Notes under the pieces: generated by a model
What the model saw: only the letters and a program-made list of their open reading frames with translations
What the model was told of the DNA's origin: nothing
Databases searched by the model: none
In this document: positions 1 to 64,000 of the stretch, piece by piece
How the letters are laid out: every line of letters starts with the position of its first letter
Position numbering within the stretch: the first letter of the stretch is position 1
Translations under genes and position numbers: made by a program
DNA from: Pectobacterium polonicum
GTDB lineage: Bacteria > Pseudomonadota > Gammaproteobacteria > Enterobacterales > Enterobacteriaceae
Assembly: GCF_005497185.1 (NCBI RefSeq)
Contig: NZ_RJTN01000002.1
Span: forward strand, 62,001-126,000
Reading direction: 5' to 3'
DNA length: 64,000 nucleotides

Positions 1-352
1 TTTTCTGTTGATTGATAAAAAGAGAAAAAAGGATGGTCAAACTGGGCCACAGATAGTTAATCATTCCGATTTCCATCGCTTGCATGCGGCTATCGGCTAA
101 TCCGATAGACAGAGACAGAAATATTTCATAGCAGACAAATAGCGCACCGCCCGCGAACAAATAGATTCTGGGTAGCGTGTTAATGCGCGGAAGGCCATAA
201 AAAGCCAGTAAGCATAGCGTGCTGGTGGAGTAAATCATTGCCGCTCCCCCAATAGGGCCGAGCGCCTCTGTCAGGCTGCGGATAAGCCCAACGGATGTAC
301 TCCATAGAATGATTGCGAGTAAGCCTGTGAGCGTGGCGCGCTGTGGTGTCAT
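1..352 (-). CDS. yddG: YddG aromatic amino acid exporter, DMT/EamA family (3' part missing)
   Basis: The visible 117 codons start at an ATG (350-352) and run off the left edge. The N-terminus, with MTPQRATLTGL followed by a hydrophobic helix and the tract INYLWPSLTILF, matches E. coli YddG closely. YddG is an inner-membrane drug/metabolite-transporter protein that exports aromatic amino acids and related compounds. About three or four membrane segments are visible out of the ten expected. A conflicting open frame at 180-374 on the same strand is a shadow of this one. The family call is firm; completeness cannot be judged. Confidence 0.85.
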   Translation of the reverse strand, partial: MTPQRATLTGLLAIILWSTSVGLIRSLTEALGPIGGAAMIYSTSTLCLLAFYGLPRINTLPRIYLFAGGALFVCYEIFLSLSIGLADSRMQAMEIGMINYLWPSLTILFSLFINQQK

Positions 353-361
353 GTTTATCCC

Positions 362-481
362 TGCCATCCTTCAAATTGCCTGCACGTTGGTTGCACTGCT
401 TGGTCTTTCCATGGCTGCGCCCTGATGAACCAACGCTTCACGTTATTCAAAACGCTAATACTTTGTCCTACCACCTGAATA
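362..481. repeat. Eroded ERIC-like repeat relic without core
   Basis: The left part (CTTCAAATTGCCTGCACGTT) resembles the outer end of the ERIC copies at 3654 and 47505. The right part (TTCAAAACGCTAATACTTTG, then TCCT) resembles their other end. The central AAGTAAGTGA-type core is absent. The copy is diverged, so this is a resemblance call by eye. It occupies most of the gap between yddG and nadE. Confidence 0.5.
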
Positions 482-524
482 CGTGACGGTGTCGTAAAGT
501 GCGTGCAGAAGGAATCAAGTTTGA

Positions 525-550
525 ACCGGACGTTGTTGTCAGCGTCCGGT
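525..550 (-). terminator. Hairpin downstream of nadE, possible terminator
   Basis: Perfect 8-bp stem ACCGGACG/CGTCCGGT with a 10-nt loop, 20 bases past the nadE stop. There is no clear T-run on the minus strand, so termination is uncertain. Confidence 0.4.
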
Positions 551-569
551 GGTATTTTATAGTGAGGGT

Positions 570-1394
570 TTACTGCCAGAAGTCATCAAATACGGTAATA
601 GGCGGACGACGCTTGTGCTCCGTTTTGCGATACCAGTTCTCGATCGTGGCCGCATCGTTAGCGTCGATCTGCTTACCTTCCAGATAATCGTCGATCTTTT
701 CATAGGTCACGCCCAGTGCAACTTCATCGGGAAGGGCGGGACGATCTTCTTCCAAATCGGCCGTTGGGGCTTTGGTATAAAGATGGGAAGGGCAGCCCAG
801 CTCGCGCAACAGCGCTTTACCCTGACGCTTATTCAGCCGGAAAATCGGGTTGATATCGGTACCGCCATCTCCGTATTTGGTGAAAAAGCCCGTTACTGCT
901 TCTGCTGCATGATCGGTACCAACGACAAGACCTGCATTCATACCTGCGATGCTGTACTGTGCTTTCATTCGCTCTCTGGCTTTTTCATTGCCTTTGACAA
1001 AATCAGAAAGCTCGACGCCAATGGCTCGTAATGTGGCTTCACTGGCTTCGATTGCAGGCTTGATATTTACGGTGAGTACGCGATCGGGTTGGATAAAGGC
1101 GATGGCATCCTGACAGTCAGCTTCATCAGCCTGTACGCCGTAAGGTAGCCGGACAGCGATAAATTGATAGCGAGAATTTCCCGTTTCATTGCGCAATTCC
1201 GTGATAGCCGTCTGGCACAGTTTGCCTGTCAGGGTAGAATCCTGACCGCCGCTGATACCCAACACTAACGACGTAACAAACGGGTGAGCATTCAGATAAT
1301 TCTTTAAAAAATCAACGCTGACACGGATTTCCTGTGCTGGATCGACGCTACTTTTCACTCCCAGCGCCGTGATAATGTCGTTTTGTAATGACAT
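570..1394 (-). CDS. nadE: NH3-dependent NAD+ synthetase
   Basis: Cytosolic enzyme that amidates deamido-NAD+ to NAD+ with ammonia and ATP, the last step of NAD biosynthesis. The 274-residue product has the family's usual length (275 in E. coli). The PP-loop SGGQDST lies at residues 48-54. The start MSLQND follows a GGAGGGAG-type ribosome binding site (CAGGAGGGAGATGGC before ATG). osmE lies on the other side of a 226-bp divergent promoter region, and the two genes are also neighbours in E. coli. No anomaly seen. Confidence 0.96.
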
Positions 1395-1620
1395 GCCATC
1401 TCCCTCCTGAACTTATTGATACTGAAAAAGAATTATTACGATTACTTGAGTGTAAAACGAATCGACGTGAAGAAAAAGAACAAGCTGTCAGGTAGTCATT
1501 TTCCCTATAGATACACGTTTTTTGACTATCGGCCAATAGGTTACATATCCACGCTATGATTTGAAAAAGTGGTCGCCGCCGACTAGCCTTAGGGTGACCC
1601 ATTAATAATGAGGTGATGAG

Positions 1621-1950
1621 ATGAAGAATAACAGATTACTGGTGTGTATTGCGGCAGCGGGTGCTGTCATGCTGGCGGGATGTTCGGCTTATAACAAAGC
1701 AGAAAGCTATGTTAATGAGCCCGTAGTGAAAGATGTGAAGGTGGGAATGACGAAGCAGCAGGTCCACCAACTCGCAGGCAGTGGAATGGAAAAAAGGCTG
1801 GTGAATGCCAAGGGTACCTGTAGTGATTATCTGCTGAAAAACCGTGATGGGACTGCGCAGAACTATTTTGTGAGCTACAACGATACGGGGCATGTCCTCA
1901 ACAAAGGTTTCCAAACCTGTCAGGCTTATGACACCAATCCACAGCGCTAA
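1621..1950 (+). CDS. osmE: OsmE, osmotically inducible SmpA/OmlA-fold lipoprotein
   Basis: Outer-membrane lipoprotein of 109 residues. The lipobox LAGC puts the lipidated cysteine at residue 21 after a short hydrophobic signal. The body carries VVKDVKVGM and a C-terminal YNDTGHVLN...QTC...YDT pattern that matches E. coli OsmE nearly residue for residue in places. The SmpA/OmlA fold is shared with BamE. E. coli osmE is osmotically induced and partly RpoS dependent; I did not identify that promoter here. The start is supported by GAGGTGATGAG just before ATG. Cellular role is not well defined in the family. Confidence 0.92.
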   Translation: MKNNRLLVCIAAAGAVMLAGCSAYNKAESYVNEPVVKDVKVGMTKQQVHQLAGSGMEKRLVNAKGTCSDYLLKNRDGTAQNYFVSYNDTGHVLNKGFQTCQAYDTNPQR

Positions 1951-2050
1951 GTAACCTGATTGCACGACATCGTCATAAAAAAACGTAGGGAACGTTTTTC
2001 AACGTTGCGTAGCAACGACTCGTGGGGTGATGGATAAGGATGTCCGTCAT

Positions 2051-2088
2051 AAAAAAACGCCGACAGCATGAGCCGTCGGCGTTTTCTT
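2051..2088 (-). terminator. Rho-independent terminator of tcyP (probably bidirectional)
   Basis: GC-rich stem CGCCGAC/GTCGGCG with a short loop, flanked by an A-run on the left and TTTTCTTTT on the right. It lies about 20 bp past the tcyP stop and about 100 bp past osmE, so it can serve both convergent genes. Confidence 0.8.
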
Positions 2089-2105
2089 TTGTGCTGCAAC
2101 ATGGC

Positions 2106-3500
2106 TTAGCGGTGTGTCAATTCCGCGTCATCCTGCGCGTTGAAAACCGTTTTATCCGTCTGCTTCATCAACTGGCTGGTGACGGTTCCTGCCGTCATCG
2201 ATCCGCTAACGTTGAGCGCGGTACGTCCCATATCTATAAGCGGTTCAATGGAGATTAGCAAAGCAACGAGCGTGACTGGCAACCCCATCGCGGGTAAAAC
2301 GATTAACGCGGCAAAGGTGGCACCACCGCCTACGCCGGCTACGCCAGCGGAACTGATGGTAACAATGCCAACCAGTGTTGCAATCCAGACTGGGTCCAGA
2401 GGGTTGATTCCCACCGTTGGTGCGACCATCACGGCCAGCATCGCTGGATAAAGCCCGGCACAGCCGTTTTGACCGATTGTCGTACCGAAAGACGCCGCAA
2501 AGCTGGCGATAGATTGCGGTACGCCAATGCGGCGCGTTTGCGCCTCAATGCTGAGTGGAATTGTCGCTGCGCTGGAACGGCTGGTAAACGCAAATGTCAG
2601 TACCGGCCAAACTTTGCGATAAAAACGCGCCGGATTGATACCGGTAAAAGACAAAATCAGCGCATGGACGCCGAACATTATTGCCAACCCCAGATAGGAT
2701 GCAACAACAAAACTACCCAGTTTGAGGATGTCTTGCAGGTTAGAGCTAGCAACCATTTTGGTCATTAGCGCCATGACGCCGTAAGGGGTTAACTTCATCA
2801 CCAGACGAACAAGCTTCATTACCCAGGATTGCAGTGTGTCGATGGCGGTTAACACACGTTCGCCTTTCACTGCATCATCTTTCAGTAGTTGTAACGCTGC
2901 AACGCCAAGGAAAGCCGCGAAAACGACGACGCTGATGATAGATGTTGGGTTAGCGCCAGTCAGTTCAGCAAACGGGTTTTTAGGGATGAATGACAGAATA
3001 AGCTGAGGAACGTTAAGATCAGCAACTTTGCCTGCGTAATTGCTTTCAATTGCCGTTAATCGTGCAGTTTCTTGCGCACCTTGTACCAGTCCGGTTGCCG
3101 TCAGGCCAAACAGATTGGTGACAAAAACGCCGACCAGCGCAGAAATAAGCGTGGTGATCAACAAAGTGGAAAGCGTCAAAACGCTGATTTTCCCTAATGA
3201 TGAGGCGTTATGCAGTTTGGCAACGGAATTGAGAATGGAGATAAATACCAGCGGCATCACGATCATTTGTAACAGCTGTACATAGCCATTACCGACGATG
3301 TTAAACCATGAGATGGACTGCTTAACTACTGGGTTGTCGCCGCCATAAATCAGATGCAGCGCCAGACCAAATAACACCCCAACAACCAAACCCAGCAATA
3401 CCTTCTTTGCCAGACTCCAGGATGGATTGCGGCTGGCATAGCCTAATCCGAACAGTAATGCGACAAATAGCAGAATATTTATGAGTAGCGGAAAATTCAT
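2106..3500 (-). CDS. tcyP: L-cystine symporter TcyP (YdjN), DAACS family
   Basis: Inner-membrane cation symporter that imports L-cystine. The 464-residue product matches E. coli YdjN/TcyP along its length, including the [17 protein letters not shown] tract and the DAACS re-entrant segment [17 protein letters not shown] placed the start at MNFPLL, 14 codons inside the longest frame. That ATG is preceded by GGGAG at proper spacing, and the E. coli protein begins with the same MNFPL. The neighbour ydjM is conserved in E. coli too. CysB control is known for the family; I did not identify a site. Confidence 0.94.
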
Positions 3501-3653
3501 CCGGCTTTGCTCCCTATCAGTGAATCGCAACACATTGCCCACGATCCTGCGCAGTAGTGCAGAACGGTGGAGGCGGTGTGATTTTTTGCGATAAAAAATA
3601 ACAAACGCGCACAGGATAACAGGTCTTTTGCCATCATGTTACAGAGATATGTC

Positions 3654-3920
3654 TATACCCGTCATACTTCAAGCCGCATGTGCGTTGGCTACGCTCACTC
3701 ACCCGAATCACTTACCTGAGTAAGCTCATCGGGATGAAATGAGAGACATCCTGTCTCTCACCGAAGGCCAGCCGTTGGCTGGTCAAATTCGTTCCTGACG
3801 AATTTGTCCTTCTCTTGCCGCGTTACGAGGCGCATAAATACGCCTCGCCCTAAAGGGCCAACACTTTGTGTTGTTCAAAACGCTAACGTTTTGTCCTGAA
3901 ACTCGAATTATTTAGGGTAT
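3654..3920. repeat. Long ERIC-type repeat, copy 1
   Basis: Begins TATACCCGTCATACTTCAAG and ends AATTATTTAGGGTAT, the two ends of an ERIC element. The ERIC core appears in reverse as CACTTACCTGAGTAAGCTC. An additional block of about 130 bp between core and right end makes it longer than the classical element of about 127 bp. It fills the tcyP-ydjM gap. Confidence 0.85.
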
Positions 3921-3937
3921 TACGCCAGGCAGCGTGG

Positions 3938-4513
3938 TTATTTCACGTATTGAAAGAGGTACGTTTGCGCTGACTGTAAGAAGCGAAATGACTGCTCGTA
4001 GGTGCAACAATCTAAATTCTTTTGTGGTTGATACAGTGAAAAACCGATACAGGCAAGACACAGGAAGCGCTCTAATTGATTACCTTTTTGGCTGTTTAAA
4101 ATCGGCACGCGGAAACGCCAGCGGCACGGCCAGAGTAGGGGAACGCCGGAGGGGGTCAACATGTCGGCGAGAATATGGCTAAGATAACCGACGATCATGG
4201 CATGATAGGCATCAGTCGGAATCGGCCAGCTCGGTGGTAGGCGCGTCTGAATAAAGAAAATACCCGTAGCAATAGCAAGGAGGCTGTGAGTAAATCCCCG
4301 ATGACCAAAAAGCCGCGCGATCGGTGTAGAAAGCCACTTCAGGCGTTGTCCAAGAACGGATTTTGGGTGATCGATATCGGGTAGCAGCGCGGTAAGGAGT
4401 GCTCCAGGGATAATGTGCCACCAATCTCCGGTAGCCAGCGCTGGCGATAACTCAACTTTTTTAGCCAGAATCGCGCAGGCAACAGAAAAAAGCAGGTGTC
4501 CTTCCGCAGTCAT
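3938..4513 (-). CDS. ydjM: YdjM, LexA-regulated inner-membrane DUF457-type protein
   Basis: 191-residue membrane protein annotated in the family as a membrane-bound metal-dependent hydrolase. The motifs LLPDIDHPKSVLGQR and FGHRGFTHSLLA carry the conserved Asp/His residues. I chose the start MTAEGHLLF (ATG complement at 4511-4513) because E. coli YdjM begins there. The SOS operator at 4532-4547 then falls 18 bp upstream. The biochemical role is unknown in E. coli as well. The C-terminal 40 residues are less hydrophobic and less conserved than the rest. Confidence 0.9.
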   Translation of the reverse strand: MTAEGHLLFSVACAILAKKVELSPALATGDWWHIIPGALLTALLPDIDHPKSVLGQRLKWLSTPIARLFGHRGFTHSLLAIATGIFFIQTRLPPSWPIPTDAYHAMIVGYLSHILADMLTPSGVPLLWPCRWRFRVPILNSQKGNQLERFLCLACIGFSLYQPQKNLDCCTYEQSFRFLQSAQTYLFQYVK

Positions 4514-4531
4514 GAAACTTCTCAAATAAAA

Positions 4532-4547
4532 CTGTTATTTTATACAG
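4532..4547. promoter_or_regulatory. LexA (SOS) box of ydjM
   Basis: CTGTTATTTTATACAG fits CTG-N10-CAG with an AT-rich centre. It lies just upstream of ydjM, a known LexA target in E. coli, and would overlap its promoter. Confidence 0.85.
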
Positions 4548-4602
4548 TATAAGAGATTATCTCTGTCTGCGGAAGCGGTGACAGCGTAACGATTTATTAC
4601 GC

Positions 4603-4743
4603 TATACCCGTCATACCGCAAGTTGCATGTGCGTTGGCTGTACTCACTACTCGGCTCATCCATGAGCCTCGCCTCGTTGGGGCCGCTGCAAGCAGCGTTC
4701 AAACGTTTACGTTTGTCCTGAAACCCGGATGATTTAGGGTATA
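4603..4743. repeat. ERIC-type repeat, core-deleted copy
   Basis: Starts TATACCCGTCATACCGCAAG and ends GATGATTTAGGGTATA like the other copies. The AAGTAAGTGA-type core palindrome is missing, leaving about 141 bp. It lies between ydjM and the 3' end of paeX. Confidence 0.75.
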
Positions 4744-4751
4744 TATCTTTA

Positions 4752-5708
4752 TTATGGTGCGGTTTTGGGCTGTTCTACGGGCAAAGCTTGCAGCCAATTG
4801 TCCAGCAGTTGAGGCCATGCTGCTGCGGGAAGTCCCTTAGTACCGCGTAGACCGAAGCCGTGTTTACCTTTCTCAAAGAGATGCATTTCAACCGGAATTT
4901 TTTCCCCTCTCAGTGCACTAAACATGATCAGACTGTTATCAACAGAGACTGACGGATCGTCAACGGCATGTACCAGAAACGTAGGGGGCGTTTGAGCCGT
5001 AACCTGTTTCTCTGGAGAATAACGAACCACCTGCGCTTCCGTTGGCTGTTCACCGATTAATTGTTTGCGTGAACCAGCGTGCGCAATATTGGCTTGCATG
5101 GAAATCACGGGGTACATCAAGACCATGAAGTCAGGACGTGCGCTTACGCTGTCAATGGCATCCATCGCAGGATAAACGGATTGTGCGAATCGGGTTCCGA
5201 GGCTAGCGGCAACGTGACCACCAGCAGAGAACCCCATAATACCAATGCGCTGTGGGTTAATGTGCCACTTATCAGCATTGGCTCTCAGTGTTCTTATTGC
5301 TCGCTGTGCATCAGCCAGTGGGGCATCAGCGCCCTCTTTATGGCCTTCGCCGGGCATGCGATAGGTCATGACGAAAAGTGTGTAACCCTGCTGGTTAAAG
5401 AACGGTGCCAAATCGCTGCCTTCTTTATCCAGCACGACACGTTGATAAGAACCGCCGGGCGTAATGAGTAATGCGATGCCATTAGGTTTCTCTGCCTGAT
5501 AAACGGTAATTTCGGGGCTGCGAATACCCATCGCCGCTCGGTCAGGGAGAGAGGCATCTTTACTTCGTTCGACGACTTGCGGCTGTACCGTTGAAGAAGA
5601 AGCTCCTGGTGCATCACCGTGTGGCCAGACAGGAAAAACAGGTTGGGCGTAACTTAATCCATTTACAGACATCATAATGGCCCCGACAAGCAGAGAACGA
5701 ACAATCAT
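4752..5708 (-). CDS. paeX: Pectin acetylesterase PaeX, alpha/beta hydrolase
   Basis: Secreted esterase that removes acetyl groups from oligogalacturonides, so that lyases can act on them. A signal peptide ends about residue 21 (LSYA/QP). The oxyanion motif PGGSY lies at 84-88, the nucleophile elbow GFSAGG has Ser161, and Asp250 or 251 and His283 (KGKHGFG) complete the triad. Order and position next to kdgM match paeX of Dickeya, where it is adjacent to and co-expressed with kdgM. A strong hairpin with U-run lies 48 bp before its start. Specificity is inferred from context, because the fold alone would only say esterase. Confidence 0.85.
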   Translation of the reverse strand: MIVRSLLVGAIMMSVNGLSYAQPVFPVWPHGDAPGASSSTVQPQVVERSKDASLPDRAAMGIRSPEITVYQAEKPNGIALLITPGGSYQRVVLDKEGSDLAPFFNQQGYTLFVMTYRMPGEGHKEGADAPLADAQRAIRTLRANADKWHINPQRIGIMGFSAGGHVAASLGTRFAQSVYPAMDAIDSVSARPDFMVLMYPVISMQANIAHAGSRKQLIGEQPTEAQVVRYSPEKQVTAQTPPTFLVHAVDDPSVSVDNSLIMFSALRGEKIPVEMHLFEKGKHGFGLRGTKGLPAAAWPQLLDNWLQALPVEQPKTAP

Positions 5709-5749
5709 GATAGATCACCTGACAAAGGGAAAGGGGGTGGGCGATGATA

Positions 5750-5792
5750 AAAAATAGGGTAGCCATTACATCGGAGAAAAAATGACTACCCT
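5750..5792 (-). terminator. Terminator/attenuator-like hairpin ahead of paeX
   Basis: Minus-strand stem AGGGTAGTCATT/AATGGCTACCCT (12 bp, one mismatch), followed by ATTTTTTAT. It lies 48 bp upstream of paeX and about 260 bp past kdgM, so it could limit read-through from kdgM into paeX. Confidence 0.7.
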
Positions 5793-5954
5793 GAACCGCA
5801 AAATTTAATAAAGAAGTAACATTCATACACGAAGAGGGTAAATCAGACACAGCAATTCCAACAGCTAAAACGCATGTAGCTAAAAAATATTAACTCGATC
5901 GTATGTAACAAAGAAACGTAACTAACTTGCTTAACCAACAACCGATATCGTAAT

Positions 5955-6013
5955 AAAAGGATGTTAATGATAAAAGAAAAACCAAGTAAACAATTAACAA
6001 TAACATCCCTTTT
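5955..6013 (-). terminator. Long-loop hairpin downstream of kdgM
   Basis: Minus-strand arms AAAAGGGATGTTA and TAACATCCTTTT, separated by about 34 nt, with the T-run built into the second arm. Weaker than a classical terminator because of the large loop. Confidence 0.45.
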
Positions 6014-6051
6014 ACCAACTAATAATGCTTATTTAAATAACAAGGCCATTA

Positions 6052-6756
6052 TTAGAAGTTGTATTGAATACCTACACGATAGCGAGTCTGACGTTCATCG
6101 CTGAGTTTATCAGCAGCAATATTTCCGACTTCTACATAAGGCGTCCAGTTTTTATCCCACTTGTAGGACAGTTTTACGTTGTGATCAATTTTCCATGTTT
6201 CGTTATCGGCCTGATAGTTATTCGCTCTGTTTGATTTTTTATAATCAGTTTCATAACTGATACCAAAATCTTTCAGGAATTTATAACTTAATGTACCAGT
6301 GAGGTTATAGCCATTCTCTGATGTATTGGCTTTGCCAATGTTGCCGCTTGTACGGGCATAGTAAGGGCGATAACGTAATGAGTAAGAGAGATCTTTAACT
6401 ATGTTAACTTTACCGGTTAAGTACGGTTTGTAGGTGCTGCTTGTATTATTTGACTCAAACGTTAAACCGGGCTCTAAAGAGAATGTGTCATTGATTTTAT
6501 AGGCATAACTAGCTTTTACTTCTGTACCGTTACTTACCGGCTCATTAAGAGGTTTATCTGGTGTTGAGTCACCGTTTTTCCATTTAGCTTCTACGGAAAG
6601 CCCGAAGCCATTATCAAAACGGTGAGACATTGAAAGACGATCTTTATGATCACCTTTAGCGGTATCTTGCATTTCATGACGGTAATCGATGGTTACGGCC
6701 ATTGCATTTACACTAATTAATGACGTAACAGCCAGAGCTAGTAATTTAAATTTCAT
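6052..6756 (-). CDS. kdgM: KdgM oligogalacturonate-specific outer-membrane porin
   Basis: Outer-membrane beta-barrel channel for pectic oligomers. The 234-residue precursor starts with a signal peptide ending near residue 20 (SVNAMA/VT). The mature part alternates polar and aromatic strands (SLRYRPYYAR, WTPYVEVG) and ends in the canonical C-terminal Phe of YRVGIQYNF. Length and N-terminus VTIDYRHEM fit the KdgM family. AGGGAA precedes the ATG. Regulation is expected from KdgR and CRP: a KdgR-type palindrome (6892-6906) and a CRP half-match (TGTGA at 6861) lie upstream. It lies between togB and paeX in the pectin cluster. Confidence 0.93.
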   Translation of the reverse strand: MKFKLLALAVTSLISVNAMAVTIDYRHEMQDTAKGDHKDRLSMSHRFDNGFGLSVEAKWKNGDSTPDKPLNEPVSNGTEVKASYAYKINDTFSLEPGLTFESNNTSSTYKPYLTGKVNIVKDLSYSLRYRPYYARTSGNIGKANTSENGYNLTGTLSYKFLKDFGISYETDYKKSNRANNYQADNETWKIDHNVKLSYKWDKNWTPYVEVGNIAADKLSDERQTRYRVGIQYNF

Positions 6757-6891
6757 TGTTATATTCCCTACTGGTTAGGATGATGCTTAATACTTTATTT
6801 CGAAAGGCGCATTATGCTTTTTGGGACAAGTTCTATTTTATTTATTATTAAACTACGTTCTGTGATCGAGATCGTCTTGAGTAACAAAAAG

Positions 6892-6906
6892 TAAAATAGG
6901 GTTTCA
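6892..6906. promoter_or_regulatory. KdgR operator-like palindrome upstream of kdgM
   Basis: On the minus strand this reads TGAAACCCTATTTTA, close to the KdgR core TGAAAC-N3-GTTTCA, with AT-rich flanks. It lies about 136 bp before the kdgM ATG. A TGTGA half-site at 6861-6865 nearby may be for CRP. Confidence 0.7.
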
Positions 6907-6954
6907 AATTGTGAGGGAGATCGAGTTGAATATAGTGGATGTTTTAATTTAAAT

Positions 6955-6986
6955 GAAAAAATCCCTGCCGGCGGTGCGGCAGGGAT
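6955..6986 (-). terminator. Rho-independent terminator after togB
   Basis: Perfect 10-bp stem ATCCCTGCCG/CGGCAGGGAT with a 6-nt loop, followed on the minus strand by a T-run (complement of 6956-6960). It ends the pelW-togMNAB transcript upstream of kdgM. Confidence 0.9.
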
Positions 6987-7012
6987 GAATTACAGAGTAA
7001 ATCGAGTACTAC

Positions 7013-8302
7013 TTATTTCATTGCGCGTTTCAGAATACGCTCAGATTGACGCTGGAAGTATTTCGCTGCGTCTTCAACAGATTTCTGACCGTAATCGATA
7101 GACTGAATGGTATCACCAAACAGAGAAACGATTTGCGGATCGTCGAAATAAGGAGAAACAGCAACGTCATGTGGCAGAGACAGCGCCAGTTTCAACCCGG
7201 CAACCGCTGGTGCATCATCTTTGATGACGCCATCAGCAGTCAACTGAGCAACAGCCGCTTTACTCAACGGAACACCACGTTCCAGACCCAGAGCCTGAGC
7301 ACCTTCTTTGCTGTTCAGCAGGAAGTTGATCAACTGAGCAGACTCTTTAGGATACTTCGTCGACTTACCGATAGACAGCATCTGTGCAGGTTTGAAGAAC
7401 AAGCCGGCATCTTTCGCACCTGGCAGCATTGGGTAGCTACCCAATTCCAGTTTTGCTGGTGGTTGCAGGTTGTCAGAGTACTTAGTGATGGTGGAGTTCC
7501 ACATGTAAGTACCAGACCATTCACCATTAATCCATGGCTTCATCTCATACATGTTGCTCTTGCCGAAAGAGGCATAGTACTTCGCATCAGGCATGACATG
7601 GCTGTCGATCAATTTCTTATACATGCCAAAGAATTCAGCCCATTGCGCATCGCTGTAGGCGAATTTCTGAGCTTTTACATCAATGGCTGAAATGTTGTAC
7701 TTCTGAACCATATAAGAGTTCAGCAATGCCAGAGAATCCTGGTGTTCCAACACGATAGGGTAGTATTGGTCGCCCAGTTTTTCTTTGAACACTTTACCGG
7801 CGTTCAGCAGCTCGTCCCATGTTTTAGGATATTCCAGACCCGCTTTTTTCCAGCTTTCGGTGTTGAAGTAGAACACACGAGCAGTAACAGAAATTGGAAT
7901 ACCGTTCAGTTTGCCGTTGACCGTGGTGTTTTGCAGCTCTTTTGATTCGAATTGGGTCAGATCCAGAGAATCTTTAACTTTATTCAGATCATAAAAACCA
8001 TCGCCGTTTTTAGAGAAAATCGGCAGCCAGTTCCAGTTGGTCTGCATCACATCTGGCTCGGTGTTACCGGCAATCTGTGTTGTCAGACGAGACAGGTGAC
8101 CGTCCCATCCAGTGTATTCCGCTTTCACGGTGATGTTTGGGTGTTGCTTATGGAACTCTTCAATAGCCTTGAGCGTCTGTTGGTGACGGCTGTTGCCGCC
8201 CCACCAGGACATTCTCAATTCAACATTATCAGCGGCTAACGATGGCATTGCCACTAACGCCAGAGATGAAGCTATTAACGTGTGTAGGATCGCTTTTTTC
8301 AT
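7013..8302 (-). CDS. togB: TogB periplasmic oligogalacturonide-binding protein
   Basis: Substrate-binding component of the TogMNAB ABC importer. The 429-residue precursor has a Sec signal peptide (positively charged MKK, hydrophobic core, cleavage near SLAA at 23-24). The mature protein is a family-1 extracellular binding protein, with the typical segment NTESWKKAGLEYPKTWDEL. It is the last gene of the tog block, 15 bp after togA, so probably cotranscribed. Its identity rests on the block order M-N-A-B beside pelW and kdgM, which is the known arrangement in Dickeya. Confidence 0.92.
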   Translation of the reverse strand: MKKAILHTLIASSLALVAMPSLAADNVELRMSWWGGNSRHQQTLKAIEEFHKQHPNITVKAEYTGWDGHLSRLTTQIAGNTEPDVMQTNWNWLPIFSKNGDGFYDLNKVKDSLDLTQFESKELQNTTVNGKLNGIPISVTARVFYFNTESWKKAGLEYPKTWDELLNAGKVFKEKLGDQYYPIVLEHQDSLALLNSYMVQKYNISAIDVKAQKFAYSDAQWAEFFGMYKKLIDSHVMPDAKYYASFGKSNMYEMKPWINGEWSGTYMWNSTITKYSDNLQPPAKLELGSYPMLPGAKDAGLFFKPAQMLSIGKSTKYPKESAQLINFLLNSKEGAQALGLERGVPLSKAAVAQLTADGVIKDDAPAVAGLKLALSLPHDVAVSPYFDDPQIVSLFGDTIQSIDYGQKSVEDAAKYFQRQSERILKRAMK

Positions 8303-8317
8303 CGGTTACTACTCCTG

Positions 8318-9445
8318 TTAAAGAGAGATATTTTTTTCTGTTTTTGCATCAAAAATATGGCATTTTTCCATGTCGAACTGGAAATATACCGGACGATGCA
8401 GTCCCTTCTCGATAATCAGCCGACCTTCGTCATAAGGAATGCGGCTGGTTAATTCAAAGCCATCGACTTTAATGTACATAAAGAATTCGTGACCCATGTT
8501 TTCTACGCGAACCAGCTCACCCTGTGAGTGGCTGCCTTCAAATGGCGTATCTGACACGGAAACATAGTCTGGGCGAACACCGAAGAATACGTCTTGTCCG
8601 ATATAGCTGCGGACTTTATCTTGTTTTTCAGCATTTAACACCAGCGCGTTATTACCCACAACAACGCCAATCTGACCGTCTTTTTCGACCAGTTTGCACG
8701 GCTTAATGTTCATTTCTGGTGAGCCAATGAAGCCAGCAACAAACATGTTGACAGGGAAGTGGTACAGGTTGTCCGGCGTATCGACCTGCATGATGTGACC
8801 GAGTTTCATCACGCAGATACGGTCACCCATGGTCATTGCTTCAGTCTGATCGTGGGTAACATATACCGTTGTTGCTGCTTTACCGCTTTTCTTCAATTGC
8901 TTATGCAGGTCGGAAATACGGATACGCATGGAGGCACGCAGTTTGGCATCCAGGTTTGATAACGGTTCGTCAAACAAGAACACATCCGGCTTTTTAACGA
9001 TGGCGCGGCCTACGGCCACACGCTGTGCCTGACCACCAGACAGCTGGCGCGGCAGACGATCCATCAGGTCTTCCAGTTCCAGAATCTTGGACGCTTCAGC
9101 TACCTGCGCTTCAATTTGATCTTTAGGCAATTTGCTCAGCTTCAGGCCAAACGCCAGATTCTCTTTTACCGTCATGTGAGGGTAGAGCGCGTAGTTCTGG
9201 AACACCATCGCAATCCCACGCTCTTTCGGCGCCAGATTGTTAACAACGCGTTCACCGATGCGAACTTCACCACCGCTGATGGTTTCCAGACCCGCTAACA
9301 TACGCAGCGTTGTTGATTTCGCACAGCCAGATGGGCCGACGATAACCATGAATTCACCGTCTTTAATGGTCAGGTCGATGCCATGAACCGCTTTAAAGCC
9401 GTTGGTGTATACTTTTTCCAGTTTATTGAAAATAACTTCAGCCAT
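8318..9445 (-). CDS. togA: TogA ATPase of the oligogalacturonide ABC importer
   Basis: Cytoplasmic MalK/UgpC-type ATP-binding subunit, 375 residues. Walker A is GPSGCAKST (37-45), the signature LSGGQ is at 135-139 and Walker B VFLFDEP is at 155-161. The C-terminal 130 residues form a TOBE/OB-type regulatory domain (FFGVRPDYV). The gene lies 13 bp after togN and 15 bp before togB, a tight operon. The ORF starts MAEVIFNKLEKVY, preceded by AGAGG. Confidence 0.94.
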   Translation of the reverse strand: MAEVIFNKLEKVYTNGFKAVHGIDLTIKDGEFMVIVGPSGCAKSTTLRMLAGLETISGGEVRIGERVVNNLAPKERGIAMVFQNYALYPHMTVKENLAFGLKLSKLPKDQIEAQVAEASKILELEDLMDRLPRQLSGGQAQRVAVGRAIVKKPDVFLFDEPLSNLDAKLRASMRIRISDLHKQLKKSGKAATTVYVTHDQTEAMTMGDRICVMKLGHIMQVDTPDNLYHFPVNMFVAGFIGSPEMNIKPCKLVEKDGQIGVVVGNNALVLNAEKQDKVRSYIGQDVFFGVRPDYVSVSDTPFEGSHSQGELVRVENMGHEFFMYIKVDGFELTSRIPYDEGRLIIEKGLHRPVYFQFDMEKCHIFDAKTEKNISL

Positions 9446-9458
9446 GATAAATCCTCTA

Positions 9459-10364
9459 TTAACCTTTAATTCCGCTGCTGGTCACGCCTTGTACGAAGTA
9501 ACGCTGTGCCAGGAAGAAAACAATAATGGATGGCAGAATGGAGATGCTGGACATGGCCAGAATTTCATTCCACGGAGCGCCTTCAGTAACGTCGATAGAC
9601 ATTTTCAGCGCCAGCGCAATCGGATATTTATCCACGCTATAGACATAAATCAGCGGACCGATGAAGTCGTTCATTGACCACATGAACTGGAACAGCGCAA
9701 CAGAGATGATGGCTGGTTTCAAAATCGGCACGACCACATACCACAGCACCTGGAAGGAGTTACAGCCATCAATCTGGGCAGCTTCTTCCATATCACGTGG
9801 TACACCACGCAGGAACTGGATCAGCATGAACACAAAGAACCCTTGTGTTGCAAACGCCAGCGGCAAATACAGTGGTAGATAGCTGTTCAGCATGCCCATT
9901 TCACGGAACATGAGGTACTGCGGAATCAACAGTACGGTGCTTGGCAACAGCATGGTGGTAATCAGCGTTGCAAACCAGAAATTCTTCCACGGAATGTCAA
10001 AGCGAGCGAAGCCATAAGCCACAATCACTGAGGAGATGACGGTCAGAACCACTTTCGGAATCACATACTGGAAAGTGTTAATCATGTAGTGACCGAAGTT
10101 ATATTCCGTACCGGTTTTCCAACCGTTGACGAAACCGTCCCATGTGGCGTGTTCTGGCCACAGACCCAGTGTCGTGAATATCTCATGGTTCGGTTTGAAC
10201 GACGCTGAGAACATCCACGCAAGTGGGTAAAGCATCAGCAAGCCAACGAACAGCAGAACCACGTAACGGATGGTGGCACTGAGTTTCTCTTTACGCAGCG
10301 TACGGCGTACTTCTGCAGCGGCAATTTCTTGTGCTGTAGTCAGGTTTGAATGCATGTCAGCCAT
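9459..10364 (-). CDS. togN: TogN permease of the oligogalacturonide ABC importer
   Basis: Inner-membrane MalG-type subunit of 301 residues with about six membrane spans. The EAA loop reads EEAAQIDGCNSFQVLWYVVVPILKP (first part EEAAQIDG). The longest frame extends much further upstream into togM, but I chose MADMHSN: the complement of 10362-10364 is ATG preceded by GGAGG at 6-nt spacing. This start gives an 8-bp overlap with the togM stop, typical of translational coupling. Confidence 0.93.
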   Translation of the reverse strand: MADMHSNLTTAQEIAAAEVRRTLRKEKLSATIRYVVLLFVGLLMLYPLAWMFSASFKPNHEIFTTLGLWPEHATWDGFVNGWKTGTEYNFGHYMINTFQYVIPKVVLTVISSVIVAYGFARFDIPWKNFWFATLITTMLLPSTVLLIPQYLMFREMGMLNSYLPLYLPLAFATQGFFVFMLIQFLRGVPRDMEEAAQIDGCNSFQVLWYVVVPILKPAIISVALFQFMWSMNDFIGPLIYVYSVDKYPIALALKMSIDVTEGAPWNEILAMSSISILPSIIVFFLAQRYFVQGVTSSGIKG

Positions 10365-11247
10365 TTTTTCCTCCTTTATCAGCGGAGTAGAACACCCAGT
10401 ATTTCGACGACTTAAAGGAGATAGACGCGAATACCGCAACAACCAAGAACAGAACCCATGCCAGTGCAGCACCATAGCCCATATCAAAATACTTGAACGC
10501 TGTATCATAGATATAGAGCGAGAACAGGTAGGTGTAGTGCGTTGGACCACCGCCAGTGATGACGTAAGGTGCCGTAAACTCCTGGAATGCCTGAGTGGTC
10601 TGCATGATAAAGTTAAAGAAAATAACTGGCGTAATCAGCGGTACCGTTACTTTCAGGAACATTTGCCATTTGGATGCACCGTCGATCATGGCGGCTTCGT
10701 ACTGTGATTGCGGAACGTTCTGCAATGCAGCAAGGAAGATAACCATGGCGGAACCAAACTGCCATACGCGCAGCAGGGTTACCGACATCAGTGCCAGCGA
10801 AGGTTCGCCCAGCCAGTTGATAGCGTCAAAGCCAAATACGCCGAGGAAGCTGTTCAGCAAGCCATCGATGGCGAACAGAGCACGCCACAGAACGGCGATT
10901 GCCACGCTGCTACCCAGAATAGAAGGCACATAGTAAGCAGTACGGAAGAAACCGATACCACGTAATTTGAAATTAAGTACAAACGCAATTAACAGTGCGA
11001 AGATTAATTTCAATGGAATGGTCAGAAATACATAGGCAAAAGTGACGCCCATTGATTTCCAAAAAAGATCATCTTCCATGAACATACGGTGATAGTTTTC
11101 TAGCCCCGTAAATTCAGGTGGATTTATCAAATCATACTCAGTAAAACTGAGGATAAATGACGAAACAAAGGGGAAAGCGGTAAAAACTATCAGCCCTATA
11201 ATATAGGGGGAGATATAGGCTAACCCCAGCATTCTGTTTTCATTCAT
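10357..11247 (-). CDS. togM: TogM permease of the oligogalacturonide ABC importer
   Basis: Inner-membrane MalF-type subunit, 296 residues, six predicted spans starting with LAYISPYIIGLIVFTAF. The EAA motif is YEAAMIDGASKWQMF. It pairs with TogN and is powered by TogA. Its 3' end overlaps togN by 8 bp. Only 45 bp separate it from pelW upstream, with no obvious terminator, so pelW-togMNAB probably form one transcript controlled from the KdgR sites before pelW. Confidence 0.93.
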   Translation of the reverse strand: MNENRMLGLAYISPYIIGLIVFTAFPFVSSFILSFTEYDLINPPEFTGLENYHRMFMEDDLFWKSMGVTFAYVFLTIPLKLIFALLIAFVLNFKLRGIGFFRTAYYVPSILGSSVAIAVLWRALFAIDGLLNSFLGVFGFDAINWLGEPSLALMSVTLLRVWQFGSAMVIFLAALQNVPQSQYEAAMIDGASKWQMFLKVTVPLITPVIFFNFIMQTTQAFQEFTAPYVITGGGPTHYTYLFSLYIYDTAFKYFDMGYGAALAWVLFLVVAVFASISFKSSKYWVFYSADKGGKNG

Positions 11248-11292
11248 AATGCTTACCTATTTGTAATTGTGAATCATTAAAAAAATATAAAA

Positions 11293-12924
11293 TCAAGCCG
11301 TTAATAACTCTGGATAAATTAACTCCACGTCATAAACAATTCTATTTTCCCCGTTAACGCAAAAATCACCGTGAACATATCCACCTTGCGTCAAGAACGG
11401 TGGAATAGCGTTTAATTTGTTGCGACAAGCGGCAACGAAAGTCAGTAAAGCCAGCGGATAAGTATCATCCAGACGAACATAACGATGCTGTGCAGAGCGA
11501 ACAAACAAGCCATGATGGAAGTGTTGTTCAAACAGAACGCTCGCTAACTGCGCGGCGTAATGTGCCCAGGATTCTGATTGTTTGTGATCGGCCAGTTCAA
11601 TAACGGTCAACAGAAGCATTGGACTGGCGATGTGCTGAATATTTTCTTTGTTCAGCCGCGTCAGCATGGTGTTAACCAGTGCATACAGGTCTTCATCGCC
11701 GCTCAGACGATAAGCACGAACCAGCGGTAATAAATAATCGCCTTCTAATGCAAACGGTTTTAATTCTGTTCCCGCTTTGCCGTAATAGCCATCGCGTTGA
11801 AAACGGTAGCCTGTCATGTCTTGACCGTTGTTCCACATTGGACGCAGCGTATTGCTAGTGACATCGTAGGCATACTGATAATAATTTTTTAACCCAGAAA
11901 TCACCCAATCCAGCATTTCAGCATCAGGCTGGGTGCGGAGGATATCCAGCATTGCCAGTGGGTTATCAATCAGCAGTGGGCGCATATCACGGAACAGCAC
12001 ATTAGCTTCACGCGCAATTTCGCCGAACTCTGGGCCAAACTGGCGTTGAGCACGATCGCCAAACCAGGATTGTGTCTGGTTATCATCTTCCGGTACGGGT
12101 TGACGCTGTTGTGGTGAGCTGAACTGATACACCGGCATACCGGTTTCTGGGTTGCGAGCCAGAACATATTGGCGATAAAGGTGTTTACCCCAAGCCGCGG
12201 CATGACTATCACCCGTGTATTCTGCGTATTTGAATGCGGCGTAAATCAGATCAGTGCCAGCATTAACAAATGTCAATCCTTTCGTTAATGGCAGAGCAGG
12301 CCACTTTGCTGGATCGACGACGTCATGACGGTTATGCAGGAACACATTAGGATCGCGTTTTTTGCTGTAATCGCCGTGGCGACCCAGATCCAATGATTCC
12401 CAGTTTTCAACGTGCGCGTTCCAGAAGCCCTGAAAGAAATTCAGCGTCTTTTCCGCATTAACACGATGCAATAGCGAATAATAAGGCAGGTGATGCTTTA
12501 ATTCATGCACCTGAGCTTTGGACTCTGGTCCTTCGCCTTCTAAGGTATCCAGATTAATAAAGCGGTGGCCGCCCCAGTAGAACAGGCCGCTATTATTATC
12601 AACAAAGTGTTCAAGGAAATACTCGCTTTGTGCGATAGCGTATTGTTGATAACTATCATCATCGGTAACGACGCTCATAGCGCACAGTGTTCTTAGCCAA
12701 TTCTGCTGGCTGGCAAAATTAGAAATAGGTGCGCTATGGCCATCAGGGAATTGCCATACTACAGGCGCATAATTTTCCACATCAAAGCCATCGGCCAGTA
12801 ATGGCGTTGGTTGGCTCAGGCTACGACCTTTATCCTGTACGCAAGCTATGTGGCTATCAAGTGCTGCAACCCATTCGTCGAGCTGCGATTTCCTGCTGGT
12901 GTATAAGTTTTCAAAAATACTCAT
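11293..12924 (-). CDS. pelW: PelW cytoplasmic exopolygalacturonate lyase (PL2 family)
   Basis: 543-residue protein without a signal peptide, consistent with the intracellular PL2 lyase PelW. PelW releases unsaturated digalacturonate from short oligogalacturonides once TogMNAB has imported them. Length equals the described Dickeya enzyme. Conserved stretches include HDVVDPAKWPALPLTKG and FVNAGTDLIYAAFKYAEY. The ATG follows AAGGTACTCC (AAGG). Two KdgR-like palindromes lie 40-135 bp upstream. It heads the tog transcript. Confidence 0.92.
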   Translation of the reverse strand: MSIFENLYTSRKSQLDEWVAALDSHIACVQDKGRSLSQPTPLLADGFDVENYAPVVWQFPDGHSAPISNFASQQNWLRTLCAMSVVTDDDSYQQYAIAQSEYFLEHFVDNNSGLFYWGGHRFINLDTLEGEGPESKAQVHELKHHLPYYSLLHRVNAEKTLNFFQGFWNAHVENWESLDLGRHGDYSKKRDPNVFLHNRHDVVDPAKWPALPLTKGLTFVNAGTDLIYAAFKYAEYTGDSHAAAWGKHLYRQYVLARNPETGMPVYQFSSPQQRQPVPEDDNQTQSWFGDRAQRQFGPEFGEIAREANVLFRDMRPLLIDNPLAMLDILRTQPDAEMLDWVISGLKNYYQYAYDVTSNTLRPMWNNGQDMTGYRFQRDGYYGKAGTELKPFALEGDYLLPLVRAYRLSGDEDLYALVNTMLTRLNKENIQHIASPMLLLTVIELADHKQSESWAHYAAQLASVLFEQHFHHGLFVRSAQHRYVRLDDTYPLALLTFVAACRNKLNAIPPFLTQGGYVHGDFCVNGENRIVYDVELIYPELLTA

Positions 12925-12966
12925 GGAGTACCTTCTTATGGAACCGTGGAACAGTTCCTTATAAAT

Positions 12967-12981
12967 AGAAACACTGTTTTG
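12967..12981. promoter_or_regulatory. KdgR operator-like palindrome upstream of pelW (proximal)
   Basis: AGAAACACTGTTTTG, close to the KdgR core TGAAAC-N3-GTTTCA, with A/T-rich flanks, about 43 bp before the pelW start codon. Confidence 0.72.
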
Positions 12982-13044
12982 ATTGATTATATTGCGCTAT
13001 TAACCTTGCCGTCATGCACGCAATCTCGAAAGTGTGATCAAAGT

Positions 13045-13059
13045 CGGAACGTTGTTTTG
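13045..13059. promoter_or_regulatory. Second KdgR-like site upstream of pelW (distal)
   Basis: CGGAACGTTGTTTTG followed by a T-rich flank: a weaker match to the KdgR core, 120 bp before pelW. TGTGATC at 13034-13040 resembles a CRP half-site. Confidence 0.45.
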
Positions 13060-13130
13060 ATTTTTTTTAAGAAAGGATTCTGGCAGGAGAAAGAATGATG
13101 AGAAACGAAATAACAAATTGAAAAATAAAT

Positions 13131-13158
13131 AAAAAGCACAACCGAAATTGTGCTTTTT
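13131..13158 (-). terminator. Rho-independent terminator after kduD
   Basis: Symmetrical stem AAAAAGCACAA/TTGTGCTTTTT with a 6-nt loop, 38 bp past the kduD stop. It separates kduI-kduD from pelW-tog. Confidence 0.88.
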
Positions 13159-13196
13159 ATCGCAAATTGGCGAAATGCCGCTAAGAAAAATTACAC

Positions 13197-13958
13197 TTAG
13201 CGAGCCAACCAGCCACCGTCAACGGCAATCGTGTAGCCATTGATATAGTCAGATGCGCTGGATGCCAGGAAGACGGATGGGCCCATCAGATCCTGTGGTA
13301 AACCCCAACGGCCAGCGGGGATACGATCCAGAATTTCTTTGCTACGGTCTTCATCGGCGCGCAACTGCTGGGTATTGTTGGTTGCCATGTATCCTGGAGC
13401 AATCGCATTGACGTTGATGCCGTGTTTTGCCCACTCGTTAGCCAACAGACGGGTCACACCCATAACAGCGCTTTTTGATGCGGTGTAAGAAGGCACGCGG
13501 ATACCGCCCTGGAAGGACAGCATAGAAGCGATGTTGATGATCTTGCCGCCTTTACCTTGTTTGATGAACTGGCGCGCAACGGTCTGAGACATAAAGAAAA
13601 CGCTCTTAATGTTCAGGTTCATGACGTCGTCCCAGTTTTTCTCGCTGAACTCGATAGCATCTTCGCGACGAATGATGCCGGCGTTGTTGACCAGAATGTC
13701 AACGTGGCCAAATTCAGCAACGGCTTTTTCTACCAGTTCGGCATGACCAGATACATTGCTCATGTCAGCAGTCAGACTGAGGAAACGACGTCCCAGCGCA
13801 GTGACTTTTTCGATGGTGTCTTTCGGTTCAACGATGTTGACGCCGACGATATCGCAGCCTGCTTGCGCCAGACCGATAGCCATACCCTGACCCAAACCGG
13901 TATCACAACCAGTGATAAGAGCAACTTTACCTTGCAAATCAAAAGAATTTAAAATCAT
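13197..13958 (-). CDS. kduD: 2-dehydro-3-deoxy-D-gluconate 5-dehydrogenase KduD
   Basis: Short-chain dehydrogenase that reduces 2,5-diketo-3-deoxygluconate to 2-keto-3-deoxygluconate with NADH. The 253 residues carry the Rossmann motif TGCDTGLG (16-23), NNAG (91-94) and the catalytic Ser145/Tyr158/Lys162 set (YTASK). It lies 81 bp after kduI on the same strand with no terminator between, consistent with a kduI-kduD unit. Cytoplasmic. Confidence 0.96.
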   Translation of the reverse strand: MILNSFDLQGKVALITGCDTGLGQGMAIGLAQAGCDIVGVNIVEPKDTIEKVTALGRRFLSLTADMSNVSGHAELVEKAVAEFGHVDILVNNAGIIRREDAIEFSEKNWDDVMNLNIKSVFFMSQTVARQFIKQGKGGKIINIASMLSFQGGIRVPSYTASKSAVMGVTRLLANEWAKHGINVNAIAPGYMATNNTQQLRADEDRSKEILDRIPAGRWGLPQDLMGPSVFLASSASDYINGYTIAVDGGWLAR

Positions 13959-14039
13959 ATCTATAATCTCTCTGTAAGCGACAATACTTAGTCGTTAGCT
14001 GTTACTGTAGGGAACGCCGGTAATTCCGGTTGAAAGCGA

Positions 14040-14876
14040 TTAACGTAACTCGCTAACCTTGACGTGATCCATGTCATCGAAAACTTGATTTTCGCCAACC
14101 ATGCCCCAGATAAAGGTGTAGCGTCTGGTGCCAACACCGGAATGAATTGACCAGCTCGGTGAAATCACCGCCTGCTCGTTTTTTATAACTATGTGACGGG
14201 TTTCCTGTGGCTGCCCCATCATGTGAAAAACGGCCGTTTCTTCATCCATATCGAAATAGAAATAGACTTCCATCCGGCGCTCATGCGTATGACAAGGCAT
14301 GGTGTTCCACAGGCTGCCTTCAGCCAGCTTGGTTAATCCCATTGTGAGCTGGCAAGTCGGCAATACATCAGGAACAATGTATTTGTTAATTGTGCGACGA
14401 TTACAGCTGGCATCTTCTCCCACGGTTTGTGGCGATGCGTCAGCCTGGGTAATCTTGCGGGTAGGGTATGCGGTATGTGCTGGCGCACTGTTGTAGTAGA
14501 ACTTGGCTGGGTTAGCCGCATCGGCGCTGGTAAACTGCACGTCTTTTACGCCCATACCCACATAGATAGCTTCTTCATTACCTACGTCATAGCGTTCACC
14601 ATCGATCGTCACGATACCTGCACCACCAATGTTGATGGCACCGAGTTCGCGACGCTCAAGGAAATAGCTGACGCCGAGCTGTTTGCCTACCTCAGTGCCA
14701 ATGGTTACAGCACGGTGTACAGGCATGATGCCACCGACGATGATTCGGTCGATGTGGCTATAGGTCATCGTGTAGGCATCGGCAGAAAAAATCTGTTCGA
14801 TAAGAAATTCACGACGCAGGCCAGCGGTATCTAGCTGCTTCGCATGATCGCTGTGAATGCTTTGACGAACTTGCAT
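14040..14876 (-). CDS. kduI: 5-keto 4-deoxyuronate isomerase KduI
   Basis: Cupin-type zinc isomerase converting 5-keto-4-deoxyuronate to 2,5-diketo-3-deoxygluconate in the cytoplasm. 278 residues. The metal ligands of the E. coli enzyme fall at the same positions: His196, His198 and Glu203 in CHTHERRME, and His245 in WSIHSG. It is divergent from kdgF across a 360-bp region holding a KdgR box, and is followed by kduD. Confidence 0.96.
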
Positions 14877-15066
14877 TTCTTAGCCTCTCTTTCAGAGAAA
14901 AACAAAAATCAGGCGTTGTTCCTGAACAGGAATCATTCCTGGCGAAAGCGCCGGGCGAAACAGATGATGTTGCGTGGCAGTGACAACGTCACCTATTTCT
15001 CAACATGCCCGGTTCTTTCTTGTTATGCGGGATGATAGTTTGGATGGGATGTGAATTCAATAAAAA

Positions 15067-15081
15067 TGAAATAATGTTTTA
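15067..15081. promoter_or_regulatory. KdgR operator between kduI and kdgF
   Basis: TGAAATAATGTTTTA inside a longer A/T palindromic context (15062-15085). It is the best KdgR-type match in the window and is placed to control both divergent genes. Confidence 0.78.
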
Positions 15082-15238
15082 TTTATTTCTTGAGGGCCGT
15101 CATGGTTTTGCTTATTTTATGTTTCTTCTGGTACTGATGTGGCTAAAATGTCGCAATCCATAGTCATACACTCGTTGTCGTGCACAGTTTGTTGACGCAA
15201 TAGAAGGTATGGGCAATAAAAGCGTTAGAGGAGAGATG

Positions 15239-15574
15239 ATGATGAGAAGATACTTTATTGATGATGAAACGCCATGGGAAGAGCTGGGTGGTGGCATTAA
15301 ACGTAAAATCATGACGTGGAGCGACGAGCTGATGATGGTTTACGTGCACTTTGATAAAGGTGCGATTGGTACGCCGCACTTCCATGAAATTCACGATCAG
15401 ATTGCTTATGTTGCTGCTGGCAGTTTTGAAGTGGAGATCGAAGGTGATAAACGTATCCTGAAAGCAGGCGACGCCTATCTGGCGGTGAAACCCGAGATGC
15501 ATGGCGTGGTTGCGCTGGAAGATGGCAGCGTTCTGATCGATGCTTTCTCGCCTAAGCGCGCTGATTTCCTGTAA
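15239..15574 (+). CDS. kdgF: KdgF, cupin enzyme for uronate linearisation
   Basis: Small cupin of about 111 residues. KdgF catalyses opening of 4,5-unsaturated monouronates to the linear ketouronate, the step before KduI. The cupin metal motif GTPHFHEIHDQ and a second motif near PEMHG are visible. Three consecutive ATGs (15236, 15239, 15242) follow GAGGAG; I chose the middle one for spacing, so the start is uncertain by one codon. An in-frame upstream ATG at 15209 lacks a binding site. Confidence 0.92.
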   Translation: MMRRYFIDDETPWEELGGGIKRKIMTWSDELMMVYVHFDKGAIGTPHFHEIHDQIAYVAAGSFEVEIEGDKRILKAGDAYLAVKPEMHGVVALEDGSVLIDAFSPKRADFL

Positions 15575-15583
15575 TGCCTCAAC

Positions 15584-15613
15584 GCGTGGCCGGTATAGAG
15601 TCGGCCACGCTTT
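15584..15613 (+). terminator. Terminator between kdgF and yniC
   Basis: 9-bp stem GCGTGGCCG/CGGCCACGC with a 9-nt loop followed by TTTCG, 10 bp past the kdgF stop. Confidence 0.75.
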
Positions 15614-15661
15614 CGTCATATCCCGCGATTCCTACCGTTCTATTCTTCTACTTTTCTGTCC

Positions 15662-16327
15662 CTATACCAGATGCTCAGCAGCCAGTTGATTCAGTGAATC
15701 CAGCTTATAGTCGGCCAACACCCAGCGTGCGTCAGCACGAAATTCAGTCTGTGGAATAACGATGGAGCGCATACGCGCCGCTTTGGTTGCAATCATGCCA
15801 TTCACCGAATCTTCCAGCGTAACGCACTGTGTAGGAGAGACGCCGAGTCCGTTTGCTGCATTTAAATACACGTCGGGATGAGGTTTGCTATACGGCAATG
15901 TTTCGGCCGACATCAGGACATCAAAGTAGCGATCCAAGTTAAACATGCGCAGCACCTGTTGCTGCATGTGAAGCGGCGAAGCAGAAGCCAGTCCAATTTT
16001 AAGATTCAGCTTACGACACAGTTGCAGAGCATGCTCTACGCCGGGCAGGAGCGGACGCTGCTCAGCAACGAGTTCGATGGCACGATCGATAATACGACGG
16101 ACGACGTCATCTCGACTCGGTGTCGCCCAAGGAGAACGTTGATACCAGAGTTCGACCACCATATCGATGCGTAAGCCCAGCGTATCTTTCATTGATTCTC
16201 GCAGTGAAATATCGACGCCTAGCGAAGCGATAACTTCCAGCTCTGCCTTATCCCACAGTGGTTCTGAATCAATTAGCAGCCCATCCATATCGAAAATCGC
16301 TGCTCGTATAGAAGAATCAAAGGACAT
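15662..16327 (-). CDS. hxpB: HAD-family hexitol/2-deoxyglucose-6-phosphate phosphatase (YniC)
   Basis: Haloacid-dehalogenase phosphatase, 221 residues (222 in E. coli YniC/HxpB). The nucleophile motif DMDGLLIDS has Asp13 and Asp15. The C-terminal acidic motif is TLEDSVNGM. I set the start at MSFDSSIRAAIF, where the E. coli protein begins; the open frame continues 46 codons upstream without homology. E. coli HxpB hydrolyses several hexose and hexitol phosphates. In E. coli ydjM is the next gene; here the pectin cluster lies between. Confidence 0.93.
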   Translation of the reverse strand: MSFDSSIRAAIFDMDGLLIDSEPLWDKAELEVIASLGVDISLRESMKDTLGLRIDMVVELWYQRSPWATPSRDDVVRRIIDRAIELVAEQRPLLPGVEHALQLCRKLNLKIGLASASPLHMQQQVLRMFNLDRYFDVLMSAETLPYSKPHPDVYLNAANGLGVSPTQCVTLEDSVNGMIATKAARMRSIVIPQTEFRADARWVLADYKLDSLNQLAAEHLV

Positions 16328-16612
16328 ACCACGGGCTCCGTCAGCAAAGAAAAGAATATTTAATGGTAAACTATACCCCAAATAAGTCGAGTGGCAGGAT
16401 AAAACGCTAGCATTTTGAACAACCAGCGGTCCATGCAAGGGCTGAGTTATAGCCAGCACAGGCAACTTGAAGCAGAGTAGGTGGCAAATTGCTATTGTGG
16501 CTTATCTGGCGGTGCGGGAGATAAAGTATTGACTGCACGTAAACTTACAGTAGGCTACCCGTCGTACTAAAACGATATATTATCGATGTTGCGTCGCTAA
16601 GAAGGGGTTCTC

Positions 16613-17161
16613 ATGACGTATCAACAGGCTGGCCGTATTGCCGTGATTAAACGCCTTGCCGGATGGATACTTTTTATCCCCGCGCTGCTTTCAACTTGCG
16701 TATCGCTGGCTAACTATCTCTACGCCTATACTCAGAAAAAACAGGGTATCGATGCTGTACTTCTGGATTTTCTGCATTTAATGGTCGACATGGTGCGCTT
16801 TAATACGCCTTTCCTGAACATTTTTTGGTTCAATTCGCCAATTCCGGATTTTACGCGCTTTTTCAGTGCAGCTACGCTGATGTTTTGGCTGATCTACATC
16901 CTGATTTTTATTGGCCTTGCGTTGCAGGTTTCGGGTGCCCGGATGTCTCGTCAGGCGAAGGCAATTAAAGAAGGCATTGAAGATCAGCTAATTCTGGAAA
17001 AAATGAAGGGAGAAGATGGGAACACGCGCGAGACTCTGGAGTCACGTGTCATTGTTCCAACGCATACGATATTTGTGCAGTTTTTTCCGCTTTATATTCT
17101 GCCGCTAATTATCGCGGGTATTGGTTATCTGGCGTTGCGCTTATTAGGATTGCCAGTCTAA
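16613..17161 (+). CDS. yniB: YniB, inner-membrane protein of unknown function
   Basis: 182 residues, close to E. coli YniB (178), beginning with the same MTYQQAGRIAV. Hydrophobic spans are seen at about 15-37, 83-103 and 145-178, with a charged cytoplasmic stretch ARMSRQAKAIKEG between. It sits divergently beside yniC, as in E. coli. No function is known. Confidence 0.92.
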   Translation: MTYQQAGRIAVIKRLAGWILFIPALLSTCVSLANYLYAYTQKKQGIDAVLLDFLHLMVDMVRFNTPFLNIFWFNSPIPDFTRFFSAATLMFWLIYILIFIGLALQVSGARMSRQAKAIKEGIEDQLILEKMKGEDGNTRETLESRVIVPTHTIFVQFFPLYILPLIIAGIGYLALRLLGLPV

Positions 17162-17167
17162 GTGACG

Positions 17168-17192
17168 CTCTGGCGCGGAGATCGCGCCAGAC
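17168..17192 (+). terminator. Hairpin between yniB and yniA
   Basis: Stem TCTGGCGCG/CGCGCCAGA with a 5-nt loop, just after the yniB stop; followed by CGCTGAAGCCTCTTTT, so the T-run is displaced. Confidence 0.55.
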
Positions 17193-17250
17193 GCTGAAGC
17201 CTCTTTTCTGGCTTAGAGTAAACTTCCGGGTTTTGAGCAAACACCTTGCC

Positions 17251-18111
17251 TTAAATCAAAAGCTGCCGTTCGATGAGCTGCTGCGCTTCAACAATATGTT
17301 TGCCGCCGAAAAGATTGGCGCGGTTAAGCAGATAGTAAATCTGGTAAATCGGCTGGCGTTCGATAAAGCCTTTGTCCAGTGGCCATACACTCTGGTAACC
17401 ATCATAAATCTGCGCCGGTAGAGCGGGATAGCGTGGCAGCATCGCTAAATCACACTCTCTGTCCCCCCAATAACAGGCCGGATCGAACAAATAACTGCCA
17501 TCCTGACTATTTGCACAATTATCTGGCCACAGATCGCCGTGCAAGAGTGAGGGTTGGGGTTGGTGCCCAGCCAGACGTTCCTCAACGCGCGCGATCAGCG
17601 TTTCAATGTGGCCAAAATGCATTCCTTTTTCCGCCGCCAGTTGTAACTGCCACCCAATGCGCTGTTCGGCAAAAAAGGTCGCCCAGCGCCGCTGCCAGCT
17701 ATTTGGTTGCGGCGTTGTCGAGAGGTCATTATCAAAATCCAGCCCAAACTGTGGTTGATCGCTCCACTGGTGCAGGCGTGCTAACTGTTCGCCCAGACAC
17801 CACGCGCTGTGGGCATCCAACGGTTTGACAGGCAGATATTGTAGAAGCAAGAAGCTGTGATCGCGTGAACTGCCGACACCGTAGACGGCTGGCACGCGCA
17901 CGGTATTACTGCGGCTCAGTAAGTGAAGCTGATCGGCTTCAGCGGTGAACTTGGCTAGCATTTCACGGCTATCGCATTTTACGAAGACGTCATGCTCGCC
18001 GTAGCGGACGTACCAGGCTGGATGTATTTCACCGCCGGACAATTCGCGATGTTCCTGAATGTCCGCTGCACCGTGATGCTCTTCCAAAAGTCGGCTGATA
18101 GCTTGCCACAT
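17251..18111 (-). CDS. yniA: YniA, fructosamine-kinase-like protein
   Basis: Aminoglycoside-phosphotransferase-fold protein of 286 residues, the same length as E. coli YniA. Fructosamine-3-kinase homologues phosphorylate Amadori or ribulosamine adducts for deglycation. The catalytic loop LLHGDLWPDN and the DFG-like aspartate in FDPACYWGDRECDLAM are visible. It is convergent with yniB. Substrate is inferred from the family only. Confidence 0.92.
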   Translation of the reverse strand: MWQAISRLLEEHHGAADIQEHRELSGGEIHPAWYVRYGEHDVFVKCDSREMLAKFTAEADQLHLLSRSNTVRVPAVYGVGSSRDHSFLLLQYLPVKPLDAHSAWCLGEQLARLHQWSDQPQFGLDFDNDLSTTPQPNSWQRRWATFFAEQRIGWQLQLAAEKGMHFGHIETLIARVEERLAGHQPQPSLLHGDLWPDNCANSQDGSYLFDPACYWGDRECDLAMLPRYPALPAQIYDGYQSVWPLDKGFIERQPIYQIYYLLNRANLFGGKHIVEAQQLIERQLLI

Positions 18112-18300
18112 AAGGTCATCCTCCCGTTGATGTTGCTGATACCCTGCTGTTCACTGGGGTGATTCGTTTACGGTAACCCATTGAGCGCAATAAAAATGGA
18201 ATCTACAGCACAGTGATGGCCGATCTATCGATAGAGATAGGCAAGTATAGTCGGAATTAAAAATAACGAGGTTAGGATGACGCCCAATCCGTTAAATAAT

Positions 18301-18332
18301 GGGGTAACCGGCAGTTGTACTCCGGTTACCCC
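18301..18332 (-). terminator. Terminator downstream of sitD
   Basis: Perfect 11-bp stem GGGGTAACCGG/CCGGTTACCCC with a 10-nt loop, 25 bp past sitD. The minus strand continues ATTATTTAA, a weak T-run. Confidence 0.7.
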
Positions 18333-18356
18333 ATGTTGGCGCTGAGAAGCAAGGCA

Positions 18357-19214
18357 CTACAGCGCATCAGTGACAATCTGGGATGCTGCTTGGCGACGTA
18401 GTTTGAGCTGGTGGTAAGTTAAGGCTAATGTGAAGAACAGCGCTTGAACGATGACGATGCAAGGGCCAGTCGCTCCATCGATGTAAAAACTGATCAGGGT
18501 GCCAGCAATACAGGAAATGACGGAAACCAGTGTGGCAACAAGCACCATATAATCGAAGCGCTTGCAGATCATAAAAGCAATGATCCCAGGTGCAATCAGC
18601 ATCGCGATCACCAAAATAACGCCGACGGCCTGTAATGATGCGACGATGGTCATTGCCAGCAGGCTCAGTAATCCGTAGTGCAGCAGCTTAACGGGCAGGC
18701 CAATGACGCGGGCATGATTGGGATCGAAGCAGTACAGCATGAAATCTCGCCGTTTTAACAAGATGACAGCCAATGTCACCCCTGCAATCAGTAATATTTG
18801 CGTCAGTTCTTGCTGAGTGATGCCTAGCACGTTACCAAACAGAATATGGTTCAGGTGCTGATCGGTATCGATGCGTGCAAACATGACGAGCCCCAGCGCA
18901 AACATGCCGGAAAAAATGATCCCCATTACCGTATCTTCTTTGACTCGGCTGTGCTCTTTTACATATCCCGTCGCTATCGCACAGAAAATACCGGAAACAA
19001 AAGCACCGATAACTAGCGGAATCCCCAGTAGAAACGCGACAACGATACCAGGCAACACGGCGTGCGAAATGGCATCACCCATTAGCGACCAGCCTTTCAG
19101 CACCAGATAGCAGGATAATACTGCGCAAACTGTACCGGTGACGACGGCGGCGAGTAATGCTCGCTGCATGAACGGATAAGACAGGGGGTCGGTTAGCCAG
19201 CTAATTAGCATCAT
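18357..19214 (-). CDS. sitD: SitD, Mn/Fe ABC transporter permease
   Basis: ABC-3 family membrane subunit, 285 residues with about eight spans. The family signature region GWSLMGDAISHAVLPGI is present. It is the last gene of sitABCD and overlaps sitC by 4 bp (ATGA). Similar to SitC, so the two probably form a heterodimeric channel. The Yersinia equivalent would be YfeD. Confidence 0.93.
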   Translation of the reverse strand: MMLISWLTDPLSYPFMQRALLAAVVTGTVCAVLSCYLVLKGWSLMGDAISHAVLPGIVVAFLLGIPLVIGAFVSGIFCAIATGYVKEHSRVKEDTVMGIIFSGMFALGLVMFARIDTDQHLNHILFGNVLGITQQELTQILLIAGVTLAVILLKRRDFMLYCFDPNHARVIGLPVKLLHYGLLSLLAMTIVASLQAVGVILVIAMLIAPGIIAFMICKRFDYMVLVATLVSVISCIAGTLISFYIDGATGPCIVIVQALFFTLALTYHQLKLRRQAASQIVTDAL

Positions 19215-20074
19215 AAAGCATCTCCTGATTGATCGCGTAATCGCAGGCGGCGTGATGCCAGTAACCCATGCTTGGGAGCAAAGACAAACGCCAACAGGAA
19301 GACAACGGTTTGCAACGTGACAATCACACCGCCCGTTGCGCCATCAAGGAAAAAGCTCAAATAGGCTCCCACCGCACTGGTTAGTGCGCCGAGCACAATG
19401 GAAATCACAACCAGACGACCAAACCGATCGGTAAGCAGGTAAGCCGTGGCTCCTGGCGTAATCACCATCGCGATAACCAAAATCGCGCCGACGGTTTGCA
19501 AGGCGGCGACAGTACAAGCGCTTAGCAGCGTAAAGAAGAGAATTTTTAGCTTCAGCGGAGAAAGGCCAATCGAACGCGCATGGTTCTCATCAAAAAACAC
19601 GGCCAGTAAATCTTTCCACAGTAAACAGAGAATCACGAACGTTACGCCAATGATGATCTCAACTTGCAGAATATCTTCGTCGGCAATCCCCAAAATATTA
19701 CCGAAAATGATGGATTGCACGTTAACGGATGTTGGATTGAGCGAAATAATCAGCAGACCGACAGCGAAAAACGTTGAGAAAATAAAGCCGATAATTGCAT
19801 CTTCGCGCAATCGGGTAATGTGACGGATAAGGGTCATCGCCAGCGCGGCTAGCATACCAGTAAAAAATGCGCCGGCGGCGTAGGGCAGGCCCAAGGCATA
19901 AGCACCCGCGACGCCGGGGACGACGGAGTGTGAGAGTGCATCACCCATCAGCGACCAGCCTTTCAGCATCAGGTACGCCGAAAGAAAAGCGCATACGCCA
20001 CCGACAATAGCGCTGACCCAGATCGCTTTGACCATGTAGTTATAGCTGAATGGCTGTAGCAGGATATCGATCAT
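19211..20074 (-). CDS. sitC: SitC, Mn/Fe ABC transporter permease
   Basis: ABC-3 family permease, 287 residues, with GWSLMGDALSHSVVPGV near residue 40 and about eight spans. It shares one base with sitB upstream (TGATG-type junction at 20074) and overlaps sitD by 4 bp downstream, so translation is probably coupled throughout the operon. Confidence 0.93.
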   Translation of the reverse strand: MIDILLQPFSYNYMVKAIWVSAIVGGVCAFLSAYLMLKGWSLMGDALSHSVVPGVAGAYALGLPYAAGAFFTGMLAALAMTLIRHITRLREDAIIGFIFSTFFAVGLLIISLNPTSVNVQSIIFGNILGIADEDILQVEIIIGVTFVILCLLWKDLLAVFFDENHARSIGLSPLKLKILFFTLLSACTVAALQTVGAILVIAMVITPGATAYLLTDRFGRLVVISIVLGALTSAVGAYLSFFLDGATGGVIVTLQTVVFLLAFVFAPKHGLLASRRLRLRDQSGDAL

Positions 20075-20964
20075 CAGGGCTTTTTCTCCTCCGGTATCGT
20101 GCGTGATGCAGGAGGGTCACTTTTGGTCGAACCATAGAACACCGCTGGACGTTCATCGTCGGTCAATACGGTCACTGAACGAACGTCATCGTCATCGTGA
20201 AGATGTGATCCCCCGAGGTTGATATGCCGCAGGACGCCCCCGAACGTTTTCTCCAAATTACTTTGGGTAAAGGTGCTGTGCGTCGGTCCAGCGGCTAGCA
20301 CTGTGCGATTGACCAAAATAACATTGTCGCAAAACTCTGGAACGCTGCCGAGGTTATGGGTTGCTACCAGAATCAAATGTCCTTCATCGCGCAGAGTGCG
20401 AAGTAGCTCGATGATGGCATTCTCTGTTTTGACGTCTACCCCCGTAAAAGGCTCATCCAATAGTAAAACACTGCCTTGTTGAGCCAGCGCACGGGCTAGA
20501 AAGACCCGTTTTTTCTGGCCGCCGGACAACTCCCCAATTTGGCGATGTTGCAGCGTCGACAGCCCGACGCGTTCCAATGATTCCGCCACAATGGCGCGAT
20601 CTTGTTTACTGGGTATACGTAGGAAATTCATCCGTCCGTAGCGTCCCATCATGACCACGTCGGCAACCAGAACGGGAAAATTCCAGTCGACGTCTTCTGT
20701 TTGCGGAACGTAGGCAACCAGATTTTGTTTCAGCGCCTGGTAGATGGGTTGCTGATTGAGCAGAACCTGTCCTGAGGTTGGCTTGACTAATCCCATGATG
20801 CTTTTGAACAACGTGGATTTTCCACTGCCATTTACGCCGACTAAGGCGCAAATCGTACCGCCTGTCAGAGAAAAGGAGGCGTGGCGAATAGCCTGATGCC
20901 CGTTGCTGTAAGTAACCGAAACATCATTGACTTCTAATGACTGTCCTGCTCGATCACCACTCAT
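20074..20964 (-). CDS. sitB: SitB, Mn/Fe ABC transporter ATPase
   Basis: ATP-binding subunit, 296 residues. Walker A is GVNGSGKST (43-51), the signature LSGGQ is at 146-150 and Walker B LLLDEP is near 167-172. The C-terminal 60 residues form a histidine/aspartate-rich tail ([13 protein letters not shown]) that extends beyond the nucleotide-binding domain and could bind metal. It overlaps sitA by 4 bp. Confidence 0.93.
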
Positions 20965-21875
20965 TGATTAAATCCTTTCGCGATAGTTTCCACCGTCACT
21001 TGTAACAGGTCGATATAGGTTGGCACAGGACCTTTTTCTGTCGACAGCGAATCAACATACAGCACGCCGCCATATTTCGCGCCCGTTTCCTTGCTGACCT
21101 GTTTTGCTGGTTTATCGGAAATCGTGCTTTCACTGAACACCACAGGAATCGCCTTTTCACGCACGGTATCAATCACCCGGCGCACCTGCTGCGGTGAACC
21201 TTGTTCATCGGCGTTGATTGGCCAGAGATAGACTTCACTGAATTGATAATCTTTCGCCAGATAGCTGAATGCGCCTTCACTGGTGACTAACCACCGCTGC
21301 GACTCTGGGATACGGGAGAGGCGCTCACGCAACGGTGCATCGAGAGCCTTAATTTTTTCAGCATAGGCTTTGGCGTTACGGTTATACGTCTCCGCATTGG
21401 CCGGATCGGCTTGAACCAAGCCTCTGCGGATATTCTCAATATAGATTAACGCATTGGAAGGGGACATCCAGGCATGTGGATTCGGATTGCCATTATAGGC
21501 ACCCTCGCGAATAGGGAGAGGGGTGATACCTTCTGTCACCACGACGGCGGGCACGTTTTTTACATTTTCAAAAAAGCGCGTGAACCAGCGCTCAAGGTTC
21601 ATACCGTTCCACAGCACCAACTGTGCAGACTGTGTTTTAACAATATCGCGCGGTGTCGGTTGATAATCATGAATCTCTGCACCCGGTTTGGTGATGGATT
21701 CGACGGTTGCGGCATCACCTGCTATGTTTTGTGCGATATCCTGAATAATGGTAAAGGTGGTGATTACTTTTAGTTTTTCAGCCGCCTGCGCGGATGTGCT
21801 GGCTAAAAGCAGTAAGGCGCACGGTAGCGCAATACGGCGGAACAAGGCAGATAAAGGGGCGTGAAAACCAATCAT
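20961..21875 (-). CDS. sitA: SitA periplasmic Mn/Fe-binding protein
   Basis: Cluster A-I metal-binding protein, 304 residues, with a signal peptide ending near AQA/AEK (about 32). Expected metal ligands are visible: His69 (GAEIHDYQP), His134 (NPHAWMSP), a Glu in [10 protein letters not shown] and an Asp near GVLYVDSLS. First gene of the four-gene importer. A Fur-box-like sequence at 21910-21928, 35 bp upstream, suggests repression by Fur. Sit/Yfe systems import Mn2+ and Fe2+; preference cannot be read from sequence. Confidence 0.94.
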
Positions 21876-21909
21876 GCAGATATCCTTACAAACCGTGGAA
21901 ATGTCACTT

Positions 21910-21928
21910 GAGAATAATTATCAATATC
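21910..21928. promoter_or_regulatory. Fur box upstream of sitA
   Basis: GAGAATAATTATCAATATC matches 15 of 19 positions of the consensus GATAATGATAATCATTATC, 35 bp before the sitA start. Confidence 0.78.
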
Positions 21929-22285
21929 ATTTAAGTCAAGAGGCAAAAAAACACGGAGAGTCAGTATTCGAGAGGGGCTCATGAGACAAGCAATCGCTGT
22001 TTGCTGACTTGTCGTATGTGCTTGTGCAGATAAGGAACGCATCATGCTCCTTTTGTAACAAAAATGTTGCTTTAATTTAATGAATCGTACTTAAGGTTAC
22101 AATGAAAGTCTAACGGTAACGAGGGCGAACTGTCGTGTGGCTATACATAGATATACACATGGTTAAATTTACGCCAGAAAAAGGGAAAAATCTGAAGTAA
22201 CCTTAAAAATATCGTGGTGGCTGCCGATAAACCATAAAGAATGTGAAAGATGTCTCTATTTTTATATGAAAGGACTGTGAATTGT

Positions 22286-22381
22286 ATGAGCACAAAATCA
22301 GAGCGACGCTGGAAATTGGCGAGTGTATTTTTATTGACCTTCTTGGTGGCATTATTAGTTCTGCTGGTTCAAACAAGTTAA
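22286..22381 (+). CDS. Putative 31-residue single-span membrane peptide
   Basis: ATG at 22286, TAA at 22379-22381. The peptide has a basic N-terminus (MSTKSERRWK) followed by about 18 uninterrupted hydrophobic residues and a short QTS tail, so it would be a single-span inner-membrane peptide with its N-terminus inside. AAAGGA lies 12 nt upstream, slightly far for a binding site. It sits upstream of yobF-cspC, where E. coli has small membrane genes (yebO, mgrB), but I do not recognise it as either. Coding status is inferred from composition only. Confidence 0.5.
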   Translation: MSTKSERRWKLASVFLLTFLVALLVLLVQTS

Positions 22382-22815
22382 TTTCTGGTGCAACGAGAGG
22401 CTAGATAATATCTATTATGTAATGAATTAATGCAAAGGATATAGATAGCATAAAAATGATAATTGATTTTAAACATTGATATAAGCGTAACTGACGTGGG
22501 TCACGCTTCTCGTTAATGTTCAATCTCTCTTGATGGTAGAAGGCTAATTATAGCTTTTTGTTATGACTACTGGTCTGTTGTGCCAGAAATGCGACATTTG
22601 TCGCGTATTTTGTGCGTAATAAAATCTGAAATGTACTTATTGTGTAATGTCAGAACTGGCTTGTTAATATAGGCGTCAGTGTGCGCTATCGTGTATTAAT
22701 GAATCAGTGATGATGTGAATTTGTGCGGCGTGTCCATGACTGGTAAAAAAGGCCTTGCCATCGTTTGCATAGTGTGTAATAACGCTTCTGGGTAAAACGA
22801 GGTACAGTTCTGTAT
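22382..22815. other. AT-rich intergenic region upstream of yobF-cspC
   Basis: 434 bp without a credible ORF. It contains a small perfect hairpin GCGAC/GTCGC near 22590-22604. The yobF-cspC promoter should lie here or just downstream, but I cannot place it confidently. Confidence 0.4.
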
Positions 22816-22932
22816 ATGAATGGCATTTTCAGTAAAGAAGACTTAGGTACAACCTTTAGCGTTGCATGCTACTTCTCTGCCGATCCTTATCTTAGTGCCT
22901 CAAGCAGTAACGACTTTGGTTTGTCTGTATAA
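22816..22932 (+). CDS. yobF: YobF small protein upstream of cspC
   Basis: 38-codon ORF beginning [10 protein letters not shown] and containing [11 protein letters not shown]. This aligns with E. coli YobF (MCGIFSKEVL and YRFSAEPYIGAS), a 47-residue stress-associated small protein encoded just upstream of cspC. The Pectobacterium-type version is shorter at the C-terminus. It ends 41 bp before the cspC ATG, so it is probably cotranscribed. No strong ribosome binding site: GAGG is 14 nt upstream. Confidence 0.85.
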
Positions 22933-22973
22933 CGCCTTTTGGGCGGTTTAAACAATTAAAGGAAATATTTGAA

Positions 22974-23183
22974 ATGGCAAAGATTAAAGGTCAGGTTAAG
23001 TGGTTCAACGAGTCTAAAGGCTTTGGTTTCATCACTCCTGCTGACGGCAGCAAAGATGTATTCGTACACTTCTCTGCAATTCAAGGCAACGGCTTCAAAA
23101 CTCTGGCTGAAGGCCAGAACGTAGAGTTCGAAATTCAGGATGGCCAGAAAGGTCCTTCTGCAGTAAACGTTACTGCGCTGTAA
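22974..23183 (+). CDS. cspC: Cold-shock-like RNA-binding protein CspC
   Basis: 69-residue cold-shock domain, an RNA chaperone and antiterminator made constitutively. It differs from E. coli CspC at only about two positions by eye. RNP1 KGFGFI is at 15-20 and RNP2 VFVHF at 29-33. AAAGGAAATATTTGAA precedes the ATG. A strong terminator follows. Confidence 0.97.
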
Positions 23184-23198
23184 TTTACAGCTCTGTTG

Positions 23199-23226
23199 CA
23201 AAACCCGCCATGGTGCGGGTTTTTTG
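23199..23226 (+). terminator. Rho-independent terminator of cspC
   Basis: Stem AACCCGC/GCGGGTT with a short loop, followed by TTTTTTG, 20 bp past the stop. Confidence 0.9.
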
Positions 23227-23289
23227 TTGTCTGCGTTTTATCTGCACCTGTAATGCAATGAAGACGTGTTTAATGAGGAAAATGTGCCG

Positions 23290-24120
23290 ATGAGTTATCA
23301 GTGTCCGCTATGCCAGTTACCTCTGGAGCGACACCCGCGGCAATGGACGTGTGGTAAACATAGCTTTGACTGTGCGAAAGAAGGATACGTTAATCTGTTG
23401 CCGGTACAGTTTAAGCGCTCAAAACAGCCCGGTGATAGTGCTGAAATGATGCAGGCACGGCGCAGTTTTCTGGAAGCCGGTCACTATCAACCGCTACGTG
23501 ATGCTGTTGCACAACATATTGATAATATTGTGCCGGATGACGCATCAGCACTGCTGGATATCGGCTGTGGCGAAGGGTATTACACTGCAGAGTTGGCCCA
23601 TCGTCTCATATCGCGCAAGACGATGGCGATATATGGACTGGATGTTTCCAAAGCAGCGATTCAACGTGCGGCAAAGCGGTATGATAACGTTGAATTTTGC
23701 GTTGCATCCAGCCAGAGGCTACCTTTTCTCGACGCATCTCTTGATGCTGTGGTGAAAATCTATGCGCCGTGCAATGACGCAGAATTACAGCGCACGGTTA
23801 AGATTGGCGGTTGGGTGGTGACGGTGTCTCCAGGGCCGCGGCATCTTTATCAGTTGAAGGCAGAGGTCTACGATGAGGTGTTATTGCACCCGTGTAAAGA
23901 TGAAGTACTCGCAGGTTTTCAGCTTATGGATCAGCAAACGCTCGCGTATCCGATGCGGCTAGCTGGGAATGACGCTGCGGCACTATTGCAAATGACCCCC
24001 TTTGCCTGGCGAGCTACACCTGACGTGAGCGAACGGTTGCAGGCAACCACGCAGTTTAGTTGTGAAACGGATTTTATTATCCGTTTGCATCAGCGTGTTG
24101 ATTGCGGTGCGGTAGCGTAA
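23290..24120 (+). CDS. rlmA: 23S rRNA (guanine-745-N1) methyltransferase RlmA
   Basis: 276-residue SAM-dependent methyltransferase modifying G745 of 23S rRNA. The N-terminal zinc finger is Cys5-x2-Cys8 with Cys21 and His24. The SAM motif [11 protein letters not shown] lies near residue 90. Strong N-terminal identity with E. coli RlmA ([23 protein letters not shown]). The ATG at 23290 matches the E. coli start, but a GTG two codons earlier (23284) has better spacing to GAGG, so the start may be there. Confidence 0.94.
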
Positions 24121-24135
24121 TCGAGAAGAATAAAA

Positions 24136-24165
24136 AACGGGCAGTGCGATAATCGGGCTGCCCGT
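24136..24165 (+). terminator. Hairpin after rlmA
   Basis: 8-bp stem ACGGGCAG/CTGCCCGT with a 14-nt loop, an A-run on the left and TGTTTTAA to the right. Confidence 0.5.
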
Positions 24166-24184
24166 TGATGTAAGTCTTGTTTTA

Positions 24185-24382
24185 ATACCCTAAATAATTC
24201 GCGTTGCGTGAAGGCGGCAACCGCACGACAAATCGGTCTTACCGATTTGAACAGCGCTAGCGCTGGCCCGAAGGGTGAGCTTCATTTATGAGGCTCATTA
24301 ATCCCCAGGAGCTTACACAAGTAAGTGACTGGGGTGAGTAAGAGCAGCCAACGCACAAGCAACGTGAAGTATGACGGGTATA
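24185..24382. repeat. ERIC element with classical core
   Basis: The core GAGCTTACACAAGTAAGTGA followed by CTGGGGTGAG is nearly the textbook ERIC sequence, and the end TATGACGGGTATA is canonical. An insert of about 70 bp on the left extends it to 198 bp. It abuts the mntP stop codon directly. Confidence 0.9.
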
Positions 24383-24955
24383 TCAGGCAGAGTAGCCGAG
24401 GTGCTCGTACAGGATATTACAACCGATACCAATCAGAACCAATCCACCCATAATTTCTGCTTTTTTACCGAGAATCGGACCGATATAGCGTCCAATCATC
24501 ATCCCAAGCGTAACCATAATCATGGTGGCACAGCCAATGACCATCGCGGTATGGAAAATATTAACCTGAAGAAATGCTAAACCGACGCCAATTGCCATAG
24601 CATCCAGACTAGTGGCAACCGCTGTGCAGATTAATAGTGCCAGGCTATGGTTTTTGACTTTTTCGCAGCGACAATCTGAAGAACCCTTGAACCCTTCAAT
24701 GACCATGCGGCCACCGAGAATCAATAACAGCGTAAAAGCAACCCAATGATCCCATTCGAGAATATATTGGCTGGCAAAAAAACCGAGCGCCCAACCGATG
24801 AGTGGGGTAATGGCTTCGATAACGCCAAAAATGAGGCCTGTGCGTATCGCATCACGAAAACGGGGATTATGCAGGACGGCACCTTTACCGATTGACGCGG
24901 CGAAGGCATCCATTGACATGCCAAATGCTAGGATAAGTGTTGCTGACGTATTCAT
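24383..24955 (-). CDS. mntP: Manganese efflux pump MntP (YebN)
   Basis: Inner-membrane Mn2+ exporter, 190 residues, six spans in two repeats. The acidic pore motifs are recognisable ([13 protein letters not shown] near residue 15 and [12 protein letters not shown] near 120). A yybP-ykoY riboswitch occupies its leader (about 25030-25178), as in E. coli mntP, so it should be induced by high Mn2+. It is convergent with rlmA, from which an ERIC element separates it. It has a functional counterpart in the sitABCD importer 5 kb away. Confidence 0.95.
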
Positions 24956-25029
24956 TGTAAAATAGCCTCGGCTGGACGATTAACCATATACACGCAGATC
25001 ATCCCCAACCCGAATGACGATACTACGTG

Positions 25030-25178
25030 TCTATGGTCTCGCCTGCCAATCATGCTTGGCCGCCCGCACCACGTTTTATGCTCCGATAATATGGAGATAG
25101 AACGAGTATGTTGATACGAGCATTTCTGACCAGTTACTATGAATATTGGCTAATCAGAAATCGGCTACTCCCCAATGA
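25030..25178 (-). ncRNA. yybP-ykoY manganese riboswitch in the mntP leader
   Basis: On the minus strand the leader contains TTGGGGAGTAGCC (complement of 25163-25175) and, 130 nt later, GGCGAGACC (complement of 25035-25043). These are the two conserved blocks of the yybP-ykoY aptamer. In between lies GCGGGCGGCCAAGCATGATT, as in the E. coli mntP leader. It ends about 75 nt before the mntP start. Confidence 0.9.
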
Positions 25179-25381
25179 CGGCGCAACCTTACCATATTAT
25201 TTATGTTGCAAACAACACCAAAAGTTTTAAGTGTTAACAATGCAATTGATAATTATTTTCATTTACTCATTAGGGATAAAAAATCGTATAAAATAACGTC
25301 AAGATTGTTGTGGTTAAATTGTCATCGAGATAGAGAGGGCATATTGGGAACTATTTAAATAATTTGAATGATAATTTTATT

Positions 25382-25840
25382 TCATTGATTGTTAATCATA
25401 AATTTATATATTTTTTCTAAATCATCGAGCTGTGTAACCTGTATCAATAAACGACGTTTTTCAAGTTCGATGACCAATACGCCATCCTCAGATAAATTCA
25501 TATTCTTAATTTTGGTATAAGGAATGAATATATTTGCATAAAAGAAACCGGTTGGTTTAAAAATCAGTTTGGGGCGGCGAATATAGGCCAGGTAGCATGC
25601 CATGAAGGCCAGTGAAATCAAAAGATAGGTTGTGATAACAGCGCCATTATTCATCACATTTTGATAAATAAGAATACCCACTAAGCCGATAAAAATCAGA
25701 GTGTCGAGTCGATTGATCCGCTTCAGGGGGATGAGGAGTTGTGTTTTCCCTTTGAGTTTATCCATGATGAATTCATCATAGAGGGAATAAATCAGTGCTA
25801 AAACTATCAAGCCCACCAGCGTGATATCTGTCATCGTCAT
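25382..25840 (-). CDS. yobD: YobD, DUF986 inner-membrane protein
   Basis: 152 residues, identical in length to E. coli YobD (UPF0266). Three hydrophobic spans (about 6-24, 45-62, 67-85) precede a cytoplasmic domain with [19 protein letters not shown]. The start MTMTDITLV (25840) aligns with MTITDLVLI of E. coli; the frame is open further upstream. No function known. Confidence 0.9.
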
Positions 25841-25908
25841 CCGTATTACCCCTGTCCGTTGCGCCTCCGTTGATAAAGGCGAGTCGGGCACACATTGTGC
25901 CCGACTAA

Positions 25909-26117
25909 TATACCCGTAATACTTCAAGCCGCAGGTGCGTTGGCTGCGCTACTCAGCACACTTGCGTGTGCCTCGCCCCGTTGGGGCCGCTGCAAGCAGC
26001 GTTCAAACCTGCCTATGGCATGGCAGGTTTGTCACTCACCCGAATCACTTACCTGAGTAAGCTCATCGGGACTCCCTCTCTTGCCGCCTTCCTGCAACTC
26101 GAATTATTTGGGGTATA
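25909..26117. repeat. ERIC-type repeat, copy between yobD and manZ
   Basis: Starts TATACCCGTAATACTTCAAG, contains the core CACTTACCTGAGTAAGCTC and ends AATTATTTGGGGTATA. About 209 bp. Its right end lies 6 bp from the manZ stop codon. Confidence 0.87.
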
Positions 26118-26123
26118 TAAAGA

Positions 26124-26966
26124 TTATACGCCGAGCAGACCGATCCAATATCCAAAGATACCAATGGCAAAGAAGCCCATAATCAGCCACAGCGCGTTCA
26201 CCTTACGCCGCAATAGCCACATGCAGCCAAACGTCAGCAGTAGTGGAACGAGCCCCGGCATGAGCTGATCAAGGATGGATTGAACGGTGGTTACCGTCGT
26301 TTCCCCGTTCTGGTTCGTCACTGTCGACACCACCATCGGAATGTTGACGTGAGTCCATTTATTGACCAAAGCGCCCATAACAAACAAACCGAGAATAGAT
26401 GCCGCCTCGGTCATTTTTTGCAGGAAGCCGCCGCCCATATCGCTAACGATATCGATCCCTTTACGGTAGCCGTAAGCGACGCCATAGTAGCGCACCAGCA
26501 GGCGAACCAAATTGAACAGGAGGAAGAAGAGGACAGGCCCTAACAGGCTGCCGCTCATGGCAATCCCTGCACCCAGCGCAGCGAACACCGGACGGGCAGT
26601 GCCCCAGAATATCGGGTCGCCGACGCCAGCCAGTGGCCCCATCAGCCCGACCTTCAGGCCGTTTATTGCCGCGTCGTCAATCGGAGCGCCATTTGCGCGC
26701 TGCTCTTCCATTGCCATTGTTACGCCGAGTATCGGGGCGGCAACAAAAGGCTGCGTGTTGAAGAACTCCAGATGGCGCTTGATCGCCTGTTTACGCTCTT
26801 CCGAGTTTTCAGGATAAAGACGGCGAATTACCGGCACCATGGAAAAACAGAAGCCGAGTGCCTGCATACGTTCAAAGTTCCAGGAGCCTTGAAATAGGTT
26901 GGAACGGATAAACACCGCGCGGATGTCGCTGTCAGTGAGCTTTTTAACCTTCGTATTTTCGACCAT
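26124..26966 (-). CDS. manZ: PTS mannose-specific EIID (ManZ)
   Basis: Membrane subunit IID of the mannose/glucose/glucosamine phosphotransferase system. 280 residues, near-identical to E. coli ManZ over long tracts (RSNLFQGSWNFERMQALGFCFSM starts the conserved core; GPLAGVGDPIFWGT is the family motif). Start chosen at MVENTKVKK (26966), where E. coli begins MVDTTQ and AGGAGTGAGAAAA precedes. It is the last gene of manXYZ, 14 bp after manY. Confidence 0.95.
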   Translation of the reverse strand: MVENTKVKKLTDSDIRAVFIRSNLFQGSWNFERMQALGFCFSMVPVIRRLYPENSEERKQAIKRHLEFFNTQPFVAAPILGVTMAMEEQRANGAPIDDAAINGLKVGLMGPLAGVGDPIFWGTARPVFAALGAGIAMSGSLLGPVLFFLLFNLVRLLVRYYGVAYGYRKGIDIVSDMGGGFLQKMTEAASILGLFVMGALVNKWTHVNIPMVVSTVTNQNGETTVTTVQSILDQLMPGLVPLLLTFGCMWLLRRKVNALWLIMGFFAIGIFGYWIGLLGV

Positions 26967-26980
26967 TTTTCTCACTCCTG

Positions 26981-27778
26981 TTAATCCAGTTCGTTATCAA
27001 GGTTGTTATTGCCTGATGAAACAGGCTGGCCTTGAACCTTGTTATATTTCGGGCTGAGCTGGATATACAGCACCGCCATCACAATACCGATTACGCCCAG
27101 CGCCACCAGGTTGAACTCAGTGAACGCGGCGGTAACGAAGCCGAGATAGAAGAATGGCATCAGGTAGCCTGCGCGCATCATGTTGATGACCATCGCATAA
27201 CCGACGACGACAATCATCCCACCGGCGATATTCAGGCCGTTGGTGACAACCTCTGGGATGGAGTTGAGCAGGGCGTGAACGGCGTCAGTACCGACGGAGA
27301 CCGCGACAATAACCGCAGGAATCGCAATACGCATGGCTTGAAGCAGTAGCGCGGACACGTGAATCCAACTGATGGCCGTCAGGTTACCTCGCTCTGCCGC
27401 GCTGTCTGCTGCATGCTGAAATGCGACCGTGATGGTACGAACAATGATGGTTAATACTTGCCCGGCGGCAGCGAGCGGAATCGCCAGGGCAATCCCGGCA
27501 CCAATTCCCTGACCGCCAGCAATAACCAGAATGGTTGAAATAATAGAAGCCAGTGCCGCATCGGGTGCGACTGCCGCACCGATGTTCATCCAGCCTAATG
27601 CGATCATCTCCAGCGTACCGCCAATAATGATCCCGGTTTTTAAATCACCTAATACTGCGCCAATTAGCGTACAAGCGACGAGTGGACGGTGGAACTGGAA
27701 TTCATCGAGAATCGAACCCATCCCCGAAACACATGCGACGAGAAATATCAGCACAATTTGAAGTGTGGTAATCTCCAT
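26981..27778 (-). CDS. manY: PTS mannose-specific EIIC (ManY)
   Basis: Membrane channel subunit IIC, 265 residues. It starts MEITTLQIVLIFLVA as in E. coli and carries the IIC motif FQFHRPLVACTLIGAVLGD. It sits 175 bp downstream of manX. That gap contains the repeated sequence TCGACATAA and may be a site for post-transcriptional control or mRNA processing. Confidence 0.95.
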   Translation of the reverse strand: MEITTLQIVLIFLVACVSGMGSILDEFQFHRPLVACTLIGAVLGDLKTGIIIGGTLEMIALGWMNIGAAVAPDAALASIISTILVIAGGQGIGAGIALAIPLAAAGQVLTIIVRTITVAFQHAADSAAERGNLTAISWIHVSALLLQAMRIAIPAVIVAVSVGTDAVHALLNSIPEVVTNGLNIAGGMIVVVGYAMVINMMRAGYLMPFFYLGFVTAAFTEFNLVALGVIGIVMAVLYIQLSPKYNKVQGQPVSSGNNNLDNELD

Positions 27779-27953
27779 CGTACTTCTCCTATAAAATGTG
27801 TCTGAGTAAAGTAAATCGCCATCCCCATTGATTTTCTATGTCGACATAAGCTTTTCAATATCGACATAAAGGCATATCTTGAAAATCATCAGGTCTATAA
27901 AGCTATTATTGATGGTGATGTTAGTGTTAATAATCTTCACATCGCGATAGGCA
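27779..27953 (-). other. manX-manY spacer with short repeats
   Basis: 175 bp, AT-rich, with two copies of TCGACATAA (about 27842 and 27862), the first within the palindrome TATGTCGACATA. No ORF or T-run terminator seen. Confidence 0.5.
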
Positions 27954-28916
27954 TCAACGCGGCATTTTGTTAATCAAATCCATCATTTTAATCCGGGAAT
28001 CGGTGGATACTTTCCGAACCTCCAGTTCAACACCGCGTTTGTCTAATTCACGGAATGCCGCAATATCTTTTTCATCAATAGAGACGGCATTATTTACCTG
28101 TGTTTTCCCCTGTTTGAATGCCATCCCACCAATATTGACTGAAGTGATCTTTACGCCATTCTCGATCAGCGTTAATACATCGGTTGGATTAGTGAATAGC
28201 AACATTACGCGATCGGCGGCATATTTCGGGTTGTCATAAACGCGAACGGCTTTTGCCACATCCACGACGTGTGCGGTAACGCCCGGTGGCGCAACCTGAG
28301 TCAGCAACGTTTTACGCACGTGATCGGCGGCGACTTCATCGCTGACAACAATAATGCGCGAAACATTGGTTTCTTTCGTCCAGCGGGTGGCGACCTGACC
28401 ATGAATCAGACGGTCATCGATACGTGCCAACCCGATATTCATATGTTCACCGGGCCCCGCCGGTGTGGGTACGGTGTTGGCTTTTGGAATAGGCGAGGCA
28501 GGAGCCGCTTTGGCTTTCTCCTGATGCTTTAACGCTTTTACACCGTCTCTGCCAGCTTCCAGAGCGATGGCAACCAGATCGGAAAAGGACGGGTTATCAT
28601 CTCTAGCCATAAAGGTTTCCGCTAACATGGGAATATTCACGCCGGCGATAACATCATGGTTTTCTTTGTCGGTGACGAGGCGGCTGGCGGCGTTGAACGG
28701 GCTGCCGCCCCAGGTATCAACGAGAAACAGCACGCCCTGCGATGTATCTAACTGCGTGAGTTTTTCCTGATATTTTTCTATCAATGTTTCGGCGTTTTCT
28801 CCAGGAACGAAATCAATCCAGGCGACATTACTTTGTTCACCAAGAATCATTTCTGCTGTTTTTAACAGCGGTCCCGCAGTGGCGCCGTGAGTGCATAACA
28901 GTATGGCAATACTCAC
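27954..28916 (-). CDS. manX: PTS mannose-specific EIIAB (ManX)
   Basis: Cytoplasmic two-domain phosphotransfer protein, 320 residues. The IIA domain has the phosphorylated His10 in LLCTHG. A Pro/Ala linker (about 134-157) leads to the IIB domain with His172 in RLIHGQ. The start is a GTG at 28916: AGGAGG lies six bases upstream, and V-S-I-A-I aligns with the E. coli N-terminus. The open frame extends further without support. First gene of manXYZ, divergent from yoaE. A partial CRP-like site (TGTGA near 29131) lies upstream. Confidence 0.94.
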   Translation of the reverse strand: MSIAILLCTHGATAGPLLKTAEMILGEQSNVAWIDFVPGENAETLIEKYQEKLTQLDTSQGVLFLVDTWGGSPFNAASRLVTDKENHDVIAGVNIPMLAETFMARDDNPSFSDLVAIALEAGRDGVKALKHQEKAKAAPASPIPKANTVPTPAGPGEHMNIGLARIDDRLIHGQVATRWTKETNVSRIIVVSDEVAADHVRKTLLTQVAPPGVTAHVVDVAKAVRVYDNPKYAADRVMLLFTNPTDVLTLIENGVKITSVNIGGMAFKQGKTQVNNAVSIDEKDIAAFRELDKRGVELEVRKVSTDSRIKMMDLINKMPR

Positions 28917-29306
28917 TTGATACCTCCTCACGTTCACGATCAAAAAGAGTCAATGTGTCAGGAAACCGGGATAACGCTTCGTCGTTCAACGTTAACCGTC
29001 GCGGTATTAGTATGGCTGCAAGAAAAAATTTTACCGTGGATTCATGACATTTCACTGTGTTCCTCCAGGTTGTCAGGCGAGAAATCGTGACTGACAGATT
29101 TATTTTAGTTATCGAAAAAATAAATAGTGTGATGATGCTCTAATGCTGACCAGTTAAGCAGAGGGACAAAACGGTGTGGAATCACAAAATTTGAGCGCGT
29201 TATCAATGCGAAGCCAGTCTAAGAAATTCTTTGTGAAAAATGGTAACAACCTGTTAGAGTAAACATCCCTTAAATTGCTTAGGAGCACCGGGCATCAGCC
29301 CTTCCC
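28917..29306. promoter_or_regulatory. Divergent manX / yoaE control region
   Basis: 390 bp without a credible gene. It holds TGTGATGATGCTCTAA (around 29131), a partial CRP match, and an imperfect A/T palindrome TTATTTTAGTTATCG near 29101 that could be an Mlc-type site. Both are weak calls. Confidence 0.4.
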
Positions 29307-29483
29307 ATGGACTGTCACCGACAAAACGTTCTCTGTTTTCCCGCTAATGCTGGCGGTTTTCTGTACTCAGCTGGTCACTCAGACCACATTCAGAATCTCT
29401 CTGATTCACACCAACTCTTTTTATTACCATTCAATGCGGCTCATGCATTGATGTCATCTGCTCGTTCATTTTCTGGAGTCTGA
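29307..29483 (+). CDS. Upstream ORF of 58 codons directly before yoaE (YoaL-like leader)
   Basis: ATG at 29307, TGA at 29481-29483, one base before the yoaE ATG at 29485. The yoaE ribosome binding site (TGGAG) lies inside this frame, so translation of the two would be coupled. The peptide (begins [10 protein letters not shown]) is not recognisable by family. E. coli is reported to have a small ORF, yoaL, in the same place; I infer positional equivalence only. The uORF itself has a poor binding site (AGGAG is 22 nt upstream). Confidence 0.5.
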
Positions 29484-29484
29484 C

Positions 29485-31041
29485 ATGGAATTTTTGCTAG
29501 ATCCTTCAATCTGGGCAGGCTTATTGACGCTGGTGGTACTTGAAATTGTTCTGGGTATCGACAATTTGGTGTTTATCGCCATTTTGGCGGACAAATTACC
29601 TCCCAAGCAGCGAGATAAAGCCCGCATTATCGGTTTAAGCCTGGCGCTGTTAATGCGTCTGGGCCTGTTGTCTTTGATTTCCTGGATGGTCACCCTGACG
29701 CGTCCACTGTTTAGCGTTGGCGATTTTAGCTTCTCAGGTCGAGATCTGATTCTGCTATTCGGCGGTATGTTCCTCTTGTTCAAAGCCACGATGGAGCTAC
29801 ATGAACGGCTAGAGAATAAAACGCACGACGGCAACGGTAATCGCGCGCATGCCAGCTTCTGGGCTGTGGTGGCGCAGATCGTCGTGCTGGACGCTGTGTT
29901 CTCGCTGGATGCCGTGATTACCGCAGTGGGGATGGTGGATCACCTGGGCGTCATGATGACGGCGGTGATCATTGCGATGGGCGTCATGCTGATTGCCTCT
30001 AAGCCACTGACCAACTTCGTCAACGAGCACCCAACGGTGGTTGTCCTGTGCCTCAGCTTCTTGCTGATGATTGGTCTGAGCCTCATGGCGGAAGGTTTTG
30101 GTTTCCACATACCGAAAGGCTACCTGTATGCCGCGATTGGTTTCTCTATCCTGATCGAGCTGTTTAACCAAATTGCCCGTCATAACTTTATGAAGCATCA
30201 GTCGCACCGCCCTTTGCGTGAACGTACCGCAGAGGCCATTCTGCGCCTGATGGGCTCACGGAAAAATACGGACGATGTGGATGCGGATGAACCGCAGAAG
30301 AAACTCACGACAGAGGAATTCGCCGAAGAAGAGCGCAATATGATCAGCGGTGTGCTGACGTTAGCCTCACGTTCGCTGCGTAGCGTAATGACGCCGCGTA
30401 CTGAAATTTCCTGGGTGGATAGCGCGAGTTCTGTCGAACAGATCCGTATGCAATTGCTCGATACGCCTCACAGCCTGTTCCCAATCTGTCGCGGTTCTCT
30501 GGATGAAATTATCGGCGTCGTCCGTGCCAAAGATCTGCTGGTGGCGCTGGAAACGCAAACCGATGTGGAAAGCTTTGCCGCGGCTAATCCGCCGATTGTC
30601 GTACCAGAAACGCTGGATGTGATTAATCTGCTGCCGGTTTTGCGTCGTGCGAAAGGTAGTCTGGTTATCATCGCCAACGAATTTGGCGTGGTGCAAGGGT
30701 TGGTCACGCCGCTGGACGTGCTGGAAGCCATCGCGGGTGAGTTCCCGGATGAAGACGAAACGCTGGATATCATCCCAGACGGTGAAGGTTGGTTAGTGAA
30801 AGGTGGGACAGATCTGCACGCTCTGCAACAGGTAGTGGATAGCAGCGATCTGGTTGATCCAAAGGAAGAGTATGCGTCGTTGGCAGGTATGCTGCTGGCG
30901 CACAGCGATGAATTCCCGAAAGTCGGCGAGATCATCGAGTTGCACCGCCTGCGCTTCCATATCATTGATGTTTCCGAATACCGTATTGAACTGGTGCGTG
31001 TAGAGCGGATCATCGATCGGGAAGAAGATGAAGACGCGTAA
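29485..31041 (+). CDS. yoaE: YoaE, TerC/CBS/CorC-domain membrane protein
   Basis: 518 residues, exactly the E. coli YoaE length. A TerC-like membrane domain (about 1-220, with [15 protein letters not shown] and [17 protein letters not shown]) precedes two CBS domains (about 300-420) and a CorC/HlyC C-terminal domain (about 430-510). TerC-family members are linked to metal export, but YoaE itself is uncharacterised. It is divergent from manX and convergent with sdaA, as in E. coli. Confidence 0.94.
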
Positions 31042-31066
31042 TTAGCGTTTTGTGAGTTGATTGCGA

Positions 31067-31096
31067 AAGCCCCGCCATGATGTAGCGGGGCTTTTT
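31067..31096 (+). terminator. Rho-independent terminator of yoaE
   Basis: Stem AAGCCCCGC/GCGGGGCTT with a 9-nt loop followed by TTTT. Confidence 0.9.
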
Positions 31097-31132
31097 TATG
31101 ATAGAAACAAGCCGATACGAGGTGAAAACGGA

Positions 31133-31166
31133 TTAATCACACTGCACTTTTAATCACACTGCACTT
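31133..31166. repeat. Perfect 17-bp tandem duplication at the sdaA 3' end
   Basis: TTAATCACACTGCACTT occurs twice back to back (31133-31149 and 31150-31166). The second copy encodes the last codons and stop of sdaA; the first is a non-coding copy directly downstream. Confidence 0.95.
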
Positions 31167-32514
31167 TGATCGCCAACCCGCCTCGTGACGTTTCGCGGTA
31201 TTTAGCGTTCATGTCTTTCCCCGTTTCGTACATGGTTTCAATCACCTTATCCAGCGAAACGCGTGGTTCACTGGTGCGTCGGGTGGCCATACGCGCGGCG
31301 TTAATCGCCTTAACGGAAGCAATCGCGTTACGTTCGATGCACGGAACCTGTACCTGACCTGCAACAGGATCGCAGGTTAAGCCTAAGTTGTGTTCCATAC
31401 CGATCTCGGCGGCGATGCAAACCTGTTCAGGACTCGCGCCCATCAGCTCTGCCAGTCCAGCCGCTGCCATAGAGCAGGCCACGCCGACTTCGCCTTGACA
31501 ACCCACTTCGGCACCGGAGATAGAGGCGTTCATTTTGTACAAAATGCCGACCGCACCCGCTGCGAGGAAATAGCGAATATAAATGGTCGGGCTAACCGGT
31601 TCGATGAAATGGTCATAATAGGCAAGGACAGCAGGAACGATACCGCATGCGCCGTTTGTTGGTGCGGTAACCACTCTGCCACCTGCGGCGTTTTCTTCGT
31701 TCACTGCTAGCGCGAACATATTAACCCAGTCGACGACGTTCATCGGATCGTTGGACAACTTATCGGAAGACACCAGCATACGACGCAGCGCAGAGGCACG
31801 ACGTGGTACGCGCAGTGGCCCAGGCAAAACGCCTTCGGTGTTGATGCCGCGATCGATACAGGCACGCATGGTTTGCCAAATATCGGCAAAGTACGCCTCA
31901 ATATCCTGGCGGCTGTGCAACGCCAGCTCGTTACGCATTACCATACCGGAAAGCGATAGGCCGCTCTGTTTACAGTGTTCCAACATCTCTTTGGCAGAAT
32001 GGAAGGTATAAGGAACGGAGATGTCGGTGGTGGCGTCTTTACCAAAATTCTCTGCATCGACGATGAAACCGCCACCGATGGAGTAATACGTTTTGCTATA
32101 AATTTCTTTATTGCTGGCAAAGGCGGTGATCGTCATGCCATTTTCGTGCAGTGGCAAATTCTCGCTGCGAAAAACCATGCCGCCTTCACGGGGGAAATCC
32201 GCCTCGTGCTGCCCGTTAGCCAGCAGCAGACGTTCGCGTTGCTCAACATCGCGGATAAAGCCGGGGATGGCATCAATATCAACGGTGTCTGGCATGTTGC
32301 CCGCCAGACCCATGATGATAGCGATATCTGTATGGTGGCCTTTACCCGTCAGCGACAGCGATCCATAAACGTCAACGGCAATGCGTGTGGTCGCGGTCAG
32401 TAAATTTTGGTTGATCAATTCATCGACAAATTGCTTACCGGCTTTCATAGGTCCAACCGTATGAGAGCTAGAGGGGCCAATACCGATCTTAAACATGTCG
32501 AAAACACTTATCAC
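31150..32514 (-). CDS. sdaA: L-serine deaminase I (SdaA)
   Basis: Iron-sulfur L-serine ammonia-lyase producing pyruvate, 454 residues as in E. coli. The N-terminal motif GPSSSHTVGPM and cysteine-bearing motifs for the 4Fe-4S cluster (NGACGIVPAV, GCQGEVGVACSMA, LTCDPVAGQVQVPCIERN) are present. Its C-terminus and stop codon lie within the second copy of a 17-bp tandem duplication, so the protein itself is unchanged. Confidence 0.96.
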   Translation of the reverse strand: MISVFDMFKIGIGPSSSHTVGPMKAGKQFVDELINQNLLTATTRIAVDVYGSLSLTGKGHHTDIAIIMGLAGNMPDTVDIDAIPGFIRDVEQRERLLLANGQHEADFPREGGMVFRSENLPLHENGMTITAFASNKEIYSKTYYSIGGGFIVDAENFGKDATTDISVPYTFHSAKEMLEHCKQSGLSLSGMVMRNELALHSRQDIEAYFADIWQTMRACIDRGINTEGVLPGPLRVPRRASALRRMLVSSDKLSNDPMNVVDWVNMFALAVNEENAAGGRVVTAPTNGACGIVPAVLAYYDHFIEPVSPTIYIRYFLAAGAVGILYKMNASISGAEVGCQGEVGVACSMAAAGLAELMGASPEQVCIAAEIGMEHNLGLTCDPVAGQVQVPCIERNAIASVKAINAARMATRRTSEPRVSLDKVIETMYETGKDMNAKYRETSRGGLAIKVQCD

Positions 32515-32828
32515 ACCACACTCCTCGAAGACTTAGGGCCGTATCCGCAATTCTCTGATCGTCTGCTTTCGCTTCTGGCGAGACATGACCTAAATTGTTG
32601 TGGATATATACCCAAAGATTAGAATAAAACTCGTCAAATCGCGCTATTGTAGTGTGGAATATGTTGTGTGGCTTTCTTTTTCGCATGAAATAAACTTATG
32701 CCAACACATAATTTAACTTATCTTAAATGTGAGCTAAGTCATTGTAAAATCTATGTCTGAATGGTTTTTGTCCGGCGAAGCCGTTTTTAAAGTAGGGATA
32801 ATTAGTGGGGGAAAAGAAGTGTTGCGCT
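32515..32828. other. nudL-sdaA intergenic region
   Basis: About 310 bp, AT-rich. Contains a short ERIC-end relic (TATACCCAAAGATTA near 32606). The sdaA promoter must lie here; I see no distinct operator. Confidence 0.4.
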
Positions 32829-32847
32829 AAAAGCCGCCGTGGCGGCC
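32829..32847 (-). terminator. Terminator after nudL
   Basis: Stem GCCGCC/GGCGGC with a 2-nt loop on paper (in practice a slightly shorter stem), and TTTT on the minus strand; 7 bp past the nudL stop. Confidence 0.65.
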
Positions 32848-32853
32848 TTGGAC

Positions 32854-33447
32854 TTAGGGTCTGTCGGAAATCTGTAACGCAAGCTGGTGGATGATGGCGG
32901 CGGTCAATCCCCAGACAAACTGCTGCTGATACCAGGAGAGATAAACCCGATGCCGTTGCTGCTTACGCTCAATATCCAACGGGTAATAGCGCGTTAGCGC
33001 GAAAGCCTCGTCCAGCGGCATTTCAAACAGCTCGGCGACTTCATCTTCATTCGGGTAAAAGCGAGTTTGCGCGGTGATCAACCCAACGACAGGCGTGACC
33101 TGAAAGCCACTGACGCTGTCCAACGGCGGTAAGACACCCAACACCCGAACATTCTCCGGTGGGATTGCCACTTCTTCCTGCGCTTCACGCAGTGCGGTTG
33201 CGATGATCGAACGATCCGTTTCATCTGCCGCGCCGCCGGGGAACGCCACTTGCCCGGCATGCTTACGCAGGTCGGTAGACCGCCGGGTCAAGAGCAGTGT
33301 GGGTGTCGGGTGACAGATAATCGGCACCAGAACCGCTGCCTGACGTTGTTGATGCACTGGCCGTAGCGGTGGAGGAAGCTGTAACTGAAAGCGCGTAATA
33401 AAGTCATTCAGCGCAAATGCCGCTGGCGGCAAGGCGATCTCACTCAT
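32854..33447 (-). CDS. nudL: Nudix CoA pyrophosphatase NudL
   Basis: 197-residue Nudix hydrolase, expected to cleave coenzyme A and acyl-CoAs to 3',5'-ADP and 4'-phosphopantetheine. The CoA-pyrophosphatase signature ([15 protein letters not shown] and VAFPGG, about 51-72) precedes the Nudix box GGAADETD...REAQEEV. It overlaps the end of pabB by 4 bp (ATGA), so it is translationally coupled to it, as in E. coli. Confidence 0.93.
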
Positions 33448-34874
33448 TTATTTAGTCCCTGAATTATCTGGGAATCCTCCAGCAGGGGAAGAATACGGCC
33501 CACTTTATCAAACGTTTCCTGATATTCCGCCTGTTCCTGACTGTCGGCAACAATACCGCCGCCCGCCCAGCAGTAGATTCTGCCGCATTCTGTCAATAAC
33601 GTCCTGATGGTGATGTTGGTATCCATGGTTCCGCACTGGCTAATGTAACCGACACTGCCGCAGTAGGCATTACGCCGCTGTGGTTCCAGCTCTTCAATAA
33701 TCTGCATGGCGCGGATTTTTGGTGCGCCGGTGATCGACCCGCCGGGGAAACAGGCGCGTAGCAACGTGGTGGCGGGGCAACCTTCTGGTAGCCGCGCTTC
33801 AATCGTGCTGACCAGATGGTGTACTGCGGGAAAAGGCTCGACGACGAACAGCTCAGGTACGCGAACGCTGCCCGGAACCGCCACGCGACCGATATCATTA
33901 CGCAGGAGGTCGACAATCATCAGGTTTTCAGCGCGATCTTTCTCTGAATTGGCAAGCCGCGCGGCCTGCTGTTTATCCGCGTCTGAATCTGTGAGACGCG
34001 GTAATGTGCCTTTAATCGGACGCGTTTGAATATGGTTGTTTTCAAGCCAGAGAAAGCGTTCCGGCGACACGCTGATCACGGTATTCTCCGGCAAGCGCAG
34101 AAAGGCAGAGAAGGGGGCTTTATTTCCTGCGGATAGCTGTAAAAACGCCTGCCATTCATCGCCCTCGTAAGCTGTAGAAAAACGCTGTGCCAGATTGACC
34201 TGATAACAATCTCCCGCCAGAAGATAGTCCTGTATTTTGCGGAATTTCTCTCCGTACGCGCTGCGTGACATATTCGACTGCCAGGCGTCGGTGAGTTTGA
34301 AATCGGTTTTCGAGGCGTTAACGGGCGGGTTTGCGAGCCAGTCGAGCCGTGCCTGAAGGGAATGATGTACGATCAGCGTTAACGTTTTCCGATGATGGTC
34401 GGCAACCAGCGCCCAGTCATATAGACCCACAGCCATATCTGGCAAATCGATGTCCTGTTCGGCATGTACGGGCAGCGTTTCAATCTGACGTCCCAAATCA
34501 TAGCCGAACAGACCTAACGCGCCGCCCTGAAAGGGAAAATCAGGATGTGATTCTATGGGTAACGACAGCGTATCAAGCTGTTGTTGCAGCAGAATAAACG
34601 GATCGCCTTCGAGGGTTTTCGTTACGGTGTCACTTGTGATTTCTGTCCTGTTTCCGCGCGTACACAGCGTGATGCGCGGGTCAGCGACCATGATGTCAAA
34701 GCGATTGTGCGGATGATCGGCAAACCCAGAATGCAGTAGCATCGCCCACGGCTGTTGGGAAAAGGGGGCAAAACGATCGAGTAGCACAGTCGGGTAATAT
34801 GGCAGCGCGTGATAGAGAACGGCGGAGCCCGAATCGCTGGTATTGATCTCGTGAATCGTGTTGGCGGCAATCAT
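33444..34874 (-). CDS. pabB: Aminodeoxychorismate synthase component I (PabB)
   Basis: Chorismate-binding enzyme that, with PabA, makes 4-amino-4-deoxychorismate for folate. 476 residues versus 453 in E. coli, the surplus being at the N- and C-termini. The catalytic PIKGT motif is present ([10 protein letters not shown]), as are [17 protein letters not shown] and [14 protein letters not shown]. It is divergent from yoaH and overlaps nudL. A shorter start is possible because the first residues are not conserved. Confidence 0.94.
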
Positions 34875-35004
34875 GTTTTCGTGTGGTATCTATAGAGTGT
34901 CGTGTCGATTTTACTGCCTACAGCGTACCATAAAGCAGAAATACTGGTGTATCTCAAAGCGGGCGTGCGATGATACGCGGGAATTTATCAACCAGGAAAT
35001 GATC

Positions 35005-35244
35005 ATGATTGCAGGTATGCCCGCGCTGACACATAAACAGCAGCAAGATGCGGTAGAGCGCATTCAGGAACTGATGTCTGAGGGCATGAGCAGCGGCCAG
35101 GCGATCGCGCTCGTCGCGGCGGAAATCCGCGAAAATCATACGGGCGGCAACGTTGCGGTCATGTTTGACGAAGATGATGACGCGGTTAATGACAGTGACG
35201 AAGAACATCATTTTGACGATGGGGAAGAAGAGGAAGAGCAGTAA
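35005..35244 (+). CDS. yoaH: YoaH, UPF0181 small protein with acidic tail
   Basis: 79 residues. The first 50 ([33 protein letters not shown]) match E. coli YoaH, which is 59 residues. The C-terminus is a longer, strongly acidic tail ending EEEEEQ. The start at 35005 has AGGA at 7-nt spacing; ATG 34999 is too close to it and the open frame further upstream overlaps pabB. Function unknown. Confidence 0.9.
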
Positions 35245-35256
35245 CCGCGCCTCCTC

Positions 35257-35500
35257 TATACTCGTCATACTTCAAATTGCATGTGCGTTGGCTGCGCTAC
35301 TCGACACACTCGTGTGTATCTCACTCGATAGGGCCGCTGCAAGCGGCGTTCAAACCGGCCTCTGGCAGATTTGTCAGTCACCCGAATCATTTGCCTGAGT
35401 AAGCTCATCGGGATGAGGGAGAGACATCCTGTCTCTCACCGTCGGCTGGTCAAATTCGTTCCCGCAAAGTTGTCCTGAAATTCGAATGATTTAGGGTATA
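35257..35500. repeat. ERIC-type repeat between yoaH and yoaB
   Basis: Begins TATACTCGTCATACTTCAAA, has the core variant CATTTGCCTGAGTAAGCTC and ends ATGATTTAGGGTATA. About 244 bp with internal insert blocks similar to copy 1. Confidence 0.85.
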
Positions 35501-35517
35501 GGAGTAGTGGTGGCGGT

Positions 35518-35862
35518 TTATACCGCCGCAATCGCTTTGATTTCGACTTTGAATTTCGGGTGCATCAACTTTGCCTGCACGGTGCAGCGTACCGGCGCGC
35601 TGCCAGCCACGACCCAGGCATCCCACGCCGCGTTCATCGCGGCGAAATCATCGGCGTCGGCGAGAAAAATCGTTACATCCAGCAGCTTGCTTTTATCCGT
35701 TCCCGCGTGTGCCAGGATCGCATCCAACGCGCCCAGCGCGTTTTCCGTCTGTGACTGAGCGTCGTCATCCAGATTCTCTGGCACGCTGGTGTAATAGAGC
35801 GTGTTGTTATAGATAACGGCGTCTGACCAGCGTGCTTCAGGATTAATTCGTGTGATCGCCAT
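35518..35862 (-). CDS. yoaB: YoaB, RidA/YjgF family protein
   Basis: 114 residues, same length as E. coli YoaB. The Rid signature PVRCTVQAKLMHPKFKVEI includes the conserved Arg. RidA-type members hydrolyse reactive enamines/imines; subgroup activity is not established for YoaB. It is divergent from yoaA across 186 bp. Confidence 0.93.
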   Translation of the reverse strand: MAITRINPEARWSDAVIYNNTLYYTSVPENLDDDAQSQTENALGALDAILAHAGTDKSKLLDVTIFLADADDFAAMNAAWDAWVVAGSAPVRCTVQAKLMHPKFKVEIKAIAAV

Positions 35863-36048
35863 GGGTGAAGTTTCTCCTAACGTAATAAAAGCGAATCGCC
35901 AAGCCTAACACAGCGGGCGTCGGCCCGCTTTCCTGATTTAAGGTGGTAGCGCCGAGCGACTCTTGGCATAATCAGCGCGATATTTTTGCCGCGACCAGAA
36001 ACGGTTAGAGGCGACAGAGAACGTATTCCTTTGAGAAAGAGAGCTGGC

Positions 36049-37968
36049 GTGACGAACGATCGGGTAATCGATGATTTTGCTAATGACGGCGCGCTGGCGA
36101 AAGCGATCACTGGCTTCAGGCCTCGTGAACCACAGCGGCAGATGGCGCAGGCCGTCATGCGAGCCATTGACGACAAAACGGCACTGGTGGTGGAGGCGGG
36201 AACTGGAACGGGTAAAACCTATGCTTACCTCGCGCCCGCCTTGCGTTCTGATAAAAAAGTCATCATTTCGACCGGGTCGAAAGCGCTACAGGATCAGCTC
36301 TATAGCCGCGATTTGCCGACAATTGCGCAGGCATTGAAATACAAAGGTAAGTTAGCGCTGCTGAAAGGCCGCTCGAACTATCTCTGCCTGGAACGGCTTG
36401 AACAGCAGTCGCTGGGGGGTGGTGATTTACCCGCCGAAACGTTGAGCGAGCTGGTTAGGCTGCGAGGATGGTCGTCGGAAACAACGGAAGGTGATGTCAC
36501 GACCTGTTCAGGCGTGGCAGAAGACAGCGTGATTTGGCCATTAGTGACCAGCACCAACGATAACTGTCTGGGCAGCGACTGCCCGCACTATAAAGAGTGC
36601 TTCGTGGTGAAAGCACGGCGTAAAGCGATGGATGCCGATATCGTGGTGGTTAACCATCATCTTTATTTGGCAGACATGGTGGTGAAGGAAACCGGTTTTG
36701 CGGAACTGATCCCAGAAAGCGACGTGGTGATTTTCGATGAAGCCCACCAGATTCCCGATATTGCCAGCCAATATTTTGGCCAGCAGCTTTCCAGCCGCCA
36801 ACTGCTGGATCTGGCAAAAGACATCGTCATTGCTTATCGCACCGAAGTACGCGACGCTTCTCAACTACAGAAAAGTGCCGATCGTCTGACGCAAAGTACG
36901 CAGGATTTTCGATTGGCGCTCGGCGATCCGGGGTTTCGCGGTAATTTACGCGATGTGCTCGAACAGCCGTCGCTTCAGCGTGCTTTGGTGTTGCTGGATG
37001 ATGCGCTGGAGCTGTGTTACGACGTAGCGAAACTATCACTGGGCCGTTCTGCGCTGCTGGATGCTGCCTTTGAACGCGCCACGCTTTACCGCAATCGACT
37101 AAAACGGCTGAAAGACGTCCAGTTACCGGGCTACAGCTACTGGTATGAATGTAATTCGCGCCATTTTGTGTTGGCGCTGACGCCGTTGTCCGTCGCCGAT
37201 CGTTTTCGTGAATTGATAAAAGAGAAGCCTGCGGCCTGGGTATTTACCTCTGCGACTTTGTCGGTTAACGATCAACTCTTTCACTTTACCGATAGGCTGG
37301 GGTTGGATAACGCGAACACGCTCTTGTTACCCAGTCCGTTTGATTATGCCAATCAGGCACTGCTCTGTGTTCCTCGTCACTTGCCGGAAACCCATCGCCC
37401 CGGTGCGGCAAAAAAGCTGGCGGCGATGCTGCGGCCGCTGATTGAAGCGAATCAGGGGCGTTGCTTTATGCTATGCACCTCGCATCAGATGATGCGCGAT
37501 TTAGCCGCCGAGTTCCGTGCCACGCTGACGCTACCGGTGCTGTTACAAGGCGAAACCGGCAAGGCGCAGTTGCTGTCGCAGTTTGTGTCGGCGGGAAATG
37601 CGTTGCTGGTGGCGACCAGCAGCTTCTGGGAAGGCGTGGATGTGCGCGGTGATACGCTCTCTTGTGTGATTATCGATAAACTGCCGTTCACTTCACCGGA
37701 TGACCCGCTGCTGAAAGCGCGTATAGAAGACTGTCGCCTGCGCGGCGGTGAACCATTCGACGATGTGCAGGTTCCCGATGCGGTGATTACGTTGAAACAG
37801 GGCGTAGGTCGCCTCATCCGCGATGTTGAGGATCGTGGTGTGATTGTTATTTGTGATAATCGACTGGTGATGCGGCCGTATGGTGCCGTATTTCTTAACA
37901 GCCTGCCGCCGACACCGCGTACCCGTGATATTCAGCAAGCGATTACTTTCCTGACGCGTAGCACCTAA
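36049..37968 (+). CDS. yoaA: YoaA, DinG/XPD-like ATP-dependent DNA helicase
   Basis: 639-residue superfamily-2 iron-sulfur helicase, near-identical to E. coli YoaA (636) along its length. Walker A GTGTGKT is at 51-57 and the DEAH box is in VIFDEAHQIPD. Cysteines for the 4Fe-4S cluster occur around CLERLE, TCSGV and CLGSDCPHYKEC. The start is GTG at 36049, aligned with the E. coli N-terminus; the frame is open 21 codons upstream. In E. coli it works with the clamp-loader subunit HolC in repair. Confidence 0.94.
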   Translation: MTNDRVIDDFANDGALAKAITGFRPREPQRQMAQAVMRAIDDKTALVVEAGTGTGKTYAYLAPALRSDKKVIISTGSKALQDQLYSRDLPTIAQALKYKGKLALLKGRSNYLCLERLEQQSLGGGDLPAETLSELVRLRGWSSETTEGDVTTCSGVAEDSVIWPLVTSTNDNCLGSDCPHYKECFVVKARRKAMDADIVVVNHHLYLADMVVKETGFAELIPESDVVIFDEAHQIPDIASQYFGQQLSSRQLLDLAKDIVIAYRTEVRDASQLQKSADRLTQSTQDFRLALGDPGFRGNLRDVLEQPSLQRALVLLDDALELCYDVAKLSLGRSALLDAAFERATLYRNRLKRLKDVQLPGYSYWYECNSRHFVLALTPLSVADRFRELIKEKPAAWVFTSATLSVNDQLFHFTDRLGLDNANTLLLPSPFDYANQALLCVPRHLPETHRPGAAKKLAAMLRPLIEANQGRCFMLCTSHQMMRDLAAEFRATLTLPVLLQGETGKAQLLSQFVSAGNALLVATSSFWEGVDVRGDTLSCVIIDKLPFTSPDDPLLKARIEDCRLRGGEPFDDVQVPDAVITLKQGVGRLIRDVEDRGVIVICDNRLVMRPYGAVFLNSLPPTPRTRDIQQAITFLTRST

Positions 37969-38082
37969 TCTCTGTTGATGATTGCCGTATGGCCTGACCG
38001 ATGGTGGGAAGGGCTGCTGCACGACAGGGGCTTATGCTATGATACGGGTTATTAAGATTTATTTATCCTGCCTGAGGTTGGC

Positions 38083-38784
38083 ATGTCTACGCGAATTCTA
38101 GCGCTTGATACCGCAACGGAAGCCTGTTCCGTCGCACTCTGGAATGACGGTGAAATTCATTCCCTGTTTGAAATTTGTCCCCGTGAACACACACAACGTA
38201 TTCTGCCGATGGTTCAGCAGGTGCTGGCCGACAGCGGTCTGACGCTCAAGGATCTTGATGCGCTGGCCTTTGGTCAGGGGCCGGGAAGTTTTACCGGCGT
38301 GCGGATTGGTATCGGTATTGCACAAGGGTTGGCGCTGGGCGCAGATTTACCGCTGCTCGGCGTATCGTCACTGGCGGCGATGGCGCAGGGTGCTTTCCGC
38401 CAGATGCAGGCGACACAAGTGCTGGCTGCCATCGATGCGCGGATGGGGGAAGTCTACTGGGGCCGCTATCAGCGCGATGCTGACGGCAGTTGGCAGGGCG
38501 AGTCCGAAGAAGCGGTATTGAAACCTGAACAGGTGCAGGCGTTGACGGTTGCGCTGTCTGGCGAATGGACCACGGTAGGAACCGGATGGGAAACCTATCC
38601 AGAATTGGTCAAGCATCCATCGTTGGCATTAACGAAGGGCGGCGTGCTGTTGCCGCAGGCACAGGACATGCTGCCGTTGGCCTGTCAGCTATGGCAGGCA
38701 GGAAAAGCGGTCAGCGTCGAGAATGCGCAACCTCGCTACCTGCGCAATGAAGTGACCTGGAAAAAGCTACCTGGCCGCGACTAG
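38083..38784 (+). CDS. tsaB: TsaB, tRNA threonylcarbamoyladenosine modification protein
   Basis: 233 residues (231 in E. coli YeaZ). ASKHA-fold partner of TsaD and TsaE in t6A37 formation. It starts [19 protein letters not shown], and the [13 protein letters not shown] motif is intact. It lies 114 bp after yoaA and 99 bp before yeaY, all on the same strand as in E. coli. Confidence 0.95.
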
Positions 38785-38883
38785 CCAGAATGCGTATTCG
38801 GCGTGAAGTATACCCGTCATAAACAGCAACTTATTCGATGCTGAGCAGTCTAACTATCAGATATCTGGTAGAGGGGGTGTCCC

Positions 38884-39486
38884 ATGTCCATACAAATAAA
38901 AAGTAGGAATCAGAAAAGCGTACGCCTCTGCATGGCGGCGGCTGTCGCGCTGTTGCTTTCAGGTTGTGTCACGGTGCCGGATGCCATCAAAGGCACGTCG
39001 CCAACGCCGCAAGACGATCTGGTGCGAGTGATGAATGCGCCGCAGATTTATGTCGGTCAGGAATCACGCTTTGGTGGACGAGTTGTCAGCATCCGCAATG
39101 AAGCGAATAAAACGCGTCTGGAAATTGCCAGTATGCCGCTGGATAGCGGCGCGAAACCGTTGTTGGATATGCCGTCAGAAGGCCGCTTTATTGCTTATGT
39201 GAATCGCTTTCTGGAACCTGTCGATTTTAAAGATCAACTGGTGACCGTTGTTGGGTCGATTGTTGGTACCGAGCAGGGCGCTATTGGTGATAAACCTTAT
39301 CGCTATGTTGTGGTCGATGCGCAAGGCTACAAACGCTGGAATGTCGTGCAGCGTCTGATGGTGCCGCCTGGTGGCTATGGCCCGTGGGGATGGCGTGCAG
39401 GTTACGGTTATGGCTGGGGGCCGGGATGGGGATTTGACGGCGGTTGGCCTGGCCTGGCACGTATTGAGAATATCGTGACAGAATAA
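38884..39486 (+). CDS. yeaY: Slp-family outer-membrane lipoprotein YeaY
   Basis: 200-residue Slp-type lipoprotein. The signal ends in the lipobox LLSGC with Cys28. The Slp body is seen in [15 protein letters not shown] and [18 protein letters not shown]. The C-terminus is Gly/Trp/Tyr-rich ([18 protein letters not shown]), richer than I recall for E. coli YeaY. Role unknown; Slp proteins are often stationary-phase or stress induced. Confidence 0.9.
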
Positions 39487-39510
39487 AATCTAGCCGTAGG
39501 ACTATTGAGA

Positions 39511-39540
39511 TCAGGCGACGCAAGTCGCCTGATTTTTTTT
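39511..39540 (+). terminator. Rho-independent terminator of yeaY
   Basis: Perfect 9-bp stem TCAGGCGAC/GTCGCCTGA, GCAA tetraloop-like loop and eight Ts. Confidence 0.95.
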
Positions 39541-39594
39541 GAATAAAGAATAAATTAGTGATCGTTCTCGCAACCTTAACATTGTTTGTTAGCT

Positions 39595-39611
39595 AACTGG
39601 TAGGCTGAGTT
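39595..39611 (+). promoter_or_regulatory. FadR operator upstream of fadD
   Basis: AACTGGTAGGCTGAGTT closely resembles the FadR site of E. coli fadD (AGCTGGTATGATGAGTT) and lies 75 bp before the fadD start. FadR itself is encoded at 50.3 kb. Confidence 0.8.
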
Positions 39612-39685
39612 AAAATAATGTTAATAACTATAGGCCTATGAGGGCGACGACGATGCCACTAAAAAAATATCTCGGGAGTGACGTC

Positions 39686-41371
39686 TTGGAAAAAATTTGG
39701 TTATCACGTTATCCGGCGGACGTACCGGCGGAAATCGATCCAGATCGCTATTCGTCGTTGGTTGAAATGTTTGAAAATAACGTAAGGCGTTATGCCGATC
39801 GACCTGCATTCATCAACATGGGTGAGGTGATGACGTTTCGCAAGTTGGAAGAGCGGAGCCGGGCGTTCGCGGCTTATCTGCAAAATCAGCTTAAATTGCA
39901 GAAAGGCGATCGCGTGGCGTTGATGATGCCCAACCTGTTGCAATACCCTGTTGCACTGTTCGGTGTGCTGCGTGCGGGCATGGTGGTCGTTAACGTTAAC
40001 CCGCTGTACACGCCACGGGAACTGGAACACCAGCTAAAAGATAGCGGTGCCAGTACGATTGTGATCGTCTCGAACTTTGCGCATACGCTGGAAAAAATCG
40101 TCCATAACACGGCGGTGAAGCACGTTATCCTGACCCGCATGGGCGACCAGCTATCCACGGCAAAAGGCACGCTGGTTAACTTCGTAGTGAAATACATTAA
40201 GCGACTGGTGCCCAAGTACCATTTGCCTGATGCCATCTCGTTTCGTCGTGTTTTGCAAGAAGGGCGGCGCCAGCAGTATGTGCGGCCTGATATCATCAAT
40301 AACGATCTTGCCTTTCTGCAATATACTGGCGGTACGACGGGCGTCGCCAAAGGCGCGATGCTCACGCACCGCAATATGCAGGCGAATGTGGCACAGTGTC
40401 TTGCGGCTTATGGCCCGGTGTTGAGGGAAGGAAATGAATGGGTGGTCACGGCGTTGCCGCTGTACCATATTTTTGCTTTGACGGCTAACTGTCTGCTTTT
40501 CTTTGAGTTGGGCGGCCAGAATCTATTGATCACCAATCCCCGAGATATCCCCGCGGTGGTAAAAGAACTGAAGCAATATCCTTTTACTGCGATTACCGGC
40601 GTCAATACGCTGTTTAATGCGTTGCTCAATAATAAAGAATTCCATGAGCTTGATTTCTCGACACTGCGGTTATCTGTTGGCGGAGGAGCGTCAGTGCAAC
40701 GGGCTGTGGCGGAACGCTGGGAGAAACTAACGGGTAAACATCTGCTTGAAGGATATGGCTTAACAGAAAGTTCTCCTCTGGTGGCCGTGAATCCCTACGA
40801 TCTCAAGCATTATAGCGGCAGTATTGGACTGCCAGTAGCATCAACGGATGTCAGAATCATTGACGATAACGGCAACGATGTGGGGCCGGGCGAATCCGGT
40901 GAACTGTGGGTGCGCGGGCCGCAGGTGATGTTAGGGTACTGGCAGCAGCCTGCTGCCACGGATGACGTATTAAAAGACGGTTGGTTGGCGACAGGTGACA
41001 TTGTCACGGCTGATGACGAAGGATTCCTGCGGGTGATCGATCGCAAGAAGGACATGATTCTGGTTTCTGGTTTTAATGTCTATCCGACGGAGATTGAAGA
41101 CGTTATTAGCCGTCACCCCAAAGTCTCCGAGTCGGCAGTGATTGGGGTCGAAAATGAAGTATCCGGTGAGGCAGTCAAAGCCTTTGTGGTAAGGCGCGAT
41201 CGCTCGTTAACGAAAGAAGAACTCATCACCCACTGTCGCCGTAATCTGACGGGCTATAAAGTGCCGAAAGAGATCGAATTTTGTGAAGATTTGCCGAAAT
41301 CCAACGTTGGAAAAATCCTGCGCCGCGAATTACGTGAAGATAAGAAGGCGAAGAAAGACGCTGCCGCTTGA
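39686..41371 (+). CDS. fadD: Long-chain acyl-CoA synthetase FadD
   Basis: Inner-membrane-associated AMP-forming ligase activating imported fatty acids. With the TTG start at 39686 (GGGAG seven bases upstream) it is 561 residues, exactly E. coli FadD, which also uses an unusual TTG. Upstream in-frame ATGs (39638, 39653) have no homology support. The AMP-binding motif [21 protein letters not shown] and the C-terminal GKILRREL with catalytic Lys are present. A FadR operator precedes it, so repression is relieved by acyl-CoA. Confidence 0.95.
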
Positions 41372-41427
41372 CGATTTTCCGCGAAAAACGACTGCCAGAG
41401 AGAGGCAGGACGCGATATGATGTTTTC

Positions 41428-41453
41428 ACGCCGGTTTATCCGGCGTTCTTTTT
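41428..41453 (+). terminator. Rho-independent terminator of fadD
   Basis: Stem ACGCCGG/CCGGCGT with a 5-nt loop followed by TCTTTTTT. Confidence 0.9.
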
Positions 41454-41572
41454 TATGATGAATAACCTATGGGCCGTCGCTTACGACGTTAAAAATGTCC
41501 GCCGGGAATTTTTTACGGCGATACGGATTTGACCCAGAACCGTAAAGTAAAAACAACCAAGAGAATGACGTT

Positions 41573-42697
41573 TTGAATTATCAGTTGATCACTTCCGACA
41601 TCGGGTTACAACAGGTCTGCGCCCAGGCGCAACGCTTTCCGCAGGTGGCATTGGACACGGAGTTCGTCAGAACCCGCACGTATTACCCGCAATTAGGGTT
41701 GATTCAATTGTATGACGGCGAACAGCTTTCGCTTATCGACCCGTTAACGATTACAGACTGGGCACCTTTTCAGGCATTACTGCGTGACGAACAGGTCACT
41801 AAATTCCTGCATGCGGGCAGCGAAGATCTGGAAGTCTTTCTCAATACGTTTGGAACACTTCCGACGCCTTTCATTGATACACAGATTCTGGCTGCATTTT
41901 TAGGCAAGCCACTTTCTTATGGCTTTGCTGCGCTGGTGGCCGACTACATGGACGTGACGCTGGATAAAAGTGAGTCGAGAACGGACTGGCTTGCCCGTCC
42001 ACTGAGCGAAAAACAGTGCGACTATGCGGCCGCCGATGTGTTCTATCTGTTACCGATGGCGATCCAACTGGTGGCGGATACAGAAGCTGCGGGGTGGATG
42101 AACGCCGCGTTGGACGAGTGCCTCCTGCTTTGTCAGCGTAAACAGGATATTTTGGCTCCGGCGCTGGCCTATCGTGAATTTGGCAACGCCTGGCAACTGC
42201 GTGGACGGCATCTGGCATGTCTTCAGCGTTTGGCTGAGTGGCGTTTACGTAAAGCGCGTGAGCGGGACAGCGCGGTGAATTTTGTCGTACGTGAAGAGAA
42301 CCTTTTGCAGGTTGCACGTTGTCTGCCGTCTTCGCTGGGAGAACTGAGTTCTCTGGGGCTGAGCGGCCCTGAAATCCGTTATCACGGAAAAACGCTGCTG
42401 GATTGTGTTGCGCAGACGGAGGGTATTGCTGATGTGGATTGCCCACCACCAGTCATTAATCTGATCGACCATCCTGGCTATAAGAAAGCATTTAAAGATA
42501 TCAAGGCGTTGGTGCAGCGCGCCAGTGAACAGAGTGGTTTATCCGCCGAATTATTGGCATCACGTCGTCAAATTAATCGCCTGCTGAACTGGCACTGGAA
42601 ATTAACGGGGCAAGATGCCAGTACACCAGAAATGCTATCTGGCTGGCGTGGTCAGTTATATGGCGATGAACTGCGCGAAATTGTGCAGGGCTATTAA
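41573..42697 (+). CDS. rnd: Ribonuclease D
   Basis: 3'-5' exoribonuclease for tRNA 3'-end maturation, 374 residues. DEDD residues occur in ALDTEFVRTRTYYP, HAGSEDLEVF and YAAADVFYL, with an HRDC domain in the middle (about 210-290). Translation begins at TTG (41573) to give MNYQLIT; E. coli rnd also starts at UUG. AAGAGA is about 11 nt upstream. It is followed by a 295-bp gap with an ERIC remnant, then the convergent min operon. Confidence 0.94.
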   Translation: MNYQLITSDIGLQQVCAQAQRFPQVALDTEFVRTRTYYPQLGLIQLYDGEQLSLIDPLTITDWAPFQALLRDEQVTKFLHAGSEDLEVFLNTFGTLPTPFIDTQILAAFLGKPLSYGFAALVADYMDVTLDKSESRTDWLARPLSEKQCDYAAADVFYLLPMAIQLVADTEAAGWMNAALDECLLLCQRKQDILAPALAYREFGNAWQLRGRHLACLQRLAEWRLRKARERDSAVNFVVREENLLQVARCLPSSLGELSSLGLSGPEIRYHGKTLLDCVAQTEGIADVDCPPPVINLIDHPGYKKAFKDIKALVQRASEQSGLSAELLASRRQINRLLNWHWKLTGQDASTPEMLSGWRGQLYGDELREIVQGY

Positions 42698-42832
42698 TTA
42701 CTGGCAAACGAATATTCTCAATGCACCTTATTTGTTGCGATATTCAATTAGAGAAAAGCAGCAAATAGGGTGAGAAGAACGTGGTGAAAAACAGAATAAA
42801 AATAAACACTGGCTAAATATACAGTTTATTTT

Positions 42833-42949
42833 AAACGATTCGAGTTTTAGAAAGGTCACAAAAGAAAGCACCCTGATGAGTTTACTCAGGTAAGTGAGCC
42901 GAGCAACGGACTCAGTCAACGCACATGCAACTTGAAGTATGACAGAAAT
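42833..42949. repeat. ERIC-type element between rnd and minE
   Basis: Contains the core variant GAGTTTACTCAGGTAAGTGA and the end GCAACTTGAAGTATGAC. Short (about 117 bp), close to the classical ERIC size, with both outer ends diverged. Confidence 0.75.
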
Positions 42950-42954
42950 AGTTA

Positions 42955-42978
42955 TCCCCTGCGTGAAAGCAGGGGATA
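42955..42978 (-). terminator. Hairpin downstream of minE
   Basis: 9-bp stem ATCCCCTGC/GCAGGGGAT with a 6-nt loop, 15 bp past the minE stop. No strong T-run (AACTATTTC follows on the minus strand). Confidence 0.55.
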
Positions 42979-42992
42979 TCACAGCAGAAAAA

Positions 42993-43262
42993 TCATTTAG
43001 GCGTTTCTTCTGCTTCGGGTAATGTCACGTTCAACTCAAGTACGGAAATATCATCTCCTTTTTGCTCAAGTTGAACTGTCACCATCTCAGGATCAATCTG
43101 TACATATCTACAGATAACCTCAAGAATGTCTCGCTTTAATTGCGGCAGATAATGGGGTTCACTATCACCCCTGCGTCGCTCCGCGACAATAATTTGCAGC
43201 CGTTCCTTGGCAATATTGGCTGTCGTTTTTTTGCGGGACAGAAAGAAGTCCAGTAAAGCCAT
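42993..43262 (-). CDS. minE: MinE, topological specificity factor of cell division
   Basis: 89 residues (88 in E. coli). It starts [30 protein letters not shown], whose first part is the membrane-targeting and MinD-contact region. It stimulates MinD ATPase and drives the pole-to-pole oscillation. It lies three bases after minD. Confidence 0.96.
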
Positions 43263-43265
43263 AAT

Positions 43266-44078
43266 TTATCCCCCAAAAAGTCGTTTAAGGAAACCCTTCT
43301 TCTCTTCTTCAATAAAACGGAAAGGACGCTCTTCGCCAAGCAAACGCTCAACAGTATCCGCGTAGGCTTTACCTGCATCGGCTTCCGCATCCAGAATAAC
43401 GGGTTCGCCCTGGTTAGAGGCGCGCAGTACGGATTGGTCTTCAGGAATAACGCCAACCAGCGGAATCCGCAGGATCTCAAGCACGTCTTCCATACTCAAC
43501 ATATCACCGCGGCTCACCCGGCCTGGGTTGTAGCGCGTCAACAGCAGATGCTCTTTAATCGGATCTTCAGAACGTTCCGCACGACGTGATTTAGAGGACA
43601 GAATGCCCAGAATACGGTCGGAATCGCGAACGGAAGACACTTCCGGGTTAGTGGTGATAATCGCTTCGTCGGCGAAATAGAGTGCCATCAACGCACCCGT
43701 TTCAATCCCGGCTGGCGAATCACACACGATAAAATCGAACTCCATATCGCTCAGGTCGTTGAGTATTTTTTCAACGCCCTCATGTGTTAACGCATCCTTA
43801 TCGCGTGTTTGTGATGCAGGCAGAATATAGAGGTTGTCCGTTCTCTTATCTTTGATCAGCGCTTGATTCAGCGTGGCATCACCCTGAATCACGTTCACGA
43901 AGTCATATACCACGCGACGCTCACATCCCATGATCAGGTCGAGGTTACGTAGACCGATATCAAAATCGATGACAACTGTTTTTTTTCCTTTCTGGGCTAA
44001 ACCGGTAGCAATGGCCGCGCTTGATGTGGTCTTGCCAACGCCCCCTTTACCCGATGTAACAACAATGATGCGTGCCAT
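43266..44078 (-). CDS. minD: MinD, septum-site-determining ATPase
   Basis: 270 residues, the E. coli length. The deviant Walker A GKGGVGKT is at 10-17. The C-terminal amphipathic membrane-targeting helix is recognisable (KKGFLKRLFGG). It recruits MinC to the membrane to block FtsZ rings near poles. Middle gene of minCDE; 20 bp separate it from minC. Confidence 0.97.
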   Translation of the reverse strand: MARIIVVTSGKGGVGKTTSSAAIATGLAQKGKKTVVIDFDIGLRNLDLIMGCERRVVYDFVNVIQGDATLNQALIKDKRTDNLYILPASQTRDKDALTHEGVEKILNDLSDMEFDFIVCDSPAGIETGALMALYFADEAIITTNPEVSSVRDSDRILGILSSKSRRAERSEDPIKEHLLLTRYNPGRVSRGDMLSMEDVLEILRIPLVGVIPEDQSVLRASNQGEPVILDAEADAGKAYADTVERLLGEERPFRFIEEEKKGFLKRLFGG

Positions 44079-44098
44079 AAATGTTTCCTTGGGAGATT

Positions 44099-44785
44099 CT
44101 AGTCTAGAGGTTTTATCGTTAACACATTGTCCAGCTGGTTCAGGTTGATCCGTGCTGGTTGCCCAAAATACGCTTCAGGAATCTGGTCGCTCAGCCAGTA
44201 ACGTCCGGCAATAGAGACCAGTTCTGCGGCCAGATGCGTACAGAATATCTGGCTTTGAACATCGCCAGAAACGCCCGCGAGGGCTCGGCCGCGCATCATG
44301 CCGTAAATATGAATATTGCCATCGGCAATCACCTCTGCCCCTGCGCTGACGCTGCTCATGACGATTAAGTCACTGTTCCGAGCGTAAATCTGTTGGCCGG
44401 AGCGAACAGGGGTGTTGATGACTTTCGTTTTCACTGCGGTAGGAACAGCAGCAACGGGTTCGATTGCCCGACGTTGTGCTTTACCTTCACTCAAAAGAGG
44501 AAGCCCCGCCTGCGCAATGGCTTGTTTTAATACATCGTCGGTGCATCCGCTGACGCCAACGACATGCAGGCCAGTTGATGAAATGGCCTGCTGCAATTTT
44601 ATCCAGTCGGTTTCCGCTGTTAATGCAGCAACATTAATGACAACGGGGGCATTTTTCAGGAAAGCAGGCGCTTGCTCTATTTTTTCCTGTAGTGCCTGGT
44701 AAATTACCTCGGGTTGGGAATCATGCAAATGAACAACCGATAAGGTAAAGCTGCTGCCTTTTAGCTCTATTGGCGTTTGTGACAT
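44099..44785 (-). CDS. minC: MinC, division inhibitor
   Basis: 228 residues (231 in E. coli). The N-terminal FtsZ-inhibitory domain begins [20 protein letters not shown]. The C-terminal beta-helix for MinD and FtsZ-tail binding has [15 protein letters not shown] and [10 protein letters not shown]. First gene of the min operon, divergent from ycgL by 106 bp. Confidence 0.96.
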
Positions 44786-44891
44786 CTATCCTGACTCAGT
44801 TTCAGCATCTTTTAATCCCTAGAGTAACATTTAAGGCATGATATTCCAGAGCGCTGTAAGCATGTTATAGTTACAATTATATACAGGCAAG

Positions 44892-45179
44892 ATGGCATTC
44901 CCATCAAATAGAGTAAAAAAAATGTTTTGTGTGATCTATCGAAGTGCTAAACGCGATCAGACCTATCTTTATGTTGAAAAAAAAGACGATTTTTCACGCG
45001 TGCCTGAAGAATTAATGAAAAGTTTTGGTGCGCCGCAGTTGGCCATGGTTTTACCGCTGGATGGACGTAAAAAATTGGCGAATGCCGATATAGAAAAAGT
45101 AAAACTTGCGCTACAGGAACAGGGTTTTTATCTACAGGTTCCGCCGCCCGTTGAAAGCTTATTAACCACGCCTGTGTAA
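44892..45179 (+). CDS. ycgL: YcgL domain protein
   Basis: Small conserved protein of unknown function: [30 protein letters not shown] begins the YcgL domain (first part [20 protein letters not shown]). With the ATG at 44892 it has 95 residues; starting at ATG 44922 (MFCVIYRS) it has 85. E. coli YcgL carries an N-terminal extension of similar length, so I kept the longer form, but neither start has a strong binding site. Confidence 0.88.
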
Positions 45180-45513
45180 ATGTAAAAAAATAATACTAAT
45201 GCATACTTTCAGATAAAGCCGAACACATAATTGAGTGTGGAATATCTCGACGGTTTACATGATATTCCGCACGATAAATATTCATCTTTTTTCGATTTTT
45301 CGCCCGTCATAATTTAATTGTCTCTATTCTGGATGGGCTATGACGCCTTCTTCTCGGTAACCTTGCGCTCCTGAAATCTGTTGGGAGAACCCCTGTTGCG
45401 ATGATATAACGATGGTTTTGCACCATCGTGTTCTTATATAGCTGTTTTCCTTTCGGGCGAGTTGTACGCCATGAAGGCAGCGATAATCCAACAGACAGGG
45501 CAGGAGAATACCC
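45180..45513. other. ycgL-ycgM intergenic region with extended palindrome
   Basis: 334 bp without a credible ORF. It contains an inverted repeat at 45405-45438: ATAACGATGGT pairs with ACCATCGTGTTCTTAT-side bases around a 5-nt loop, inner stem ACGATGGT/ACCATCGT perfect. GGCAGGAGAA precedes the ycgM start. Confidence 0.5.
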
Positions 45514-46170
45514 ATGTATCAACACAGAGACTGGCAGGGCGCGCTGCTTGATTTCCCAGTAAATAAAGTCGTTTGCGTCGGAAGCAACTACTCAGAACAT
45601 ATCAAAGAAATGGGAAGTGCAACCCCGAGCGAGCCAGTTCTATTCATCAAGCCTGAAACCGCATTGTGTGATTTACGCCAGCCCGTTGCCATTCCCAAAA
45701 ATCTGGGATCGGTACACCATGAAGTCGAGCTGGCGGTGCTGATTGGTACGCCATTAAAGCAGGCGAATGAAGAACGCGTCGCTCGTGCAATCGCGGGTTA
45801 TGGTGTAGCGCTGGATTTGACGCTGCGCGATTTGCAGTCTGAATTCAAAAAAGTGGGCCAGCCGTGGGAAAAAGCTAAAGCATTTGACGGCTCTTGCCCG
45901 ATCTCCGGTTTTATTCCGGTCGCTGAGTTTGGCGATCCGCAGCAAACTGAACTGGGTGTAAAAGTGAATGATGAAGTGCGCCAGCAGGGCAACACGCGTG
46001 ATATGATTACGCCGATTCTGCCGCTGATTGCCTATATGAGCCGTTTCTTTACGCTGCGCGCGGGCGATATTATTTTGACGGGTACGCCAAAAGGGGTTGG
46101 TCCGATCCTGTCTGGCGATATGCTGACGATTACGGTCAATGACCGGACGCTGAGCACACGTATTATTTAA
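45514..46170 (+). CDS. ycgM: YcgM, fumarylacetoacetate hydrolase family protein
   Basis: 218 residues (219 in E. coli). FAH-fold enzyme; members of this small FAHD1-like group act as oxaloacetate tautomerase/decarboxylase or acylpyruvate hydrolase. Metal-binding acidic residues occur in [11 protein letters not shown], and [14 protein letters not shown] and [11 protein letters not shown] are family motifs. GGAG precedes the ATG. 107 bp before ycgN. Confidence 0.92.
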
Positions 46171-46277
46171 CGCTCTGGCTGCCCGTGTCGAACGACGGGC
46201 AGCAACACTTCCCCGCAGTGCCTGCCAGAATCACGCATCTTTATTTACAACGCTATAGATTTACAACAGGAAGAAAC

Positions 46278-46724
46278 ATGACTGAACGCCCTTTTTGGCA
46301 GCAAAAAACGTTGTCTGAGATGTCTGACGATGAATGGGAGTCGCTGTGCGATGGCTGCGGTCAGTGCTGTTTGCATAAACTGATTGATGAGGATACGGAG
46401 GAGATCTACTTTACCAACGTCGCCTGTAATCAACTGAATATTAAAAGCTGCCAGTGCCGTAATTATGAAAAACGCTTTGAGTACGAACCGGACTGCATCA
46501 AGCTGACGCGGGAAAATCTACTGACGTTTAACTGGCTACCGGCAACCTGTGCTTATCGTTTGGTTCATGAGCGTGAGGATTTACCGCAGTGGCATCCGCT
46601 GGTCTGTGGTACCAAGACCGCCATGCACCGCGAACGTATCTCGGTGCGCCATATCGCCGTGCGCGAAAGCGAAGTGGTGGACTGGCAGGATCATATCCTG
46701 AACAAACCGGAGTGGGCGCGATAA
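46278..46724 (+). CDS. ycgN: YcgN, UPF0260 cysteine-cluster protein
   Basis: 148 residues (153 in E. coli). The motif [11 protein letters not shown] and later cysteines ([32 protein letters not shown]) mark it as a YkgJ-type zinc or iron-sulfur protein. The start MTERPFW (46278) has AGGAAGAAAC before it; the 31-codon upstream extension lacks homology. Function unknown. Confidence 0.93.
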
Positions 46725-46762
46725 CGTTTGCTCGGCGCGGGTTATTGCATGCCTAAAACAAG

Positions 46763-46802
46763 AAGCCCCTCAATCTGAATCTCTCAGAAGAGGGGCTTTT
46801 TA
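46763..46802. terminator. Bidirectional terminator between ycgN and mgtS
   Basis: 9-bp stem AAGCCCCTC/GAGGGGCTT with an 18-nt loop; TTTTTAT on the plus strand and TTCTTGTTTT on the minus strand. Confidence 0.85.
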
Positions 46803-46824
46803 TCGGGGGGAGAGTCAGTGCTCA

Positions 46825-46920
46825 TTAGTCATCCCATTTGGGGCTCAGGTACGCCGCCAGAAAGCTAAGGAAAAGGATGCCGCCCAATACGGCGATAAAA
46901 ATATTGATATTGCCTAACAT
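46825..46920 (-). CDS. mgtS: MgtS (YneM) small membrane protein
   Basis: 31-residue single-span inner-membrane protein. Its sequence starts MLGNINIFIAVLGGILF and ends LSPKWDD, almost the same as E. coli MgtS (MLGNMNVFMAVLG..., HKWDD). MgtS stabilises the magnesium importer MgtA and modulates the phosphate symporter PitA when Mg2+ is low. AGGAGAAACAATT precedes the ATG. In E. coli it is PhoPQ induced; I could not find a convincing PhoP box here. Its position between ycgN and dsbB differs from E. coli. Confidence 0.92.
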   Translation of the reverse strand: MLGNINIFIAVLGGILFLSFLAAYLSPKWDD

Positions 46921-47233
46921 AATTGTTTCTCCTGAATAAATTAATTGCGATAGAAATACCTCATAGGGTGAGAAGTCGTTGTTGACCTGCGGTACGCACT
47001 ATAGGCATGAATGGGATTGTAATGAAGAAAAAATGCTCAAAAAGGGGGTGGTGGTTTAAATACCATTGAGGAAGAAAACGCCGCACTTCACTACTGAAAC
47101 TGAAACATCCATTTTTTTGCCCACCACTTCACATTTTTCTTTTTCCTTGTGCGAATCATGCTGTCGTTTCCGGCATAAATCGTGACGTGTTGTATAATTT
47201 TAGAGCAGTTAAACCAGCAGAGGGGGAGAGCAT
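46921..47233. other. Region between mgtS and the 65-codon gene
   Basis: 313 bp. It should hold the mgtS promoter (minus) and one for the plus-strand small gene: a perfect -10 TATAAT at 47193-47198 is visible with no clear -35. Complementary tracts GGGTGGTGG and CCACCAC (47046 and 47121) could pair. No other feature seen. Confidence 0.4.
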
Positions 47234-47431
47234 GTGATTAACTTTGAAAAAATCATCCTTGAATACAGCGAGCAGTACACTGACTTTGCTGCCTCCACGA
47301 TTGCTTTCATGGAAAGTCAGGAAAAAAAGATCGACGCAGATGAAATATCACGAAGAATCCCGCAAGAAAAAAGGCCTTTCTTCAACGAGCGATTAGGCCA
47401 TTATCGCGATATCTACAGGCCCCAGCAGTGA
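47234..47431 (+). CDS. Unrecognised small acidic/basic protein, 65 residues
   Basis: GTG start at 47234 preceded by AGGGGGAGAG, a strong ribosome binding site, and a TATAAT box 36 bp further up. The sequence (IINFEKII..., QEKKIDADEISRRIPQEKRPFF) is soluble, helical-looking and highly charged, with no cysteines. It is followed by a good terminator, so this looks like an independent single-gene unit. I do not recognise the family. Confidence 0.7.
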   Translation: MINFEKIILEYSEQYTDFAASTIAFMESQEKKIDADEISRRIPQEKRPFFNERLGHYRDIYRPQQ

Positions 47432-47472
47432 CGGTTGGCGCGAGTCTGTGAAGCGTAGAGACGGTTACCAGA

Positions 47473-47499
47473 AGCCCGACAATAGTGTCGGGCTTTTCG
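47473..47499 (+). terminator. Terminator after the 65-codon gene
   Basis: Stem AAGCCCGACA/TGTCGGGCTT with a 4-nt loop, then TTC; directly followed by an ERIC element. Confidence 0.85.
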
Positions 47500-47504
47500 G
47501 TCTA

Positions 47505-47776
47505 TACCCGTCATACTTCAAGTTGCATGTGCGTTGGCTACGATACTCGGCTCACTTGCGTGTACCTCGCCCCGTTGAGGCCGCTGCAAGCAGCGTTCAA
47601 ACCTGCCTCTGGCAGAGTTGTCAGTCACCCGAATCACTTACCTGAGTAAGCTCATCGGGATTTCTTCACTTGCCGCGTTACGAGGCGCATAAATACGCCT
47701 CGCCCTAAAGGGCCAACACTTTGTGTTGTTCAAAACGCTAACGTTTTGTCCTGAAACTCGAATTATTTAGGGTATA
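47505..47776. repeat. Long ERIC-type repeat upstream of the dsbB stop
   Basis: Starts TATACCCGTCATACTTCAAG, core CACTTACCTGAGTAAGCTC, ends AATTATTTAGGGTATA. About 272 bp; the right-hand 120 bp (CCGCGTTACGAGGCGCATAA onwards) is essentially identical to the copy at 3654-3920. Confidence 0.9.
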
Positions 47777-47779
47777 TGA

Positions 47780-48310
47780 TCAGCGGCTGAAGAGGTCGCG
47801 GCGCTTGGGACGGAAGGGCTGAGCGATCAATACCAGCACGGCAATCAATAGATAAGCAGCAAAAATGCCGAGCAGCCATTGCGGCATTTCCATTGAAAGG
47901 AACGACCACTGACGCTCTGAGCAATCCCCTGTCGCATTGAAAATGGCGGGAAGCCATTTGTCCAACGGCAGCCATGATGGGAAGCTGACAAAGAAATCAC
48001 AGGTGTTAAACGGCGACGGATTCAACAAGATATCCGTATGCTTCCATGCCAATCGAACCCCTTCGTACGAGCTGTATATCCAGAGCGCGATGGCAGGGTA
48101 ACGCAACGGTGTTGATGGTGCGATGGCACCGACAATACCTGCCGCGAACACGCCCCATAGTGCACAGCGCTGATAGATACACAGCACGCACGGCTTTAAT
48201 AGCATAACGTGCTGAAAATAGAGCGCAGTCAATTCCAACGCTAAAGCGGTAAACGCCAGCAGCAGCCACGCACCACGTCCGCGTGAGCAACGATTAAGAA
48301 ATCGCAACAT
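47780..48310 (-). CDS. dsbB: DsbB, disulfide bond formation protein B
   Basis: Inner-membrane quinone reductase that reoxidises DsbA. 176 residues, four spans. The redox pairs fall at the E. coli positions: Cys41/Cys44 in [10 protein letters not shown] and Cys104/Cys130 in the second periplasmic loop. It is downstream of nhaB on the same strand with 194 bp between. An ERIC element sits 3 bp past its stop. Confidence 0.96.
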
Positions 48311-48504
48311 AAAAATATTCCATGCTAAACATGATTAAAGCAGCAGTGTAAACCGTTCTGGCTTCACTGCCATCATTTCACTGTGCAAAACGTAACGATA
48401 TGTTTATTTGATGCTTTTCTGTCATTCTGCGGCGGCGAAAATGGTGTTGATAATATCATCAAGGCCGAAATTGTCGCTGCCGCGATTACTATACACGATC
48501 GTGA

Positions 48505-50085
48505 TTATGAGTGACTGCCCGATAGGGTCAAATTTGGCAAAGAAATCCAGTGATTATTCAGCAAAAAGTCAGTGAACGGCACCAGCGCGAATTCGACGCA
48601 AAGCAACCCGACCAACGTCATCACTATGGTGTAAGGTAGTGCCATGATCACCATACGTCCGTAAGAGAGGCGGATAAGCGGTGCCAGAGAGGACGTCAGC
48701 AAGAACAGAAACGCTGCTTGCCCATTCGGTGTAGCAACCGAAGGCAGGTTGGTGCCGGTATTGATCGCTACGGCGAGCAGTTCAAATTGAGGTAAGGAGA
48801 TTTTGCCGCTCTCAAACGCATTACGCGCTTCGTTGATGTAAACCGAACCCACAAAAACATTATCCGATATCGATGATAGCAGGCCATTGAACAGATAAAA
48901 CTGCGTCAACTGGGCGCTGTCAGAAGACTGCAAGACGTAATGGATAATCGGTGAAAATAGCTGCTGATCGATAATGACGGCGACGATGGCAAAGAAGACC
49001 GTCAACAGCGCGGTAAACGGCATGGCATCCTGAAACGCTTTACCGATAGCGTGTTCTTCGGTCACGCCGCAGAACGTTGTGGCCATAATAATTACGGAAA
49101 GACCAATCAACCCGACTTCAGCCAGATGAAACGCCAGCGCGACGATGAGCCAGACGCCAATTACCGCCTGCACGAGTAAACGCACGTTATCCTGCGGCGT
49201 ACGCTTTTCTGTCATGTCCCGATCGTAATCCTCAAGTACGCGGCGTACATTGTCCGGCAGGCTTACCCCATAGCCAAACAGTTTAAAACGTTCGACCAGC
49301 ACGCAGGTCAGGATGCCGCAAATAAACACGGGGACGGTTACGGGTGACATACGCAGGAAAAAGCTGACGAAATCCCAGCCAGCGCTTTTCGCGATAATCA
49401 GGTTTTGAGGTTCGCCGACCATCGTCATCACCCCACCCAATGCTGTACCGACGCCAGCGTGCATCATCAAACTCCGTAGAAATGCACGGAATTGGTCTAG
49501 CGTACGATGATGTTCCTCGCTGCTTAATGCGCTGTCATCGCTGATGTCGGCCTCGTCTTCACCCTGTTGGGACGCGAAGCGGTGATAAATACCATAAAAT
49601 CCAATAGCGACGCTGATAACGACAGCAATCACGGTCAATGCGTCTAAAAAAGCGGAGAGAAACGCCGCCGCCATACAGAAGGCGAGTGAGAGTAGCGTTT
49701 TGGAGTGAATGTGTAGCAGCAATTTGGTAAACACAAACAGCAACAGTTGTTTCATGAAGTAGATGCCTGCCACCATAAACACTAGCAGCATGAGCACTTC
49801 AATATTCCCGGTGACTTCATGCCACACCTGCTGTGGGCTGGTCATACCGATGACGATGGCTTCTAGCGCCAGCAGGCCGCCTGGCTGTAGCGGATAGCAT
49901 TTCAGCGCCATACCGAGTGTGAAAATAAATTCCACCACCAATAGCCAACCCGCCCAGAACGGGCTAACAAAATAGAACAGCAGCGGATTAATCAGCAAGA
50001 AACCCAAGATAGTCAGTTTGTACCAGTCTGGCGCGTATCCCAGAAAATTTTTTAACAGCGCGCGGTGAAGGGGAATGGCGAGCAT
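48505..50085 (-). CDS. nhaB: Na+/H+ antiporter NhaB
   Basis: Inner-membrane electrogenic sodium/proton antiporter, 526 residues (513 in E. coli). Hydrophobic throughout, with the family segments [18 protein letters not shown] and [15 protein letters not shown]. It is divergent from fadR across 229 bp, as in E. coli. Confidence 0.95.
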
Positions 50086-50314
50086 AATGGGAGGGACATC
50101 CTTATTCGTTAGAATAGTTTGATGGTTTTTATCATATCGTAAAAACTTTACAAAAGGTCATAAGTCTACCATCGTCGCTGTGAGGGGGCGATTTGCCGTC
50201 ACAATTTTTCATGGAAATGGTTCAGGGTCTGAGTGCGGCGCTATATCATGATTCTTTCGTCTGGTATTATAGTTCGGCTTTTTTCGGCAATCACCGCTAC
50301 GGATTATCAAACAC

Positions 50315-51034
50315 ATGGTTATAAAGGCGCAAAGTCCGGCTGGATTCGCGGAAGAATACATTATCGAAAGTATATGGAATAACCGCTTTCCGCCAGGCTC
50401 TATTTTGCCCGCGGAAAGAGAGCTTTCCGAACTGATCGGCGTGACCCGTACTACCCTGCGTGAGGTGCTTCAGCGCTTAGCCCGCGATGGTTGGCTGACG
50501 ATACAGCACGGGAAACCAACAAAGATTAACAATTTTTGGGAAACCTCTGGGCTTAACATTCTGGAAACGTTGGCTCGGCTCGATCACGATAGCGTCCCGC
50601 AACTGATCGATAACCTGCTGGCTGTGCGCACTAATATCGCCGCAATTTTTATTCGGACGGCGTTACGACATAATCCTGAAAAGGTGCGCGATGTGTTGAC
50701 TCAGTCAAACGCGGTTGATGACAGCGCAGAAGCTTTTGCGCTACTTGACTACAACGTGTTCCGTGGTTTGGCTTTTGCCTCTGGCAACCCGATTTATGGC
50801 CTGATCCTGAACGGTCTGAAAGGGTTATATATTCGCGTAGGGCGATATTATTTCTCCAACCCTGAAGCCCGTAAGCTGGCGGTGAATTTTTACGGTCGGT
50901 TGGAAACGTTGCGCAGCGAAGAGCTGTACGATCAGGTGATGGATGTCGTCAGACATTACGGTAAAGAAAGTGGAGCGATTTGGCACAGTATGCAGAGTGC
51001 CATCCCGCGGGATATCGCGGAAGTGCGCCGCTAA
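50315..51034 (+). CDS. fadR: FadR, fatty acid metabolism regulator
   Basis: GntR-family transcription factor, 239 residues as in E. coli. The N-terminal winged helix-turn-helix (about 9-75) contains [24 protein letters not shown], whose recognition part is VTRTTLREV. The C-terminal acyl-CoA-binding domain follows. It represses fad genes and activates fabA/fabB. The fadD operator in this window is a probable target. Confidence 0.96.
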
Positions 51035-51064
51035 GACGTCACGCGCGTCATAATGAAAATGTGA

Positions 51065-51105
51065 AAAGGGGATTCAGATACTGCCTGAATCCCCTTTGTC
51101 TTTTA
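51065..51105 (+). terminator. Rho-independent terminator of fadR
   Basis: 13-bp stem AAAGGGGATTCAG/CTGAATCCCCTTT with a 6-nt loop, followed by GTCTTTT. It could also serve the convergent ycgB. Confidence 0.88.
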
Positions 51106-51140
51106 TCGGCGAAGCCTTTTACCTGTGTCACTGTGTTCTG

Positions 51141-52682
51141 CTATGCGGATGCCGCCCCGTTACGCGGCGGGCAGCGCTCAATTAGCTCAATGCTGCCATC
51201 CGAGTTAGCCTGTTCCAGGTAAACGTCAAACCCCCACAGGCGATGGACGTGCTTCAACACTTCCTGGCTGCTTTTATCTAGCGGCGCGCGGTTATGCGGA
51301 ACATAGCGCAGTGTCAGCGCTCGATTACCGCGTAAATCCACGTTCCAGACCTGAATATTTGGCTCCAGATGGCTCAGGTTGTACTGTGCGGACAGCTCTT
51401 GTCGGATCAAACGATAGCCTTCTTCGTCGTGAATCGCGGCAATTTCCAGATAGTTATTGCGATCGTCGTCCAGCACGGTAAATAGCCGGAAATCGCGCAT
51501 CAATTTAGGTGATAAGAACTGGCTGATGAAGCTTTCATCCTTGAAATTCTGCATCGCGAAATGCAGCGTATCAAGCCAGTCTTTACCCGCGATATCAGGG
51601 AACCAGTAGCGATCTTCCTCTGTCGGTGACTGACAAATACGCTTAATGTCCTGAAACATTGCGAAGCCCAGCGCATAGGGGTTGATGCCGCTGTAATACG
51701 GGCTGTTATACGGCGGTTGATAAATCACGTTGGTATGGCTGTGCAGGAATTCCAGCATGAAACGCTCAGAGACCCGACCCTCATCATAAAGATGGTTCAG
51801 GATGGTGTAATGCCAGAAGGTGGCCCAACCTTCATTCATCACCTGAGTCTGCTTCTGTGGATAGAAATACTGGCTGACTTTCCGCACGATGCGCAATACT
51901 TCTCGTTGCCAGGGCTCGAGCAGCGGGGCGTTTTTCTCCATAAAGTAGAGCAGGTTTTCCTGCGGTTCTTGCGGAAAGCGCCTTGCTTGTTCTGGTGCCG
52001 TACCCTGTTCGCGGCGCGGTAAGGTTTTCCAGAGGTCGTTGACCTGACTTTGCAGATAGGCTTCGCGGCTTTTCTGGCGAGATTTTTCCTCTTCGAGCGA
52101 GATTTTCTGCGGACGCTTATAGCGGTCAACGCCGTAATTCATGAGCGCATGGCAAGAGTCTAACAGGTGCTCGACCTCATCCACGCCATAACGTTCTTCA
52201 CATTGTGCAATATACTGCCGGGCAAACAGCAAATAATCGACGATAGAGCTGGCGTCGGTCCAACTGCGGAACAGATAGTTGCCTTTGAAGAACGAATTGT
52301 GTCCGTAGCAGGCGTGTGCCATGACAAGCGCCTGCATCGGCAGCGTATTTTCTTCCATCAGGTAAGCGATACAGGGATCGGAGTTAATGACGATTTCGTA
52401 TGCCAGCCCCTGTTGCCCGTGCTTGTACCGCTGTTCGGTTTCGATAAATTTTTTCCCGAACGACCAGTGGGCATAGTTGATCGGCATACCTATGCTGGAA
52501 TAGGCATCCATCATTTGTTCTGAGGTGATTACCTCAATCTGATGAGGATAGGTTGCCAGACGATACAGCTTGGCTACCCGATCAATTTCATCAAGGTAAA
52601 CCTGTAATAACTCAAACGTCCAGTCCGGTCCATCACTCAGGCGAAGTGTTTTTTTTACCTGATTATCCGTCGATATAGCCAT
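51141..52682 (-). CDS. ycgB: SpoVR-family protein YcgB
   Basis: 513 residues (510 in E. coli YcgB). Near-identical tracts include DGPDWTFELLQVYL, YPHQIEVITSEQMMDAYSS and MNEGWATFWHYTILNHL, which carries an HExxH-like metal-site histidine pattern. The start MAISTDN (52682) has AGGGGG eight bases upstream. In enterobacteria its expression tracks yeaG-yeaH, also in this window; molecular function is unknown. Confidence 0.93.
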   Translation of the reverse strand: MAISTDNQVKKTLRLSDGPDWTFELLQVYLDEIDRVAKLYRLATYPHQIEVITSEQMMDAYSSIGMPINYAHWSFGKKFIETEQRYKHGQQGLAYEIVINSDPCIAYLMEENTLPMQALVMAHACYGHNSFFKGNYLFRSWTDASSIVDYLLFARQYIAQCEERYGVDEVEHLLDSCHALMNYGVDRYKRPQKISLEEEKSRQKSREAYLQSQVNDLWKTLPRREQGTAPEQARRFPQEPQENLLYFMEKNAPLLEPWQREVLRIVRKVSQYFYPQKQTQVMNEGWATFWHYTILNHLYDEGRVSERFMLEFLHSHTNVIYQPPYNSPYYSGINPYALGFAMFQDIKRICQSPTEEDRYWFPDIAGKDWLDTLHFAMQNFKDESFISQFLSPKLMRDFRLFTVLDDDRNNYLEIAAIHDEEGYRLIRQELSAQYNLSHLEPNIQVWNVDLRGNRALTLRYVPHNRAPLDKSSQEVLKHVHRLWGFDVYLEQANSDGSIELIERCPPRNGAASA

Positions 52683-52878
52683 CAGCGCGCCCCCTAACAT
52701 AACAAGCCTGTACGTGAGATCTCGTTTACTGCCTTCCCGCTGGCTCCTGTCAAAAAATCATCGTGGTTCATTTAGTTATAGCTGAGCTTTGGAAACGCGG
52801 CAATTGACGAATTGAGCGTGTTTGATGGAAAAAGGTCGCTCAGGTGATAAAAGATAAATCGGTATTACGCTGTCTATT

Positions 52879-52948
52879 GATAGGGAAATGCGGATAGGGA
52901 AATGCGGATAGGGAAATGCGGATAGGGAAATGCGGATAGGGAAGTGCG
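52879..52948. repeat. Five 14-bp tandem repeats
   Basis: The unit GATAGGGAAATGCG occurs five times without gaps; the first four are identical and the fifth has one A-to-G change. It lies 32 bp past the aldolase stop and about 200 bp upstream of ycgB. Confidence 0.97.
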
Positions 52949-52980
52949 CTCCCCGAAGAGAGCGCGAAATACCATTTGGA

Positions 52981-53880
52981 CTAGCGGTGTTGATACCGTT
53001 TTAACAGCCGTTGAATATCGTTGAGGCGGGACACGGCGACCGTGGACAACTTCTCTTTAGAAACGTTGCGATCGAGGGAGATGCAATCCTTCCACAGAGA
53101 ACGTCCGGCAATTACGCCGGCAGCGCCATTTTTCAACGCGCTCTCTACCTGAGGCAGAAAAGTGGCGTGATCGACGCCCGCAGACAGAACGGCCCAGGGT
53201 ATTTCACCGCAGAGAGTGGTCACGCGCGCGCAGGCTTCATCCGATCCAGGATAAGGAATCTTCAAGACTTTTGCGCCTTGCTCGATGCAGGCCTGACAGC
53301 CCGCCGGAATGAGTTCGGGCAGAAGATGGGTATAGGCTTCGCGAGATTCATTTTCCAGAGAGTAGGTGAGGAACTCGACGACGAGCAGTAAATCTTCCTG
53401 TGCAAAGTCCTGAATCACGGTTCGAAGTGTTTCAAGGTTGCGGGTATTGGCGTCGGGGATATCCGGGCGAAGGTAGATCATGATTTTTCCTCCGGTGGCA
53501 CCCCATTCGCGCACTTTACGGGCCGTTACGCCGTCAACCATAGTGGAGATCCGGTAGCCTTCCGGGCTCGTTTCCCAGCCAGAAGCATCAAGCCCGATGA
53601 GCAGGCCGGTATCGCGAGGCAAAATATTTTCGTCTATCAGACCCGGTATGGCGCAGATCGGGTCAACCAGCACACAGCCCGCCTCAGCCGCCAAATAGCG
53701 GGTGATATCATATTTTGTTTTGCCTAATGTTTCATTGGAAATGGCAGCCTGTGTTTCTGACGTTGGCGCTAATAGTGTTCGCATACCGCCACGTTGATCG
53801 CAGGCAATAACCATCATGGCGCCCGTCTCGTCACAAATTAACTGATAGCCCCGGTGCTCAGCGGTTGTCATGGTGTTCAT
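52981..53880 (-). CDS. Class I aldolase, LacD/YihT-like (putative sugar-bisphosphate aldolase)
   Basis: 299 residues from ATG 53880 (GAGGG eight bases upstream; five more codons are open). The TIM-barrel resembles tagatose-bisphosphate and sulfofructose-phosphate aldolases: VIACDQRGGMRTLL corresponds to the YihT segment MLAVDQREAMRMMF, and WAVLSAGVDHATF and GVIAGRSLWK are shared. The Schiff-base lysine would be in VLKIPYPG (about residue 207). Last gene of a seven-gene PTS operon, 37 bp after the kinase. Expected to split a phosphorylated sugar into two trioses; the exact substrate is not readable. Confidence 0.8.
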   Translation of the reverse strand: MNTMTTAEHRGYQLICDETGAMMVIACDQRGGMRTLLAPTSETQAAISNETLGKTKYDITRYLAAEAGCVLVDPICAIPGLIDENILPRDTGLLIGLDASGWETSPEGYRISTMVDGVTARKVREWGATGGKIMIYLRPDIPDANTRNLETLRTVIQDFAQEDLLLVVEFLTYSLENESREAYTHLLPELIPAGCQACIEQGAKVLKIPYPGSDEACARVTTLCGEIPWAVLSAGVDHATFLPQVESALKNGAAGVIAGRSLWKDCISLDRNVSKEKLSTVAVSRLNDIQRLLKRYQHR

Positions 53881-53917
53881 AATAATTACCCTCATAAAAA
53901 TTAATGTAAATAAGCGA

Positions 53918-54451
53918 TTAATCCAGGTGTGTTTTGATCCATTGAATTAATTCCTGATGATTAATTTCCTTATCCTGATCAACCGTGTAACACGTTCCAA
54001 TACACATTGGTTGAGCTTGATGCGCGAGTGAAATTAACTCTGGGAGATACTCATCACCGGGGTGACCCTTTATTCTTTGATTCATTCTATTTTGATACCG
54101 TTCCACAACTCGGTCAGGTGAAATAGCATTCCATATTTCAAGCGGATGCTTGACACCACACGACGTCAGATAGTCCTGTAATATCGATTTTTCACGGAAC
54201 CCGAACCAGGCATCAAGTATGAAAATACTATTCTCTGGAGCCTGTCTAACGATATTAAACATCGCCTGATACGCGGCATAGCCCAGCTTTCTATTTAACG
54301 TTCTATCAATGACATCGCAGAACTGCATCATGAATGGCTCTTTTATTTCATCCAGGCTTAACCGTGGGAGATGCAATTCGTCAGCAATAATACGTGCTAC
54401 CGTGCTTTTCCCTGATGCGGGGATGCCATTGACTAAAATAAGTGTTTTCAT
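53918..54451 (-). CDS. Small P-loop kinase of unknown substrate
   Basis: 177 residues with Walker A GIPASGKST (9-17) and a short lid-like region (RVVERYQNRMNQRIKGHPGDEYLP), the architecture of AAA-type small-molecule kinases such as gluconate kinase or chloramphenicol phosphotransferase. Overlaps the IIA gene by 4 bp, so it is coupled to it. It presumably phosphorylates a sugar or derivative in the same pathway. Not assignable to a named family by eye; AT-rich compared with backbone genes. Confidence 0.7.
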   Translation of the reverse strand: MKTLILVNGIPASGKSTVARIIADELHLPRLSLDEIKEPFMMQFCDVIDRTLNRKLGYAAYQAMFNIVRQAPENSIFILDAWFGFREKSILQDYLTSCGVKHPLEIWNAISPDRVVERYQNRMNQRIKGHPGDEYLPELISLAHQAQPMCIGTCYTVDQDKEINHQELIQWIKTHLD

Positions 54452-54885
54452 AATACCCCGACAATATCATCTGCTGTGGTGGCACATCGGATACGAGAGA
54501 GTATGTCGTCCTGTTCTAATAGGTTGACGATGGAGGCGATACCTTCCGTAATATGTGCATCACTGTTAACCCCGCCAAACATAATTAAAATATCCACCGG
54601 TTCACTTCCGTGAATAGAGAGCGGTGTCTGTAACGTCAGTAAACTAAAACAATTCTCCCGAACGCCGCACTCAGGGCGCGCATGAGGAATAGCGATACCT
54701 TCATCAAATACATAATAAGGACCGTATTCCTTCGTGTTTTCTATCACCGCGATGGGATACGCCTTCGTAATACATCCCGCACTGATTAATGGCTGTGCGG
54801 CACAATAAATAGCGTCTTCCCAGGTCTTACATGTCACGCCGAGCTGAATACAATTGTGCTGCAAAAGGAAATTTTTTATGCTCAT
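54448..54885 (-). CDS. PTS EIIA component, fructose/mannitol-ascorbate superfamily
   Basis: 145-residue IIA domain. The phospho-acceptor is His68 in GIAIPHARPE, followed by the typical PVDILIMFGG. GAGG precedes the ATG. It starts 6 bp after the 92-residue gene and overlaps the kinase gene. It would take phosphate from HPr and pass it to the IIB encoded four genes upstream. Confidence 0.88.
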   Translation of the reverse strand: MSIKNFLLQHNCIQLGVTCKTWEDAIYCAAQPLISAGCITKAYPIAVIENTKEYGPYYVFDEGIAIPHARPECGVRENCFSLLTLQTPLSIHGSEPVDILIMFGGVNSDAHITEGIASIVNLLEQDDILSRIRCATTADDIVGVL

Positions 54886-54891
54886 AAAGCC

Positions 54892-55170
54892 TCATATATT
54901 TTTCCGAATGATATTCCTGAGTTCATCTATCTGAATGAAAATAGTATCAACGCGATCCCGATAGTTAGGATGGGAAGAAAATAATTGAATGGCCTGGTTG
55001 TATTTAATTATTAGCATTTTTTGCGTTTCACTATGGGTCGGGTCTTGTGCTAAACGAGATTCAAGTTCCGCTAATTCTTCCTCAATTTCCCCGACGCGGT
55101 TGTCCTCTGTATTATCACGGCGGCAGGAAGAGGAGGCCGGCGATAAAAAACGTTTAAGTAGAGAAAACAT
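54892..55170 (-). CDS. Unrecognised 92-residue protein in the PTS operon
   Basis: ATG at 55170 with a strong AAGGAG five bases upstream. Soluble, charged and helix-rich; a heptad-like stretch (EIEEELAELESRLAQ, about 28-42) suggests a coiled coil, and a second amphipathic helix ends the protein (DELRNIIRKNI). No membrane segment, no cysteine pair apart from one at residue 16. It sits between IIC and IIA genes with short spacers, so it is very probably expressed with them. No homologue recognised. Confidence 0.75.
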   Translation of the reverse strand: MFSLLKRFLSPASSSCRRDNTEDNRVGEIEEELAELESRLAQDPTHSETQKMLIIKYNQAIQLFSSHPNYRDRVDTIFIQIDELRNIIRKNI

Positions 55171-55214
55171 AGTGACTCCTTAAGCTATTTTCATAATGAC
55201 GACAGGCCAGTACA

Positions 55215-56552
55215 CTATTGCGATAGTTTACGGTTCGCAATAAAAGCAATGAATGCCACGAACGCGATAAATGCGGCGACAAATAACCAATCTTGCTGGA
55301 AGGCGTGTCCTAATATTAGTCCTGTACCAATGACATCAGAATCACTGAAGGTCACGCCGGTAAAGCCGAAGACTTCCAGTAACGGCACCAGAATAGCGGG
55401 CAATAAGGTAATGAAAAGACCATGAACGACACCGCCGATAATTGCGCCACGCCGTCCTCCCATCGCGTTACCGAAAATACCCGCTGTTCCGCCCGCAAAG
55501 AAGTTGGTCAATAAGCCCGGCAAAATCATCGCCAATCCAAACATCGGGAAGATCAGCATTCCCAGAATGGAACCGACGGTGGTAGCGAGAAACCCGACAA
55601 TCACGGCGTTCGGCGCATAAGGGAAGAGCACAGGGCAATCCAATGCGGGTTTAGCGTTAGGCACCAGACGCATGGCGATCCCTCGAAAGGCGGGAACCAG
55701 CTCATTAAGCAGCAGACGTACACCGCTGTAGAGAACGAAAACGCCCGCGACAAACTGCATGGATTGCATGAAGGAATACATCAGATAGTTGACGCCATTG
55801 GCATATTGCGCGATGTATGTCGGTCCCGCAGCCACGGCAGGGATGAGATACATCGGCACCATGACGACGGCCATCGAGAGGTAAGTATCCTGCAAGAATT
55901 TGAAGTTATCGGGCAGCGTTAAATCTTCGGTGGATTTGGAATTTTTACCGACGACCCGAGCGACGGCCGCCTGCACCAGATATCCGATGGTACAAAAATG
56001 TCCTAGCGCAACATCATCGGAATTTGTGATTTTACGGACAATCGGCTGCGCCAACGCAGGCATCAACACCGCCATAATGCCGCCAAAGATTCCTCCGGTG
56101 AGGATCAGCGTCGCGCCGGTCAAACCCGATTTATAGCCGATCACAGTACCGATTGTAGCCATCCACAGCAGAGCCTGTCCCGTCAGGAAGATATATTTAA
56201 AGGGGGTAATTCGCGCAATCAGGATATTGACGGCAAAGATCACCATCAGCGTCAATGCGACTTCGGACCCAAGTTCGCGGTTTGCCAAGCCCGCGATGGC
56301 GGCGACGTCGGTGATGTAGCCTTTCATACCGAAACCGTGGGTAAAGATGCTGTTTAAGTACGTCAGGGCATCGACGATAATGTTAATCCCCGCCATCATG
56401 ATGAGGAAACCCAGCAGTGTCTTGAATGTACCTTCTGCAATTTTCCCTACCGACTTCTTCTGTAAAATCAACCCGATCATGGCGATCAGCGCGATTAATA
56501 TCGATGCCTGGCCTAATAAATCTTTCACAATGAAATTAATAACGGTGTTCAT
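55215..56552 (-). CDS. PTS EIIC component, ascorbate (UlaA/SgaT) type
   Basis: 445-residue membrane permease with about ten spans. It shares the UlaA-type signatures ALDCPVLFPYAPNAVIVGF and ILPGLLTNFFAGGTAGIFGN, plus GHFCTIGYLVQAAVARVVG. It would carry and phosphorylate the substrate with the IIB 13 bp upstream. UlaA-family permeases handle L-ascorbate, but several lineages take other sugars or polyols, so the substrate is open. Confidence 0.88.
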   Translation of the reverse strand: MNTVINFIVKDLLGQASILIALIAMIGLILQKKSVGKIAEGTFKTLLGFLIMMAGINIIVDALTYLNSIFTHGFGMKGYITDVAAIAGLANRELGSEVALTLMVIFAVNILIARITPFKYIFLTGQALLWMATIGTVIGYKSGLTGATLILTGGIFGGIMAVLMPALAQPIVRKITNSDDVALGHFCTIGYLVQAAVARVVGKNSKSTEDLTLPDNFKFLQDTYLSMAVVMVPMYLIPAVAAGPTYIAQYANGVNYLMYSFMQSMQFVAGVFVLYSGVRLLLNELVPAFRGIAMRLVPNAKPALDCPVLFPYAPNAVIVGFLATTVGSILGMLIFPMFGLAMILPGLLTNFFAGGTAGIFGNAMGGRRGAIIGGVVHGLFITLLPAILVPLLEVFGFTGVTFSDSDVIGTGLILGHAFQQDWLFVAAFIAFVAFIAFIANRKLSQ

Positions 56553-56565
56553 TTTTCACCTCATA

Positions 56566-56859
56566 CTATTTATGCGCCTGGATGTAGGCTAAAATTTTTT
56601 CTTCTATTTCATCTTTGTCGGTAAGCTTATTAAGAATGATGACTCTTTTTTTCTCATCTTCACTGGCATCGCTATTCAGGATGTCAGCAAATATTTTCTG
56701 GGTTAGAATGATGTCATAATTGAAGGCTGAGGCTTCTGAAATGGTGGTGTGATTGATTTCTGCATCAATTCCCAATTTTTTCAGTACGGATTTCGCGCTC
56801 ATTTCGATAGCGAAACTAGAACCTAATCCACAACCGCAAACGCAAAGTACTTTCAACAT
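56566..56859 (-). CDS. PTS EIIB component, ascorbate/galactitol type
   Basis: 97 residues. The phospho-cysteine loop is VCGCGLGSS with Cys8, matching the CGxGxGSS pattern of UlaB/GatB. The start MLKVLCVC (56859) has GAGG at 8-nt spacing; the ATG two codons earlier is too close. It follows the phosphofructokinase-like gene by 10 bp. Confidence 0.88.
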   Translation of the reverse strand: MLKVLCVCGCGLGSSFAIEMSAKSVLKKLGIDAEINHTTISEASAFNYDIILTQKIFADILNSDASEDEKKRVIILNKLTDKDEIEEKILAYIQAHK

Positions 56860-56869
56860 AATCATGGCC

Positions 56870-57850
56870 TCATATAAGGTGATGCGCTTTCGCGAGCTTA
56901 TAAAAATGACTGTCGACATCAACTAAGCGTCGTTCGGAATCCTCCAGGTCAATAGGGATGGCTTTATTGTTATTATTAATAATGATAATTTTATTGGTCA
57001 GGCCGGCGTTAATGCATCTGACCATTTCCTCTGCTAACAGTGTGCCCTGAATAATTTCTTCCCCGGTGGGCGCGCCATTTCGTAAACCGTATCCTAAAAT
57101 GGTTTTTCGGATGCGGATGCCAACCTTATGCTCAATTTTCTTGATAATCGTGTCTATCGCCCCCTGAAAGCCAGGCGTATATTCCTGAGTGTATCCCTCA
57201 GAACATAAAATAATTACGCTATTTTGTTCGGCGATTTTCTCCCGAATACGTTGCGATAAGGTGTCAATGTTCCACGGTGATTCTGGAATGAGTGCGATAT
57301 CGGCGTTGCTTTTTAATGCCGCCTGTAATGTTAACTCACCGCAATAACCGCCGAGTAATTCAATCATAAAGACTCGTCCCTGTAATCCCCGGCCGGTATT
57401 GCGTAATTTCTCCACTTCACTCATTACCTGCTCGCAGGCAGTAGAAAAACCAATCGTATAGCTGTTTCCTGAAATATCATTGTCGATGGTCATTCCTACA
57501 CCGTAACAATGAATGCCATAGTGGCTTAACCTTTTTAGAAATTGAAATGAACCATCACCTCCAGCCATAATGAGCACATCGAGTTTTTGTTTTTGGATGT
57601 TTTTAACGATGTGCTCATAGTCTGTTTTTCTACATTTTCCATTTTTTCTCCCTGATGCAATCAGCGGCATTGATGAAATGGAGTAATCCACCAGATCTCG
57701 ACGAGTGAGAGTTTTACAGCAATTATCGATAAGGCCATTAATTCCACCATCGAAAATGACGATGTCAGCGGCAGTCATTCGATTCACCTGATAGATGAAG
57801 TTATTTATTCCGCTAACGTCGCCGCCGCTAATGACTAATCCAATTTTCAT
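56870..57850 (-). CDS. Divergent PfkA-family phosphofructokinase-like kinase
   Basis: 326 residues from ATG 57850 (GAGGG six bases upstream). PFK fold: SGGDVSGIN (8-16), GGDGS (97-101, glycine as in ATP-dependent enzymes) and TIDND (121-125) with the catalytic Asp123. By hand alignment with E. coli PfkA, Arg162, Glu222, Arg243 and Arg252 are kept (Arg159, Glu218, Arg248, Arg257). Arg171 is Gly168, His249 is Tyr254 and Met169 is Leu166, all sugar-phosphate contacts. First gene of the PTS operon. Probably phosphorylates a sugar phosphate other than fructose-6-phosphate. Confidence 0.85.
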   Translation of the reverse strand: MKIGLVISGGDVSGINNFIYQVNRMTAADIVIFDGGINGLIDNCCKTLTRRDLVDYSISSMPLIASGRKNGKCRKTDYEHIVKNIQKQKLDVLIMAGGDGSFQFLKRLSHYGIHCYGVGMTIDNDISGNSYTIGFSTACEQVMSEVEKLRNTGRGLQGRVFMIELLGGYCGELTLQAALKSNADIALIPESPWNIDTLSQRIREKIAEQNSVIILCSEGYTQEYTPGFQGAIDTIIKKIEHKVGIRIRKTILGYGLRNGAPTGEEIIQGTLLAEEMVRCINAGLTNKIIIINNNNKAIPIDLEDSERRLVDVDSHFYKLAKAHHLI

Positions 57851-58333
57851 CATCGCCCTCGAAAAATATGAATAACCATCGTGTGAACACAATGTTATTA
57901 AACTGATAAGGCGTTTTTTTGATGGATGTCGCAATTTTGTATTTAATTACGCGAGGGTATGTCTTGACAGCGATATTGTTGCCTTTATTTGTGTGATGCT
58001 AGTCATGATTTAAAAATAAGCAACCTGACTAACGTGTTAATTAAATTGGGATTTAACATTTTTATCTTTTTTATTGTTCCTTCTCTTTTTTGCGAAAAAA
58101 CGAAAGCGTATTTTGTGAATGGTTTCACAGTTATTTCGTTACGATTTCAGTGAAGAATCGACGAGACGAAAAGATAACAATAGATAAATGTTATCACTGA
58201 GGCAGGTGACAATTGCTTCCCAAATGCTAGAGTAGTCTTCAGTTTCACCTTTTAACTAGTGTTTTATTCCAGTAAATGAGTGATTCATTAGCAGATTAAA
58301 TGGTCTTTAACGGTGCAAAGGGAGAGTAGTCGC
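57851..58333. promoter_or_regulatory. Divergent control region of the PTS operon and dadA
   Basis: 483 bp, AT-rich, no ORF. It contains one perfect CRP palindrome (58114-58129) and one partial one (57992-58007, TGTGATGCTAGTCATG). The partial site is nearer the PTS operon, the perfect one lies between. Confidence 0.6.
58114..58129. promoter_or_regulatory. CRP-cAMP site, perfect palindromic half-sites
   Basis: TGTGA-ATGGTT-TCACA, an exact match to the CRP half-sites with 6-bp spacing. It lies 205 bp before dadA and 264 bp before the PTS operon's first start codon; E. coli dadA is CRP dependent. Confidence 0.85.
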
Positions 58334-59587
58334 ATGCGGGTTGTGATTCTGGGAAGTGGTGTAGTTGGCGTAAGTACCGCCTGGTATCTTGCGCAGGCAG
58401 GGCATGATGTCACCGTTATCGACAGGCAACCGGAGCCCGCGCTTGAAACCAGTGCAGCGAATGCAGGGCAGATCTCACCCGGCTATGCGGCACCGTGGGC
58501 TGCACCTGGAATACCGCTGAAAGCGATAAAATGGATGTTCCAGCGTCATGCACCGCTGGCTATCCGGCCGGATTTCACGGCGACACAGCTTTGCTGGATG
58601 TGGCAAATGTTACTCAACTGTGATGCGCGCCACTATAAAACCAATAAAGCCCGGATGGTGCGCCTGGCGGAATACAGCCGTGACTGCCTGCAACAACTGC
58701 GGCGAGATACCGGTATCCAGTACGAAGGTCGACAGGGGGGAACGCTGCAACTGTTCCGCACTGAACAGCAATATGACAATGCGACACGGGATATTGCCGT
58801 GCTGGAAGAGGCTGGCGTGCCTTACCAACTGTTGACCCGACAGGCGCTAGCCTCGGTTGAACCTGCGCTGGCGAGCGTGGCGGATAAACTCACCGGAGGG
58901 CTGCGGTTACCGCATGATGAAACGGGAGACTGCCAGCTGTTTACTCGTCAACTGGCGGCGATGGCTACCGAGGCCGGTGTCACCTTCAAGCTGGGGCGTC
59001 ACGTTCGTCAACTGCGAGTTGAAGGGCATCATGTCACGGGCGTGCAGTGCGACGATGGCATGATTGTGGCAGATGCCTATGTGATGGCCTGCGGTTCCTA
59101 TTCAACAGGGCTACTGCGCCAGTGGTTCGATATTCCGGTTTATCCGTTGAAAGGCTATTCACTGACAATTCCGCTGGCGGATGATGCCGCCGCACCGGTT
59201 TCTACCGTGCTGGATGAAACGTACAAAGTTGCTATCACACGTTTTGACCATCGTATTCGCGTTGGTGGCATGGCGGAAGTGGTGGGTTTTAACACCGATC
59301 TGAACCTTAAACGGCGCGAGACGCTGGAAATGGTGGTGCGCGATCTCTATCCCCATTGTGGTCCGATCGAACAAGCGACATTCTGGACAGGGCTGCGCCC
59401 GATGACGCCGGACGGTACGCCGCTGGTGGGGCGTTCACCGCTGAAAAATCTGTATCTGAATACCGGACACGGCACGTTAGGCTGGACGATGGCCTGCGGG
59501 TCAGGGAAATTATTGGCAGATATTCTGTCGGATAAATCACCGGAGATTGAAGCCGATGATTTATCCGTGGAAAGGTATGTTCGTTAG
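58334..59587 (+). CDS. dadA: D-amino acid dehydrogenase DadA
   Basis: FAD-dependent, membrane-associated small subunit that oxidises D-alanine and other D-amino acids to keto acids. 417 residues (432 in E. coli), with FAD motif GSGVVG (7-12). Start MRVVILG (58334) has AAAGGGAGAG upstream; seven further codons are open. The C-terminus [19 protein letters not shown] is conserved. dadX, next to it in E. coli, is absent here: the following gene is convergent and unrelated. Confidence 0.94.
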
Positions 59588-59609
59588 TTTTGAACTAATT
59601 AGTTTTAAA

Positions 59610-60809
59610 CTACGTGCGGGGCAGCGACGTAATGCTGCCCTTGTGGTGCCGCGTGAGCAGGCGGGCGCGTATCGCCAACAGGGCGGCACAGAGCATCACC
59701 AGCGCCAGTGATATTTTTGACGGCAGAGGGAGCGCCATCGCAATCAGCCCCAGCGCTGCACCGCCTGCCATCTGCACAAATCCTACCATCGCCGAGGCAA
59801 TTCCCGCCTCGTTAGAATAAGGCTCCAGCGCATAGCTGGTGGATGGCCCGATCAAAAATGCCAGACCGGCACAGGCCAGCGCGACGGGCAGCATGTAGGT
59901 TGGCCAGGTGTCTTGCATCGCCTCAGGCAAGAGCGCGACACCGCCGAGCAGCGAAAGAAAACCCGCCCCCATCAGCAGGCTACCGATAGCCAGACAACGT
60001 GGTCTACCGACTTTGCGGATAATACGATTCGCGAAGAAGCTGACCAGCATGATCCAAAAGCCGTTCGCACCGAAGGCAATGGAAAACTCAAGCGGTGTGA
60101 GCTGTGCCTGATTCATTAACACCACAGGTGAAAAGGTGACATAGGTTAATGCCATCCCCATTGCGCCCGCATTGACTGACGCGAAGCCCAGAAAGTGGCG
60201 ATCGGATAACAGGCGTGCATATTGGCGCAGCGGCAAGCCGTGTACGGGCAAGGTTGAATCCGGCCGTGTTTCGGGCAGGAAGCGGATCACGATGGCCAGT
60301 ACCAGAATGCTGTAGCCTGCGAGGAACCAGAAAGGGGCACGCCAGCCGAAGGCCTCGGCTAAAAGCCCACCGAATAGCGGTGCCAGCGCGGGTACAATAT
60401 TCAGCGTTCCGTTAAGAAAACCATAGGTTCTGGCGGCATCATCGCCGTTTAGTTTGTCACGCACGCTGCTGAAAATGGCAACGGCGGTACAGCAGACGGC
60501 CATGCCCTGGAAAAGGCGTGAGAGAATGAATAGCGTGGCGTCGGTGGCCAGTGCCGCCATGATCGCCCCAATGATGTAGATGACGACACCTGCCAGCGCC
60601 ATTGGACGTCGACCATACTTATCAACCAGTGGTCCAGCCAAAAGCTGTCCTAATCCCATAACCAAAATAAAGAGGGCGACGGTGGATTGGATCAGCGATT
60701 CTGGGCTGTTCAGCGCCACGGCGATGGCGGGAATAAGCGGTAAGTAAATGTCGATGCCCAGAGGGCCGAGTAGAACCAGAGTCAGTAAAATCAGAACAAA
60801 TCGTTGCAT
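59610..60809 (-). CDS. Bcr/CflA-type MFS drug exporter
   Basis: 399-residue MFS transporter with 12 spans. Starts MQRFVLILLTLVLLGPLGIDIYLP; the Bcr/CflA features are the IDIYLP near the N-terminus and the loop GPLVDKYGRRPMALAG (DRxGRRP motif A). Proteins of this subfamily export bicyclomycin, chloramphenicol or related compounds; substrate unknown here. Convergent with dadA, 22 bp between stops. Confidence 0.9.
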   Translation of the reverse strand: MQRFVLILLTLVLLGPLGIDIYLPLIPAIAVALNSPESLIQSTVALFILVMGLGQLLAGPLVDKYGRRPMALAGVVIYIIGAIMAALATDATLFILSRLFQGMAVCCTAVAIFSSVRDKLNGDDAARTYGFLNGTLNIVPALAPLFGGLLAEAFGWRAPFWFLAGYSILVLAIVIRFLPETRPDSTLPVHGLPLRQYARLLSDRHFLGFASVNAGAMGMALTYVTFSPVVLMNQAQLTPLEFSIAFGANGFWIMLVSFFANRIIRKVGRPRCLAIGSLLMGAGFLSLLGGVALLPEAMQDTWPTYMLPVALACAGLAFLIGPSTSYALEPYSNEAGIASAMVGFVQMAGGAALGLIAMALPLPSKISLALVMLCAALLAIRARLLTRHHKGSITSLPRT

Positions 60810-61006
60810 AACAAAACAGAAATCTATGTTTTATGGGTCTGACAGGGTAATGCGCACGCTAGCGGAAAGGAAGCGTTATATTCGTGACGGTGTCACAAAG
60901 TTGTGGCGGAAAATGAGCTTATGTGTTCGGTCGCAGGCGGTCATTAACAGGGGGAGTGTCCTATGTCAGACATTCTCCACCCTTTAGTCAGGCGTACTTA
61001 ATGTGC

Positions 61007-61417
61007 CTAGGCTGTTTCAATGCGGGGGTAAAAATCGTGATTCTCCCGCTGCATACGCTCATAGACTTTACGCAAGACGTGATTCGCGTCAGCCCGGAAA
61101 TCCCTATCATGACCCACTAACTGTGAAGCTGTATTCCAGCGGCGGGAAAAGGCATCGTAATCTGCGGCAATGGTTTGCATTTCATCCTGATAATGCTGGC
61201 TCATTTTCGTTAACTGTTCATCACCGCTGCGTTGCAGAGAAGGGTAAAGCACGCGATCTTCCGCAGAAAGATGTAGTTTGATCGTCGAGCTCATGGCGAC
61301 AATGGCGCGGGCGATGTCAGTGGCGTTCTCCGTTACGCCTTCTCGCGATAGCCGACGCAGGGTGTCAATGCTTGCGAGTATTTCAGTATGCTGGTGTTTG
61401 AATTTATCAATATTCAT
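61007..61417 (-). CDS. Hemerythrin (HHE) domain protein
   Basis: 136-residue four-helix protein. Candidate di-iron ligands are His10, His49, Glu53, His75, Glu79, His113 and His127, spaced as in hemerythrin-like HHE domains (HxxxE, HxxxE patterns). Bacterial members sense or carry oxygen or react with NO/ROS; function here unknown. Isolated single gene between the MFS exporter and yeaH. Confidence 0.88.
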   Translation of the reverse strand: MNIDKFKHQHTEILASIDTLRRLSREGVTENATDIARAIVAMSSTIKLHLSAEDRVLYPSLQRSGDEQLTKMSQHYQDEMQTIAADYDAFSRRWNTASQLVGHDRDFRADANHVLRKVYERMQRENHDFYPRIETA

Positions 61418-61548
61418 GAGCGATTCTCTGTGCAGGTATAATGCTATTTATAATACATGTATTTTAAATGCATGTTTATAGAAAAATGCCCACAGAGATA
61501 AAATCAGCCAGCTAACTGTTAACAGATAACTGGCCGATTGAGAGGTAG

Positions 61549-62823
61549 CTAATGCCCTACGGTTTGTTTACGGAAGAGTTCACGGAAGACAGGGTAAATA
61601 TCATCCTGATCGCGGATATGTTGCATGGCGAAATTGTCGAACGTATCGCGCAGCGTTTCATATTCTCGCCAGAGCGTCTGGTGTGAACGTCGGGTGATTT
61701 CAATATAGCTGTAGTAACGCACCATCGGCAGAAGCTGATTCGCCAGAATCTGGTGACACAGCGGTGAATCATCCGCCCAGTTATCGCCGTCCGACGCCTG
61801 TGCGGCGTAGATATTCCACTGTGACGGATCGTAGCGCTCGCGCACGACGTCCTCCATCAGCTTTAGCGCACTGGAGACAATGGTGCCGCCGGTTTCCTGT
61901 GAGTAGAAGAACTCCTGTTCATCGACCTCTTTCGCCTGGGTGTGGTGGCGAATATAGACAACGTCAACGTTTTTGTAATTTCTGCTGAGGAACAGATACA
62001 GCAAAATATAAAAGCGTTTCGCCATGTCTTTCGTCGACTGATCCATAGAACCAGACACGTCCATCAAACAGAACATTACGGCCTGGCTCGATGGCTCGGC
62101 TCGACGCTCGTAATTCTTGTAGCGCAGGTCAAACGTATCGATAAAAGGTACGCGTGCGATTTTCTGGCGCAGCTCGGCGATGTCCTGCCGTAATCGTTCC
62201 TCCTCCAGCAATTGTGCTGGTTCGGTGTGCGCCAATTGCTCTAACGACTCTTCCAACTCATGCAACGTGCGACGTTTACCCGCTGTCATCGCCATACGGC
62301 GTGCCAGCGAGTTTTGTAGTGAACGCACGACACTGATATTGGCAGGAACGCCGTTAGCGGTGTAGCCGGCGCGATGCGTTTTGTATTCGGTCATTTGCCG
62401 ATGCTGGGTCTTCTTCAGATTCGGCAGCGCCAGATCTTCAAACAGCAGATCCAGATATTCATCTTTGGAGATCTGAAAGACAAACCCATCCTCGCCTTCG
62501 CCGTCTTTACTGGCATCCCCCTGACCGGAACCACCGCTGCCACCTCCTTGTGGCCGCTCGATTTTGTCATTCTGTACGAAGTGATCGTTGCCGGGGTGGA
62601 CGCGGTGGCGGCGTCCTCCACGACCCTGATGGAACATCGGTTCGTTGATGTCTGCATTGGGGATCGACACCGACTCCCCGCTTTCGATGTCGGTCACCGA
62701 ACGCTTATTAATGGCCTCGGAAATCGACTGTTTTATTTGCGACTTATAGCGGCGCAGAAAGCGTTGGCGGTTCACCGTGCTTTTGTTTTTGCCGTTCAGT
62801 CGTCGGTCAATAAAATAGGCCAT
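61549..62823 (-). CDS. yeaH: YeaH, UPF0229 protein
   Basis: 424 residues (427 in E. coli). The DUF444 protein carries a vWA-like MIDAS motif ([11 protein letters not shown]) in its C-terminal half and a Gly/Ser-rich linker (about 90-105). Start [15 protein letters not shown] (62823). Lies 37 bp after yeaG and is coexpressed with it. Function unknown, implicated in stress and nitrogen-starvation responses with YeaG. Confidence 0.94.
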
Positions 62824-62859
62824 GTTTCCCCCAAACGCTGTTGCCAGCATCGTGCGTCA

Positions 62860-64000
62860 TTATGATGATTTCCTCACCCGCAGATACCATTCGCACAGCA
62901 AACGTACCTGTTTCCGGGTATAGCCTTTCTCCATCATGCGATCGACGAAGTCATCATGCTTTTTCTGTTCATCCGTTGAGGTTTTGGTATTAAACGAAAT
63001 CACAGGCAACAGCTCTTCCGTGTTGGAGAACATCTTCTTCTCGATAACCGTGCGCAGTTTCTCGTAGCTGGTCCAGTTTGGATTCCTGCCGCTATTGCTG
63101 GCACGGGCGCGCAGGACAAAGTTGACGATCTCGTTACGGAAGTCTTTAGGGTTACTGATACCCGCAGGTTTCTCGATCTTTTCCAGCTCGGCGTTCAACG
63201 ACTCACGGTCAAACAACTGGCCAGTATCTGGATCACGGTACTCCTGATCCTGAATCCAGAAGTCCGCATAGGTAACATAACGGTCAAAAATATTCTGGCC
63301 GTATTCGGAATAGGATTCGAGATAGGCTGTCTGGATCTCTTTACCGATAAATTCGGCGTACTTCGGCGTCAGATAGCCTTTCAGGTGTTCCAGATACTTC
63401 TCTGCCAACTCCTGTGGGAATTGCTCACGCTCGATCTGCTGTTCCAGTACGTAGAACAGGTGTACCGGGTTGGCGGCGACTTCGCTGTGATCGAAGTTAA
63501 AGACGCGCGACAGAATCTTGAACGCAAAGCGGGTCGACAGACCGTTCATCCCTTCATCCACGCCCGCATAGTCGCGGTACTCCTGATAGGATTTCGCTTT
63601 TGGATCGGTATCTTTCAGGCTTTCCCCGTCGTAAACCCGCATCTTAGAGTAAATGCTGGAGTTTTCCGGATCTTTCAGACGCGACAGAATGGAGAAGCGA
63701 GCCAACGTTTCCAGCGTGCCGGGGGCGCAAGGCGCATGTGTCAGCTCGCTGTGATCCAGCAGTTTGTCGTAGATTTTGACCTCTTCGGATACGCGCAGGC
63801 AGTATGGCACCTTCACGATATACACGCGGTCAAGAAACGCTTCATTGTTCTTGTTGTTACGGAATTGCACCCACTCGGACTCGTTGGAGTGCGCCAGAAT
63901 AATCCCGTTAAACGGCAGGGCAGCAATGCCTTCCGTCCCGTTATAGTTGCCTTCCTGTGTTGCAGTCAGCAGCGGGTGGAGCACTTTGATGGGAGCCTTG
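62860..64000 (-). CDS. yeaG: YeaG, PrkA-type serine protein kinase (5' part missing)
   Basis: C-terminal 380 codons of a protein near 644 residues in E. coli. Visible: the AAA-core end (NGIILAHSNESEW, FLDRVYIVKVPYCLR) and the PrkA C-terminal kinase-related domain to WYLRVRKSS. The frame is open to the right edge, so the gene continues beyond the window. Confidence 0.93.
   Translation of the reverse strand, partial: KAPIKVLHPLLTATQEGNYNGTEGIAALPFNGIILAHSNESEWVQFRNNKNNEAFLDRVYIVKVPYCLRVSEEVKIYDKLLDHSELTHAPCAPGTLETLARFSILSRLKDPENSSIYSKMRVYDGESLKDTDPKAKSYQEYRDYAGVDEGMNGLSTRFAFKILSRVFNFDHSEVAANPVHLFYVLEQQIEREQFPQELAEKYLEHLKGYLTPKYAEFIGKEIQTAYLESYSEYGQNIFDRYVTYADFWIQDQEYRDPDTGQLFDRESLNAELEKIEKPAGISNPKDFRNEIVNFVLRARASNSGRNPNWTSYEKLRTVIEKKMFSNTEELLPVISFNTKTSTDEQKKHDDFVDRMMEKGYTRKQVRLLCEWYLRVRKSS

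Follow-up and report, generated by a model that had tools for sequence, protein, structure and literature searches.

A putative ketose-catabolic operon with an ascorbate-type PTS and a P-loop kinase between ycgB and dadA in Pectobacterium polonicum

Gene content and location of the operon

The DNA analysed here is a window of 64,000 nucleotides from Pectobacterium polonicum (contig NZ_RJTN01000002.1). Between ycgB and dadA lie seven ORFs, all on the minus strand and either spaced by 6-44 bp or overlapping by 4 bp, in the order PFK-like protein, PTS IIB, IIC, small helical protein, IIA, P-loop kinase (PLK) and class I aldolase. An ORF was present at each of the starts from which the initial annotation had drawn a seven-gene minus-strand operon, and both neighbours between which it had placed the operon were identified. 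The features are as follows.

51141-52700, ycgB/SpoVR, operon neighbour
52981..53880, minus strand, class I aldolase of the LacD/DeoC superfamily (299 aa; Pfam DeoC/LacD 3e-14)
53918..54451, minus strand, PLK, a proposed ketose-phosphate 1-kinase (177 aa; AAA_33 8e-7)
54448..54885, minus strand, PTS EIIA (145 aa; PTS_EIIA_2 3e-27; IPHARP motif)
54892..55170, minus strand, small helical protein (92 aa; nothing above the Pfam cut-off)
55215..56552, minus strand, PTS EIIC of the ascorbate (Ula/Sga) family (445 aa; EIIC-GAT 1e-121)
56566..56859, minus strand, PTS EIIB (97 aa; PTS_IIB 4e-12)
56870..57850, minus strand, PfkA-superfamily (PFK-like) protein (326 aa; Pfam PFK 3e-62)
58114..58129, no strand assigned, CRP-like palindrome TGTGAATGGTTTCACA upstream of the operon
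58313-59587, dadA (D-amino acid dehydrogenase), operon neighbour

Neither an isomerase nor a regulator is found among the seven genes. The GC content of the operon is 46.4%, compared with 49.0% in the window; the genes for the PFK-like protein, IIB, the small protein and PLK range from 38 to 42%, and IIA, IIC and the aldolase show 45.2%, 50.5% and 54.1%, respectively. The operon had been described as AT-rich, which is true of the four genes at 38-42% but not of IIC and the aldolase. Promoter and terminator scans yielded chance-level output only.

Distribution in the genus and the five layouts

The PFK-like gene is found in 17 of 25 genomes of the genus, with 92-100% identity. It is lacking in the other eight, in five of which ycgB directly adjoins dadA, and this agrees with the acquisition proposed in the initial annotation. 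In Samsonia (locus L044), however, the operon is flanked by the same two neighbours, so the operon is old at the ycgB-dadA site; neither neighbour was found in the fetched stretches around the loci of other genera. PLK is 81-90% identical to its counterparts in the Samsonia and Pectobacterium loci, the closest among the named loci, and the IIC DNA remained unmatched across 20,395 E. coli records.

A search of genomes for the same gene set, which had been proposed as a check, shows that the family recurs: 14 of 394 genomes of the order hold PLK, and exactly the same 14 hold an IIC with 71% identity or more. A class-wide search found PLK in two of 369 genomes, one of them the window's own; the other match (E 1.3e-16) was not accepted as a member because no query proteins lie nearby in the gene call. 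Five layouts (A-E) were seen. The PFK-like gene is present in layouts A and B; it was not found at any layout C, D or E locus, and each of these three layouts carries a P-loop kinase. The aldolase alternates between class I and class II across otherwise alike operons. In layout D (11 loci, 8 of them on Rhizobiales plasmids), the PTS gives way to an ABC transporter for sugars together with a ROK kinase that is fused to PLK. The aldolases of all 11 loci are 62-73% identical to the window aldolase, and the PLK part of the fusion is 40-47% identical to the window PLK, again in all 11. ROK and PLK form one polypeptide, as seen from the Pfam domains in locus L060 and from a single unbroken match in 10 of the 11 loci, and this fusion points to two successive phosphorylations. 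Layout C has PTS genes, yet its SorC regulator and PLK are 71-73% and 57-62% identical, respectively, to those of layout D; by these similarities layout C is a bridge between the PTS and ABC forms. As judged from gene content, the constant core across layouts is a first phosphorylation, a P-loop kinase and an aldolase.

The palindrome at 58114..58129 is the sole exact TGTGA-N6-TCACA in the window, where no site with one mismatch occurs. A CRP-like site is present in all 15 operon-bearing loci of the genus given (the window's own included) and in none of the eight operon-less loci, and a site with at most one mismatch lies upstream in all 25 layout A and B loci given outside the window (17 + 8). 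The operon is probably activated by CRP at this candidate site.

PTS components and the small protein

Uptake by an ascorbate-type PTS, as initially annotated, is borne out at the level of domains (PTS_IIB, EIIC-GAT and PTS_EIIA_2), and IIC scores above the cut-off of the ascorbate family (NF006919, 481 vs 380 bits), with a still higher score for NF009551 (824.5 vs 657 bits). The families of EIIC, EIIB and EIIA are thus those of the Ula/Sga ascorbate PTS (ulaABC). However, EIIB and EIIA fall well below the cut-offs of the UlaB (25.7 vs 138 bits) and UlaC (104.9 vs 187 bits) models and are not equivalogs of these proteins, no ulaDEF-type enzyme is found among the seven proteins, and in the IIC tree layouts A-E form one clade (100/100) separate from six entries at about 45% identity.

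The small protein is conserved in layouts A and B, and a gene for a small protein occupies this position in every PTS layout seen. The counterparts in layout C are only 16% identical and have no Pfam match, and those in layout E show TPR matches below the cut-off; homology of either to the window's protein is uncertain. AlphaFold predicts three helices (mean pLDDT 81, with the N-terminal 20 residues poorly predicted), and matches to PDB are weak (best E 0.021).

P-loop kinase, PFK-like protein and aldolase

The P-loop residues G9 and P11-S16 of PLK are invariant in all 15 sequences. Its AlphaFold model (pLDDT 93.4) is nearest in fold to 2rhm, a putative kinase, and the family is placed by Pfam in AAA_33 only, with no NCBIfam model above the cut-off.

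The PFK-like protein shares the superfamily, GGDGS and TIDND with the bacterial 6-phosphofructokinase PfkA, but it is only 31% identical to the genome's other PfkA-like copy, and all NCBIfam PFK models remain below their cut-offs (TIGR02482, the PfkA equivalog, 168.7 vs 371.35 bits). In alignment with that copy, for which we assume E. coli numbering and residue roles as in E. coli PfkA, it keeps G11, R72, D103, G104, T125, D127, D129, R162, R243 and R252, whereas G108 is replaced by F, M169 by L, R171 by G and H249 by Y. The initial annotation had let this protein stand in for LacC, that is, act as the ketose-6-phosphate 1-kinase, which would make PLK an accessory. The retention of D127, D103, R72 and the arginines R162 and R243, whose roles we take from E. 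coli PfkA, is in line with such a route, as is the first position of the gene in layouts A and B; but R171 and H249 are replaced, and layouts C, D (with its ROK fusion) and E keep the P-loop kinase and the aldolase where no PFK-like gene was found. We therefore consider this route quite unlikely and, on the evidence of layouts C, D and E, reject the PFK-like protein as the key kinase. The second phosphorylation itself, also part of the initial annotation, is supported by the P-loop kinase in every layout: by gene content, PLK rather than the PFK-like protein is the kinase common to all layouts seen. Our main reading, in which PLK carries out the second phosphorylation, leaves the PFK-like gene that layouts A and B retain without an evident function, and this counts against that reading; we can only guess that the product of the gene phosphorylates a second ketose phosphate, e.g. 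sedoheptulose-7-P.

The annotation of a class I aldolase agrees with the Pfam DeoC match and with Lys207, which is kept in all 12 aligned sequences and lies opposite the LacD lysine; we take both lysines to be catalytic. The score against the LacD equivalog TIGR01232 is far below the cut-off (51.1 vs 432.2 bits), and YihT/sulfofructosephosphate aldolase is among the solved relatives. The operon resembles the lacABCD tagatose-6-phosphate pathway in its PTS, second kinase and LacD-superfamily class I aldolase, but it differs in having no LacAB isomerase and no match to a PfkB-type LacC among the seven proteins (Pfam).

Predicted pathway and sugar

Because the operon holds no isomerase, the PTS is expected to yield a ketose phosphate without further conversion, and this earlier reasoning is upheld. 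We propose that the Ula-family PTS (EIIA, IIB and IIC) imports a ketose, probably a rare one from plants, and phosphorylates its terminal carbon, that PLK would add a second phosphate at C1, and that the class I aldolase would split the bisphosphate into DHAP and an aldose phosphate. This order of reactions is likely from the gene content. Alternatively, PLK might act on the aldehyde released by the aldolase, or on a different substrate (psicose, sedoheptulose or a modified ketose), and the aldolase might, like YihT, cleave the PTS product while it carries a single phosphate. The YihT-type relatives of the aldolase and the varied acceptors among P-loop kinases speak for it; however, serial phosphorylation accounts better for the fusion of ROK with PLK and for the pairing of PLK with class II aldolases of the ketose-bisphosphate type, and we regard this alternative as improbable.

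The ABC form matches a locus for which Leyn et al. 2017 (PMC5507952) predict the degradation of mannoheptulose by a kinase-kinase-aldolase route. As described there, the locus of Rhodobacteraceae bin08, whose pathway is itself a prediction, resembles the operon in its serial phosphorylations, the second by a P-loop kinase (called COG0529), followed by a COG3684 aldolase, and in having no isomerase; it has an ABC transporter and a ROK kinase, whereas the operon has a PTS, the PFK-like protein and the small helical protein. The aldolase and PLK were compared with this pathway through the layout D loci. The ABC transporter and ROK first kinase of that pathway are not found in the operon, where PTS IIABC takes the same role. 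The similarity of the aldolase, PLK and SorC, not of the transporter, leads us to infer that the operon corresponds, as a PTS form, to the ABC, ROK::PLK and aldolase locus. For the ABC form a function is already predicted in print, and the PTS form is a further variant, for which no paper was found among the matches listed in partly broad searches of the open-access literature.

Through the ABC form, mannoheptulose becomes a tentative candidate for the sugar, placed ahead of D-tagatose. D-Mannoheptulose would be converted to the 7-phosphate, then to the 1,7-bisphosphate, and finally to DHAP and erythrose-4-phosphate. The sugar, initially left unidentified, thus has a candidate through the published prediction, which still makes it an inference. 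In support of mannoheptulose, the binding protein encoded at the layout D locus L060 has a match to PDB 5dkv (536 bits), and the related Avi_5339 is said to bind mannoheptulose, according to an unpublished observation quoted second-hand in PMC5507952.

If D-tagatose were the sugar, the PTS would yield tagatose-6-phosphate, PLK the 1,6-bisphosphate, and the aldolase DHAP and glyceraldehyde-3-phosphate. LacD-like and GatY-like aldolases alternate, D-tagatose and mannoheptulose have the same C3-C5 stereochemistry, and the title of PDB 5dkv reportedly names bound D-tagatose, which would favour this sugar. On the other hand, layout A occurs in Winslowiella arboricola BAC 15a-03b (L052), yet D-tagatose and L-sorbose, both included on the API 50 CHB/E strip according to an extract of PMC9730526, are not in the API 50 CHB/E acid list of this strain, and neither word occurs in the main text of the paper that gives this list (PMC9712802); a lack of induction may also produce a negative API result, which weakens this argument. 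The ligand named in PMC5507952 is mannoheptulose, and D-tagatose seems unlikely. Term searches of the available text of PMC10850344 and PMC11133636 gave no mention of Pectobacterium growth on tagatose or heptuloses. E. coli mutants using D-tagatose are described in an extract of PMC10101011 as going through the fructose PTS, which has no bearing on the operon.

Taken as a whole, a ketose-catabolic operon that is the PTS counterpart of the ABC/ROK::PLK locus, with mannoheptulose as the likeliest sugar, is the explanation we favour, by a modest margin. On this view an anonymous PTS becomes part of a pathway that can be tested, with the P-loop kinase rather than the PFK as the enzyme to assay, and the loci of enterobacteria and rhizobia are linked by the aldolase and kinase that they share and, for layout C, by the regulator as well. 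Should the sugar be a heptulose, the operon would reveal how bacteria associated with plants exploit sugars of this kind (an extract of PMC8746741 describes mannoheptulose as an avocado sugar), and a P-loop kinase family with only an AAA_33 assignment would gain a function. More speculatively, and somewhat doubtfully, the PTS may be devoted to a seven-carbon ketose taken up in free form, PLK may be a heptulose-7-phosphate 1-kinase, and the PFK-like protein may be a PfkA paralogue adapted to heptulose phosphates. Such a system would have spread among Enterobacterales associated with plants and animals, would be exchangeable for the rhizobial ABC/ROK form, and would supply erythrose-4-phosphate directly to metabolism.

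Two observations speak against the favoured mannoheptulose-type explanation: the kinase of layout E matches PLK only remotely (hhalign E 2e-4, but probability 45%), and every CRP-like site in layout C deviates by two or more mismatches. A HAD phosphatase gene was not found in 10 of the 17 layout A loci, the window included, which also counts against it. In the other seven such a gene follows the aldolase gene, which counts in favour of the explanation: its product would possibly counter 4-phosphoerythronate formed from erythrose-4-P, a compound described as toxic in an extract of PMC12445079.

The operon and its relatives

The seven genes that the initial annotation had placed in one operon (52981..57850) form a single tight minus-strand run, and scans with family models bore out the protein families assigned to them; the gene left unnamed there encodes a 92-aa helical protein. 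The operon is real and conserved. Its source assembly comprises 4,835,120 bases in 71 contigs. By the P-loop kinase (PLK), the nearest named loci are those of Samsonia and Pectobacterium (81-90% identical). The window belongs to Pectobacterium, and the PFK-like gene is found in 17 of 25 genomes of this genus. Among 394 sampled genomes of the order, PLK occurs in 14 (E up to 1e-10), and exactly the same 14 carry a PTS IIC of at least 71% identity; a further 11 genomes of this sample carry an IIC at 60-63% identity, and the remaining IIC matches are at most 48% identical. PLK was matched in 11 of 398 genomes of the phylum sample (E up to 1e-15), 3 of them outside the order, and in 2 of 369 genomes of the class sample (E up to 1e-10), the window's own genome included. 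Plasmid records matching PLK (28 of 72,556; E up to 0.01) include 21 from Rhizobium, 2 from Agrobacterium and 1 from Aureimonas. The IIC DNA had no match in 20,395 E. coli records.

Gene arrangements of related loci (L-numbers are handles of the loci compared)
Layout A: PFK-IIB-IIC-small protein-IIA-PLK-class I aldolase; 17 loci (window, L031, L044-L057, L064)
Layout B: PFK-IIB-IIC-class II aldolase-small protein-IIA-PLK; 10 loci (L032-L039, L042, L065)
Layout C: SorC regulator divergent from class I aldolase-PLK-IIA-IIB-IIC-small protein; L040, L041
Layout D: SorC divergent from class I aldolase and a ROK sugar kinase fused to PLK (ROK::PLK); 11 loci (L060-L063, L096-L099, L128-L130)
Layout E: IIA-bearing regulator, IIB, IIC, small protein, class II aldolase, another P-loop kinase; L100-L105

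Layout D comes from 8 of 24 alphaproteobacterial plasmid records (L060-L063, L096-L099) and three genomes (L128-L130). A ribose-type ABC transporter is present in 10 of its 11 loci (exception L096), and neither IIC nor PFK was matched within the 11 fetched stretches. ROK::PLK is a single unbroken match in 10 loci and is matched in two frames in L099. Layout E was seen in all 6 loci examined, out of the 11 genomes with an IIC at 60-63% identity; Pfam identified PRD and IIA domains in its regulator in L104 only, and its P-loop kinase matches PLK only remotely (hhalign E 2e-4, probability 45%). No PFK match was found in the six layout E loci or in the two of layout C. One layout B locus, L065, has matches to the PFK-like gene and to the aldolase gene that each fall in two frames, so both genes look broken in that record.

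Some smaller features accompany these loci. The record of L065 (CP125156.1, 5.37 Mb) is filed as a Klebsiella plasmid and looks like a chromosome, and its gene table omits the PFK-like and aldolase genes of the operon. A fructose-6-phosphate aldolase (FSA) gene lies upstream of 2 of the 17 layout A operons (L055, 3268-3936; L057, 2927-3592). On rhizobial plasmids, PdxJ with a HAD phosphatase lies near the ROK::PLK locus (L060, 6294-7040; L096, 5904-6653), and in L096 a YvcK-family gene (10579-11673) neighbours it.

In a tree of 31 IIC proteins, the 25 from layouts A-E form one clade (100/100), within which the 17 from layouts A and B group together (100/99). Because layouts C and E fall outside this group, the PFK-like gene was either gained by one branch or lost from the others. 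The aldolase class, the first-phosphorylation system and the regulator are swapped among layouts, and no layout lacks either a P-loop kinase or an aldolase; all three layout B aldolases scanned exceed the TIGR00167 ketose-bisphosphate aldolase cut-off. The simplest chemistry common to the layouts would be two phosphorylations followed by a DHAP-forming cleavage, a mechanism that we infer for the operon with moderate confidence. Layouts C and D share 71-73% identity in SorC and 57-62% in PLK, and by these sequences layout C joins the PTS form to the ABC form. The operon is a PTS variant of a pathway whose ABC form already has a published prediction.

P-loop kinase and PFK-like protein

All 15 aligned PLK sequences agree at the P-loop and at many further positions, and AlphaFold models the protein with confidence (mean pLDDT 93.4). 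Foldseek ranked 2rhm, a putative kinase, at the top, then O-phosphoseryl-tRNA kinase and adenylate kinase, with PFKFB3, whose substrate is fructose-6-phosphate, from rank 10; these matches indicate likeness at the level of the fold. Seven PFK-like sequences, aligned with the other PfkA of the window's genome, carry R171 to G/A, H249 to Y/F, G108 to F and M169 to L, and retain G11, R72, D103, G104, T125, D127, R162, R243, R252 and, save in L036 where it is N, D129. Judged from this alignment, the PFK-like protein is likely an active enzyme with an altered pocket.

Candidate sugar

The assignment of a sugar to the operon is tentative. The layout D binding protein has a near match in PDB 5dkv, which we take to be Avi_5339 and whose title presumably names D-tagatose. 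Passages of PMC5507952 describe a locus equivalent to layout D, quote others' unpublished observation that Avi_5339 binds mannoheptulose, and propose that a 7-phosphate is converted to a 1,7-bisphosphate and then to DHAP and erythrose-4-phosphate. W. arboricola BAC 15a-03b has layout A (L052); its API 50 CHB/E acid list in PMC9712802 includes neither D-tagatose nor L-sorbose, and the strip contains both, according to PMC9730526. This result, from one species and one test, leans against tagatose and sorbose as the operon sugar. Erythrose-4-phosphate is a precursor of vitamin B6, and thus PdxJ adjoining SorC in 2 of the 11 layout D loci would fit erythrose-4-phosphate as the released product, although it is suggestive only. 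Erythrose-4-phosphate can also give rise, via GAPDH, to toxic 4-phosphoerythronate (a passage of PMC12445079), which is a possible, again only suggestive, reason for the HAD phosphatase that follows the aldolase in 7 of 17 layout A loci; against this reading, the phosphatase was not found in the other 10, the window among them.

CRP-like sites and genomic position

The gap before the operon contains an exact TGTGA-N6-TCACA (58114-58129), the sole copy in the 64 kb. Beyond the window, 25 layout A and B loci were covered (all but L065), and each has a CRP-like site with at most one mismatch no more than 500 bases from the start of the PFK-like gene. All 16 of these layout A loci have an exact site between -278 and -294, and 14 of the 16 (not L050 or L051) have a second, with one mismatch at most, between -156 and -159; in layout B the site is at -142 to -152 (9/9 loci). 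In the two layout C loci the best site has two mismatches or more. Within the genus, the TGTGA-N6-TCACA site is present in 15 of 15 operon-bearing loci, the window's included, which represent 15 of the 17 positive genomes, and in 0 of 8 operon-less loci. An additional role for this site at dadA is possible, though disfavoured because the operon-less loci lack it.

The gene ycgB directly adjoins dadA in 5 of 8 operon-less genomes of the genus, and in Samsonia the operon is flanked by both. By eye only, recombinase-like and zinc-finger-like ORFs replace ycgB beside dadA in the operon-less Pectobacterium locus L123. Between the aldolase gene and ycgB of the window, a 14-bp unit, GATAGGGAAATGCG, is repeated in five tandem copies (52879-52948).
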